Source of the DNA: a virus
Strand: one strand, 5' to 3'
Virus record (IMG/VR): IMGVR_UViG_3300042876_000590
Coordinates: 1-30,842 of that record
Length of the DNA stretch: 30,842 bases
Shown here: positions 1-30,842 of the stretch, in pieces
How positions within the stretch are numbered: the first letter of the stretch is position 1
How the letters are laid out: each line of letters starts with the position of its first letter
Notes under the pieces: model-generated
The model's database searches: none
Seen by the model: only the letters and a program-made list of their open reading frames with translations
Told to the model about the DNA's origin: nothing
Translations under genes and position numbers: made by a program

Positions 1-95
1 AGGTCGGCCGCGTCCGCGCGAACCTCGCCCGTGTTGTTCTCCGGGCGGAGGCTCGCGAAGTCGATGCGGCGGCGCGGGGTGGTGGAGGTGCCCAT
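1..95 (-). CDS. Probable major capsid protein, N-terminal fragment (runs off the window)
   Basis: Only the first 31 codons lie in the window. The ATG at 95-93 follows an AAAGG Shine-Dalgarno. The visible start MGTSTTPRRRIDFASLRPEN is polar and basic and matches no family on its own. The capsid call is inferred from gene order: in many phages with DUF1073 portals, the DUF2213 protease and the DUF2190-type protein are followed directly by the major capsid gene. It is transcribed in the same direction as the decoration gene, 53 bases downstream of it. Another head protein is possible. Confidence 0.5.
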   Translation of the reverse strand, partial: MGTSTTPRRRIDFASLRPENNTGEVRADAAD

Positions 96-148
96 CGGTG
101 CTGCCTTTCTCGCGCCGCCAGGGCGCGTGTGCTGTTGCAGGTTGAGGA

Positions 149-679
149 CTACACGAGGGCCGCGTTCACGTCGAACTCGATCACGCCGATGACGTCGTTG
201 GCGGCGGCGGCCTTCACCCACTTGGCGCCCTTCACGAGCAGCGCCTTGTCGACATCGGCGTCGGCGCGGCAGGCGCCGATCACGAGCTTGCCGGCCCCGT
301 TCGCCGTGTGCCTGGCGTAGACCGCGCCGCCCGCCACGACCGCGCCGGCCTCCTTGAGCACGTAGATCTTCCCCTTCTCCATCAGGGGCACGATCGAGAG
401 ATCGGGGACGTCGACGCCGGCCACGAGCGCGGTCGTGCTCGGGTCCTGCCGGATGTCGTGGGTGTGGTGGAGCACGCCCGCGATCTTCGAGTTGGCGTCG
501 GCGAGAACGGTCACGTCACCGTCGAGCGCATTGGCGGCGCCGCCCTCGATCACGAACGTACCGAACGGGCGCGCGCTGCCGGCGTTGACGCGCACGGTGC
601 GCTTGACGCTCGTGCTGATGTCGTACGGCATGCCGCGGTACGCCGCGGCGGGGGCGATGCTGTAGCTGGTCTGGGCCAT
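149..679 (-). CDS. DUF2190-like capsid decoration / structural cement protein
   Basis: A 176-residue protein, rich in Ala, Gly and Val, probably mostly beta-strand. It resembles the small phage proteins annotated as DUF2190 or structural cement (P22 gp24-like), which bind the outside of the expanded capsid. Seen: the start MAQTSYSIAPAAAYRG, the segment GGAANALDGDVTVLADANSK, and a C-terminus ending in a hydrophobic strand (NDVIGVIEFDVNAALV). The ATG was chosen because AGGAGC lies just upstream, in the 29-base gap after the protease gene. The frame stays open far upstream of this ATG, but that extension is antisense-like Arg-rich sequence overlapping the protease gene and was rejected. The family call is from similarity of pattern and position, not from a search. 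Confidence 0.65.
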   Translation of the reverse strand: MAQTSYSIAPAAAYRGMPYDISTSVKRTVRVNAGSARPFGTFVIEGGAANALDGDVTVLADANSKIAGVLHHTHDIRQDPSTTALVAGVDVPDLSIVPLMEKGKIYVLKEAGAVVAGGAVYARHTANGAGKLVIGACRADADVDKALLVKGAKWVKAAAANDVIGVIEFDVNAALV

Positions 680-708
680 CGGGGCTCCTAGTTGGGGTGA
701 GGGACGGG

Positions 709-1332
709 CTACTTGGTCTTCCACGCGTCCGCGTTGCGCTTCGCCATGGCCGCGCGCGCGGTCTCGGCGTCCTCGCGCTTCTCCCCGCCGGCGGGCGGGG
801 GCGCGCCGAGCAGGCCCGCGCCCGTGGCGGTCGCGTCGACCTTGACGCGGGCTATGTCGAAGGACGCGGCGACGTAGGCGTCGGCCTTGCCCTCGAGCGA
901 GACGCCGTTCACCTTCTCGGCGACAGCGCGGCGGAGCGCGGGGAGGTCCAGCGCATCGATCTTCACCTCGACGCCGGCCCGGCGGGCCACGTCGACCACC
1001 TCGAGCGCGTCGGCGACGAGCTTCGGCTGCGCCTTGGTGACGGCCTCGGCGTCGGTCTTGAGCTTGGCGACCTCGGCGGTCAGCGCGTCGGCCTTGGCCT
1101 GCGCCGCGGCGAGCGCGTCGGCCTTGCCACCGAAGACGTGACCGCACTTGTCGCACTTCTTGGCATCGGCCGCGCACTTGGCGCCGCACTCGGGGCACGT
1201 CTTCATGCCCTCGGCAGCGTCGATGCGGGCCTTGGTGCTCGCCGCGTCGGTGCGCGCCTGCGCCTCGATCGCGTCGCACACGACGGCCGGCAGCTTGAAC
1301 TTCATCCCGTTGATCGTGATCTCGCGCTCCAT
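709..1332 (-). CDS. Candidate nested scaffold protein (internal in-frame start)
   Basis: Met206 of the DUF2213 protein is encoded by an ATG at 1332-1330. It is preceded by GAGGAGAGTCCG, an excellent Shine-Dalgarno at ideal spacing. Translation from here would give a 207-residue protein containing only the zinc ribbon and the coiled-coil scaffold region. The start falls at the junction where the protease domain ends, after a polar linker (DTRTTRDDTRTEESP). The same design is established in lambda, where Nu3 is translated from inside gene C. Seen: ATG, ribosome site and domain boundary. Inferred: that it is used. Confidence 0.5.
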   Translation of the reverse strand: MEREITINGMKFKLPAVVCDAIEAQARTDAASTKARIDAAEGMKTCPECGAKCAADAKKCDKCGHVFGGKADALAAAQAKADALTAEVAKLKTDAEAVTKAQPKLVADALEVVDVARRAGVEVKIDALDLPALRRAVAEKVNGVSLEGKADAYVAASFDIARVKVDATATGAGLLGAPPPAGGEKREDAETARAAMAKRNADAWKTK

Positions 1333-1947
1333 CGGACTCTCCTCGGTTCGGGTGTCGTCGCGCGTGGTGCGCGTGTCAGCCTCAGCGGGTAGCGCGATCG
1401 CGTCGCCCGCGTCAAGTTTCACCCGGGCGGCTGGCCCGGCGCGTCCCGCCGGAACGATCGCCACGTGATTGCCCCGGATCCTCGTCTGCTCTGTGTCGTA
1501 AGGCTGGCCGTCGTAGATGCCGCCGCCCGCGAGCACCTCGCACGTGTAGCCGCACGAGCACTCGACCGCCTCGCCGTCCAGGATCTTCTTCACGAGATCG
1601 GCACCCGTGATCATCATCGGCGCGCGCACCATCTCGCCGTCCCGCTCGACGTTCTCGCCGAGCGAACCACGTTGGTAGCGCGAGGCCGACAGGGCGTCGA
1701 CGTAGCCCTCGACGGGGTGCCCGTCCGTCACGGGGACGAGCGAGAAGGACCGGAGCGACTCGGGGTCGAAGACCTGTTCGGGCCGGCGCAGTTCACGGGT
1801 GATGGTGCCGTTCGCGTCGGCGTAAAGATAGATCCCCGTGCGCGCGATGAACGCGGGAGTCCGGAGAAATCCATCGGGCGTCTTCTCGGCCTTGCTGATC
1901 TGCCCGCGGTCGAAGCGGCGAACTCGGGTGGGGTCGATCGATGCCAT
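709..1947 (-). CDS. DUF2213 prohead protease fused to scaffold, with zinc ribbon
   Basis: A 412-residue protein. Residues 1-185 match the DUF2213 family of prohead maturation proteases (serine, S78-like fold). Candidate catalytic residues are H77 in VTDGHP and S131 in VECSCGYTCE, and H161 in RGNHVAIV lies in a typical family segment. Residues 206-345 form the scaffold part, with a long Ala/Lys/Glu coiled coil (about 275-310). Between them sits a four-Cys zinc ribbon, CPECGAKC...CDKCGH, at 251-270. The C-terminus ends in a Pro/Gly-rich tail and an Ala-rich helix. The protein should shape the procapsid and cleave head proteins during maturation. A strong GGGAGGG ribosome site precedes the ATG at 1947. 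A second start within the gene may give the scaffold alone (see 709-1332). Confidence 0.85.
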   Translation of the reverse strand: MASIDPTRVRRFDRGQISKAEKTPDGFLRTPAFIARTGIYLYADANGTITRELRRPEQVFDPESLRSFSLVPVTDGHPVEGYVDALSASRYQRGSLGENVERDGEMVRAPMMITGADLVKKILDGEAVECSCGYTCEVLAGGGIYDGQPYDTEQTRIRGNHVAIVPAGRAGPAARVKLDAGDAIALPAEADTRTTRDDTRTEESPMEREITINGMKFKLPAVVCDAIEAQARTDAASTKARIDAAEGMKTCPECGAKCAADAKKCDKCGHVFGGKADALAAAQAKADALTAEVAKLKTDAEAVTKAQPKLVADALEVVDVARRAGVEVKIDALDLPALRRAVAEKVNGVSLEGKADAYVAASFDIARVKVDATATGAGLLGAPPPAGGEKREDAETARAAMAKRNADAWKTK

Positions 1948-1983
1948 GCCCTCCCGCTACTACATCGCGGGGAGGGGCGCTAC

Positions 1984-2904
1984 TCACGTCGCGTCGAGGG
2001 CGTCGAGCAACGGCGTCAGATCCGGCTCCGCTTGGCACCGGCAGTTGATCGGCTCGCCGGGATTGCCCTCGACCGCGTCCCCGCCGCTCTCCCACGTGAA
2101 CGACGTGCCCTCGAGGTCATAGTGCGAGTCCCGGACCCTGTTGTCGCGTGCCGTCCTCCACACGTACGAGTCGACGCCGACATCCCTCTGCCGGGCCTGG
2201 TTGAGCTCGGCGTAGAACTTGCCGACCTGGTCCCGCGCGATCCTCTCGGCGTTCGACTCGGCGACTCCGAAGCGCTCCTCGAGCATCGGAGCGATCTCTT
2301 CCCAGCGCATGCCGCCGCGAAGGGATCGGATCAGGTTCGTCTCGATGTCGGCGAAGTAGCGCTCGGGCACCGTTCGGATCAGCGCGACGTTCTCGGCGGT
2401 GAAGCCCTCGATCCTGGCAGGCAGCCACGCCTCACCCATGCGGAACGGGTCGAAGCCGATCGCCTGCTCGAACTGCCGCGCGACCTCGCGCCGCTGGTAG
2501 TCGGAGAGCTCGACGCCGAAGCGCCGCACAGTGGCGGCGACCTTCTCGTTGGAGAACTCGGCGAAGAAGTCGCGGGCGAGATCGCGGAAGATGCGCTGCG
2601 CCGATGCGGGAGAGTCTAGGCGCAGGGTCGCGTCGTCCCCCCTCGCTCGGGTCGTCTCCTCTACCAGACTGGGCCCGAGGGGATAGAGCGCCCGCCGCAC
2701 GGCCTCGCGCGCCTGCGAGGTGAGCGCTGCGATCGCCTCGTAGTAGGTGCGCCGGATGGCGTCGGGCTGGCGCTGCGGCCGGATCTTCTTCCGCCTCAGT
2801 CGGCGTGATCGAGCACTGCCGCCGCGCGCCCTCTCTAGGGCGACAGCCGACCCGCGGCGAACCGTGAGCTGGCGCAGGAACGACGCGCCGCGGGTCGTGG
2901 TCAT
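1984..2904 (-). CDS. Head morphogenesis protein, SPP1 gp7 / Mu gpF family
   Basis: A 306-residue minor head protein. The C-terminal third has the family signature: an ARDQVGKFYAELNQARQ helix, then YVWRTARDNRVRDSHYDLEG, and the closing PINCRCQAEP (about residues 285-294), as in Mu gpF and SPP1 gp7. These proteins sit at the portal or inside the capsid and take part in head assembly and early DNA delivery. The N-terminal 40 residues are strongly basic (RLRRKKIRPQRQ). The ATG at 2904 forms an ATGA overlap with the stop of the gene before it. A longer frame upstream exists but would duplicate that gene's sequence. Confidence 0.85.
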   Translation of the reverse strand: MTTTRGASFLRQLTVRRGSAVALERARGGSARSRRLRRKKIRPQRQPDAIRRTYYEAIAALTSQAREAVRRALYPLGPSLVEETTRARGDDATLRLDSPASAQRIFRDLARDFFAEFSNEKVAATVRRFGVELSDYQRREVARQFEQAIGFDPFRMGEAWLPARIEGFTAENVALIRTVPERYFADIETNLIRSLRGGMRWEEIAPMLEERFGVAESNAERIARDQVGKFYAELNQARQRDVGVDSYVWRTARDNRVRDSHYDLEGTSFTWESGGDAVEGNPGEPINCRCQAEPDLTPLLDALDAT

Positions 2905-3137
2905 GGCGCCCACCGGTCGCAGGCGGTGCGCTCGATAGGGCGGAGCGGCAGGCCGTGCGGACCGCTCCACCACTCCACCGTCACGCGCGGCTCAAGACAG
3001 CGCCTCGGCGGGCCATCAGTCCACACGGCCAGCGCTGCGATGGCGACGATAAAAACCACGCACGCCAAGACGATCCAGATCCCACGCGCGCTGAAGTCCT
3101 CCACGCGTGTGGGCGGTCGGTTCGGGGTCGTGGTCAT
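2901..3137 (-). CDS. Small single-pass membrane protein
   Basis: A 78-residue protein with one clear transmembrane helix (IWIVLACVVFIVAIAALAVW, about residues 20-40). A polar 19-residue N-terminus precedes it; the C-terminal part is soluble and has two Cys and paired Trp residues (VEWWSG). ATGA overlaps link it to both neighbours. I do not recognise a family. Its place among tiny genes between portal and head protein, beside another protein with an N-terminal hydrophobic helix, would suit a holin- or spanin-like role, but nothing in the sequence proves it. The first 13 bases of this gene are identical to those of the next gene. Confidence 0.7.
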   Translation of the reverse strand: MTTTPNRPPTRVEDFSARGIWIVLACVVFIVAIAALAVWTDGPPRRCLEPRVTVEWWSGPHGLPLRPIERTACDRWAP

Positions 3138-3283
3138 GGCGTAGCCGTCCCGTCGCCCGCTAGCGCGCGCAGCCTGCGAGCCTCGCGTCGGGCCTCCTCG
3201 AGGTCGCGCCTTGCCTCGGCGAGATCGTCGAGCAGAGCGGCCAGGGCGAAGAGCCCTAGCACGACGAGCAGGCCCCGGATCAC
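3134..3283 (-). CDS. Tiny GTG-start protein: hydrophobic helix plus coiled coil
   Basis: A 49-residue protein reading from GTG at 3283 to TGA at 3134. A GGGAGG ribosome site lies 8 bases upstream of the GTG. The first two codons overlap the previous stop as GTGA, and the last overlap the next start as ATGA, so both ends fit the operon pattern exactly. The N-terminus is a hydrophobic helix (IRGLLVVLGLFALAALL). It is followed by a charged Arg/Glu/Ala helix with heptad character (DDLAEARRDLEEARREARRL). The layout is like small phage membrane-anchored helical proteins such as Rz-like spanins or holin partners, but no family is recognised. It is easy to miss because it is short and GTG-started. 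Confidence 0.75.
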   Translation of the reverse strand: MIRGLLVVLGLFALAALLDDLAEARRDLEEARREARRLRALAGDGTATP

Positions 3284-3468
3284 GCGCGCCTCCCGCTATG
3301 CGGCGGCAGATATGCCGGGCACCGACGCGTCGTCGAGCCGGGCATGAAGCAGCCCTTCCGCTTGTCGCACGTGGCGTCTGGCACGTCGGCGCACGCGGTC
3401 AGGTGTGGCGCGTCTCGGAGCTTCTCGATCGCGTCTTCACGCTGCGAGGTCGTCCGGGGGCGGGTCAC
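3280..3468 (-). CDS. Small Cys-containing protein of unknown function
   Basis: A 62-residue protein, GTG start at 3468, joined by GTGA overlaps to both neighbours. It contains four spaced Cys (TAC, ATC, KGC, RRC) that could bind a metal, and an N-terminal helix (SQREDAIEKLRDA). No family is recognised. Confidence that it is a gene rests on the exact stop/start overlaps. Confidence 0.65.
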   Translation of the reverse strand: MTRPRTTSQREDAIEKLRDAPHLTACADVPDATCDKRKGCFMPGSTTRRCPAYLPPHSGRRA

Positions 3469-3722
3469 GCGTAGAACCTCTCTTCCTGCCGAGCGGGCAT
3501 CTCCGTGTCGCCCTTACGCGTCGTCACCCACTCGACACGGCACGCGCCACGCTTGGCGTACTTGCGTAGCCGCGCCGCCACTCCGGGCGCCGTCGCCACT
3601 CCGTGCCCGCACTTCCGCACGATGCTGGCGAGGTCGGCCGCCGACGCGCCATCCTTGCCGAACCCGCGCAGCGCCTTAATGGCGCACTCTCCGACCGTGT
3701 CACCCGTCGTCGTCGTGTCCAT
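3465..3722 (-). CDS. Small protein, possibly winged-helix-like
   Basis: An 85-residue protein. After the Thr-rich start MDTTTTGDTVG there is helix, turn, helix and strand character (ECAIKALRGFGKDG, then SAADLASIVRKCG, then PGVAARLRKYAKRGACRVEW). That would fit a small winged-helix DNA-binding fold, but this is pattern reading only. It starts 3 bases after the stop of the preceding zinc-ribbon gene and ends with a GTGA overlap onto the next gene. Confidence 0.65.
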   Translation of the reverse strand: MDTTTTGDTVGECAIKALRGFGKDGASAADLASIVRKCGHGVATAPGVAARLRKYAKRGACRVEWVTTRKGDTEMPARQEERFYA

Positions 3723-3725
3723 GGC

Positions 3726-3875
3726 CTACTTCTTCCGGCACTTCGGGCAGGTCGGGAACGGACGGCCGCGCTTCGCCTCGGTCTTGTACGACGCACCGCA
3801 CGCGCACACGCGCCGATGAACCGCCTTCGACTTCTCCGCGCGCCGTGCCGCGCGCCGCTCTTCCTTCTTCGTCAT
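3726..3875 (-). CDS. 49-residue zinc-ribbon protein
   Basis: A short gene between two longer ones, from ATG at 3875 to TAG at 3726. A GGAGAGG ribosome site precedes it, and its ATGA overlaps the stop of the previous gene. A basic helix (MTKKEERRAARRAEKSKAVHR) leads into CACG...CPKCRKK, two Cys pairs 16 residues apart. This is the arrangement of small zinc ribbons found in phage DNA- or RNA-binding proteins. Its target is unknown. Confidence 0.75.
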   Translation of the reverse strand: MTKKEERRAARRAEKSKAVHRRVCACGASYKTEAKRGRPFPTCPKCRKK

Positions 3876-4117
3876 GTGCCTCTCCGTTGGCCAGCGTTGA
3901 ACCGATTTAGGGATTCTTTCTCCCTTATTAGTGCCGCTCGGTCAACCCTTGGCCGCACCCTCGCCGCGTGCTGCGCGTTCTGCAGGTCCCGCCAGTGCCG
4001 AGCGCACAGGTCGTGGTCCGGCACGTGGCGCACGCCGCGATCCTCGCCGACGCCCACGAGCACGACGGGGCGGTCACAGCCGCGCGCCGTGCATCGCCTG
4101 TGACCGGCGCGCGGCAC
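3872..4117 (-). CDS. Small Cys/His-rich protein
   Basis: An 81-residue protein beginning at GTG 4117, 7 bases after the portal stop. The N-terminal half carries H5, C9, C14, H31, H35, C38 and H41 (HRRCTARGCDRP ... HVPDHDLCARHW), a likely metal site like short HNH- or zinc-finger-type folds. The second half is helical and basic. The ribosome site is weak, so it is probably translationally coupled to the portal gene. It ends in an ATGA overlap. No family is recognised. Confidence 0.6.
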   Translation of the reverse strand: MPRAGHRRCTARGCDRPVVLVGVGEDRGVRHVPDHDLCARHWRDLQNAQHAARVRPRVDRAALIREKESLNRFNAGQRRGT

Positions 4118-4124
4118 ACGCGCC

Positions 4125-5717
4125 CTATGCCTTGGGCGCGGCGGGGTCGGCGGGCAGCTCCTTGCCGGGCGCGGGCGTCTCGCCTGGCGGGGGAGGGGGG
4201 GGCACCTTGGCCGAGCCGTCCGGGTTGAGATCGCCCGACTCGATCCCCGCGGCCTTCGCCTCGCCGGGCGGGTTCTCGCGCAGGAACTTCTCGCGGCTCT
4301 CCGTCTGGATCCGGACGACCGTGCCGAACTTCCGCCCGCCGTAGCGCGAGATCGCGATCTCCTCGGGCTCCAGGATGCCCGCGTTCACGTTCGACGCGTC
4401 ACCTGCAGCGAAGGCCTGATAGGCCGTCGCCGTCTCCTGGTCGGTCGGCTGCCAGAGCGAGCGGAACGTGACGTTCCACTTCTCCGGCTCGACGCCCCCC
4501 GTCGGACCTCGCTTCGACAGGAAGAGAAGCCGCAGGATCCGACGAAGCTGCGGCAGCAGGTCCGTCTTCTGCCGAGCCTTGATCCGGTCGTAGTAGTTCC
4601 GGACCTCGTTCGAGCCCGTCGCGTTGAGTCCCGCGGGCGACTCGCCGAACAGGATCGTCACCGGCATGTCCGCCGCCGCGGCGAGCCGCTTTGACAGACG
4701 ATCAAGCGTCTCGGGAAGGCCCGACAACGGCGTCGGCTTCCGCTCGAACTCGTCATCCTTGCCGATCAGCACCATGCGCATGAACGACCGCTGCATCTCC
4801 ATGATCGCCGCGCGGTCCTGCACGAGCTTCGCGTTGCCGCTCGTCACGGCCTCCTTCAACCCGTCCATCTTGAACACGGCCTGCGCGAAGTCGGTCAGCA
4901 GGTACGAGGCTGCGTCCCATCCGATGTCGTGGTTGCGCAGCACCTTCCACGGCCGCTCGAGCTTCGAGTCACCCCAGCCGAGCGTCTCGCGCATTTGCCA
5001 GCGGTTCACGTTCACGCCCTCGAACCGGATGATCCTGGACTCGTGGACCTGCGCGAACGATGACCCCGTGATGAACTTCGTCCGATCCTGCGTCAGGTCC
5101 CCGGCCCCCGCATTGGAGCCCGTGAGGAACGCGGGCTGGACGCGGTACGTGCGAGGCAGGCCGAACTTCGGCGCGAACGGATCGGCGTAGTAGCTCGTCG
5201 GGTAGATCTCCCGGGCGTCCAGCACCGTCAGGAAGTCGACGCGCTCGAGCCGCTTCTCGTCGAGCGGGAGCGAGGGATCGCCCGCCTTATCGACCGCGCC
5301 GATCAGCACGGCCGCCCCGCCGGCGGCGCTGCTCTTGCGGAGCGCCTCGTTGAAGCGTGCTAGCACCTGCAGGTCGTCAGCCGCGGCGTCGACGTCGTCG
5401 CCCGCCTGCTCGTCGCCGTCGATCGAGGTCTCAAATCCCTCGCGCGTCATGTCCTCGGCGGGTCGATCACAGATGCGCGCGGCGAGGTCGTTGCCGCGGT
5501 AGAGCTCCATCAGTTCGCCGTAGGTGTGCCGCTCGGCGAGCGGGATCGACGATTCCCGCTTGTCGCGGGCGAGGTCGGCGAGCCCCATCATCACGTTGCC
5601 CCACCCCGCATCTGCGCGCTCGGAGTCTCGCGTCACGCCATGAGGGAGCCGCGCCGCATCAATACGGGCATCGAGCTTAGCGGGGGAGTCGGAGGTGCGG
5701 CGGGTGCGTCGGGACAT
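4125..5717 (-). CDS. Portal protein, DUF1073 / HI1409 family
   Basis: A 530-residue protein with the features of the DUF1073 portal family. It has an N-terminal YGELMELYRGNDLAARICDRPAEDMTREGF segment, the KSSAAGGAAVLIGAVD strand region, and the INRW-like WQMRETLGWGDSKLERPW. A central stretch ends in LFGESPAGLNATGSNEVRNYY, the strongest family signature, followed by KTDLLPQLRRILRLLFL, the stem/crown helices. Portals form a dodecameric ring at one capsid vertex through which TerL pumps DNA. The C-terminus is a Pro-rich tail (PPPPPPGETPAPG), probably disordered. It lies in the usual place between terminase and head proteins. Confidence 0.9.
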   Translation of the reverse strand: MSRRTRRTSDSPAKLDARIDAARLPHGVTRDSERADAGWGNVMMGLADLARDKRESSIPLAERHTYGELMELYRGNDLAARICDRPAEDMTREGFETSIDGDEQAGDDVDAAADDLQVLARFNEALRKSSAAGGAAVLIGAVDKAGDPSLPLDEKRLERVDFLTVLDAREIYPTSYYADPFAPKFGLPRTYRVQPAFLTGSNAGAGDLTQDRTKFITGSSFAQVHESRIIRFEGVNVNRWQMRETLGWGDSKLERPWKVLRNHDIGWDAASYLLTDFAQAVFKMDGLKEAVTSGNAKLVQDRAAIMEMQRSFMRMVLIGKDDEFERKPTPLSGLPETLDRLSKRLAAAADMPVTILFGESPAGLNATGSNEVRNYYDRIKARQKTDLLPQLRRILRLLFLSKRGPTGGVEPEKWNVTFRSLWQPTDQETATAYQAFAAGDASNVNAGILEPEEIAISRYGGRKFGTVVRIQTESREKFLRENPPGEAKAAGIESGDLNPDGSAKVPPPPPPGETPAPGKELPADPAAPKA

Positions 5718-5730
5718 GTCGTCTCCCTGC

Positions 5731-6171
5731 CTATCGAACGGCGCCAGGCTCCCACAGCGACCGCTGAGGGAACGCGAGGAACGCGGTGAACCCGCCGATG
5801 ATCACGGCGTAGCGTGGGTGCCGCAGGTACTGCGTGGCGATCGGCCAGTACGCCCGCGCGGGGTCGAGCCAGTCGGCCACGAGGTACGCCGCGCCGATCG
5901 CCCAGAAAGTGAAGCCGAGCACGCCGGCCGCGGGTCCGTCCCACGTCGGTCGGCGCCAGTTGAGGAAGAAGTGCACGACGAGGCCGCCGAGGAAGTAGGC
6001 GATCGACGGGAAGCCGCGGTACGCGAGCGAGCGCGCCTCCTGCGAGATCAGCCGCACGTTCATGCCGTACCGCTCGCGCAGGACGATCAGCACCAATTCC
6101 CACACGAGCCACAGCAGCAGCGGGCCGATGACGACCCAGCGGGTGACGACGTTGATCGCGTGCTCGCTCAT
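5731..6171 (-). CDS. Polytopic membrane protein between terminase and portal
   Basis: A 146-residue protein with about four hydrophobic segments: IGPLLLWLVWELVLIVL (15-31), IAYFLGGLVVHFFLNW (about 58-73), VLGFTFWAIGAAYLVADWL (about 85-103) and YAVIIGGFTAFLAF (near 125-138). It starts at ATG 6171; upstream codons in the same frame are Arg-rich and belong to the overlapping terminase region. A weak GGGTGGG lies ahead of the start. It is not recognised. A holin-like or superinfection-exclusion role is possible for a multi-pass phage protein, but nothing decides between them. Confidence 0.7.
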   Translation of the reverse strand: MSEHAINVVTRWVVIGPLLLWLVWELVLIVLRERYGMNVRLISQEARSLAYRGFPSIAYFLGGLVVHFFLNWRRPTWDGPAAGVLGFTFWAIGAAYLVADWLDPARAYWPIATQYLRHPRYAVIIGGFTAFLAFPQRSLWEPGAVR

Positions 6172-6209
6172 GACGCCCACCCTTACACCGAGGCGCCGGG
6201 GCCGTCGAC

Positions 6210-7697
6210 CTACCACCCGGCCATCGCCGCGAACGCTCGAACGGCCCCGACGCGATCGACCGCGTGACGAGCGGCTCCCGTGATCGCGTCCACGTAGTCG
6301 TCGTGCAAACCCTTCTGCGGGAAACCGTGGAACTCCTGCAGCGCGTCCTCCGTCCACGGGCCACGCACGAAGAAGACGCGTCCGCGCTCGGCGTAGACGC
6401 TAAACGGCTTCGCGAGCTCGTACTTAGAGCCCGTCTTCTTGTCAGCTATGACCTCGTAGCGCGGTCCGAGCACGTTGCACCTGTAGTGCTCGATCACCTT
6501 GACGCCCGCGGAGCCCGGCTCCTGCTCGATGACGACCGGAACCGCGCGCCCGTCGTCCTTCGCCGTCGCCTCGACGAGGTCGTCGGAGCCACTCGGCGAT
6601 AGGCGCCCGCCCTGGACGTCGAGCACGTAGTAGTCCCCCGACCCCGGCGGCAGCGGGTTGGTGTCGGTCGGGCGCGGGGGATCTGGCGCGAAGCCCACGA
6701 GCGCGCCGCGCGTGAAGTCGGGATCGGGCGCCGTACCCTCTGCGGTCGCGGCGAAATCCCAGTAGCGCACGGCGGACGCTCGGACCTCGGACGGCACCTG
6801 CTCGAGGTCGATCAGCTTGAACCACTCGCGCTTGAAGAGCTTGCCGCCCGGGCGCACGTCCCAGCGGCCGTTCTTGAGTTGCTCTCGCGTGACGTGGTCG
6901 AGCTGGTCCAACTGCCCCTCGTACTCGGCTTGGTCGAGGTGAGGGTTATCGGTCAGTTTCGCGGGCACGAATCCGCGCCCGGGCTGGCGCGTCTTCTCGT
7001 TCACGAACCGCGCATAGACCCACTCATGCCCCTCGCCGCCCGGATTCGCGCCGGCGCGCATGCGCAGCGGCACGCGCGCTAGCGCTCGCAGCGGATCGTC
7101 AGGCGGGAGCGCGTCCATCTTCGGACGACGGATGCGGGACAGCAGGTAGGTGTATTGCGTCTCGGTGAACTGCGTGAGTTCGTCGAAGCCGATGCCCTGG
7201 AACTCTCCACCCTGGTACTGGAACTTGTCGTTCTCGCTCTCGAGGTGGCCGAACGCTAGGACCGAGGGCTTCGCCGGCACGCACTCCCCAGAGGACAACG
7301 TGTGCCACGTGTCGAAGTAGAACGCCTTGAGGTCGCCTGACCAGCGCACGCCGAGGCCCGCACGCGCGCGCGGCATGAGCCACTCGATCGCCCGGTCCAT
7401 GATCGCGCCCGGCTTCGCGAGATCCTTGAATGTGCGCCGCAGAATGAGGTGCGCGTACCCCGGCACGTGGACGTACTGCAGCGCGTCCATCAGAAGCGCG
7501 TCCGACTTGCCACCACCCGCCGCCCCGCCGAATAGGATCTCTCGCTCCTCCCTCGCGAGGAACGCAGCCTGACGCGCAGTCGGCGAGTGGGGACACCACC
7601 CGTTTAGGCGGCGCCCCCACTCGCGCTGGAGCTCCAGATAGATCTCGGTCGGCGTCATGCGCAGCAGCCGCGTACGTGGGTCTAGCAGCGCGTCCAT
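6210..7697 (-). CDS. terL: Terminase large subunit (TerL)
   Basis: A 495-residue packaging motor. The ATPase half has Walker A GGAAGGGKS (57-65), Walker B GIGFDE (168-173) and a coupling-motif region around AGANPGG (215-221). The nuclease half has the RNase H-like triad pattern: D314 in RYWDFAAT, E391 in VVIEQEPG, and acidic residues 466-470 in HDDYVDAITGA. TerL cuts the concatemeric DNA and pumps it through the portal. The start at 7697 has GGGGTGAT directly upstream; a later Met (residue 14) has no ribosome site. It lies 61 bases after TerS. All key residues are present. Confidence 0.95.
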   Translation of the reverse strand: MDALLDPRTRLLRMTPTEIYLELQREWGRRLNGWCPHSPTARQAAFLAREEREILFGGAAGGGKSDALLMDALQYVHVPGYAHLILRRTFKDLAKPGAIMDRAIEWLMPRARAGLGVRWSGDLKAFYFDTWHTLSSGECVPAKPSVLAFGHLESENDKFQYQGGEFQGIGFDELTQFTETQYTYLLSRIRRPKMDALPPDDPLRALARVPLRMRAGANPGGEGHEWVYARFVNEKTRQPGRGFVPAKLTDNPHLDQAEYEGQLDQLDHVTREQLKNGRWDVRPGGKLFKREWFKLIDLEQVPSEVRASAVRYWDFAATAEGTAPDPDFTRGALVGFAPDPPRPTDTNPLPPGSGDYYVLDVQGGRLSPSGSDDLVEATAKDDGRAVPVVIEQEPGSAGVKVIEHYRCNVLGPRYEVIADKKTGSKYELAKPFSVYAERGRVFFVRGPWTEDALQEFHGFPQKGLHDDYVDAITGAARHAVDRVGAVRAFAAMAGW

Positions 7698-7758
7698 CCC
7701 ATCACCCCGGAGAGGTCTGCGTCCGGGTCGGCGCCGGGCGTCATGCGGTCGTGCTGCC

Positions 7759-8451
7759 TCACTCCTCCGCGGGCGGCGTGGGCGTGACGTCGACCTCTCG
7801 CTTGCTGGCTCGGTCGAGCACCGCGCCCATGGACGAGGCCAGGTCGGCCATGTCGGCCGCGGTGAGTCGAGCCAGCACGCCGGGGGCGTCCGTCGGCTTC
7901 GACCCCATCGGCGATCCGTCCGGGTTGCCGAGCGTCAGGTCGACCCGCTCGAGCGGCTTCCCCCATCCCCGGGTGCAGATGTAGTCCCACGCCTGCAGCC
8001 GCGTCTTCACCGGCACGGCGATCTTGCGCTTCCGCGCGAGCCTCGACCGCATGGCTTTCGCGCGCGTCCTCAGCTCGCGCGCTTTCGTCTCGCAGGTCGC
8101 GATCCGGAACACGTCGCCGTCGTCTCGCGCTTTCGCGGCCTCGGTCTCCGCGATCTGCGCGTCCACCTCGAGCCGGTCGCACAGCCCAGCCTTATCGGCG
8201 ATCCGGCCGTCGAGGTCATCCCGTAGGACGGCGAACGCGAACTCGACCATCTCGATCCCGTCCCGCGACGCCTCGCGGAACAGGGCGGCGAACGGATCGC
8301 GTGGGCGGCCAGGGCCGGGAGGACCGCCGGTCTGGAAGGGGGTCCCCGTCGGCATGCCGTCGGGGCGAGGCGCGCGGGGGTCTAGGTTTGGGCCGCGATT
8401 GGTCGCGGGGTCATCTTGACCCGGGGCGGGGCTTTCCTCTGTCGTGTCCAT
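7759..8451 (-). CDS. terS: Probable terminase small subunit (TerS)
   Basis: A 230-residue protein immediately upstream of TerL. The N-terminus is a disordered Pro/Gly-rich tail with the GRPR motif (PPGPGRPRDPF), common in small terminase or DUF5681-like phage proteins. The middle is a long charged coiled coil (about 85-145). It is followed by TRLQAWDYICTRGWGKPLER, close to the family ending RGxGKP. TerS recognises the packaging site and regulates TerL. The start codon has no clear Shine-Dalgarno. The call rests on gene order and these motifs, as TerS sequences diverge strongly. Confidence 0.75.
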   Translation of the reverse strand: MDTTEESPAPGQDDPATNRGPNLDPRAPRPDGMPTGTPFQTGGPPGPGRPRDPFAALFREASRDGIEMVEFAFAVLRDDLDGRIADKAGLCDRLEVDAQIAETEAAKARDDGDVFRIATCETKARELRTRAKAMRSRLARKRKIAVPVKTRLQAWDYICTRGWGKPLERVDLTLGNPDGSPMGSKPTDAPGVLARLTAADMADLASSMGAVLDRASKREVDVTPTPPAEE

Positions 8452-8691
8452 GCCATGAGGAGTGGCACGGTCACGGCTCGGGGGTCAAACTAGGCCCCTT
8501 GGCACCTAGGGCAGCACATTGCCCCGTATCATCGGTGGGTTGGGCGTCAAGTGGCTGCCGTTCCCCCCTTTCTACTAACCTCTTGTGAAAGGGGTGGGTA
8601 TATAGTAAGAGGACACAGATAGAGACACATATACATCAGCACCGTCTAGAGAGACGTTTAGGCTAGAACCCGAACCGGCAGGGTAAAAACA
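8452..8691. promoter_or_regulatory. Divergent intergenic region between terS and the plus-strand gene
   Basis: A 240-base gap with no credible gene. The part from about 8570 to 8660 is much richer in A/T than the rest of the window (GGTATATAGTAAGAGG at 8597-8612, CATATACATC at 8628-8637). TTGTGA (8583-8588) with a 16-base spacer to TAAGAG (8605-8610) is a weak candidate rightward promoter; better boxes were not found. Next to terS, this is also a reasonable place for a packaging (pac/cos) or control site, but that is only positional inference. Confidence 0.4.
8565..8594. repeat. Inverted repeat in the divergent region
   Basis: CCCCTTTC (8565-8572) and GAAAGGGG (8587-8594) are perfect complementary 8-base arms around a 14-base centre. 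They sit at the edge of the AT-rich patch, over the candidate -35 box. It could be an operator or a hairpin. There is no T-run, so a terminator is less likely. Confidence 0.4.
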
Positions 8692-9204
8692 ATGAAAGCT
8701 GAAGAGTTGCGGGAGATTAGGACTGCCCTAGGTTTGGCGCTGGCGAAAGTCGACGCCGCTTTGGGTGGAGGCGCTGGCGGTGGAGGGGTACCCCACTCGA
8801 CCACGGACCTCAAGGGCCGGATCAAAGGACTCCGGCAGCGCGCAAGGGAGGAGAAGAAGGCGGCGGGTCGGGTCTTCTACGCGGCGGTATGCGATCTCCT
8901 CAGCTACTCCCGGGACAGGATCTCAAGGGAGGCGGCCGATCGTCTGGCCGCGGGAGAGGATCCCGGAGTTGTCGAGGCTGATCGGGTGGCGTCCATGCGG
9001 GGGCGCAGCAAGGTGCAGGCCCAGCAGCAGGCCCTCTCCGACAAGACGGCCGAGTGCTACGCGGCCGATCGTCGGCACGTCATGTACCTGACCGAGCTCT
9101 GCGAGGAGGTTGGTGGCGTGAGGCCGGGACAGGACGGACGCGAGATGTCGGTCTCCGAGATGATCGAGGCGCTCGAGCGGGCCATCCTGGCGGTGGGTGC
9201 GTAG
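8692..9204 (+). CDS. Orphan helical protein of unknown function
   Basis: A 170-residue protein, the only plus-strand gene between two minus-strand modules. It starts at ATG 8692 after CAGGGTAAAAACA. It is mostly helical: MKAEELREIRTALGLALAKV, then a Gly-rich hinge (GGGAGGGG), then a basic helix (DLKGRIKGLRQRAREEKKAAG) and further helices. It ends SVSEMIEALERAILAVGA. The basic helix and its isolated position in a control region suggest a DNA- or RNA-binding or regulatory role, but no family is recognised. A strong hairpin follows 7 bases after its stop. Confidence 0.7.
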   Translation: MKAEELREIRTALGLALAKVDAALGGGAGGGGVPHSTTDLKGRIKGLRQRAREEKKAAGRVFYAAVCDLLSYSRDRISREAADRLAAGEDPGVVEADRVASMRGRSKVQAQQQALSDKTAECYAADRRHVMYLTELCEEVGGVRPGQDGREMSVSEMIEALERAILAVGA

Positions 9205-9211
9205 GCTTGAT

Positions 9212-9244
9212 GGGACCGACGGGTCGTGGCTACCCGTCGGTCCC
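9212..9244. terminator. Perfect 12-bp hairpin between convergent genes
   Basis: GGGACCGACGGG (9212-9223) pairs perfectly with CCCGTCGGTCCC (9233-9244) around a 9-base loop. It lies exactly between the stop of the plus-strand gene (9204) and the stop of the minus-strand operon (9248), where a bidirectional terminator is expected. No clear T-run follows on either strand, so it is not a textbook intrinsic terminator. The stem itself is very stable. Confidence 0.65.
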
Positions 9245-9247
9245 CTG

Positions 9248-9502
9248 CTACTCCACCCGTCGCACGACCACGGGGACCACGCGCCAGCCCTCGCCAGACA
9301 CGGCTGCCGTCGTGAGGGCTCCGCGGGGATCCCTCCACAGCAGCAGCCACGCGGCTCGGTGCGCGCCGATCACCCTGCCCCCTAGCGGGAAGGCGCCATA
9401 CCCCTTGCCGCGTTCCCCGCCCGTCCACAGCCAGCACCCGGTGTTGGGCTCCGGCGACGCGCGCGAAAGAAGCACCTCCGCCGTATTCGCCTTAGGGCCC
9501 AC
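9248..9502 (-). CDS. Truncated HNH-endonuclease-like protein
   Basis: An 84-residue protein from GTG 9502, which has GGGAGGG just upstream and overlaps the previous gene by 11 bases. It carries the entry segment of phage HNH homing-type nucleases: SPEPNTGCWLWTGG, then GKGYGAF, then VIGAHRAAWLLLW. In intact family members this is followed by a catalytic His, a Cys pair and a second His. Here the sequence continues as GALTTAAVSGEGWRVVPVVV with no such residues, and none appear in the neighbouring frames. It is probably a remnant or a repurposed fragment. The family call is from pattern recognition. Confidence 0.55.
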   Translation of the reverse strand: MGPKANTAEVLLSRASPEPNTGCWLWTGGERGKGYGAFPLGGRVIGAHRAAWLLLWRDPRGALTTAAVSGEGWRVVPVVVRRVE

Positions 9503-10010
9503 GGTTCCCTCCCGCGCGCCCCGTGCCGCCGCAGCCGAGGCAGGGCAACCAGCCGTCAACCGGGTCTATCGCTCCAGCCATGCCGCCGCAGTCCGCGCAG
9601 GGCGCCGCGCTCTCCCCGGGGGACGCGGTAGGGCAGGTGCAGCGTGTTCCGCCGTGAGTGATGCAGCGGCACGCAGGATCATGGTGAGGCGCCCCGGCGC
9701 GGTCGTAGGTCACCGCGTCCGGGCGAATCGAATTGCTGGCCGTCGCCGCGCCTCCCGTCGTGGGGGCGGCCAGCGACATCACGCAGAGGTCAGCGGGCAG
9801 GCCCCACTCGCCCGGGGGCGTCATGTACGTGACGACGCGCGAGACTTCCCGCCCGGTGTAGCCGCGGAAGTTTCCGGTCGGGATCCACTCGCGCAGGCGC
9901 AGCGTGTCGCCCACGGCGAACGGGCGGTCGGCCTTGCGGATCTCGTACGTCTTCGTCCCGGCTAGCAGCGCCGCGAACGCTTCGGGCCACGTTTTGAGGT
10001 CGTGGCTCAT
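9492..10010 (-). CDS. DUF3850 (ASCH/PUA-like) protein with Cys-rich tail
   Basis: A 172-residue protein. Residues 1-80 match DUF3850: MSHDLKTWPEAFAALLAGTK, YEIRKADRPFAVGDTLRLRE, GYTGREVSRVVTYM and LCVMSL. This is a small PUA/ASCH-like beta-barrel thought to bind RNA or modified nucleotides. The tail has two Cys groups: HHDPACRCITHGGTRCTC (about 119-136) and CADCGG...CLGCGGTGR, the latter like a DnaJ-type zinc knuckle. The start at 10010 makes an ATGA overlap. The tail of its neighbour at 10007-10510 has a similar Cys group. Confidence 0.75.
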   Translation of the reverse strand: MSHDLKTWPEAFAALLAGTKTYEIRKADRPFAVGDTLRLREWIPTGNFRGYTGREVSRVVTYMTPPGEWGLPADLCVMSLAAPTTGGAATASNSIRPDAVTYDRAGAPHHDPACRCITHGGTRCTCPTASPGESAAPCADCGGMAGAIDPVDGWLPCLGCGGTGRAGGNRGP

Positions 10011-10510
10011 CCGTCGGTCCCTTCGTCGGCGGGCTGGGCGGCCCCGCAGTCGCAGCGGGTGAACGTCGGGTGGTCTCGGTAGGTCGAGCACGTTCCGTGG
10101 TGGGCTGCCGTCCATGCGGCAACCTTGGCGGCGCGGTCCGTCGTGGGAGCGGACGGGGCGGGGGCGCGGAGGGCGGAGGAGTCGAGTCCCATCACCTCCA
10201 GCACGCCCGCCAGCGCGTCGCACCACCCGTTCTCGTAGGTGTGCCCTTCCGCCCCCGCGTTGACCTCCGCGCGGAGCCGGTACTGCTCGTGCGCGAAGTC
10301 CATCACCGCCCGGATCAGCGCGTGCGCCTCCCGCGTCGGCGCGGGCTCGTCCTCGGGAAGCGCCGCGGCCTCATGGAGCGCCACGAAGTCCTCCAGCCGC
10401 ACCTCCACCATGTCCTCGTTCCGCCCCGGGCCGACCCGGCTGATGCACCGGCCCTGCCCAGCCTTCATCGCGGCCACCGCCTCTCGGATCTTCTCGTTCT
10501 TCGTCGTCAT
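10007..10510 (-). CDS. Unknown accessory protein with C-terminal Cys module
   Basis: A 167-residue protein from ATG 10510, with GGAG in TTCGGAGACTGACG ahead of it. The middle is helical (EAHALIRAVMDFAHEQYRLR; GWCDALAGVLEVMGL). The C-terminus is AAHHGTCSTYRDHPTFTRCDCGAAQPA, where H-H-x-x-C and C-x-C could hold a zinc. This ending is very like one in the protein at 11069-11728. No function is recognised. It is linked to the next gene by ATGA. Confidence 0.65.
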   Translation of the reverse strand: MTTKNEKIREAVAAMKAGQGRCISRVGPGRNEDMVEVRLEDFVALHEAAALPEDEPAPTREAHALIRAVMDFAHEQYRLRAEVNAGAEGHTYENGWCDALAGVLEVMGLDSSALRAPAPSAPTTDRAAKVAAWTAAHHGTCSTYRDHPTFTRCDCGAAQPADEGTDG

Positions 10511-10512
10511 CG

Positions 10513-10716
10513 TCAGTCTCCGAACCCGTTGTTCTTCGCCCACCACCCCGCGACGATGAGATCGCCCTCGTTGGCCTTCTCCGAGTAGACCTCCGAGTCG
10601 TCGTGGATCACCGACTTCGGGACCCAGGCTTCCTCCTCCCCGTCGAGCAGAACGAGGAGGGCTTTCTCTGTGGCTCGGACGACCTTCGCCGGGCCGAGGT
10701 TCACGCCGTCGCTCAT
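10513..10716 (-). CDS. Small 67-residue protein, possibly SH3-like barrel
   Basis: Starts at ATG 10716 with AAGGAG 8 bases upstream and an ATGA overlap. The sequence alternates short strands and turns (AKVVRATEKALLVLLDGEEE, AWVPKSVIHDDSEVY, GDLIVAGWWAKNNGF). This resembles the small five-strand phage proteins whose typical line is ...ETEKAILVEIDGEEVWIPKSQI...; those I recall only as hypothetical proteins. No enzymatic residues are evident. Confidence 0.7.
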   Translation of the reverse strand: MSDGVNLGPAKVVRATEKALLVLLDGEEEAWVPKSVIHDDSEVYSEKANEGDLIVAGWWAKNNGFGD

Positions 10717-11072
10717 CGGTCATTCTCCTTGTCGTCGGGGCGCGGGGAGGCGCCCGGGGTCGCAGAGCGTGCTCGCCACGACCGGCGGAACATGCAGGCG
10801 TCGCGGCGGATGAGGGCCTTCGCGCCGTGCTTCACGGCCGACACCCTTCGGCGCGGGGTCAGGTCGTAGTGCGGGATCCCGGTGCGGGACACCTGCGCCC
10901 ACACCCGCTTCATGCCGATCCGCTGCGCGAAGGCGTGAAGCTCCTCCTCCGTGTCGGCGTAGAGGTGGCACCAGCGGTCACCGTTCCGAGCGCCGACGCG
11001 AGCGGCCTGCGCGGCACCATCGCCCCGGTACGTCCCGCCGTACTCGATCAGGTCGTCCACGTAGGCGCTCAT
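10713..11072 (-). CDS. DUF4031 domain protein
   Basis: A 119-residue protein. It matches the DUF4031 family from residue 1: MSAYVDDLIEYGG, then RWCHLYADTEEELHAFAQRIGMKRVWAQ, then HYDLTPRRRVSAVKHGA. The family is widespread in phages and bacteria as a small stand-alone protein of unknown activity. Conserved Asp, Trp-Cys-His and His-Tyr-Asp residues suggest a binding or catalytic pocket. A 25-residue polar tail (PGASPRPDDKENDR) is extra and its DNA supplies the Shine-Dalgarno of the next gene. Both ends use ATGA overlaps. Confidence 0.8.
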   Translation of the reverse strand: MSAYVDDLIEYGGTYRGDGAAQAARVGARNGDRWCHLYADTEEELHAFAQRIGMKRVWAQVSRTGIPHYDLTPRRRVSAVKHGAKALIRRDACMFRRSWRARSATPGASPRPDDKENDR

Positions 11073-11728
11073 GCGCCCTCCGGTGTGGCCTGCGTGAAGG
11101 CGTGATGTTCGCTGCCTGCCGTGCCATCGAAGTGGACCGGGTGATTGCAGGGCCGCCCACACTTGCCGCAGACGACCGCCCCCGGGGCCCAGCCGCTGCA
11201 CGAAGGGCAGAAGCGGTGCTCCCAGCCGTTGGCCAATGGGCGGCGGCATTCGGGATCCTCACATTGGCGCGTCCCCTCCGGTTCGCGCGTCTCCGAGGGG
11301 GCTCGCGCGGGCAGCGCGCCGCAGTTGCACTGCACGGGGTCGAAGGTGGACTCACGGTGATTCAGCGCACACCATCCGGCGTGAATGATCGGGCACGTAG
11401 CTGGGGCTGTCGCCCCGATTGTGGCCGGGCGCGTCTCCGAGGGGGAGGCCAGCGCGCGGCGGGCGGCCGTCTCGGCAGCTACCTTCCGCGCGGTCAGCCA
11501 CTCCTCCCACGCCTTACGGGCCTCCTCTGCGTCCCCGGTGTGCATGTCCATCGGAGCCGACTTACCCGGCGGCCAAATGTGCGTCTCCTCCCAGAAGGTC
11601 ATCGCGATCCGGTCGTAGCGACCGACGATGCTCTCCCCCTCCTCTCCGAACGCCCAGAACGTCAGTGCCCGCAGCGCCCCCTCCAGTTCGGCCACCCGGG
11701 AGCGGAGGCGGGCAACCTCCGCGCTCAT
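11069..11728 (-). CDS. Coiled-coil protein with zinc-binding C-terminus
   Basis: A 219-residue protein, starting at ATG 11728. It begins with a coiled coil (MSAEVARLRSRVAELEGALR), and the middle has a Trp-rich helical part (FWEETHIWPPG; KAWEEWLTARK). The C-terminal half is full of Cys/His: IIHAGWCALN...DPVQCNCGALPA, then CEDPECRRP, then FCPSCSGW and VCGKCGRPCNHPVHF. These could make two or three zinc sites. It may be an adaptor or nucleic-acid-binding protein. It shares the H-x3-C ... C-x-C-G-A element with the protein at 10007-10510. Confidence 0.65.
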   Translation of the reverse strand: MSAEVARLRSRVAELEGALRALTFWAFGEEGESIVGRYDRIAMTFWEETHIWPPGKSAPMDMHTGDAEEARKAWEEWLTARKVAAETAARRALASPSETRPATIGATAPATCPIIHAGWCALNHRESTFDPVQCNCGALPARAPSETREPEGTRQCEDPECRRPLANGWEHRFCPSCSGWAPGAVVCGKCGRPCNHPVHFDGTAGSEHHAFTQATPEGA

Positions 11729-12114
11729 GGTTTGCCGTCTCCCTTCTCCGCGAGGGCGCGGGTGATGCTGTTGAATTCCCGGTCGATCTCGCTCAGGACG
11801 TGCCGCGCATCGGACTCGGGCCACGTTGTCGCCGGGCCCGCCTCACTCATCGACGCAAGCGCGCGGTCCAACTTCAGCCGCAGCCGCTTAGCGTCGGTTC
11901 GGGCAGCATTCCGCTCGGCGTGCAGCCTCTGGAATGCCTCTGCCTTACGCGACTCGGCCACGTCCAGATCGGCGCGCAGCCGCTCCACCTCGGCCCGGGA
12001 GGCGGCGAGCGCGGACTCGGCGGCGTCGGCGCGGGCAAGGAGGCGACGAATCTCGGCCCCCGCTTCGGCCAACGTATCGCGCAGTTCGGCGAGGTCCAGC
12101 GTCGGGGCGGTCAT
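11725..12114 (-). CDS. Coiled-coil protein of unknown function
   Basis: A 129-residue protein, almost entirely a long charged helix: LAELRDTLAEAGAEIRRLLA, AESALAASRAEVERLRADL, AERNAARTDAKRLRLKLDRA. A short less regular segment follows, then a final helix (ESDARHVLSEIDREFNSITR). It sits second in the operon behind the XRE regulator, with ATGA overlaps on both sides. It resembles the many small phage coiled-coil proteins; no function can be assigned. Confidence 0.65.
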   Translation of the reverse strand: MTAPTLDLAELRDTLAEAGAEIRRLLARADAAESALAASRAEVERLRADLDVAESRKAEAFQRLHAERNAARTDAKRLRLKLDRALASMSEAGPATTWPESDARHVLSEIDREFNSITRALAEKGDGKP

Positions 12115-12353
12115 CGCGTCGCCCCCGGTGCGTGCGGGGGGATCAGGCTCCGCACCGTGCAGCCGAGCGCGCGGGCGATCTGCTCCAGATCGGAGTACCT
12201 CACCGCCCTCCGGCCCGACTCGATCCGGCAGTAGACGGAGCGGTCGAGACCGGCAGCAGCGGCGGCGGCGGTGATTGTGAGGTGCGCTCGGGCGCGAGCT
12301 GCGCGGAGGCGCTGGGACAGGGCGGGGCTCGGGATCGTGGCGGGGGATGGCAT
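12111..12353 (-). CDS. XRE-family transcriptional regulator
   Basis: An 80-residue protein with a complete HTH_XRE domain: LSQRLRAARARAHLTITAAA, then AAGLDRSVYCRIESGRR (recognition helix), then YSDLEQIARALGC (residues about 11-67). It heads the eight-gene minus-strand operon 9248-12353 and probably controls it and the divergent genes at 12585. The start at 12353 has no Shine-Dalgarno. TTGCGC with a 16-base spacer to CTAGTG lies upstream, so a near-leaderless transcript is possible. A 19-bp palindrome at 12421-12439 is the natural operator candidate. Confidence 0.85.
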   Translation of the reverse strand: MPSPATIPSPALSQRLRAARARAHLTITAAAAAAGLDRSVYCRIESGRRAVRYSDLEQIARALGCTVRSLIPPHAPGATR

Positions 12354-12584
12354 CGTGGGGCCACACTAGCGCACGTCGCGGCAGAGCGCAAGCGGGCGCT
12401 GGCGCATCCCAACCGGGGGTGGGTCATCCCGGATGACCCGGGGTCGTGCGCAACCCCCTGCCGAGGGTGCGGCCGGCGGCCTAGTTTCGGGCACTTACGC
12501 TGTTCGGCGGTTGGCCCGGATCTCGCAATACCACTCCTCACAAGCGAACGGGATGGACCCGGACGCCACCAGAGGATAGACGCC
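12354..12584. promoter_or_regulatory. Divergent control region of the accessory cassette
   Basis: A 231-base gap between the XRE gene (minus) and the plus-strand gene at 12585. It holds a 19-bp palindrome (12421-12439) and a weak leftward promoter, TTGCGC-16-CTAGTG, reading towards 12353. The rightward side is AT-poor. AGAGGATAG at 12571-12579 is the ribosome site of the plus-strand gene. I could not pick a convincing rightward promoter. Confidence 0.5.
12421..12439. promoter_or_regulatory. 19-bp palindrome, candidate XRE operator
   Basis: GGGTCATCC (12421-12429), a single central C, then GGATGACCC (12431-12439): a perfect 9-base dyad. It lies 68 bases upstream of the XRE start codon, between divergent genes, as expected for an autoregulatory operator. 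A looser relative, GGGTCA-TCT-TGACCC, lies at 8408-8422 inside the start of terS. Confidence 0.6.
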
Positions 12585-12815
12585 ATGACGACCTACACCG
12601 TGACCGCCGAGACCCGCAGTATCCGCCTCCCCGGGATGACCGCCGAGGGCGAGACCAGCCACTTCGCGCGCGGCGAGTGGGTCGAGCGGCAGATGTGGAT
12701 CCTCCGGTCCCCCTCCGGCGAGGAGATCCAGCGCTACACGACGCAGGCCGACGCCGACGCCGCGCGTGCCTTCTATGAGCAGGGCGCCGACTTCGCCGCC
12801 ACCTACGAGTACTAG
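12585..12815 (+). CDS. Small protein of unknown function
   Basis: A 76-residue protein from ATG 12585, with AGAGGATAG as ribosome site. Strand-rich start (MTTYTVTAETRSIRLPGM), then GEWVERQMWILRSPSGEEIQ, then a helix (TQADADAARAFYEQGADFAA). It looks like a compact alpha/beta single domain. It is first in a plus-strand run of five small genes. A longer upstream frame exists but is antisense to the XRE operon and was rejected. Confidence 0.65.
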   Translation: MTTYTVTAETRSIRLPGMTAEGETSHFARGEWVERQMWILRSPSGEEIQRYTTQADADAARAFYEQGADFAATYEY

Positions 12816-12817
12816 CC

Positions 12818-13132
12818 ATGACGACGACGACCCGCAGCATCGAGTCCATCACCTACACGATCCTCTCGGGGAACCTGATCTCCGAGGGCGCTCCGACCCG
12901 AGCCGCCGTCGATCGGCTCGCGCAGTCCACCGCCGACGCGCTCTCCGTCGCGTTCCCAGGCGCCTCGGTCGAGTGCCCCGTGGCGTGGCGCACGAGCGGC
13001 GCCGGCCCCCGTCCTCTCGTCCGCGGCGACCTCGCTGGTGACTCCGAGACCGAGGAGCGGATCGCCGAGATCGCCGGGGCCGCGTGGGAGTCCTGGTGCC
13101 TCACGCTCTCCGCCTCGGACGTGGAGGCGTAG
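12818..13132 (+). CDS. Small protein of unknown function
   Basis: A 104-residue protein starting 2 bases after the previous stop and probably coupled to it, since it has no good ribosome site of its own. The start MTTTTRSIESITYTILSG echoes the previous protein's MTTYTVTAETRSI, hinting at a duplicated origin, but the rest differs. Two helices carry most of the charge (AAVDRLAQSTADALSVAF; ETEERIAEIAGAAWESW). No family is recognised. Confidence 0.6.
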   Translation: MTTTTRSIESITYTILSGNLISEGAPTRAAVDRLAQSTADALSVAFPGASVECPVAWRTSGAGPRPLVRGDLAGDSETEERIAEIAGAAWESWCLTLSASDVEA

Positions 13133-13135
13133 GCC

Positions 13136-13330
13136 GTGACCAACGCCGAGTTAGCCGACGCGATCGCCCACGACTTCGTCGCCGCTCCCGATGACGAGGA
13201 CGCCGTGGCCGCCTTCAACAACGTCTACGAACTCGCCGCCGCGGCGCTCGCCGCGCTGGACGCTGGCGGAACGGTGGACGACGCACGGCAGGCCGCCGCG
13301 GAGCGGCTCGCCGACCTGACGACGACGTAG
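13136..13330 (+). CDS. Small acidic helical protein
   Basis: A 64-residue protein from GTG 13136, with GGAGGCG 7 bases upstream. It is acidic and all-helical: MTNAELADAIAHDFVAAPDD, EDAVAAFNNVYELAAAALAA, ARQAAAERLADL. It sits 3 bases after the preceding stop and 2 bases before the next start. Small acidic phage proteins of this sort may be DNA mimics or inhibitors of host enzymes, but nothing specific supports that here. Confidence 0.55.
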   Translation: MTNAELADAIAHDFVAAPDDEDAVAAFNNVYELAAAALAALDAGGTVDDARQAAAERLADLTTT

Positions 13331-13332
13331 TC

Positions 13333-13638
13333 ATGAAGATTACGGCGACATACTTCCGAGGCTCCTCGTTCGACAGCGAGGGGCTATGTGAGATTCCAGA
13401 TGCCACTGCCCCCGCTGACGTTGCTAGGGTGTTCCTTTCCATGAACCCGTCGCCGGGGAAGAAAAGTGTTTGGTCGGGAGCCATCCTTTTGTCGGGCGGC
13501 CTAACACCGGTTCTGATCCCGCCGTGTAATCCCACTCACAGAGCCCGGTGGATTAAGCGAGGCATGAGGGTAGACCCCGGGATAGATGGCCCCAAACCGG
13601 GAGTGGAGGCGCGAATCAGGGCAATTAAGATTACGTAG
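13333..13638 (+). CDS. Unknown protein in an atypically AT-richer gene
   Basis: A 101-residue protein beginning MKITATYFRGSSFDSEGLCE. Its codons differ visibly from its neighbours, with many A/T third positions (ATT, AAA, AGA, GCT). The sequence ends ARIRAIKIT. Beta-rich N-terminus, then a Pro/Gly-rich middle (GGLTPVLIPPCNP). It follows the previous stop by 2 bases and lacks a good Shine-Dalgarno. The composition suggests recent acquisition from a less GC-rich source. No family is recognised. Confidence 0.55.
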   Translation: MKITATYFRGSSFDSEGLCEIPDATAPADVARVFLSMNPSPGKKSVWSGAILLSGGLTPVLIPPCNPTHRARWIKRGMRVDPGIDGPKPGVEARIRAIKIT

Positions 13639-13674
13639 GAGCCTCAGCGCGACGACGACGTAGGGGGGGGCACC

Positions 13675-13881
13675 ATGGCAAGGATCTCAAGAGAGTTGGA
13701 GCGGTATCGCGCGGCGAAGAAGGCCGCCGCCGAGGCGGAGCGTGCGCTACACGACGCGGCGCTGGCCCTAGTCGAGCGGATCGAGGAGGACCATCCGGCC
13801 ATCCGCCGGCGCCGCCCCGTCCACTCCCGACCGACGCGACCCAATAGGAAGAGGACTCCGCGGCCCGAGGCGAGCAGCTAG
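13675..13881 (+). CDS. Small basic helical protein
   Basis: A 68-residue protein from ATG 13675, preceded by a run of eight G that supplies the ribosome site. An amphipathic helix (ISRELERYRAAKKAAAEAER, continuing to VERIEEDH) is followed by a very basic Pro/Arg tail (RRRRPVHSRPTRPNRKRTPR) that would suit nucleic-acid binding. It is last of the plus-strand group. Confidence 0.6.
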   Translation: MARISRELERYRAAKKAAAEAERALHDAALALVERIEEDHPAIRRRRPVHSRPTRPNRKRTPRPEASS

Positions 13882-13894
13882 TCTCTCGCGCGCG

Positions 13895-13910
13895 CGTCGG
13901 GCTTCCGACG
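13895..13910. terminator. Short hairpin downstream of the plus-strand group
   Basis: CGTCGG-GCTT-CCGACG, a 6-bp stem with a tetraloop, 13 bases after the last plus-strand stop and about 100 bases before the convergent metallophosphoesterase stop. The position suits a terminator, but the stem is short and no T-run follows. The rest of 13882-14006 shows nothing I can support. Confidence 0.35.
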
Positions 13911-14006
13911 GCTGCCCCGGCTAGCGGACAGGGGAGGTGAGGGGCTCGATCGCCGCAGCGGCCGGGCCCTTTGCTTGTCTGGCGGCATCTACGCCGCTGT
14001 CCACGT

Positions 14007-15266
14007 CTATGCCGCTGCCCACTGGATCCAGCTTGATCCCTTCTCCGCGGAGCGGCCCTTCTCGACGAACACGGGCATCGAGATCGTGGGGCCGTGCTCG
14101 TGGTGAGTGAGCCAAAGCGCCTGACGCGGCGGCTCAAACGGGAAGTTCCCCGCGTCCGCATATTCGTCGTACCCCTTCAGCGACCCGTTCACGATCAGTC
14201 GGCCGAGGTTGCGGTGCTGGTGCCAGTGCCCGATCAGGAGCACGTCGTACGGCCTCTCGATCGCCTGGTTCCGGCTCCTCTTCTTGTGGTCTCCTCGGAT
14301 GATCGGGCCGAGCGCGCCCACCATCCCGTCACCGCCCCGGAACTGATCCCCGTGGTTCAGGAGGTAGCGCGTCCCGAACACCTGGTAGAGCGCGTCGGGT
14401 CCGTTCGGGATCAGGAACCGGATCCGCTTGTTGCCCTCGTAGTGCCTCGCGAGGAGCTGGTAGCCGAGCCAGTCGAACGAGGTATGGGCCCGCCCCTTCG
14501 CTCGGATCTTCATCGTGACGCGGCCGTGGTTCCCCGGTACGCACGGTACGAAGACGTTCTCGAACTCGGCTAGCAGCGTATCGAAGAAGCGGATCCGATG
14601 GTCCCGCAGGTCGAGCACGCACGGCATGATCTCGTCGTCGTTCGTGGCGGATAGCTCCTCGTGAATGTCGCCCGTGGTCCCGTCGCCGCCGAGCGGCACG
14701 ACGATCCCCGGGTACTTGGGGTTCACCACGTGCGCGAAGAGCAGGTCGAGCGCGTTCTCGGCGAGCCGCTTCAAGCGCTCACGCGCGATCTCGAGGCTGT
14801 ACGCGTTGACCCCGCCGATCTGCGTCGGGTCGACGACCTCGCCCCAGTGCTCATCCGAGATGAAGAGCGACGGCACGCCAGGCGACGACGTCGACGACTT
14901 CCGGGGCCGCAGCGTCCACTCGGGCGCCTGCGGGGGGACCGCGGCGATCCGGAGGATCTCGCGCGTGACCCGTTCGTCGGTCAGGGCCGAGCGCCTCGAG
15001 TCGGCAAGCTCACGCTCGAGGTCGGCGACCCGGTCGCGCAGGACAGCGGCAGGGTCGGTCGCCCCGCCTTCCTGCCGACTCACGCCCTTGCGCCAGTCGG
15101 GGCAGGACCGGGATAGGAACAGGGAGAGATTGGTCGGAGTGACCTTGTACCCCATCTCGACGGACAGCGACCGGGCCGCAGCTGCCATGTCGCCGTTGAA
15201 CGCCACTGCCAACTCTCTCGCGCGCTCGGGCCACTTCCCCACCCAGACCGTTGCCTTGCCTGCCAT
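14007..15266 (-). CDS. Calcineurin-like metallophosphoesterase with N-terminal DNA-binding-like region
   Basis: A 419-residue protein. Residues 130-360 hold the two-metal phosphoesterase motifs in order: ISDEHWGE (D138, H140), GGDGTTGDIHEE (D195/D200), PGNHGR (N246, H247), NHGDQF (H305) and GHWHQHRN (H347, H349). Residues 1-60 look like a helix-turn-helix (ARELAVAFNGDMAAAARSLS ... TPTNLSLFLSRS), followed by a coiled coil (LRDRVADLERELADSRRS). Relatives often sit in phage replication modules and may act on DNA ends, as Mre11/SbcD do. The ATG at 15266 has an AGGGGGC ribosome site. The substrate is not knowable from sequence. Confidence 0.85.
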   Translation of the reverse strand: MAGKATVWVGKWPERARELAVAFNGDMAAAARSLSVEMGYKVTPTNLSLFLSRSCPDWRKGVSRQEGGATDPAAVLRDRVADLERELADSRRSALTDERVTREILRIAAVPPQAPEWTLRPRKSSTSSPGVPSLFISDEHWGEVVDPTQIGGVNAYSLEIARERLKRLAENALDLLFAHVVNPKYPGIVVPLGGDGTTGDIHEELSATNDDEIMPCVLDLRDHRIRFFDTLLAEFENVFVPCVPGNHGRVTMKIRAKGRAHTSFDWLGYQLLARHYEGNKRIRFLIPNGPDALYQVFGTRYLLNHGDQFRGGDGMVGALGPIIRGDHKKRSRNQAIERPYDVLLIGHWHQHRNLGRLIVNGSLKGYDEYADAGNFPFEPPRQALWLTHHEHGPTISMPVFVEKGRSAEKGSSWIQWAAA

Positions 15267-15289
15267 CGTGCCCCCTGTACCCAGTGCCC

Positions 15290-17473
15290 CTAGAACGGCG
15301 CCACCATCGGATCGACGTAGACGTAATCTCGCACACCGTCGGCCATCTTGCGCCTTCGCTCCCATCCCATCGCCTTCAGCACGCGGCCCACGCGCTGCTC
15401 GTCACGGTCCGTCCAGTGCTCGATCTTCTTGTCGATCGCGCCGACCAGGACCGCGCTGATCTTGGTCTCCGTGATCTTGTGCTGGGAGGCCCACGCACGG
15501 ATCCGGTCCTCCCACGGGTCGCGCTTGACGAAGGCTTCCTGGAACCGCTCAAGGTCGGCCTCTTCCGCCTTCGTGAGCCCGTGCTCCTCGCCAGCGGTGT
15601 ACGCGGCGAAGGCCTCGGCCCAGATTTGATCGCGCCACTCTGCGAGCTTCGCGAAGTTGAACTCGCTGGGCGTCTCGACGATCCAGTATCTCCGATCCCC
15701 GCCGCCCCTGCCCTCGGTCAGGATCTCGCGTTCATTGGTCGTGCCGCAGAGAACGAAGCGCCGCGCGTGGAGTTCCATCTCACGCGCGTACGGGGCCCGG
15801 AAACGGTCCTCGGATGAGGAGATGAATCCCTTGACCGTGTTCACGCTGCGAGCGCGCTGCATGGACTCGAGCTCGCCCCATTCGTAGATCCACGTCGTGT
15901 GGAGTTTGAGGTAGGCATCGTTCTTGTCATTGAGGTCCATCGCGGTGTCGCCGAACCACGCGGCCGACGCGAGGATCTTGAAGAACGACGACTTCCCCAC
16001 GCCACCGGGGCCAACGAGGATCAACACGCCGTCGGCCTTCACGCCGGGCTGCTCGACGCGCGCGACCGCGGAGATTAGCCACTTCCGAATCAGCGTGTTG
16101 GTCAGGTCGGTGCGCGGTACCCCGAGCACGTCCTCGGCGATCGAGTCGATGCGCTGCACACCATCCCAGACGTTCGATCGCAGGTAGTCGCGAACGGGGT
16201 GAAAGCGTCGCTCGTGGGCGACCTGGCGCACGCCATCCTCGATGTCGGAGCGGGAGAACTTGTACCCACGGTCCTCGCTCTCCCCGAGTTCGGTCTCGCA
16301 AAGCTCACGGACCCGCAGATAGTCGGTCTCGACGACCGGACGGCGGTTGATGGTGACGGCGAGGGTCAACTCGTTGAACTCCAGCACGCCGCGCCCTAGC
16401 ACCTTCTCGCGTAGCTCGGGCGTGCGCAGGATAAAGGTGCACGATCCGTAGGAGTTGGACTTGAGCAGGCGATCGCGTTCGGAGCGGATCGGCGTGACCG
16501 TGGCCGGTTGACCTCCGCCGCTCGACGCGGCCTGCGGCGGGGTCGGCTTGGCCGGCGCCAGGTTGCCGCAGGCTCGGAGATGCTCGATCGGAGACCGCTT
16601 GGCCTCCCACGCGTCGAGATCAAGCGCGTCGCCGACCCAGCATGAGGTGCTCTTCTTGCCGGCGCCTGCGTGGTTGGCGCTGAAGCAAGCCCACTTCGAG
16701 CCCTCGGAGTCGGGGATACCTCCGAAGCAGCCCTTGTGCGAGCACACGGGACAGTCGCCCGATCCGGACTTGGGGTACACGCGCGGATGGTCGCGGTTGT
16801 ACGCGGCTACCGCGTCGCCGATCTCCATGGCGGCTGGCGAGACGAGCGTCATCACGCGCGCGGGCGGCGCGAGGTCGCGCGGCTCGTACCCCTCTTCGCG
16901 CATGACGAGGACGCTGGCGTCACGACGGACGCCGTCCACGACGCAGCGGGGGGCAAACAGGAGCCGAGCGAAGTCGAGCAGCGCTGGACCGTCGACGTGG
17001 TAGCCCGCGCGACCGGGGGCGGCCAGGGGGAGACCCGCGGCGCCTAGGGCCGCGGCGACCTTGTCGGCGGCGCCCTGCGCGGCGCGCGAGTAGAGTTCTC
17101 GATCGGACACCGGAGCCTTGAACACGAACACGATCCGGGCTCCGCGCGGCGTCAGGTGCATCAGCGAGCCGGGCAACAGGCCCAACTCCGCCGCGGTGCG
17201 CACGGTCGCTGCGACCTCGGGGGTGGGTGCGCAGTGGTCACCCTTCGCGTCCTCGTGGTCGAGGTCGATCTGGACAGCGCTAGAGGAGCGCCAGCGCTCC
17301 GTCCCGCGATGCCCCCCACTCCAGTCGTGCGCTGACCACCACCTCTCCCCGGTAGCCGGAATGGAATTGAGCGCGTCGGCTAGGGCACGAGCCGGCGGGA
17401 CGGTGTCGGGGAGCGGAACGACTTCTCCCTGCGGCCTCTGGCGGCCGAGCCCGACCGTGATCGAGAGCCCCAT
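15290..17473 (-). CDS. Primase-helicase, VirE (virulence-associated E) family
   Basis: A 727-residue protein. The N-terminal domain looks like an archaeo-eukaryotic-type primase: SAVQIDLDHED (D70, D72), LTPRGARIVFVF and RAGYHVDGPALL. A zinc-finger segment follows, CPVCSHKGCF...WACFSANHAG (C241, C244, C263, H268). The C-terminal half is the VirE SF3-like helicase: HPVRDYLRSNVWDGVQRID, Walker A VGPGGVGKSS (487-496), Walker B region WIYEWGELE and GTTNEREILTEG. It should unwind and prime the phage replication fork. The start TGATG overlaps the VRR-NUC stop by one base, after GGAGGGGG. Confidence 0.88.
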   Translation of the reverse strand: MGLSITVGLGRQRPQGEVVPLPDTVPPARALADALNSIPATGERWWSAHDWSGGHRGTERWRSSSAVQIDLDHEDAKGDHCAPTPEVAATVRTAAELGLLPGSLMHLTPRGARIVFVFKAPVSDRELYSRAAQGAADKVAAALGAAGLPLAAPGRAGYHVDGPALLDFARLLFAPRCVVDGVRRDASVLVMREEGYEPRDLAPPARVMTLVSPAAMEIGDAVAAYNRDHPRVYPKSGSGDCPVCSHKGCFGGIPDSEGSKWACFSANHAGAGKKSTSCWVGDALDLDAWEAKRSPIEHLRACGNLAPAKPTPPQAASSGGGQPATVTPIRSERDRLLKSNSYGSCTFILRTPELREKVLGRGVLEFNELTLAVTINRRPVVETDYLRVRELCETELGESEDRGYKFSRSDIEDGVRQVAHERRFHPVRDYLRSNVWDGVQRIDSIAEDVLGVPRTDLTNTLIRKWLISAVARVEQPGVKADGVLILVGPGGVGKSSFFKILASAAWFGDTAMDLNDKNDAYLKLHTTWIYEWGELESMQRARSVNTVKGFISSSEDRFRAPYAREMELHARRFVLCGTTNEREILTEGRGGGDRRYWIVETPSEFNFAKLAEWRDQIWAEAFAAYTAGEEHGLTKAEEADLERFQEAFVKRDPWEDRIRAWASQHKITETKISAVLVGAIDKKIEHWTDRDEQRVGRVLKAMGWERRRKMADGVRDYVYVDPMVAPF

Positions 17474-17865
17474 CACCCCCTCCGCGCTTCGTCGAGTGCC
17501 TGGGCGACAGCCTCTTCGGCCGTGGCGCCCTTCGCGAGGACGTAGATGCCCCCGTGCTTCACGATCATGTCGCGCCACCGATCTTGGGCGGGTGAGGTGC
17601 GGCCGTCCTCTGCCTTTACCTCAATGCCAACGGCGCGGCCACGAGGGGCGAGCACGCCCGTGATGTCGGTCTGGCCCTCTACACCGTAGGTGACGGGGCG
17701 GAAGCCGCCGGCCATCCGCTGGCGCAGGTCTACAAAGGCCTTGCGCGCGGCTGGGGTGATGGGCTGCCAGGCAACGCCCGTGTTGGACCGCCAGATGCGC
17801 AGGTCGGGGAGCGATCCGAACCGGAGGAGGAGCCGCTGCTGCACCACCTGCTCGGGGGTACTCAT
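17473..17865 (-). CDS. VRR-NUC nuclease
   Basis: A 130-residue single-domain nuclease of the VRR-NUC family (PD-(D/E)XK fold). The active-site pattern is GQTDITGVL (Asp), then AVGIEVKAEDG (E-x-K), then SPAQDRWRDMIVKHGGIYVL, where the Gln helix follows. Stand-alone phage VRR-NUC proteins are thought to cut branched DNA such as Holliday junctions. It has ATGA overlap with the methyltransferase and TGATG overlap with the primase-helicase, so the three are co-translated. All expected residues are present. Confidence 0.88.
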   Translation of the reverse strand: MSTPEQVVQQRLLLRFGSLPDLRIWRSNTGVAWQPITPAARKAFVDLRQRMAGGFRPVTYGVEGQTDITGVLAPRGRAVGIEVKAEDGRTSPAQDRWRDMIVKHGGIYVLAKGATAEEAVAQALDEARRG

Positions 17866-19028
17866 AGAGCGTCCACCATGGCGATCCGCTCGCCGATCCA
17901 TCGCATCACGTTGACCGCCATAGAGTTGCCGAGCGCCCGGTAGCGCGGGCCGTCCTTCGCGCCCGGGATCGCCGTGTAGTCGTCGGGGAAGCCCTGGAGT
18001 CGCTCGCACTCGCGCGGCGTGAGACGTCGGACACCACGCCCCACATGCACGCCAATTCCACTCGATGTGGCCCCGAGCGAAGGGGGAAACTCACCTCCGG
18101 TGATCGGTTCCTGCGTCATGTGGAACGCGATCGCAGGGACGCCCTGTCCCATTTCCCCGCCGCCTCGGGACGGGGCGCCCGCGACGCTCCCGTCTCCGCC
18201 CTCAAGCCTCACCTCGGCGCGCGAGTTCTCGGCGAAGGCGACGGGGATCAGGTGCCCTTCCTTCGTCGACGAGTCGGGACCCTTCGCGTCGCGCTCCTGA
18301 AGCGCCCACGCGACATCGGGCATGTACGTATCAGAGTTCTCGCGGTGCGATGCCTGTGCCTGCGCTCGGAGTGGGTGAGCTACGTCTCCAGGTCCGCCAC
18401 CGCTTCCAGCGCTACCCTCAACCCCTTGGGCAACTCCCTCCCCCGCTTCTCTGCGCGGCGGAGGATCCCCCGACAGGCTCGCGCGCTCAAAAAGTACCGC
18501 CGCGGCACGCTGCCAGGCGCCTCCAGAATGTCCGACAACGAACACGCGCCGTCGTCGCTGAGGGACGGCGCGAGAGTGTGATTCCACTCGGACGTACTGA
18601 GCGTCAAGAACCCGGTAGGCGAACCCATACCCGAGTTCTGCCAGCCCCCCGAGGATGGAACCAAAGGCTCGCCCTTCGTCGTTCGACAGGACACCGGGGA
18701 CGTTCTCCCAGACCAGCCACCGGGCGCGTGTGCGCTGAGCAAGGCGAAGGAACTGGAGGGCCAGCCCGCCACGAGGATCGTCCATCCCCCCCCCCAGTCC
18801 GGCGACGCTGAAGGACTGGCAGGGGGTGCCGCCGACGAGAAGATCGACAATTGGTCCGTTGATATTCGTGAAGTCGCCATGGTTTGGGGTCTCCGGGTAG
18901 TGGTGCGCCAGGACGCGCGAGGGGAAGTCTGCGATCTCGGCGTAGAACTCGGCGCGCCAACCGAGCGGGCGCCACGCGAGCGTAGCTGCTTCGATCCCGC
19001 TGCAGACGCTACCGTAACGGAGGGTCAC
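17862..19028 (-). CDS. DNA (cytosine-5) methyltransferase
   Basis: A 388-residue enzyme that adds a methyl group to C5 of cytosine using SAM. Motifs: I, YGSVCSGIEAATLAW; IV, GGTPCQSFSVAG with catalytic C70; VI, WENVPGV; VIII, VPQRRRRVFVVG; IX, RLTPRECERLQGFPDD; X, RYRALGNSMAVNVMRWIGER. A target-recognition region of about 130 residues lies between VIII and IX. The start GTG 19028 was chosen because it forms a GTGA overlap; GTG 19037 is an alternative. It probably protects phage DNA from restriction; no partner endonuclease is seen. A second frame, 18380-18880, is open within it. Confidence 0.93.
   Translation of the reverse strand: MTLRYGSVCSGIEAATLAWRPLGWRAEFYAEIADFPSRVLAHHYPETPNHGDFTNINGPIVDLLVGGTPCQSFSVAGLGGGMDDPRGGLALQFLRLAQRTRARWLVWENVPGVLSNDEGRAFGSILGGLAELGYGFAYRVLDAQYVRVESHSRAVPQRRRRVFVVGHSGGAWQRAAAVLFERASLSGDPPPRREAGEGVAQGVEGSAGSGGGPGDVAHPLRAQAQASHRENSDTYMPDVAWALQERDAKGPDSSTKEGHLIPVAFAENSRAEVRLEGGDGSVAGAPSRGGGEMGQGVPAIAFHMTQEPITGGEFPPSLGATSSGIGVHVGRGVRRLTPRECERLQGFPDDYTAIPGAKDGPRYRALGNSMAVNVMRWIGERIAMVDAL
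18380..18880 (-). CDS. Overprinted frame inside the C5 methyltransferase gene
   Basis: A 166-codon frame on the same strand as the methyltransferase but in another phase. It starts at ATG 18880 with GGAG 10 bases upstream. The product is MATSRISTDQLSIF..., with the blocks PASPSASPDWGGGW, APGGWSGRTSPVSC, NSGMGSPTGFLTLSTSEW and CSLSDILEAPG. It ends RYFLSARACRGILRRAEKRG followed by RELPKGLRVALEAVA. From memory, this block order and ending recur in phage proteins, including in low-GC phages, which is why I list it rather than treat it as a shadow. In GC-rich DNA long spurious frames are common, so translation is unproven. Function unknown. Confidence 0.5.
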   Translation of the reverse strand: MATSRISTDQLSIFSSAAPPASPSASPDWGGGWTILVAGWPSSSFALLSAHAPGGWSGRTSPVSCRTTKGEPLVPSSGGWQNSGMGSPTGFLTLSTSEWNHTLAPSLSDDGACSLSDILEAPGSVPRRYFLSARACRGILRRAEKRGRELPKGLRVALEAVADLET

Positions 19029-19534
19029 GGCGCCCACCGATAGGAGCTTCTACCTCCACACCTGCTGCAGTGGCTAGGCAGCGGGACGGGATTGCCGCAG
19101 ACGCATACCGGAACTGAAGTCAGATCGTAGTGATCAGAAAAGCCGCAAGTGGGGGAGTGGTCTTGGTGGCTCTTTCGACCACAGCATCTACACTCCCCCC
19201 TGACGCCCAAAGCAACGTAAGAACCAAAGCCATTGCGGTTCAGTACCCATAGGCAATGAGAGCACGTTACATCGGACGCAATGCTAGTCAGATTAAGATA
19301 CCGGGTCTTTCCAACTCCAGACACTGCCAATCCGCACACCGTCAAGCAGCCCTTGTCCCCGAACGGCCATTCGGAAGTAACGTCCCCGTACGGTTCTCTT
19401 ATCGCGTGAACCTTAGATAGTTCGTCTGGCGTCATGGCGTCGACCCCGAAGCAGAGTCCGGGTGGATGCGCGCCTTTACGGCTCTTCAACACGGTCACAA
19501 GCGGCATCAGCCACGGCCTGTCGTCGTCTCTCAC
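19025..19534 (-). CDS. Multi-zinc-site protein in an AT-richer gene
   Basis: A 169-residue protein from GTG 19534, which has GGAGG 9 bases upstream and overlaps the helicase stop as GTGA. The C-terminal half has many paired Cys: CSHC, CRCCGRKSH, TCGF, CVCG and CSRCGG, enough for two or three zinc sites. The N-terminal half (MRDDDRPWLMPLVTVLKSRK, ELSKVHAIREPYGDVTSEW) is unlike anything I recognise. Base composition is clearly more AT-rich than in either neighbour (about 19080-19480), pointing to a different origin. Possibly a DNA-binding or methyltransferase-partner protein, by position only. Confidence 0.7.
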   Translation of the reverse strand: MRDDDRPWLMPLVTVLKSRKGAHPPGLCFGVDAMTPDELSKVHAIREPYGDVTSEWPFGDKGCLTVCGLAVSGVGKTRYLNLTSIASDVTCSHCLWVLNRNGFGSYVALGVRGECRCCGRKSHQDHSPTCGFSDHYDLTSVPVCVCGNPVPLPSHCSRCGGRSSYRWAP

Positions 19535-21045
19535 AGTTGAAACCTCCACCGAGGCTCCTCGAAGAACGTCCGCCGATACTCGGATAGCACCCACCCCGCC
19601 GACCTACCGTCGGCACGAGCGCGCGACACGAGCCTGCGCAGCTCTGCCATCTTGGTGGTCTGCGAGGCGGACCGGCCACGTTCGGCAAGCTCTTCCAGCG
19701 AGATGGCGCGGACGCCCTCCTCGATCTCCTGGACGGTGCGGCCCGCGAGCGGAGGGCAGTGGCCGCAGCAGGGGCACGCGGGCAAGCGAGGATCGTAGAG
19801 CGCGAAGCAGTTGGAGCACGAACGCACCGCCGCCGCGTTCTCGCCGTTCATGTCGCCGTTGCTGCCCTTGACAGGCCGCACATCGAGCGACCACTCGCGG
19901 TCCGCGTCGGGCAGGCCGTGCGTCATCACGCACCCAGCGTGGTCGTGGATGCGCGCGGAGCGCTTCACGTTGGTCGACCCGCAGTGACGGCACCCCTGGA
20001 CGTTCCACGAGGTGTCGCCGCGGCAGTCTCGGCAGACGGGGCGTAGCACGCGCCCGACCATCTGCAGGTAGAGCCCTTGCGACTTGGTCGGCCGTGCCAA
20101 GATGCAGCACTCGACGCGGGGCGAGTCCCATCCCTCGGTCAGGACCCCGACGTTGCAGACGACGGTCGTCTCTCCGTCCTCAAGGCGCTGGAGGATGGCG
20201 CCGCGCTCGTTCTTCTTGGTCTTGCCATCGACGTGCTCGGCTCGCACGCCCGCCGCCTTGAAGCGCTCGACCATCTTCAGGGAGTGCTCGATCGTCGCGG
20301 CGAAGAGGACGGTCCGGCATCCGCCCGCCTTCTCGACCCACTGCTCGACGATGTTACCGACGATCGCAGTCCCACCCATGACCTCGCCAAGATCATGCTC
20401 GTTGTAGTCACCGCCCGTCGTGCGGACGCCGGAGAGATCGGGGACGTCGAAAGCGAAGCCAGTAGCGGGCGTCAGGTAGCCGCGATCGGTGAGGCCCCGG
20501 ATCGTCTCGACAACCACGAGGCCGCGGAAGAGATCACCAAGGCCTTTGTTGTCGGAGCGGACTGGCGTGGCCGTGAGCCCGATCGCGGGGACGCCCGGGA
20601 AGCGGTGCAGCACCTTCATGTACGAGTCGGCGCGCGCGCGGTGCGCTTCGTCGATGATGATCAGAGTCGGCTCCGGGATCCGCCCGACTCGCTTCTCGCT
20701 GAGAGACTGGATGGAGGCCACCTGCGTCCGCAGCCACGGCTTCCAGCCCGCTCGGTGCGCAGCGGAGACGATCCCGTGCCGCACGCCAGCGCCCGTGAGG
20801 CGGGCACTGCATTGCTCGAGGAGTTCTTTCCGATGCGCGATGAAGAGGACCGAGCCGCGTTCGTGCTCCTCGATCGCCCGCGCGATCAGGCTCGCGGCGA
20901 TCGTGGTCTTGCCCGCGCCGGTCGGAGCCACTAGGAGCGCGTACGGGTCCACTCCTGCCCCCGCTAGGCTCGCGAGTGCCTGACGGACACGCGTCTCCGC
21001 GTCCGCCTGATAGTCGCGCAGCCTCTGAGGGGCAGGAGTGGCCAT
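19531..21045 (-). CDS. SF2 DEAH helicase, RadD/type III Res-like, with zinc insert
   Basis: A 504-residue helicase: LRDYQADA (Q-like motif), Walker A APTGAGKT (40-47), FIAHRKELLEQ (Ia), IIIDEAH (128-134), LTATP (156-160), VLTEGWDSP (V) and QMVGRVLRP (327-335, VI). Right after motif VI a ribbon is inserted, CRDCRGDTSWNVQGCRHC (337-354), before the usual RIHDHAG segment (364-370). A second ribbon, CSNCFALYDPRLPACPCCG, lies at 409-427, where RadD-type helicases have one. It probably acts in phage replication, fork processing or recombination with the VRR-NUC and primase-helicase. The start ATG 21045 lacks a strong ribosome site. Confidence 0.88.
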   Translation of the reverse strand: MATPAPQRLRDYQADAETRVRQALASLAGAGVDPYALLVAPTGAGKTTIAASLIARAIEEHERGSVLFIAHRKELLEQCSARLTGAGVRHGIVSAAHRAGWKPWLRTQVASIQSLSEKRVGRIPEPTLIIIDEAHRARADSYMKVLHRFPGVPAIGLTATPVRSDNKGLGDLFRGLVVVETIRGLTDRGYLTPATGFAFDVPDLSGVRTTGGDYNEHDLGEVMGGTAIVGNIVEQWVEKAGGCRTVLFAATIEHSLKMVERFKAAGVRAEHVDGKTKKNERGAILQRLEDGETTVVCNVGVLTEGWDSPRVECCILARPTKSQGLYLQMVGRVLRPVCRDCRGDTSWNVQGCRHCGSTNVKRSARIHDHAGCVMTHGLPDADREWSLDVRPVKGSNGDMNGENAAAVRSCSNCFALYDPRLPACPCCGHCPPLAGRTVQEIEEGVRAISLEELAERGRSASQTTKMAELRRLVSRARADGRSAGWVLSEYRRTFFEEPRWRFQL

Positions 21046-21070
21046 GGTCGTGTCGGCTCGGGGGGTGGGT

Positions 21071-21532
21071 CTAGAACGGCGGCTTGTTGGGGTCGACGAC
21101 GGGGGCCTCGGCGCCCGCGGCAGCGGCGGCCTTCGCGGCCTCCTCGAGCGCCGCGTACGCCGCGGAGATCGCCGCCTCGCTCTTGCGGTCGCTCGCGTCG
21201 GTCGAGACCTTGAACACCTTCATCGTCCCGCGCTTGGTCGCGCGGTCGGACGCGTACTCGATCCGCGTGAAACTGCCGATCGAGACGAGGCCCATCTTCG
21301 CGTTGATGTCGGCCGACCCGCCGACGCAGAGGAGACCTCCGGCCTCGTCGATGAACTCGTAGACCTCCTGGTCGCCCTTCGGGCGGCCGTCGGGCCACGT
21401 GCCGACGCCCTTCTGCGTGAGGGACTTCGCGAAGTGGCCCTCGACGAAGTCGCCGTGCTTCTCGAACTTGGCGAAGAGTTTCTCGATCTGCCCCGCGTTG
21501 GGGTCCTGCACCTCGGTCATGTTGCGCGCCAT
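21071..21532 (-). CDS. Possible single-stranded-DNA-binding protein
   Basis: A 153-residue protein with an AGGAGAG ribosome site. Residues 25-110 alternate strands and loops (GDFVEGHFAKSLTQ, GLLCVGGSADINAKMG, SIGSFTRIEYASDRATKRGT, MKVFKV), suggesting an OB-like barrel. An Ala-rich helical linker follows, and then the tail APVVDPNKPPF. SSB proteins end in an acidic stretch capped by Pro-Phe; here the PPF tip is present but the acidic stretch is weak. Position beside a helicase supports the idea. It is an inference, not a recognised family. Confidence 0.5.
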   Translation of the reverse strand: MARNMTEVQDPNAGQIEKLFAKFEKHGDFVEGHFAKSLTQKGVGTWPDGRPKGDQEVYEFIDEAGGLLCVGGSADINAKMGLVSIGSFTRIEYASDRATKRGTMKVFKVSTDASDRKSEAAISAAYAALEEAAKAAAAAGAEAPVVDPNKPPF

Positions 21533-21543
21533 GTGTCTCTCTC

Positions 21544-21723
21544 CTAGCCCTGCCTGCGTGACGTCGGCGGGGGATCCGCCGGCGGTGATGCGTCGCCCGA
21601 CGACGAGGGGTTGTCGGGGCGAAGGTTATTGGGAATGGCCGGACCGGTGCGCCGCCTCGCCTCACAGTGGGCGTCGTAGCAGCCATCGCACGAAGCGGAA
21701 CCGAAGGGGCACTCGGCGATCAC
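21544..21723 (-). CDS. Small Cys-rich protein
   Basis: A 59-residue protein from GTG 21723, which overlaps the preceding stop as GTGA. The N-terminus CPFGSASCDGCYDAHCEARR has four Cys and one His within about 16 residues, a likely metal site. The C-terminal half is a Pro/Ser-rich disordered tail (SSSGDASPPADPPPTSRR). It is similar in style to short phage proteins with MICPxxxxxCxxCxWxxxxC starts. Function unknown. Confidence 0.6.
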   Translation of the reverse strand: MIAECPFGSASCDGCYDAHCEARRRTGPAIPNNLRPDNPSSSGDASPPADPPPTSRRQG

Positions 21724-22115
21724 CGGCCACCTCGGCGCAGCCACGCGGCGAGGACGTGCTCGCGGTCGAGCCGCGTGCGCCTCCAGTCGGGCGCCTCGCC
21801 ATGCATCTTCTCGGCGGTGCGCGCCACCTGGCGCCGCAGCGACTTGTCAGGGAGCGCCGTCTGAGGATCGAGGTCAGCGAAACACGCCCCGCACACCCTG
21901 AACGGCGTCGCGAGCCGCACGAGCACCCGTGGCCGCTCGCCGCCAGAGGCGCGAACGATCACGAAGACGCGCCACCACGCGGCGCCGTCGCACCCCGCAT
22001 GACTGCACGGGTGGCGGTCGGCGTAGAGGACGACCGCGATCGAGATCAGCGCGATCAGGAGGGGGACGAAAACGGCAAGGATGGCGAGCACGGCGGGGAC
22101 GTTCCGATAGATCAT
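21720..22115 (-). CDS. Single-pass membrane protein with Cys/His-rich soluble part
   Basis: A 131-residue protein. An N-terminal hydrophobic helix (VPAVLAILAVFVPLLIALIS, about 5-30) is followed by HPCSHAGCDGAAWWRVFVIV and CGACFADLDPQ, two possible Cys pairs, then basic helices (SLRRQVARTAEKMHG; RLDREHVLAAWLRRGG). The start ATG 22115 shares one base with the methyltransferase stop (TGATG); a GTG one codon earlier is an alternative. No family is recognised. Confidence 0.6.
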   Translation of the reverse strand: MIYRNVPAVLAILAVFVPLLIALISIAVVLYADRHPCSHAGCDGAAWWRVFVIVRASGGERPRVLVRLATPFRVCGACFADLDPQTALPDKSLRRQVARTAEKMHGEAPDWRRTRLDREHVLAAWLRRGGR

Positions 22116-22669
22116 CACGTGGGGATCTCCTTGGCGACTTGGTTTCCGTAGACCGTCCACCCGGCCCGGGGCCGACGCGCGAAAAGCTCGAGGCGCGGGC
22201 CGGGGCTCATGATCTCGGCGACGTCCTGAAGGCATTCGGGCTTGCGCGAGTGGCCGCCGGCCTTGGCCTTGAACCGTGCGGGGATCGCCGGCATATCGTG
22301 CCGCGGCACCCCGAGGGCGCCACGCGTCGCGAAGAGGCAAAGCTCGAAGACGTGGCGGAAGTAGTGGCCGCCGCCGAAGGTGTTTTTTTCCCACTCGAGA
22401 AACTGAACGAACGAGAAGCCCCAGGCGCGCACGACGTCGAACGCGAGATCGCAATGGGCGTCCGTCGTCCAGAGGTAGAGGTGGGCGCGGGGCGCGACCA
22501 CGCGGGCCACGGGCAGCGCGGGGATCCACGCGTCGGGCTGCGTCTCGTAGCGCAGCGCCTCGTTCGCGGCGCGCTCGGGTGCCATGCGCGAGCCCTTGTC
22601 GTTGAACGACCACGGGGGATCGGCCACGACGCAGCCGAAGCCGCCGGGCACCGTCGGAAGCGGGATCAC
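22115..22669 (-). CDS. MT-A70 family adenine-N6 DNA methyltransferase
   Basis: A 184-residue enzyme with the catalytic DPPW motif at 17-20 (CVVADPPWSF). A YLWTTDAHCDLAFDVVRAWG segment, WEKNTFGGGHYFRHVFELCLFATRG and the ending PRLELFARRPRAGWTVYGNQ are standard for phage MT-A70 proteins. It transfers methyl from SAM to N6 of adenine. GTG start at 22669, with GTGA overlap onto the XRE gene, so it is made from the same early leftward mRNA. It probably protects phage DNA or marks it for regulation. The target site cannot be read from sequence. Confidence 0.92.
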   Translation of the reverse strand: MIPLPTVPGGFGCVVADPPWSFNDKGSRMAPERAANEALRYETQPDAWIPALPVARVVAPRAHLYLWTTDAHCDLAFDVVRAWGFSFVQFLEWEKNTFGGGHYFRHVFELCLFATRGALGVPRHDMPAIPARFKAKAGGHSRKPECLQDVAEIMSPGPRLELFARRPRAGWTVYGNQVAKEIPT

Positions 22670-22944
22670 TTCGCGGCCGAGGGCGGGAAGACGAGGCGCT
22701 GCAGCGTGACGCGCTCGACGATCTTCACGTTGCGCTTGGAGAGACAGTGGGGCGCCGCGAGCGTCCGCGAGAGCGCGTCGAGGATCCGCTGCGCGCTCTC
22801 GGGGCTGAAGCGGCCGCCGCGCTTGCCGGCGAGCACCGCCGAGATCGTGGGCTGCACGACGCCGGATTCGCGCGAGAGCTTGGCTTGCTTCCAGCCGAGC
22901 GCGACGAGGGCGAGGGCGAGAGGGTGTGTCGGTCGGTCGTTCAT
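22666..22944 (-). CDS. XRE-type early regulator (cI/Cro-like)
   Basis: A 92-residue protein with an HTH: LALALVALGWKQAKLSRESG, VVQPTISAVLAGKRGGRFSP (recognition helix and wing), ESAQRILDALSRTL. It is first in the leftward replication module and faces the rightward recombination module. The ATG at 22944 has no Shine-Dalgarno, and the promoter ahead of it (22955-22982) would start transcription only about 3-5 bases upstream, so the mRNA is probably leaderless, like lambda cI from PRM. The TAGC-N5-GCTA dyads over both divergent -10 boxes are its likely operators. Confidence 0.85.
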   Translation of the reverse strand: MNDRPTHPLALALVALGWKQAKLSRESGVVQPTISAVLAGKRGGRFSPESAQRILDALSRTLAAPHCLSKRNVKIVERVTLQRLVFPPSAAK

Positions 22945-22954
22945 GGTCGGCAGG

Positions 22955-22982
22955 ATTAGCAGACCGCTACACGAACCGTCAA
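22955..22982 (-). promoter_or_regulatory. Leftward early promoter with operator dyad
   Basis: On the minus strand: TTGACG (22982-22977), a 16-base spacer, and GCTAAT (22960-22955). The dyad TAGC-AGACC-GCTA (22957-22969, plus-strand reading) covers the -10 box and part of the spacer. Start of transcription is expected near 22948, against an ATG at 22944. Its 28 bases match the rightward promoter at 23 positions, in inverted orientation. Confidence 0.75.
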
Positions 22983-23039
22983 CGAATCTTCGCCGCGCGC
23001 GGCGCGACTCTACGCCGCACCGCGTGACGCATCATCTAA

Positions 23040-23075
23040 TGGGCAGGAAAGAAACCGAAAGAAAAAGAAACGAGA
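23040..23075 (+). promoter_or_regulatory. A-rich purine tract upstream of the rightward promoter
   Basis: GGGCAGGAAAGAAACCGAAA followed by GAAAAAGAAACGAG, almost all purine, directly upstream of the -35 box at 23078. In this GC-rich window such an A-tract stands out and fits an UP element that binds the RNA polymerase alpha subunit. A regulatory-protein site or DNA-bending tract is also possible. Confidence 0.45.
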
Positions 23076-23077
23076 CG

Positions 23078-23105
23078 TTGACGTGCCGTGTAGCGTCCTG
23101 CTAAT
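23078..23105 (+). promoter_or_regulatory. Rightward early promoter with operator dyad
   Basis: TTGACG (23078-23083), 16-base spacer, GCTAAT (23100-23105), with dyad TAGC-GTCCT-GCTA (23091-23103) over the -10 box. Transcription would begin near 23112, leaving a leader of about 26 bases that holds GGAGG (23125-23129) ahead of ATG 23138. It should drive the long plus-strand operon to 30808. Confidence 0.8.
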
Positions 23106-23137
23106 GCTCTCGCCACACTCTCACGGAGGTTCGACAC

Positions 23138-24430
23138 ATGGCAGGGATGAAGTTCTCGACGGGCAAGCGGGCCGCTCCGATCTGGGTTCACCTGTACGGA
23201 CCCGAGGGCATTGGGAAGAGCACCTTCGCCGCCGACGCGCCCGATCCGGTTTTCCTCGATGTCGAGCAGGGGACCGACAACCTCGCCACCTCGCGCGTCA
23301 CGTTCGACGAGGCCGGCGAGCGCACCCGGCCGACCTCGTTCGCCGAGGTCATGACCGCGCTCGGCTCGCTCGCTCGCGACCCGCACCCGTTCAAGACGAT
23401 CGTGCTCGACACGGCCGACGCGCTGGAGGCGCTGATCTGGGCGCAGGTCTGCGCGCAGGCGCAGGTGAAGACGATCGAAGACTTCGGCTACGGGAAAGGG
23501 TACGTGATCGCCCTGAGCCCCTGGCGCCAGTTCGTCGACGCCGTCGAGACGCTCCGCGCGAAGGGCTACAACGTGATCACCCTCGGTCACGCGCTGATCA
23601 AACCCTTCAAGAACCCCGAGGGGGAGGACTTCGATCGCTACATCCCGAAGCTCCACGAGAAGGCCAGCGCGCTGATCAAGGAGCGCGCGAACGCGGTCCT
23701 GTTCGCCAACTGGCGCAACGCGACGCGTAAGGACTCGCAGACGAAGCGGGTCCGCGGCGTGACCGACAAGGCGCGGCTGATCTACACGACGCGCACCGCG
23801 GCCTACGACGCCAAAAACCGCTACGACCTGCCCGAGGAGATGCCGCTGTCGTGGGTGTCGTTCTACTCGGCGGTGCAGGCGCACAAGCCCGCAGACCCCA
23901 CGGCTCTGAGGGCGGCGATCCTCGAGAAGATCGAGCGGCTCCCCGCCGAGGGTCGCGAGGCCGCGGCCGGCTACCTCGCCGCCGCTGGCACCGACGCGGT
24001 GAAGCTGTCGAAGCTCAACGGGTGGATCAACGCGCAGATCCCGGAGAGCGAGACGGCGCCCGCTGCCGCCGAGACGACGCCCGCCGTCACCGCCCCTGTC
24101 GCCCCTGCCGTCACCACCCCCGCGGTGTCCGCGGTTCCCGAACAGCGAACGCCTGCTGCCGAGCCGCTCACCCCCGGCGTGGACGTGCCCGCCATGGCGA
24201 AGCCCACCGCGCCCGTCTCCCCCGCCGTCGACCCGAAGGCCGACCTGCACAAGGAGATCCTCGACGCGGCCGACAGGTGCAAGACCGCGATCGACCTCGC
24301 CAAGTACGTCCTGCCCCTGATCAAGAAGGCGATCGACGGCAAGCGGTTCAGCGAGTCCGAGCTCGCCGAGGTCCGTCAGTGGTACACGGACACGGCCGCC
24401 GCGCTGACGAAGGGGGTGGTGACGCCATGA
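23138..24430 (+). CDS. Sak4-like RecA-fold ATPase (AAA_24), ssDNA annealing/recombination
   Basis: A 430-residue protein. The core has Walker A GPEGIGKST (21-29), FLDVEQGTDNL, and Walker B KTIVLDTADALEAL (86-99). ITLGHALIKPFKNPEGEDFD and a region with LIKERANAVLFANW follow, the layout of phage AAA_24 proteins of the Sak4 type. Those are Rad51-superfamily recombinases that anneal single strands with an SSB partner. Residues about 305-365 are a Pro/Ala/Thr linker. The C-terminal helical domain (DLHKEILDAADRCKTAIDLA ... ELAEVRQWYTDTAAAL) is an extension. It has a strong GGAGG ribosome site and is first gene of the rightward operon. Confidence 0.82.
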   Translation: MAGMKFSTGKRAAPIWVHLYGPEGIGKSTFAADAPDPVFLDVEQGTDNLATSRVTFDEAGERTRPTSFAEVMTALGSLARDPHPFKTIVLDTADALEALIWAQVCAQAQVKTIEDFGYGKGYVIALSPWRQFVDAVETLRAKGYNVITLGHALIKPFKNPEGEDFDRYIPKLHEKASALIKERANAVLFANWRNATRKDSQTKRVRGVTDKARLIYTTRTAAYDAKNRYDLPEEMPLSWVSFYSAVQAHKPADPTALRAAILEKIERLPAEGREAAAGYLAAAGTDAVKLSKLNGWINAQIPESETAPAAAETTPAVTAPVAPAVTTPAVSAVPEQRTPAAEPLTPGVDVPAMAKPTAPVSPAVDPKADLHKEILDAADRCKTAIDLAKYVLPLIKKAIDGKRFSESELAEVRQWYTDTAAALTKGVVTP

Positions 24431-25380
24431 GTCCCGACAATCTCAAGTCGATTCTGGCGCTGCATCGTGCGTGGATTTGCGGAGAGGCAAGCGGTAGCCG
24501 CGCCGACCTCAGCCGCGCCGTCCTCAGAGACGCCGACCTCAGGGGCGCCGACCTCAGCCGCGCCGACCTCAGCCGCGCCGTCCTCAGAGACGCCGACCTC
24601 AGGGGCGCCGACCTCAGCCGCGCCGTCCTCAGGGGCGCCAACCTCAGCGACGCCGTCCTCAGAGACGCCGACCTCAGCCGCGCCGTCCTCAGAGACGCCA
24701 TCCTCAGGGGCGCCAACCTCAGCGACGCCGTCCTCAGCCGCGCCGTCCTCAGAGACGCCGACCTCAGGGGCGCCGTCCTCAGAGACGCCGTCCTCAGGGG
24801 CGCCAACCTCAGCGACGCCGTCCTCAGAGACGCCGACCTCAGCCGCGCCGTCCTCAGAGACGCCATCCTCAGGGGCGCCAACCTCAGCCGCGCCGTCCTC
24901 AGAGACGCCGACCTCAGGGGCGCCAACCTCAGCGACGCCGACCTCAGGGGCGCCGACCTCAGGGGCGCCGACCTCAGCGACGCCGACCTCAGGGGCGCCG
25001 ACCTCAGGGGCGCCGACCTCAGGGGCGCCATCCTCAGGGGCGCCGTCCTACCCACGGATCTTCCGTTCGGCCCCGTGACTCTGCCCGATGGATCTTTCAC
25101 GGCCTATAAGGCCTGCCGAAACGGAGTGATCGTCACCCTAGAGATCCCCGCCGACGCGGAGCGTGTTGCTCCGTTGGTGGGTCGGAAGTGCCGAGCCAGT
25201 AAGGTCCAGGTTGTTACCCTGTCCGTCGGCACCGAGGGCATCTCGCTTCACGACCCCAAGATCGTCTACCGGATCGGCGAGACCGTAACGCCCGATAAAT
25301 ACGACCCCGACCCGCGCGTCGAGTGCTCACACGGGATCCATTTCTTCCTTTCACGCAAGGAAGCCGAGGCCTACCGATGA
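24427..25380 (+). CDS. Pentapeptide-repeat protein with C-terminal DUF5758-like domain
   Basis: A 317-residue protein: an N-terminal helix (MSPDNLKSILALHRAWICG), then 37 uninterrupted pentapeptides of type A(D/V/N/I)L(S/R)(R/D/G), then a C-terminal domain of about 105 residues. The array should form a right-handed quadrilateral beta-helix about nine turns long. The C-terminal domain (FTAYKACRNGVIVTLEIPAD, LVGRKCRASKVQVVTL, VYRIGETVTPDKYD, ECSHGIHFFLSRKEAEAY) matches DUF5758 of phage pentapeptide proteins. Some pentapeptide proteins mimic DNA and protect gyrase, but most have no known target. ATGA overlaps link both ends. Confidence 0.9.
   Translation: MSPDNLKSILALHRAWICGEASGSRADLSRAVLRDADLRGADLSRADLSRAVLRDADLRGADLSRAVLRGANLSDAVLRDADLSRAVLRDAILRGANLSDAVLSRAVLRDADLRGAVLRDAVLRGANLSDAVLRDADLSRAVLRDAILRGANLSRAVLRDADLRGANLSDADLRGADLRGADLSDADLRGADLRGADLRGAILRGAVLPTDLPFGPVTLPDGSFTAYKACRNGVIVTLEIPADAERVAPLVGRKCRASKVQVVTLSVGTEGISLHDPKIVYRIGETVTPDKYDPDPRVECSHGIHFFLSRKEAEAYR
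24496..25050 (+). repeat. 37 x 15-bp tandem repeat array coding the pentapeptides
   Basis: Every unit follows one DNA skeleton, AG(C/A/G)(C/G)(G/A)C-GCC-(G/A)(A/T)C-CTC; only the last unit ends CTA. Third positions are as uniform as the first two. Larger copies are visible: units 1-4 (24496-24555) are repeated exactly as units 5-8 (24556-24615), and a 90-base, six-unit block at 24631-24720 recurs exactly at 24796-24885. This indicates recent growth by slippage or unequal recombination. Confidence 0.95.
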
Positions 25381-26678
25381 TCACCCCCGAGACGTGGATC
25401 CCGCCGAGCGGGTCGAAACTGGCGCTCGGTGAGACCTGCCCGGCCTCGCTCGCCCTTCCGCGCGTGAAGCAGGAGGCAGAGGCGGGCGGCCCCGCTGACG
25501 TGGGCACGGGCATCCACTCATTCATCGAGAGCGTGGCCCACCTCCTGCGGCACCCCAACGTCGACGGCGATCTCGACAAGGCGCGCGGCGCCGCCCTGCC
25601 CGCCGTCCCCACCTCCGCGCGCTCCCGTTGCGAGGCGCTCGACCTGGCGGCGCTCGATCTCTCGCCCGCCGACCTCCACGAGGTTGGCTTCTCGCTGGAG
25701 GTCGCCACGGGCGCGGTCGCCTTCCACGGTACCGGCCACGCGCACGGCACGATCGAGGGGCGCCCCGGCATCATCGTCGGCGTGCTCGACCGCGTCACCG
25801 ATCGCCCCGACCTCGATCGCGTCGACGTCGACGACTGGAAGAGCGGCTTCCTGCCGGTGCCCGTCAAAGGCAACCTGCAACTCCTCCTCGGCGCCGTGTG
25901 CGCGGCTCGGCACTTCGGCCGCTCGAAGGCGCGGATTCGGATCGTGAAGCTCCCCGAGGACGGCGCGCCGCGGGCCGAGCACGACGATCTCGACGTGCTC
26001 GATCTCGACCTCGCCGCCCTGCGCCTCGCCGCGCTCGTCGACACGGGCCGCGAGCAGGTGCGCCGTAGGCTGGCCGGCGAGCCTCTGACGTACGTCCAGG
26101 GCGCGGGGTGCCGCTACTGCCCGTCGTTCACCTCGTGCGAGCCGAGCATGAAGGCGATCGTCCTCATGGCTCGCGAGCCGCTCAACATCGAGTCGGAGAT
26201 CACCGGCCTGATCGCGTCGGCGACCGACGAGGACGCGACCAGGGCGTTCGAGGCGTTCGAACGCTGGGACTCAGTCGCGAAGCGGATCCGGCTCGCGCTC
26301 ATGTCGCGTGCCCGGGCCCGACCGATCCCGTTCGCCGATGGCACCGTCTACGGGGAGCGGGAGGTGCCGAAGACCAAACTGGACGGCGAGCGCGTTTTTG
26401 CCGAGCTCTCCGCGGCGTACGGCCCCGAGGTCGCGGCCCTCAGCGTGACGAAGAAGGCCACGAAGAAGGGGATCAAGGCGTGCGCCCGGATCGTCGCCGA
26501 GAAGAGGACGGCGTGCGACCGCGCCGCCGACCCGAAGGCGAAGAAGACGACGATCACCGTCGCCGAGGCCGACCTCCACGCGCTGCTCGCGTCGCAGGGC
26601 GCGAGCGTGAAGACGCTCGGCAAGAAGCTCGATCGGCACCGGCCCGGAGAGGCCAGCGCCGAGGACGACGACGAGTAG
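25377..26678 (+). CDS. PD-(D/E)XK nuclease, RecB/Cas4-like with probable Fe-S cluster
   Basis: A 433-residue protein. Active-site pattern: GTGIHSF (H47), GVLDRV (D138), VDVDDWKSG (acidic 152-153, K155) and NLQLLLGA (Q168). Cys at 21 (GETCPASL) and the cluster C245, C248, C254 (GCRYCPSFTSC) form the 1+3 arrangement of AddB/Cas4-type 4Fe-4S nucleases. The C-terminal half is an extra Lys-rich region ending EDDDE, probably a partner- or DNA-binding part. Next to a Sak4-like annealer, it is the expected exonuclease half of a phage two-component recombination system. ATGA overlap at the start. Confidence 0.85.
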   Translation: MITPETWIPPSGSKLALGETCPASLALPRVKQEAEAGGPADVGTGIHSFIESVAHLLRHPNVDGDLDKARGAALPAVPTSARSRCEALDLAALDLSPADLHEVGFSLEVATGAVAFHGTGHAHGTIEGRPGIIVGVLDRVTDRPDLDRVDVDDWKSGFLPVPVKGNLQLLLGAVCAARHFGRSKARIRIVKLPEDGAPRAEHDDLDVLDLDLAALRLAALVDTGREQVRRRLAGEPLTYVQGAGCRYCPSFTSCEPSMKAIVLMAREPLNIESEITGLIASATDEDATRAFEAFERWDSVAKRIRLALMSRARARPIPFADGTVYGEREVPKTKLDGERVFAELSAAYGPEVAALSVTKKATKKGIKACARIVAEKRTACDRAADPKAKKTTITVAEADLHALLASQGASVKTLGKKLDRHRPGEASAEDDDE

Positions 26679-26715
26679 TCACCACCCCACCACCAACAAG
26701 AGGAGAGAGACCACC

Positions 26716-26964
26716 ATGGCAGACATTCGCATCACCATCACGGGCGCGCAGGGAGCGGGGAAGACCCGATTCCTGCGCCGCGTCCTGATCCCCGCGCTTA
26801 GGATCTCAGAGATCCCATACGTGCTCAACGACGAAGAGGATCGGTTTTACTGCTGCTCCGACTCGCCCAAACTCCCCCGTCCCCCTCCTCCCGAGGTCGA
26901 TGTCTTTTCGACCAACGACGAGATCGCGGCGATCAAGCACATCCTCGACGGGAGTGTCTCGTGA
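26716..26964 (+). CDS. Mini P-loop protein
   Basis: An 82-residue protein with GAGGAGAGAG as ribosome site. It opens like a P-loop NTPase: ADIRITITGAQGAGKTRFLR, a beta-strand then Walker A GAQGAGKT (10-17) and helix. A second strand (IPYVLNDEE) and a Pro-rich loop (PKLPRPPPPEVDVFS) follow, and it stops at 82 residues. There is no Walker B or sensor region. It may be a minimal nucleotide-binding protein or a shortened kinase/ATPase. GTGA overlap with the next gene. Confidence 0.7.
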   Translation: MADIRITITGAQGAGKTRFLRRVLIPALRISEIPYVLNDEEDRFYCCSDSPKLPRPPPPEVDVFSTNDEIAAIKHILDGSVS

Positions 26965-27146
26965 CCGACAAGATCGAAGTCAAGTGGATCCCCGGCATCG
27001 TTACGCTGCACAGCCATCTCGAGTGCCCCGGCTGCACGGCCCACGATGTCTACTGCAACGCCCTGGAGCGCGAACTCGAACAGTCGAAGCAGGAGATCGC
27101 GAGGCTGCGTCTTCAGGTGGCAGCGGATCGGAAGGAGGCCCCGTGA
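26961..27146 (+). CDS. Small zinc-site and coiled-coil protein
   Basis: A 61-residue protein from GTG 26961, with GTGA overlaps on both sides. It has HSHLECPGCTAHDVYC (two His, three Cys) and then a coiled coil (ALERELEQSKQEIARLRLQV). It may form a dimer holding a metal. The end of the gene supplies the GGAGG ribosome site of the ParB-like gene. No family is recognised. Confidence 0.65.
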   Translation: MTDKIEVKWIPGIVTLHSHLECPGCTAHDVYCNALERELEQSKQEIARLRLQVAADRKEAP

Positions 27147-28651
27147 GCGCCACCATCACCACGCCAGCGCCGGGCGAGACCGGCGTCTTGTACCACTACC
27201 ACCCGGCGGACCTCGTCGAGTCGATCACCAATCCTCGCAAGGGCAAGGTCGAGATCGGCGACATCGTCGAGTCGATCCGCGCCCAGGGCGTCCTTGAGCC
27301 GCTGCTCGGTCGGCGCGTCGCCGATCAGGTCGAGGTCGTCTTCGGTCGCCGACGGCGCGCCGCCGCCATGGCTGTCGGCCTCGCGTCCGTGCCGATCATC
27401 ATCCGGGACGTCATGACCGACGCCGAGGTGCTCGAGGCCCAGATCGTCGAGAACCGCGACCGGCGCGACGTGCACCCGATGGAGGAGGCGGAGGGATACG
27501 AGGCACTCCTGCGGATCCCGCGGGAGGACGGCACGCCGCGCGCGCTGGAGGACATCGCGGCCCGCGTCGGCGCGGACGTGCGCTACCTCACGCGCCGTCT
27601 CGCGCTGCTGAAGCTCGCTCCCGAGGTGCGCGAGGCGTTCGCCGCGGGGCGGATCGAGACGTCGGTCGCGCTCCTGCTCGCCACGCTGCGCAAGGTCGAT
27701 CAGGTCAAGGCATGCGGGGATCTGGCCGCGTCCGAGGACGGCACGCGTGGCGCCGTTCCGTACCGTGCGGCGCTCGATCACGTGCGCCGCACGTACCTGC
27801 TGCGGCTCGCCGACGCGCCGTTCACCCTCTCGGCCGAGGATCTCGTGCCGGGCGTCGGTGCGTGCGGCGGTTGCCCGAAGCGGACGGGCAGCAACCCGAA
27901 CCTGTTCGGCGAGTTCGAGGCGACCGAGCTCTGCACCGATCCGGCCTGTTACGCGAAGAAGGTCTCGGCGGGGTGGTCGCGGCTGGCGCAGGCCGCGAAG
28001 GACTCGGGTCGCGAGGTGCTCGGCGAGAAGGAGGCGGCCGACGTGTTCCGGTTCGGAGCGACGACGCCGTCGAACGAGTCGCCCTTCATCGACATCGACG
28101 ATCGGTGCTTCGACGACCCGAAGGAGCGGACGTACCGAGAGATCCTCGGCGACGCGCTGCCGGTGACCACGCTGGCGCGGGACGGGCAGGGGGGCGTGCA
28201 CGATCTGCTCGACCGCAAGGAGGCTCGCAAGGCCGTGCGCGGCGCGCTCCCGAAGCAGGCTGCGGCGAAAGCGGAGGAGCGTGAGGCGGTGGCGGCGCAG
28301 GCTGCAGCCGACGACCGCGAGGAGAAGATCCGGGAGGCGACGTACCGCCTCGCGCTCCAGGAGTTCGCGAAGAAGGTCGACGACAAGGGTCTGCCCGTCC
28401 GCGTCGTCGCCGAGGCGCTCCTCCTGAAGGCGCGCGACACGCGCAAGCGGTGGAAGCTGGACGACGAGGGGGCGGTGTTCGCGAAGCTGAAGGCGCCGTC
28501 GATCTGCCGCCTGATCGTGGACGCGGCGCTCGAGATCGTCGCGTTCGATCCGTTCATGCGGGGCGAGCCGTCGCGAGTCGAGGACGTCGCGGCGACGTAC
28601 CGAGTGGACCTCAAGAAGGTGCGGGCTGAGGCGGAGCGAGACATCGAGTAG
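27143..28651 (+). CDS. ParB-like protein with Cys-rich middle domain
   Basis: A 502-residue protein. The N-terminal ParB/sulfiredoxin-like domain has ITNPRKGKVEIGDIVESIRA, the box VVFGRRRRAAA (66-76) and ENRDRRDVHPMEEAEGY (103-119). The central helix-turn-helix is ALEDIAARVGADVRYLTRRL. A Cys group follows: GACGGCPKRTG...LCTDPACYAKK, seen in a plasmid/phage ParB subgroup. The C-terminal half is helical and charged. ParB proteins bind DNA sites, and the core can use CTP. No ParA is visible, so partition is unproven; a transcription or replication role is equally possible. GTG start with GGAGG. Confidence 0.85.
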   Translation: MSATITTPAPGETGVLYHYHPADLVESITNPRKGKVEIGDIVESIRAQGVLEPLLGRRVADQVEVVFGRRRRAAAMAVGLASVPIIIRDVMTDAEVLEAQIVENRDRRDVHPMEEAEGYEALLRIPREDGTPRALEDIAARVGADVRYLTRRLALLKLAPEVREAFAAGRIETSVALLLATLRKVDQVKACGDLAASEDGTRGAVPYRAALDHVRRTYLLRLADAPFTLSAEDLVPGVGACGGCPKRTGSNPNLFGEFEATELCTDPACYAKKVSAGWSRLAQAAKDSGREVLGEKEAADVFRFGATTPSNESPFIDIDDRCFDDPKERTYREILGDALPVTTLARDGQGGVHDLLDRKEARKAVRGALPKQAAAKAEEREAVAAQAAADDREEKIREATYRLALQEFAKKVDDKGLPVRVVAEALLLKARDTRKRWKLDDEGAVFAKLKAPSICRLIVDAALEIVAFDPFMRGEPSRVEDVAATYRVDLKKVRAEAERDIE

Positions 28652-28658
28652 GTCACCC

Positions 28659-28688
28659 GGGGGCGGGGTTCGCGAGGGCCTCGCCCCC
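28659..28688 (+). terminator. GC hairpin after the ParB-like gene
   Basis: GGGGGCG (28659-28665) pairs with CGCCCCC (28682-28688), and an inner GCGAGG-G-CCTCGC dyad offers an alternative fold. It sits in the only gap of over 50 bases in the rightward operon. There is no T-run, so it may attenuate rather than stop transcription. Confidence 0.35.
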
Positions 28689-28709
28689 TCTACCGTTGGA
28701 GACATCACC

Positions 28710-29447
28710 ATGATGCGTAACACGTCACCGAAGCCGTGCGCTGGAAGAGCGTGCGGCGCCAATAACGGCGAGCCGCACAGCCCCGAGTGCCTCTCCGACT
28801 ACGAGGCCGCCTGCGCCGATCTGGCGGGGGATGGAACCCAGATCGATCACGACGCCGTGGCGCGCCAGCTGCTTGCGGCGGCAGAGGCTGGCGGTCGTAC
28901 GAAGCTCCCGCTCTCCATGGTGCCGGCGACCGCGATCGATGTCGAGTCGCTCGCCTTCCTGAATGGCGCGCTCAAGTACGGCCGCGCCAACTGGCGCGCG
29001 TGCGGCGTGCGCGCGTCCATCTACCTCGACGCAGCCCGGCGCCACATCTCCGCGTGGGAGAACGGCGAGGAGAACGATGCCGAAGGCGTCCCGCACCTCG
29101 GGTCTGCCCGCGCGTGCATGGGGATCATCATCGACGCCATGTCCTGCGGGAAGCTCAACGACGACCGACCTCCGAGCATCGACCTCGCCGCGCACCGCGC
29201 GCGGTTGACGCCGATCGTGGGCGCGCTGACCAAGCGCCACGCCGACCGCCACCCTCGGCACTACTCGATCTCGGACACGGCGCCCGAGGATGACGCGGCC
29301 GTCATTCGCCGCCGCCTGATGGTGCTCGGGCTCGCCCTCCGCGGCGCGGCCCGGTCCCGCGACGTGCTGCCGGGAGAGCAGGGCGCGCTCCGCACGGCCG
29401 CCGACCAGATCGACGACATCCTCGCTACGAGCGGGGGGCGGCCGTGA
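28710..29447 (+). CDS. DUF5664 / dATP-dGTP diphosphohydrolase-like (MazZ-type) protein
   Basis: A 245-residue protein with GGAG ahead of its ATG. Residues 90-145 carry the DUF5664 pattern: GALKYGRANW, ASIYLDAARRHISAWENGEE, NDAEGVPHLGSARACMGIII. The acidic E-x-x-D-like positions fit the MazG-related fold that holds Mg and cleaves dNTPs to dNMP and pyrophosphate. Before it is a Cys stretch (PCAGRACGANNGEPHSPECL), possibly a metal site; after it is an uncharacterised helical C-terminus. In some phages this domain helps change the dNTP pool, as in 2-aminoadenine genomes, but the needed PurZ is not in this window. Confidence 0.7.
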   Translation: MMRNTSPKPCAGRACGANNGEPHSPECLSDYEAACADLAGDGTQIDHDAVARQLLAAAEAGGRTKLPLSMVPATAIDVESLAFLNGALKYGRANWRACGVRASIYLDAARRHISAWENGEENDAEGVPHLGSARACMGIIIDAMSCGKLNDDRPPSIDLAAHRARLTPIVGALTKRHADRHPRHYSISDTAPEDDAAVIRRRLMVLGLALRGAARSRDVLPGEQGALRTAADQIDDILATSGGRP

Positions 29448-29845
29448 CCCCGGTGCTCGTCGAGTCCCCCTTCTCCGGCGGGGCGCCCCGCGGAATCGTC
29501 GATCGCCTGACGTTCGGACCGCGTCGACGGCAGGCGCGCAACGTCCGATACGCTCGCGCCGCCGTGCGCGACTGCATCCTCCGAGGAGAGGCCCCGATCG
29601 CCTCGCACCTCCTCTACACGCAGCCCGGCGTCCTGCGCGACGACGTCCCCGAGGAGCGGCTCGCTGGCATCGACGCGGGACTCTCCGCCGGCAGGTTCGC
29701 CGCGCAGTCGGCCATCTACGTCGACCTCGGCCTGACCTCTGGCATGCGGTACGGGATCAAGGCCGCTCACGACGCCCAGCGTCCGTGCGACGTCCGAACG
29801 ATCTCGGGGTGGCGCAACCCGTGGTGGTGCAGGAGCCGGGCGTGA
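29444..29845 (+). CDS. DUF7768-like, nucleoside deoxyribosyltransferase-type fold
   Basis: A 133-residue protein from GTG 29444 (GTGA overlap). It has the family run: ESPFSGG near the start, NVRYARAAVRDCILRGEAPI, ASHLLYTQPGVLRDD, VPEERLAGIDAGLSAG, YVDLGLTSGMRYGIKAAHD. This is the Rossmann-like layout of DUF4406/DUF7768 proteins related to nucleoside 2-deoxyribosyltransferases, with the conserved His and the SGM loop. It may act on a nucleotide or nucleoside, in line with the gene before it. Substrate unknown. Confidence 0.75.
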   Translation: MTPVLVESPFSGGAPRGIVDRLTFGPRRRQARNVRYARAAVRDCILRGEAPIASHLLYTQPGVLRDDVPEERLAGIDAGLSAGRFAAQSAIYVDLGLTSGMRYGIKAAHDAQRPCDVRTISGWRNPWWCRSRA

Positions 29846-30411
29846 GAGCTCTCAGCCTGGTGCAGCCATGGCCTTGGGCGGTGGCCTACGCTGGCGCCAC
29901 TCTCCTCAACAGGGCGGACCTGCCGCCGCCCGATCTCGGCAGCAACGAGACGATCGCGATCCACGCGGGCAAGGGCTGGGACAAGAACGGCCACGCGTGG
30001 CTGAGGCTCAACGCCATCAGCCTCGGGATCCCGCTCTGTCCGACCCAGGACCAGCACCACCGCAACCGGATCATGGCGGTGTGCCGGGTCGCTGGGATCT
30101 TCATCCCTCCCGAAGTGAAGAGGCCCGGTCCGCCGCCGAACCCGTGGTTTCGCCCGCCGCCCGGTGGGTGCGCGTGGCACCTCGTGGACATCGCGAGGCT
30201 GCCGGACTCCGTCGAGTGCAGAGGGACGGGGAGCCTCTTCACCGTGCCGAGCGGTGTCGAGGGCGCGGTGGATGTCTCGCTCTCCCGCCGGCGCGAGTGC
30301 CGGTCGTGCTCTCGCGCTAGGACGCAGCGGCACGGTCTGCCGAGGTGCGAGATCGCGGACGACCCGACACTTCACACCGCGGGCGGGTGCGACGGCTGGA
30401 GGCCGAGATGA
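29842..30411 (+). CDS. ASCH-domain protein with Cys-rich C-terminus
   Basis: A 189-residue protein from GTG 29842 (GTGA overlap). The N-terminus RALSLVQPWPWAVAYAG, then LNRADLPPPD, then IAIHAGKGWDK is the ASCH signature (PUA-like barrel). RIMAVCRVAGIF and AWHLVDIARLPDSVECRGTG continue the domain. ASCH proteins bind RNA or modified nucleosides, and some are amidohydrolases. The tail CRSCSRARTQRHGLPRCEIA...GGCDGW adds four Cys. It groups with the two nucleotide-metabolism-like genes before it, and a second ASCH/PUA-like gene (DUF3850) lies at 9492. Confidence 0.75.
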   Translation: MRALSLVQPWPWAVAYAGATLLNRADLPPPDLGSNETIAIHAGKGWDKNGHAWLRLNAISLGIPLCPTQDQHHRNRIMAVCRVAGIFIPPEVKRPGPPPNPWFRPPPGGCAWHLVDIARLPDSVECRGTGSLFTVPSGVEGAVDVSLSRRRECRSCSRARTQRHGLPRCEIADDPTLHTAGGCDGWRPR

Positions 30412-30650
30412 CGGGGCGCGAGAGAGCCGCGCTAGAGCTGATGGCCGTGATCGTGGCTGCCGCAGGGAGCGCGCTGTTGGTCGCGTGGCTGACCTACGCC
30501 CCGCCTCCCGTGCCGCGCCCCACGCCCCCACCCGAGTCCCCGACCCGGACGATCCACCTCTTCGACTGGCAGGGCGGGGATCTCGAGGTCTGCCAGTGCG
30601 TCCCGGGGCGCGTAGAGCCGGGGCCCAAGGTCAAGAGGGCCGGGCCGTGA
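30408..30650 (+). CDS. Small single-pass membrane protein
   Basis: An 80-residue protein with an N-terminal hydrophobic helix (ALELMAVIVAAAGSALLVAW, 8-27) and a Pro-rich stretch (APPPVPRPTPPPESP). A short soluble end follows, with C-x-C (VCQCVPG). ATGA and GTGA overlaps tie it to its neighbours. Not recognised. The Pro-rich spacer after a membrane anchor would let the end reach across the periplasm or into the cytoplasm; orientation is uncertain. Confidence 0.6.
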   Translation: MTGRERAALELMAVIVAAAGSALLVAWLTYAPPPVPRPTPPPESPTRTIHLFDWQGGDLEVCQCVPGRVEPGPKVKRAGP

Positions 30651-30808
30651 TCTTCCGCCCCCACACAGACCGCGACGCTCGGCAACGGGAGATGGACGCG
30701 CAGCCTCTGCCGCCGCTCCCCGTCACGCCAGCAGAGCCCGCGCCCGCCGTCTACGCTCCGCCGCGCCCCTGGTGGCGTCTGGCGTGGGCGTGGCTCACCG
30801 GACGGTAG
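30647..30808 (+). CDS. Tiny protein with Trp-rich C-terminal helix
   Basis: A 53-residue protein from GTG 30647 (GTGA overlap). A polar start (MIFRPHTDRDARQREMDAQP), a Pro-rich middle (LPPLPVTPAEPAPA), and the ending PRPWWRLAWAWLTGR, a short amphipathic helix that could lie on a membrane. It is the last gene in the window; the 34 bases after it hold nothing I can identify. Confidence 0.5.
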   Translation: MIFRPHTDRDARQREMDAQPLPPLPVTPAEPAPAVYAPPRPWWRLAWAWLTGR

Positions 30809-30842
30809 TAGGACGAGGCCCCTGCGCTCGAGCTGGGCAGGG

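Follow-up and report, generated by a model that had tools for sequence, protein, structure and literature searches.

Organization of the locus

The window, that is, the whole stretch of DNA that we analysed, is a 30,842-base virus record with a GC content of 69%. Its minus strand carries head genes in the order terL, portal, MuF, the gene at 709-1947, cement and major capsid protein (Table 1). The protein encoded at 709-1947 belongs to the DUF2213 family (PF09979), scoring 142.7 bits against a curated Pfam cut-off of 22.

Table 1. Features of the head-gene region (window positions; aa, residues of the 412-residue protein)
Feature	Position	Strand	Basis or remark
Major capsid protein gene, start, cut by the window end	1..95	-	Complete in L002:4371-5363, PF09950
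Capsid cement/decoration protein gene, directly downstream of 709-1947	149..679	-	Pfam Phage_cement E 1.4e-20
Protease-scaffold fusion gene, DUF2213 head-maturation protease, 412 aa	709..1947	-	phrog_530 head maturation protease E 9.6e-84, aa 7-411
Nested gene, putative scaffold, 207 aa from Met206	709..1332	-	In-frame translation and family conservation
C-terminal helices, aa 394-411	715..768	-	AlphaFold2 model
Long helix in the scaffold half (coiled-coil-like), aa 275-323	979..1125	-	AlphaFold2 model
Zinc ribbon CPEC..CDKC, aa 248-272	1132..1206	-	UPF0547 E 6e-6, 26.7 against 29 bits, under the curated cut-off
Linker, disordered, poorly conserved, houses the internal ribosome site, aa 180-205	1333..1410	-	pLDDT <50; low conservation in alignments
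Internal Shine-Dalgarno site GAGGAGAG	1337..1344	-	Duplex energy -8.9
DUF2213 protease domain, aa 22-177	1417..1884	-	Pfam E 1.4e-41
Mu F-like head morphogenesis protein gene, directly upstream of 709-1947	1984..2973	-	Pfam Phage_Mu_F E 2.1e-17 for 1984-2904
Portal	4125-5717	-	
terL	6210-7697	-	

In the AlphaFold2 model of this protein (built from an alignment of 46 sequences) the N-terminal domain is confident, residues 180-205 fall below pLDDT 50, and order returns from about residue 206-207 as two strands and helices, one of them 49 residues long. The predicted N-terminal domain matches the T4 gp21 protease (5jbl_B, Z 13.3, rmsd 2.6 over 143 residues; the rows of this VIA-align comparison cover residues 1-173), and a Foldseek search with the model returned the T4 gp21-like prohead protease fold at E 2.6e-5. 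Herpesvirus proteases are the next structural matches to the domain, with Z values of 4.8-5.5 that are weak on their own. His77, Ser131 and His161 are invariant across the 46 rows of alignment A6, which were hand-picked from the family clusters described below plus L002, L017, L019 and L020 and limited to loci allowed for folding. The N-terminal domain is predicted to have a T4 gp21-like prohead protease fold.

The 162-position profile phrog_36941 goes by the name of head maturation protease, yet its match is confined to the scaffold half (residues 271-375); it may group stand-alone scaffolds that have wrongly been called proteases. The gene of locus L002 is otherwise identical to that of the window, and all 16 nucleotide differences between them lie in codons 115-171 (window 1435-1603), a pattern that suggests a recombined patch or a chimeric assembly; since all the differences are confined to this patch, the pair is unusable for measuring synonymous conservation of the internal site.

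The internal start in the window

An earlier note on this DNA had proposed that a scaffold gene with its own ribosome site is nested in the protease gene and begins at Met206. Codon 206 is an ATG (1332-1330) preceded on the minus strand by GAGGAGAGTCCG, and the ribosome site, for which the note had claimed ideal spacing, is well placed: 4 nt separate the end of GAGGAGAG from the ATG, and 6 nt the end of GAGGAG. The position of Met206 relative to the protease domain, which had been placed exactly at the end of DUF2213, has to be corrected. The Pfam domain ends at residue 177, 29 residues earlier, the disordered stretch 180-205 comes between, and Met206, where predicted order resumes, marks the beginning of the C-terminal half in the model. 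The nested frame of 207 residues holds everything C-terminal of the disordered linker.

To score Shine-Dalgarno (SD) sites, bases -18 to -5 were paired with ACCUCCUUA by ViennaRNA duplexfold, an anti-SD from which those of the real hosts may differ. The value of the internal site was equalled or beaten in 48% of 300 draws that kept the same residues and used the gene's own codons. Within this GC-rich window alone, then, codon use suffices to account for the strength of the ribosome site, and a chance ATG behind GC-rich Glu-Glu codons would be a possible explanation; this explanation is ruled out by the family (see below). Since the site of the window is attainable by chance, we used relatives for testing.

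The main start at 1947 has GGGAGG only 2 nt from its ATG. When pairing is required to end at least 4 nt from the ATG, the main start scores -3.4 against -8.9 for the internal site. With the spacing limit removed, the main start reaches -10.8 and pairs at least as well as the internal site, so its weakness depends on spacing. The same comparison was made in 12 of the 13 annotated phage loci (L004, whose annotated start lies inside the domain, was excluded). The nested SD is stronger than that of the annotated main start in 9 of the 12 phages and the main SD is stronger in 3, with means of -6.2 and -4.5, respectively, for annotated starts that are possibly wrong in places (for example, L007 and L009). 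From these SD strengths we infer that scaffold may be made in surplus over protease.

Conservation of the internal start across the family

Relatives were collected from 13 annotated phage regions, IMG/VR scans and genome scans, which gave 230 sources with the window included. A DUF2213 ORF is carried by 226 of these; L167, L216, L217 and L218 have no domain match. We kept the 214 ORFs that are complete at the 3' end and continue for 60 residues or more past the domain, and grouped them into 96 clusters at 70% identity, the window clustering with L001, which is the window itself. Twelve ORFs were dropped, nine for having no stop within the locus (L040, L078, L079, L109, L112, L155, L165, L203 and L229) and three for having fewer than 60 residues after the domain, namely L042 and L043, in which the scaffold is a separate ORF, and L161, in which the frame is broken. 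The break in L161, a T1-like locus, falls within the scaffold half, and a sequencing error is possible there.

The family is large. Of 50,697 phage records, 1,627 have a tblastn match to the window protein; PB1 is among the matches listed, and T1 isolates surface when a Webervirus relative is the query. The direct query P0001 gave 2 loci in viral contigs and none in genome contigs, and L011 as the query gave no loci. DUF2213 searches of 369 and 391 genomes of two classes matched 3 and 2 genomes, centre genomes included. The nested half used alone in tblastn (E 0.1) finds only 3 phage records, and conservation was therefore tested through the full-length genes.

We defined the junction as the 50 codons after the domain and a strong SD as an energy of -5 or lower. 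An in-frame ATG occurs at the junction of every gene of the sample (214 of 214, in 96 of 96 clusters); its median distance from the domain is 19 codons (range 4-48 over the 96 clusters). A strong SD precedes the best junction ATG in 194 of the 214 genes and 85 of the 96 clusters; the clusters share descent and are not 96 independent events, so that relatedness inflates this count. Shuffling the order of the codons in the same stretch gives an expectation of 18.4 clusters. Synonymous shuffling, with the same choice of the best ATG, gives an expectation of 44.7 and a maximum of 54 in 200 draws, against the 85 observed. Elsewhere in the same genes strong SDs are rare, preceding 5.5% of the 253 ATGs within the protease domain and 14.7% of the 375 ATGs further downstream. 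Counted in fifty-codon windows, a strong site occurs in 4.7% of 275 windows inside the domain, in 14% of 315 beyond +50, and in 9.1% of 1229 from neighbouring stretches, which were taken as ORF-like stretches and not as curated genes.

Among the 88 clusters whose site has an energy of -4 or lower, the consensus reads AAGAGGA over positions -14 to -8 and is strongest at GAGG (-12 to -9). The register of the SD against the reading frame is not constant (53, 37 and 2 clusters, with 4 lacking the core), which means that the encoded residues vary while the nucleotide motif is kept. The excess of SD strength over the synonymous control is wide, and supports selection on these bases as a ribosome site and not as protein sequence. 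With clustering at 50% identity, 43 of 51 scored clusters keep the strong ATG site; at 40% the figure is 21 of 26, and at 30% it is 10 of 11. Predicted mRNA structures leave the stretch from SD to ATG more open than other parts of the gene: over 96 clusters its accessibility has a median percentile of 83 and a mean of 73. At the protein level, 11 positions of alignment A6 are nearly invariant; Met206 is among them, and after residue 179 no other position is conserved. Met fills this column in 42 of 46 rows of an alignment that is itself uncertain through the linker.

The explanation would be undermined by relatives that have both protease and scaffold and lack the internal ATG or its SD, and we looked for them. 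Of the 11 clusters without a strong ATG site, three have a GTG with a strong SD (L004, -5.4; L034, -8.4; L047, -12.9); by contrast, of the 85 clusters with a strong ATG site just 2 also have a GTG at -5 or lower (6 if TTG is counted). In the other eight the junction ATG follows a weak SD (-3.2 to -4.3), which is proof neither for nor against. Given junction ATGs in 96 of 96 clusters, strong SDs in 85 and GTG sites in three more, there is no clear counter-example among the 96 clusters.

A different source of free scaffold would be the protease itself, if only the full-length protein were translated and then cut in its own linker, the Met and the purine-rich codons being by-products of a linker rich in Glu, Lys and Gly. 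The linker is disordered and exposed in the model, the authors of the Pa193 capsid structure (see below) consider cleavage in the passages covered, and the SD of the window is, as noted, no better than chance given its residues. However, autocleavage predicts neither a start codon in all 96 clusters nor SDs above the level of synonymous recoding, nor the GTG with a strong SD in three exceptions, nor the separate scaffold ORFs described below for L042 and L043. Because the start codon is conserved and the SDs exceed the synonymous control, autocleavage was rejected as the sole source of free scaffold, and translation of the full-length protein only is improbable; cleavage may act alongside the internal start.

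Even less probable, and likewise rejected, is the reading that ribosomes pause at the internal SD, so that the protease domain can fold ahead of synthesis of the helical half, and never use the ATG. The site does lie between two folded parts of the model. For a translational pause, however, no start codon would have to stand at a fixed distance 3' of the SD, whereas such a codon is kept throughout, with GTG replacing ATG in exceptions. A fusion of two genes by sequencing error was also rejected, as the frame is continuous and relatives as a rule have the two parts fused as well.

Relatives with a separate scaffold ORF

In L042 and L043 the protease ORF stops 18 and 20 residues, respectively, past the domain, and the scaffold is a separate ORF downstream. 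These separate ORFs resemble the C-terminal halves of L038 and L039 (E 0.001 and 3e-14). The Met before the shared segment has a strong SD-ATG site in both (L042, -9.2; L043, -8.2), within scaffold ORFs that extend to the ends of the loci and offer other possible starts further upstream. L043 (508-2213) has two further peculiarities: a helix-turn-helix gene (1977-2213; HTH_3, MqsA antitoxin-like) sits between the protease and scaffold ORFs, and the protease ORF also has an N-terminal NUDIX domain.

The C-terminal half as a putative scaffold

When profile A6 was compared with solved structures, a single match was obtained at E of 1 or lower: chain G of 9B40, the 'scaffolding protein' gp24 of phage Pa193, at E 2e-70. 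Pa193 gp24 is the orthologue of PB1 gp22 and is nearly identical to it over the 465 residues of PB1 gp22, with an offset of 13, so that PB1 Met182, invariant in alignment A3, corresponds to Pa193 Met195. In the parts of the Pa193 paper covered, gp24 is described as a putative scaffolding protein of 478 residues, of which residues 286-326 are seen by cryo-EM as pentamers of a helix-turn-helix, located inside the capsid at the five-fold vertices, and the bound helix-turn-helix is likened to the coat-binding domain of the P22 scaffold. The piece was seen in mature virions, not in procapsids, and not in the related phage E217, and the authors were unable to say, in those parts, whether gp24 is cleaved or the rest of it is flexible. 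The word 'protease' is absent from the main text of the Pa193 paper, and the passages covered mention no internal start; the E217 paper (PMC10329688) has no occurrence of 'protease', 'scaffold' or 'mass spectrometry'. The bound fragment 286-326 falls wholly inside the nested product, downstream of Met195. The Pa193 capsid structure is the best evidence for the C-terminal half being the scaffold, and supports this assignment. The literature behind this and the other comparisons made here, as far as it was covered, is PMC8770471, PMC8508860, PMC11447400, PMC3185693, PMC11042391, PMC12749128 and PMC2628397.

The nested protein could also be made and serve as a vertex protein or a regulator of the protease, the N-terminal arm of the capsid protein doing the scaffolding. 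The Pa193 fragment staying at the vertices of the mature virion would suit such a role. So would the capsid protein of the T1-like phage TLS, which, according to the parts of the source covered, loses its N-terminal 45 residues, the authors' putative scaffolding portion. However, between the MuF and capsid genes only the 709-1947 gene and the cement gene have family matches (ORFs of 62-85 residues between portal and MuF are left out of this statement), and the bound Pa193 helix-turn-helix looks like the part of a scaffold that binds coat protein, as its authors say in the passages covered. The capsid Pfam domain of the window phage starts at residue 84 of 330, which leaves an arm shorter than the 102-residue delta domain of HK97, a weak argument in the same direction. 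We consider this alternative unlikely, if marginally less so than translation of the full-length protein only.

The earlier note had given the nested product a zinc ribbon and a coiled coil. In the window the ribbon is there in the sequence, and the modelled 49-residue helix is coiled-coil-like; the ribbon, however, is not part of a general design. NCBIfam gives only weak zinc-ribbon matches, below the cut-off, and a search of the 214 genes for the CxxC-CxxC pattern found it only in the window, in L001, which is the same sequence, and in L002, which is 99% identical. By this pattern search the zinc ribbon is an oddity of the window phage and L002 and no part of the general mechanism. The scaffold of these two may be zinc-dependent.

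Proposed mechanism

The comparison across the family strongly supports use of the internal start to make scaffold, a reading to which we give a probability of about 0.85. One mRNA region would yield two proteins with a common C-terminus: initiation at 1947 would give the 412-residue protease-scaffold fusion, and initiation at the internal GAGGAG-ATG (1332) would give a 207-residue scaffold without the protease. Judging by the design, many copies of scaffold and few of the fusion would co-assemble through their common helical C-terminal half. The co-assembled scaffold would then guide the major capsid protein into a procapsid, as the Pa193 structure suggests. By the precedents of lambda and the Mu-like phages, the fusion copies would carry a metered dose of protease into the procapsid, and the protease would then digest the scaffold and trim the capsid protein. 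We infer the production of both proteins here, their ratio and the order of events; the explanation as a whole, with protease and scaffold co-assembling from one mRNA region, appears to us just as probable as the use of the start itself. The nested scaffold proposed in the earlier note is thus supported from two sides, by a start and SD conserved across the family and by the capsid-bound C-terminal piece of Pa193.

A wider reading would join these observations, and we lean towards it with some reserve. The nested start would be ancestral and nearly universal in DUF2213 head genes, including those of phages of Gram-negative bacteria, of Lachnospiraceae and Oscillospiraceae contigs, of T1 and of the PB1 group. 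A protease of the gp21 fold would then follow the rule of lambda, Mu and the herpesviruses, in which one gene gives two products with a common C-terminus, and a single internal ribosome site would set the ratio of protease to scaffold. The vertex pentamers of Pa193 would come from the nested protein and not from cleaved gp24.

Comparison with known systems

The earlier note had called the nested design rarely annotated for DUF2213 proteins, and the records examined here bear this out. None of the 13 annotated regions that we fetched has a CDS marked at the internal start. Of 829 matching records 60 were listed, mostly T1-like; in 54 of these one feature alone spans the nested stretch, and 6 are unannotated. 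We found no description of a nested scaffold in DUF2213 phages (T1, PB1 and Pa193) among the matches listed in a limited literature search that covered few subscription journals.

The design itself is already known. In herpesviruses the protease-scaffold UL26 and the scaffold UL26.5 share a frame and a 3' end, the short form (UL26.5) coming from its own transcript and not from internal ribosome binding on one mRNA. Mu I/Z has the same nested design as proposed here. A Mu-type protease family is absent from the Pfam and PHROG matches of the window proteins. The lambda protease gpC belongs to the ClpP/SppA-like fold class, and the MD8 paper, in the parts covered, models a protease that aligns with that of lambda on ClpP. 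The likeness to lambda C/Nu3 lies in the order of the parts, with the protease in front and the scaffold behind in one frame, a common 3' end and an internal start for the scaffold. The hallmark of that design, a conserved internal in-frame start with a ribosome site at the border of protease and scaffold, is found in the DUF2213 genes. The two differ in the protease, that of DUF2213 having a predicted T4 gp21 fold: the design is alike, the protease family is not. Genes 28 and 29 of the Mu-like phage KS10 are a known nested pair, for which the passages covered tabulate AGGA-ATG at gene 29.

The closest likeness is to Pa193 gp24, an orthologous DUF2213 protein with a C-terminal piece bound inside the capsid. 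If the nested start is used, this bears on whether gp24 is cleaved or the remainder of it is flexible, in a phage described, in the parts of the paper covered, as therapeutic. Many phages would gain a named scaffold, and the setting of the protease dose would be explained. The DUF2213 case would be a further instance of the design known from lambda, the Mu-like phages and the herpesviruses, and apparently one that extends through an entire large family.

Follow-up and report, generated by a model that had tools for sequence, protein, structure and literature searches.

Gene content and layout of the divergent region

The window (the whole stretch of DNA analyzed) is a 30,842-bp IMG/VR virus record with a GC content of 69%, in which two gene arms diverge from a 193-bp intergenic region. 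Reading leftward, the genes encode an XRE-type protein, an MT-A70 methyltransferase, a 153-residue ORF product, a helicase, a C5 methyltransferase, a VapE-type helicase/primase, terminase, portal and head protease; reading rightward, they encode a Sak4-like annealing ATPase, a PD-(D/E)XK nuclease and a ParB-like protein. The 153-residue product has no Pfam or PHROG match and is taken as SSB-like, judged by eye; nothing in the window matched in an Rfam or a tRNA scan. The features of the region are, in coordinate order:

22115 to 22669, minus strand: MT-A70 DNA methyltransferase, overlapping the XRE stop codon by 4 bp, same leftward operon
22666 to 22944, minus strand: XRE-type helix-turn-helix protein, 92 aa, proposed autorepressor (Pfam HTH_3, E 4e-5)
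22945 to 23137: divergent intergenic region, 193 bp, separating the leftward and rightward arms
22982 to 22955, minus strand: leftward early promoter/operator element, TTGACG-N16-GCTAAT, TTGACGGTTCGTGTAGCGGTCTGCTAAT; homologous element in the relative (L003/L004)
22957 to 22969, no strand: 13-bp dyad TAGCAGACCGCTA, proposed operator over the leftward -10
23028 to 23038, no strand: mid-intergenic block CGCATCATCTA, kept in the relative though the rest of the spacer has diverged
23048 to 23071, plus strand: A-rich stretch, possible UP element, directly 5' of the rightward -35; partly kept in the relative
23078 to 23105, plus strand: rightward early promoter/operator element, inverted copy of the leftward one, TTGACGTGCCGTGTAGCGTCCTGCTAAT
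23091 to 23103, no strand: 13-bp dyad TAGCGTCCTGCTA, proposed operator over the rightward -10
23125 to 23130, plus strand: Shine-Dalgarno sequence GGAGGT of the Sak4-like gene
23138 to 24430, plus strand: Sak4-like ssDNA annealing ATPase, first rightward gene (Pfam AAA_24, 2e-45; phrog_124, 2.6e-42)

Searches with the XRE and Sak4 proteins led to one close relative, IMGVR_UViG_3300042876_000780 (G002), represented by two contigs that are identical over a 5457-bp overlap and were treated as one virus. Since this is the only independent relative found, conservation as described below reflects a single comparison. XRE searches of viral and genome collections returned these two identical relatives and otherwise only one weak short match. 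At the more distant Sak4 loci inspected, another coding sequence (nuclease-like by eye) lies directly upstream of Sak4, and a divergent XRE gene is absent.

Protein identity between the two phages is 99% for the 153-residue product, 88% for Sak4 and 61% for XRE. The XRE proteins are identical at residues 27-38 (SGVVQPTISAVL) and 40-48 (GKRGGRFSP), and a structure model of low to moderate confidence places helices at residues 20-27 and 31-38, such that the identical stretches include the predicted recognition helix (residues 31-38). The gene behind XRE encodes a methyltransferase in both phages (22115-22669 in the window; L004:4351-5544 in the relative), apparently of different families although with the same 4-bp overlap. 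The methyltransferase has apparently been exchanged behind a retained XRE regulator, making this gene block mosaic. A further difference lies at 24427-25380 of the window, where a gene has conserved ends flanking a long run of pentapeptide repeats (ADLRGADLS...); the counterpart ORF of the relative (L004, about 7300-7535) lacks the repeats, MSPD leading directly into VAPLVGRKC.

Paired candidate promoter/operator elements

The leftward and rightward 28-bp elements had been described in a first-pass annotation as inverted promoter copies, and they are indeed identical at 23 of 28 positions, whereas among 1000 dinucleotide-shuffled versions of the 193-bp intergenic region the best inverted 28-mer reached at most 20/28. 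They lie within the region's top-ranked inverted repeat, whose 33-nt arms (22952-22984 and 23076-23108) are 82% complementary. The same annotation placed a TAGC-N5-GCTA dyad over each -10 box, and this motif occurs exactly twice in the whole 30.8 kb, at 22957-22969 and 23091-23103. Allowing up to three mismatches to the combined promoter/dyad pattern recovers only these two sites (0.01 expected). The mismatches between the 28-mers cluster in the spacer as claimed, at positions 7-9 and 19-20 of the 28; the conserved block, however, is GTAGC in the main pair, not GTGTAGCG.

The relative keeps both elements, TTGACGGCTCACGTAGCGGGCTGCTATT ahead of XRE and TTGACCTGCCGTGTAGCAGTCTGCTAAC ahead of Sak4, with the same TTGAC-N8-TAGC-N5-GCTA spacing. 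It also has a second divergent pair (L068, about 2690-2840), CTTGACCCTTCCTTAGTGCCCTGCTATATC leftward and CCTTGCGCTCCTTAGCGTCCTGCTATAGCG rightward, which carries the same TAG...CTGCTA core within TAGTGCCCTGCTA and TAGCGTCCTGCTA, the latter being identical to the rightward 13-mer of the window. This pair faces short rightward ORFs and a 98-residue leftward ORF. No such pair was found at the apparently corresponding place in the window, where a second XRE-like gene (12111-12353, minus strand) stands instead, with a perfect 8-3-8 palindrome, GGGTCATCCCGGATGACCC, upstream of it (12421-12439). A MAFFT alignment of all six sites, two from the window and four from the relative, has only the TAG and CTGCTA columns invariant, giving TAG-N4-CTGCTA; of the conserved block, TAG is the part common to all six. 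CTGCTA occurs 15 times in the two genomes together; TAG stands 7 nt upstream of it at these sites and at no others, with one palindromic site entering the count once per strand.

The pattern GTGTAGCGNNCTGCTAAT matched four unrelated contigs, and a looser pattern matched 25 stretches, none of which beyond L003/L050 has a mirror partner. Most of the remaining matches share the repeat CTGTTTGACTTGGTGTGTAGCTTGCTGCTAA (tail-fibre-like coding by eye), and the rest look like chance. One match on a contig with 66% GC, TTGACGGCGGCGGTAGCGCTCTGCTAAC (L076:2192-2217, minus strand), lies upstream of an unrelated XRE gene and has no mirror copy.

The TTGACG-16-GCTAAT arrangement given in the first-pass annotation is present in both elements, but GCTAAT is probably misplaced as the -10: it is weak by Escherichia coli rules, with the A at -11 absent, and it is not conserved, the relative having GCTATT and GCTAAC. 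A better -10 is probably TG-C-TA, its TA falling at -12/-11 in the manner of alphaproteobacterial RpoD promoters; this shifts the preferred hexamer two bases downstream, to TAATCC/TAATGC, and makes the spacer 18 nt long. The Caulobacter RpoD -10 is GCTANAWC (PMC8144410), and CTTGAC-N17-CTATAT has been used as a sigma70 query in Sinorhizobium meliloti (PMC2573895). The leftward member of the relative's second pair matches the latter at 12 of 12 positions and contains GCTATATC, which equals GCTANAWC; its rightward partner matches at 9 of 12 with a spacer of 15. The four main-pair sites of the two phages match this rhizobial consensus at only 8-9 of 12 with a spacer of 18. A sigma70 scanner found no promoter in the region. 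TTGAC and GCTA are best read as a host promoter, probably an alphaproteobacterial one. Alphaproteobacterial RpoD promoters (TTGaCgS / GCtANAWC; CTTGAC-N17-CTATAT) share the -35 and the GCTA motif with the elements described here but lack the TAGC half-site, and the main pair differs in its spacer of 18. Since TTGAC and GCTA match this consensus, it is the TAGC half that promoter function leaves unexplained, and an operator over the -10 would be the simplest reading of the TAGC/GCTA palindrome.

Predicted start of the XRE message

No ATG, GTG or TTG precedes the XRE start codon, an ATG (22944, minus strand), within its ORF. As the first-pass annotation had noted, the gene lacks a Shine-Dalgarno sequence, with a predicted anti-Shine-Dalgarno duplex of only -2.4 kcal/mol against -10.2 kcal/mol for the rightward gene, whose normal leader carries GGAGGT. 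The relative is alike in both respects, having GGAGG ahead of Sak4 and no Shine-Dalgarno sequence ahead of XRE. From the end of the dyad to the XRE ATG is 12 nt in the window and 13 nt in the relative. An XRE start codon some 3-5 bases past the transcription start had been proposed; this near-leaderless geometry is kept in the relative, although the revised -10 brings the predicted start about 2 nt closer. Under either -10 the predicted start would lie no more than about 5 nt from the ATG, and under the preferred one about 1-4 nt, so that a leaderless or almost leaderless XRE mRNA is plausible.

A clear Shine-Dalgarno sequence is also missing from several other genes of the window, so its absence ahead of XRE is not distinctive and the leaderless argument draws on promoter geometry. 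Leaderless mRNAs number 375 in Caulobacter and 171 in S. meliloti, and those of Caulobacter are translated as well as others. Because such messages are common in alphaproteobacteria and translated normally in Caulobacter, a special translational response of the regulator should not be assumed. Nor is the suggestion of differential translation special in itself, since leaderless repressor transcripts are known (lambda cI; PY54 cI and cro).

Proposed regulation of the two arms

The adjacent XRE protein is the simplest and most natural candidate ligand of the dyads, as suggested by its adjacency and the conservation of its helix. Because both promoters bear the same palindrome over the -10, such a repressor can probably switch off both sides together. 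The shared promoter/operator proposed in the first-pass annotation is supported by the relative, which retains the dyads at equal distance from TTGAC and the predicted helix, and has a second pair with the same core. We therefore favor, with a probability of roughly 0.7, an early control region with divergent RpoD-type promoters, 13-bp operators, an XRE autorepressor and a near-leaderless XRE mRNA. The phage would be tailed and probably infect an alphaproteobacterium; none of the searches turned up a host. Each divergent promoter would carry a 13-bp palindromic operator whose inner GCTA doubles as the -10 motif, and an XRE dimer would cover the -10 of both promoters, repressing its own leftward operon (XRE, methyltransferase, the 153-residue SSB-like protein, helicase and further genes) and the rightward recombination operon (Sak4, nuclease and ParB-like protein). 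The XRE mRNA would begin about 1-4 nt before its AUG and be translated leaderless or nearly so, and the rightward gene would be translated via a normal Shine-Dalgarno leader. Promoter activity, start positions, XRE binding, repression and the host group are all inferred here.

Several other explanations bear on this reading. Host RpoD might simply read TTGAC and TGCTA, with no shared operator and with the TAGC half derived from duplication of one promoter. TTGAC/GCTA does equal the published alphaproteobacterial consensus, and the unrelated L076 contig has TTGACGG...TAGCGCTCTGCTAAC before another XRE gene, although the search pattern itself required GTAGC. Yet TAG lies outside the -35 and -10 and is invariant in all six sites, including the pair with different flanks, whereas other positions between the boxes vary; moreover, the sole other TTGAC-GCTA at promoter spacing in either genome is at window position 1415 (minus strand), inside the head protease gene. 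We regard a promoter consensus without an operator as rather unlikely. That the long inverted repeat acts as a structure, for example a cruciform or hairpin at a replication origin, instead of as two separate sites is highly improbable. Folded as single-stranded DNA, the region is more stable than shuffled sequences (z = -3.55), but this excess folding energy is a consequence of the repeat. The relative's two arms match each other at only 18 of 28 positions, yet the promoter/dyad cores remain intact; drift has affected the pairing and not the sites, which argues that the repeat is conserved as binding sites, and the hairpin/origin reading was rejected for this reason.

The operators could also be real and serve another ligand, either the second XRE-like protein of the window or a host regulator, with the adjacent XRE acting elsewhere. 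The existence of the second gene, and an assignment to XRE through adjacency and helix conservation, leave room for this; in the relative, however, the corresponding divergent place holds other genes together with the TAG...CTGCTA pair, and the adjacent XRE is kept with an identical helix, making a different ligand improbable. A small probability is likewise given to XRE being made mainly from a promoter further upstream, around the central block, in which case its mRNA would not be leaderless in the state that matters. In the lambda switch cI is expressed from two promoters, and the conserved CGCATCATCTA could belong to another promoter or site. Nevertheless, no good -35/-10 pair is seen near the block by eye, the scanner found none, and a longer mRNA would still lack a Shine-Dalgarno sequence.

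The region has a helix-turn-helix regulator gene facing an early operon across divergent promoters (the latter recognized by sequence only) and a repeated palindromic candidate operator that overlaps the promoters and is confined to control regions. It does not have the makeup of a lambda-type CI/Cro bistable switch, as there is one XRE gene at the region and one dyad per promoter. Lambda OR and OL each comprise three 17-bp sites, with cooperativity and activation. Proposed control of divergent early arms by a helix-turn-helix repressor and a (here predicted) leaderless repressor mRNA, as for cI from PRM, are shared with lambda; the window differs in having a single 13-bp site at each promoter, and nothing in it points to activation. 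Operators of the 434 repressor type have ACAA/TTGT arms spaced by 6. The dyads resemble these in being short palindromes with 4-bp arms for a small helix-turn-helix dimer (dimer binding being proposed here) but have TAGC/GCTA arms spaced by 5, and the sequence similarity of XRE to a designed 434 domain (1sq8, E 0.0076) is weak, the relation being remote. Restriction-modification controller (C) proteins are small XRE autoregulators with C-boxes that control a restriction endonuclease gene; here each phage has a methyltransferase behind XRE, not the same one in the two, and the scan of the proteins identified no restriction endonuclease. The cI-cro region of PY54/N15 is alike in having divergent promoters for its regulators, a palindromic operator, leaderless messages for the regulators and an A/T-rich UP-like element by one promoter (PMC4488713). 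In PY54, Cro occupies a single 16-bp site and blocks cI alone, and both mRNAs are leaderless (PMC4488713); in contrast, the window has two near-identical sites, one per -10, and a predicted combination of one leaderless and one Shine-Dalgarno-led message.

A more speculative extension, which we consider doubtful, is a minimal symmetric switch in which a palindrome serving as operator and half of the -10 was copied to all early promoters across the phage group, letting one protein shut all early arms with equal affinity. Only the repressor message would then be leaderless, and this separate translation route could precede or outlast the other arm.

As a phage control region the locus is neat but ordinary, of a well-known kind, and leaves general understanding unchanged. 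It does yield TAG-N4-CTGCTA as an operator consensus, together with a candidate regulator, for a phage group not otherwise characterized, and it illustrates how a host promoter consensus may be turned into an operator by about four extra bases.
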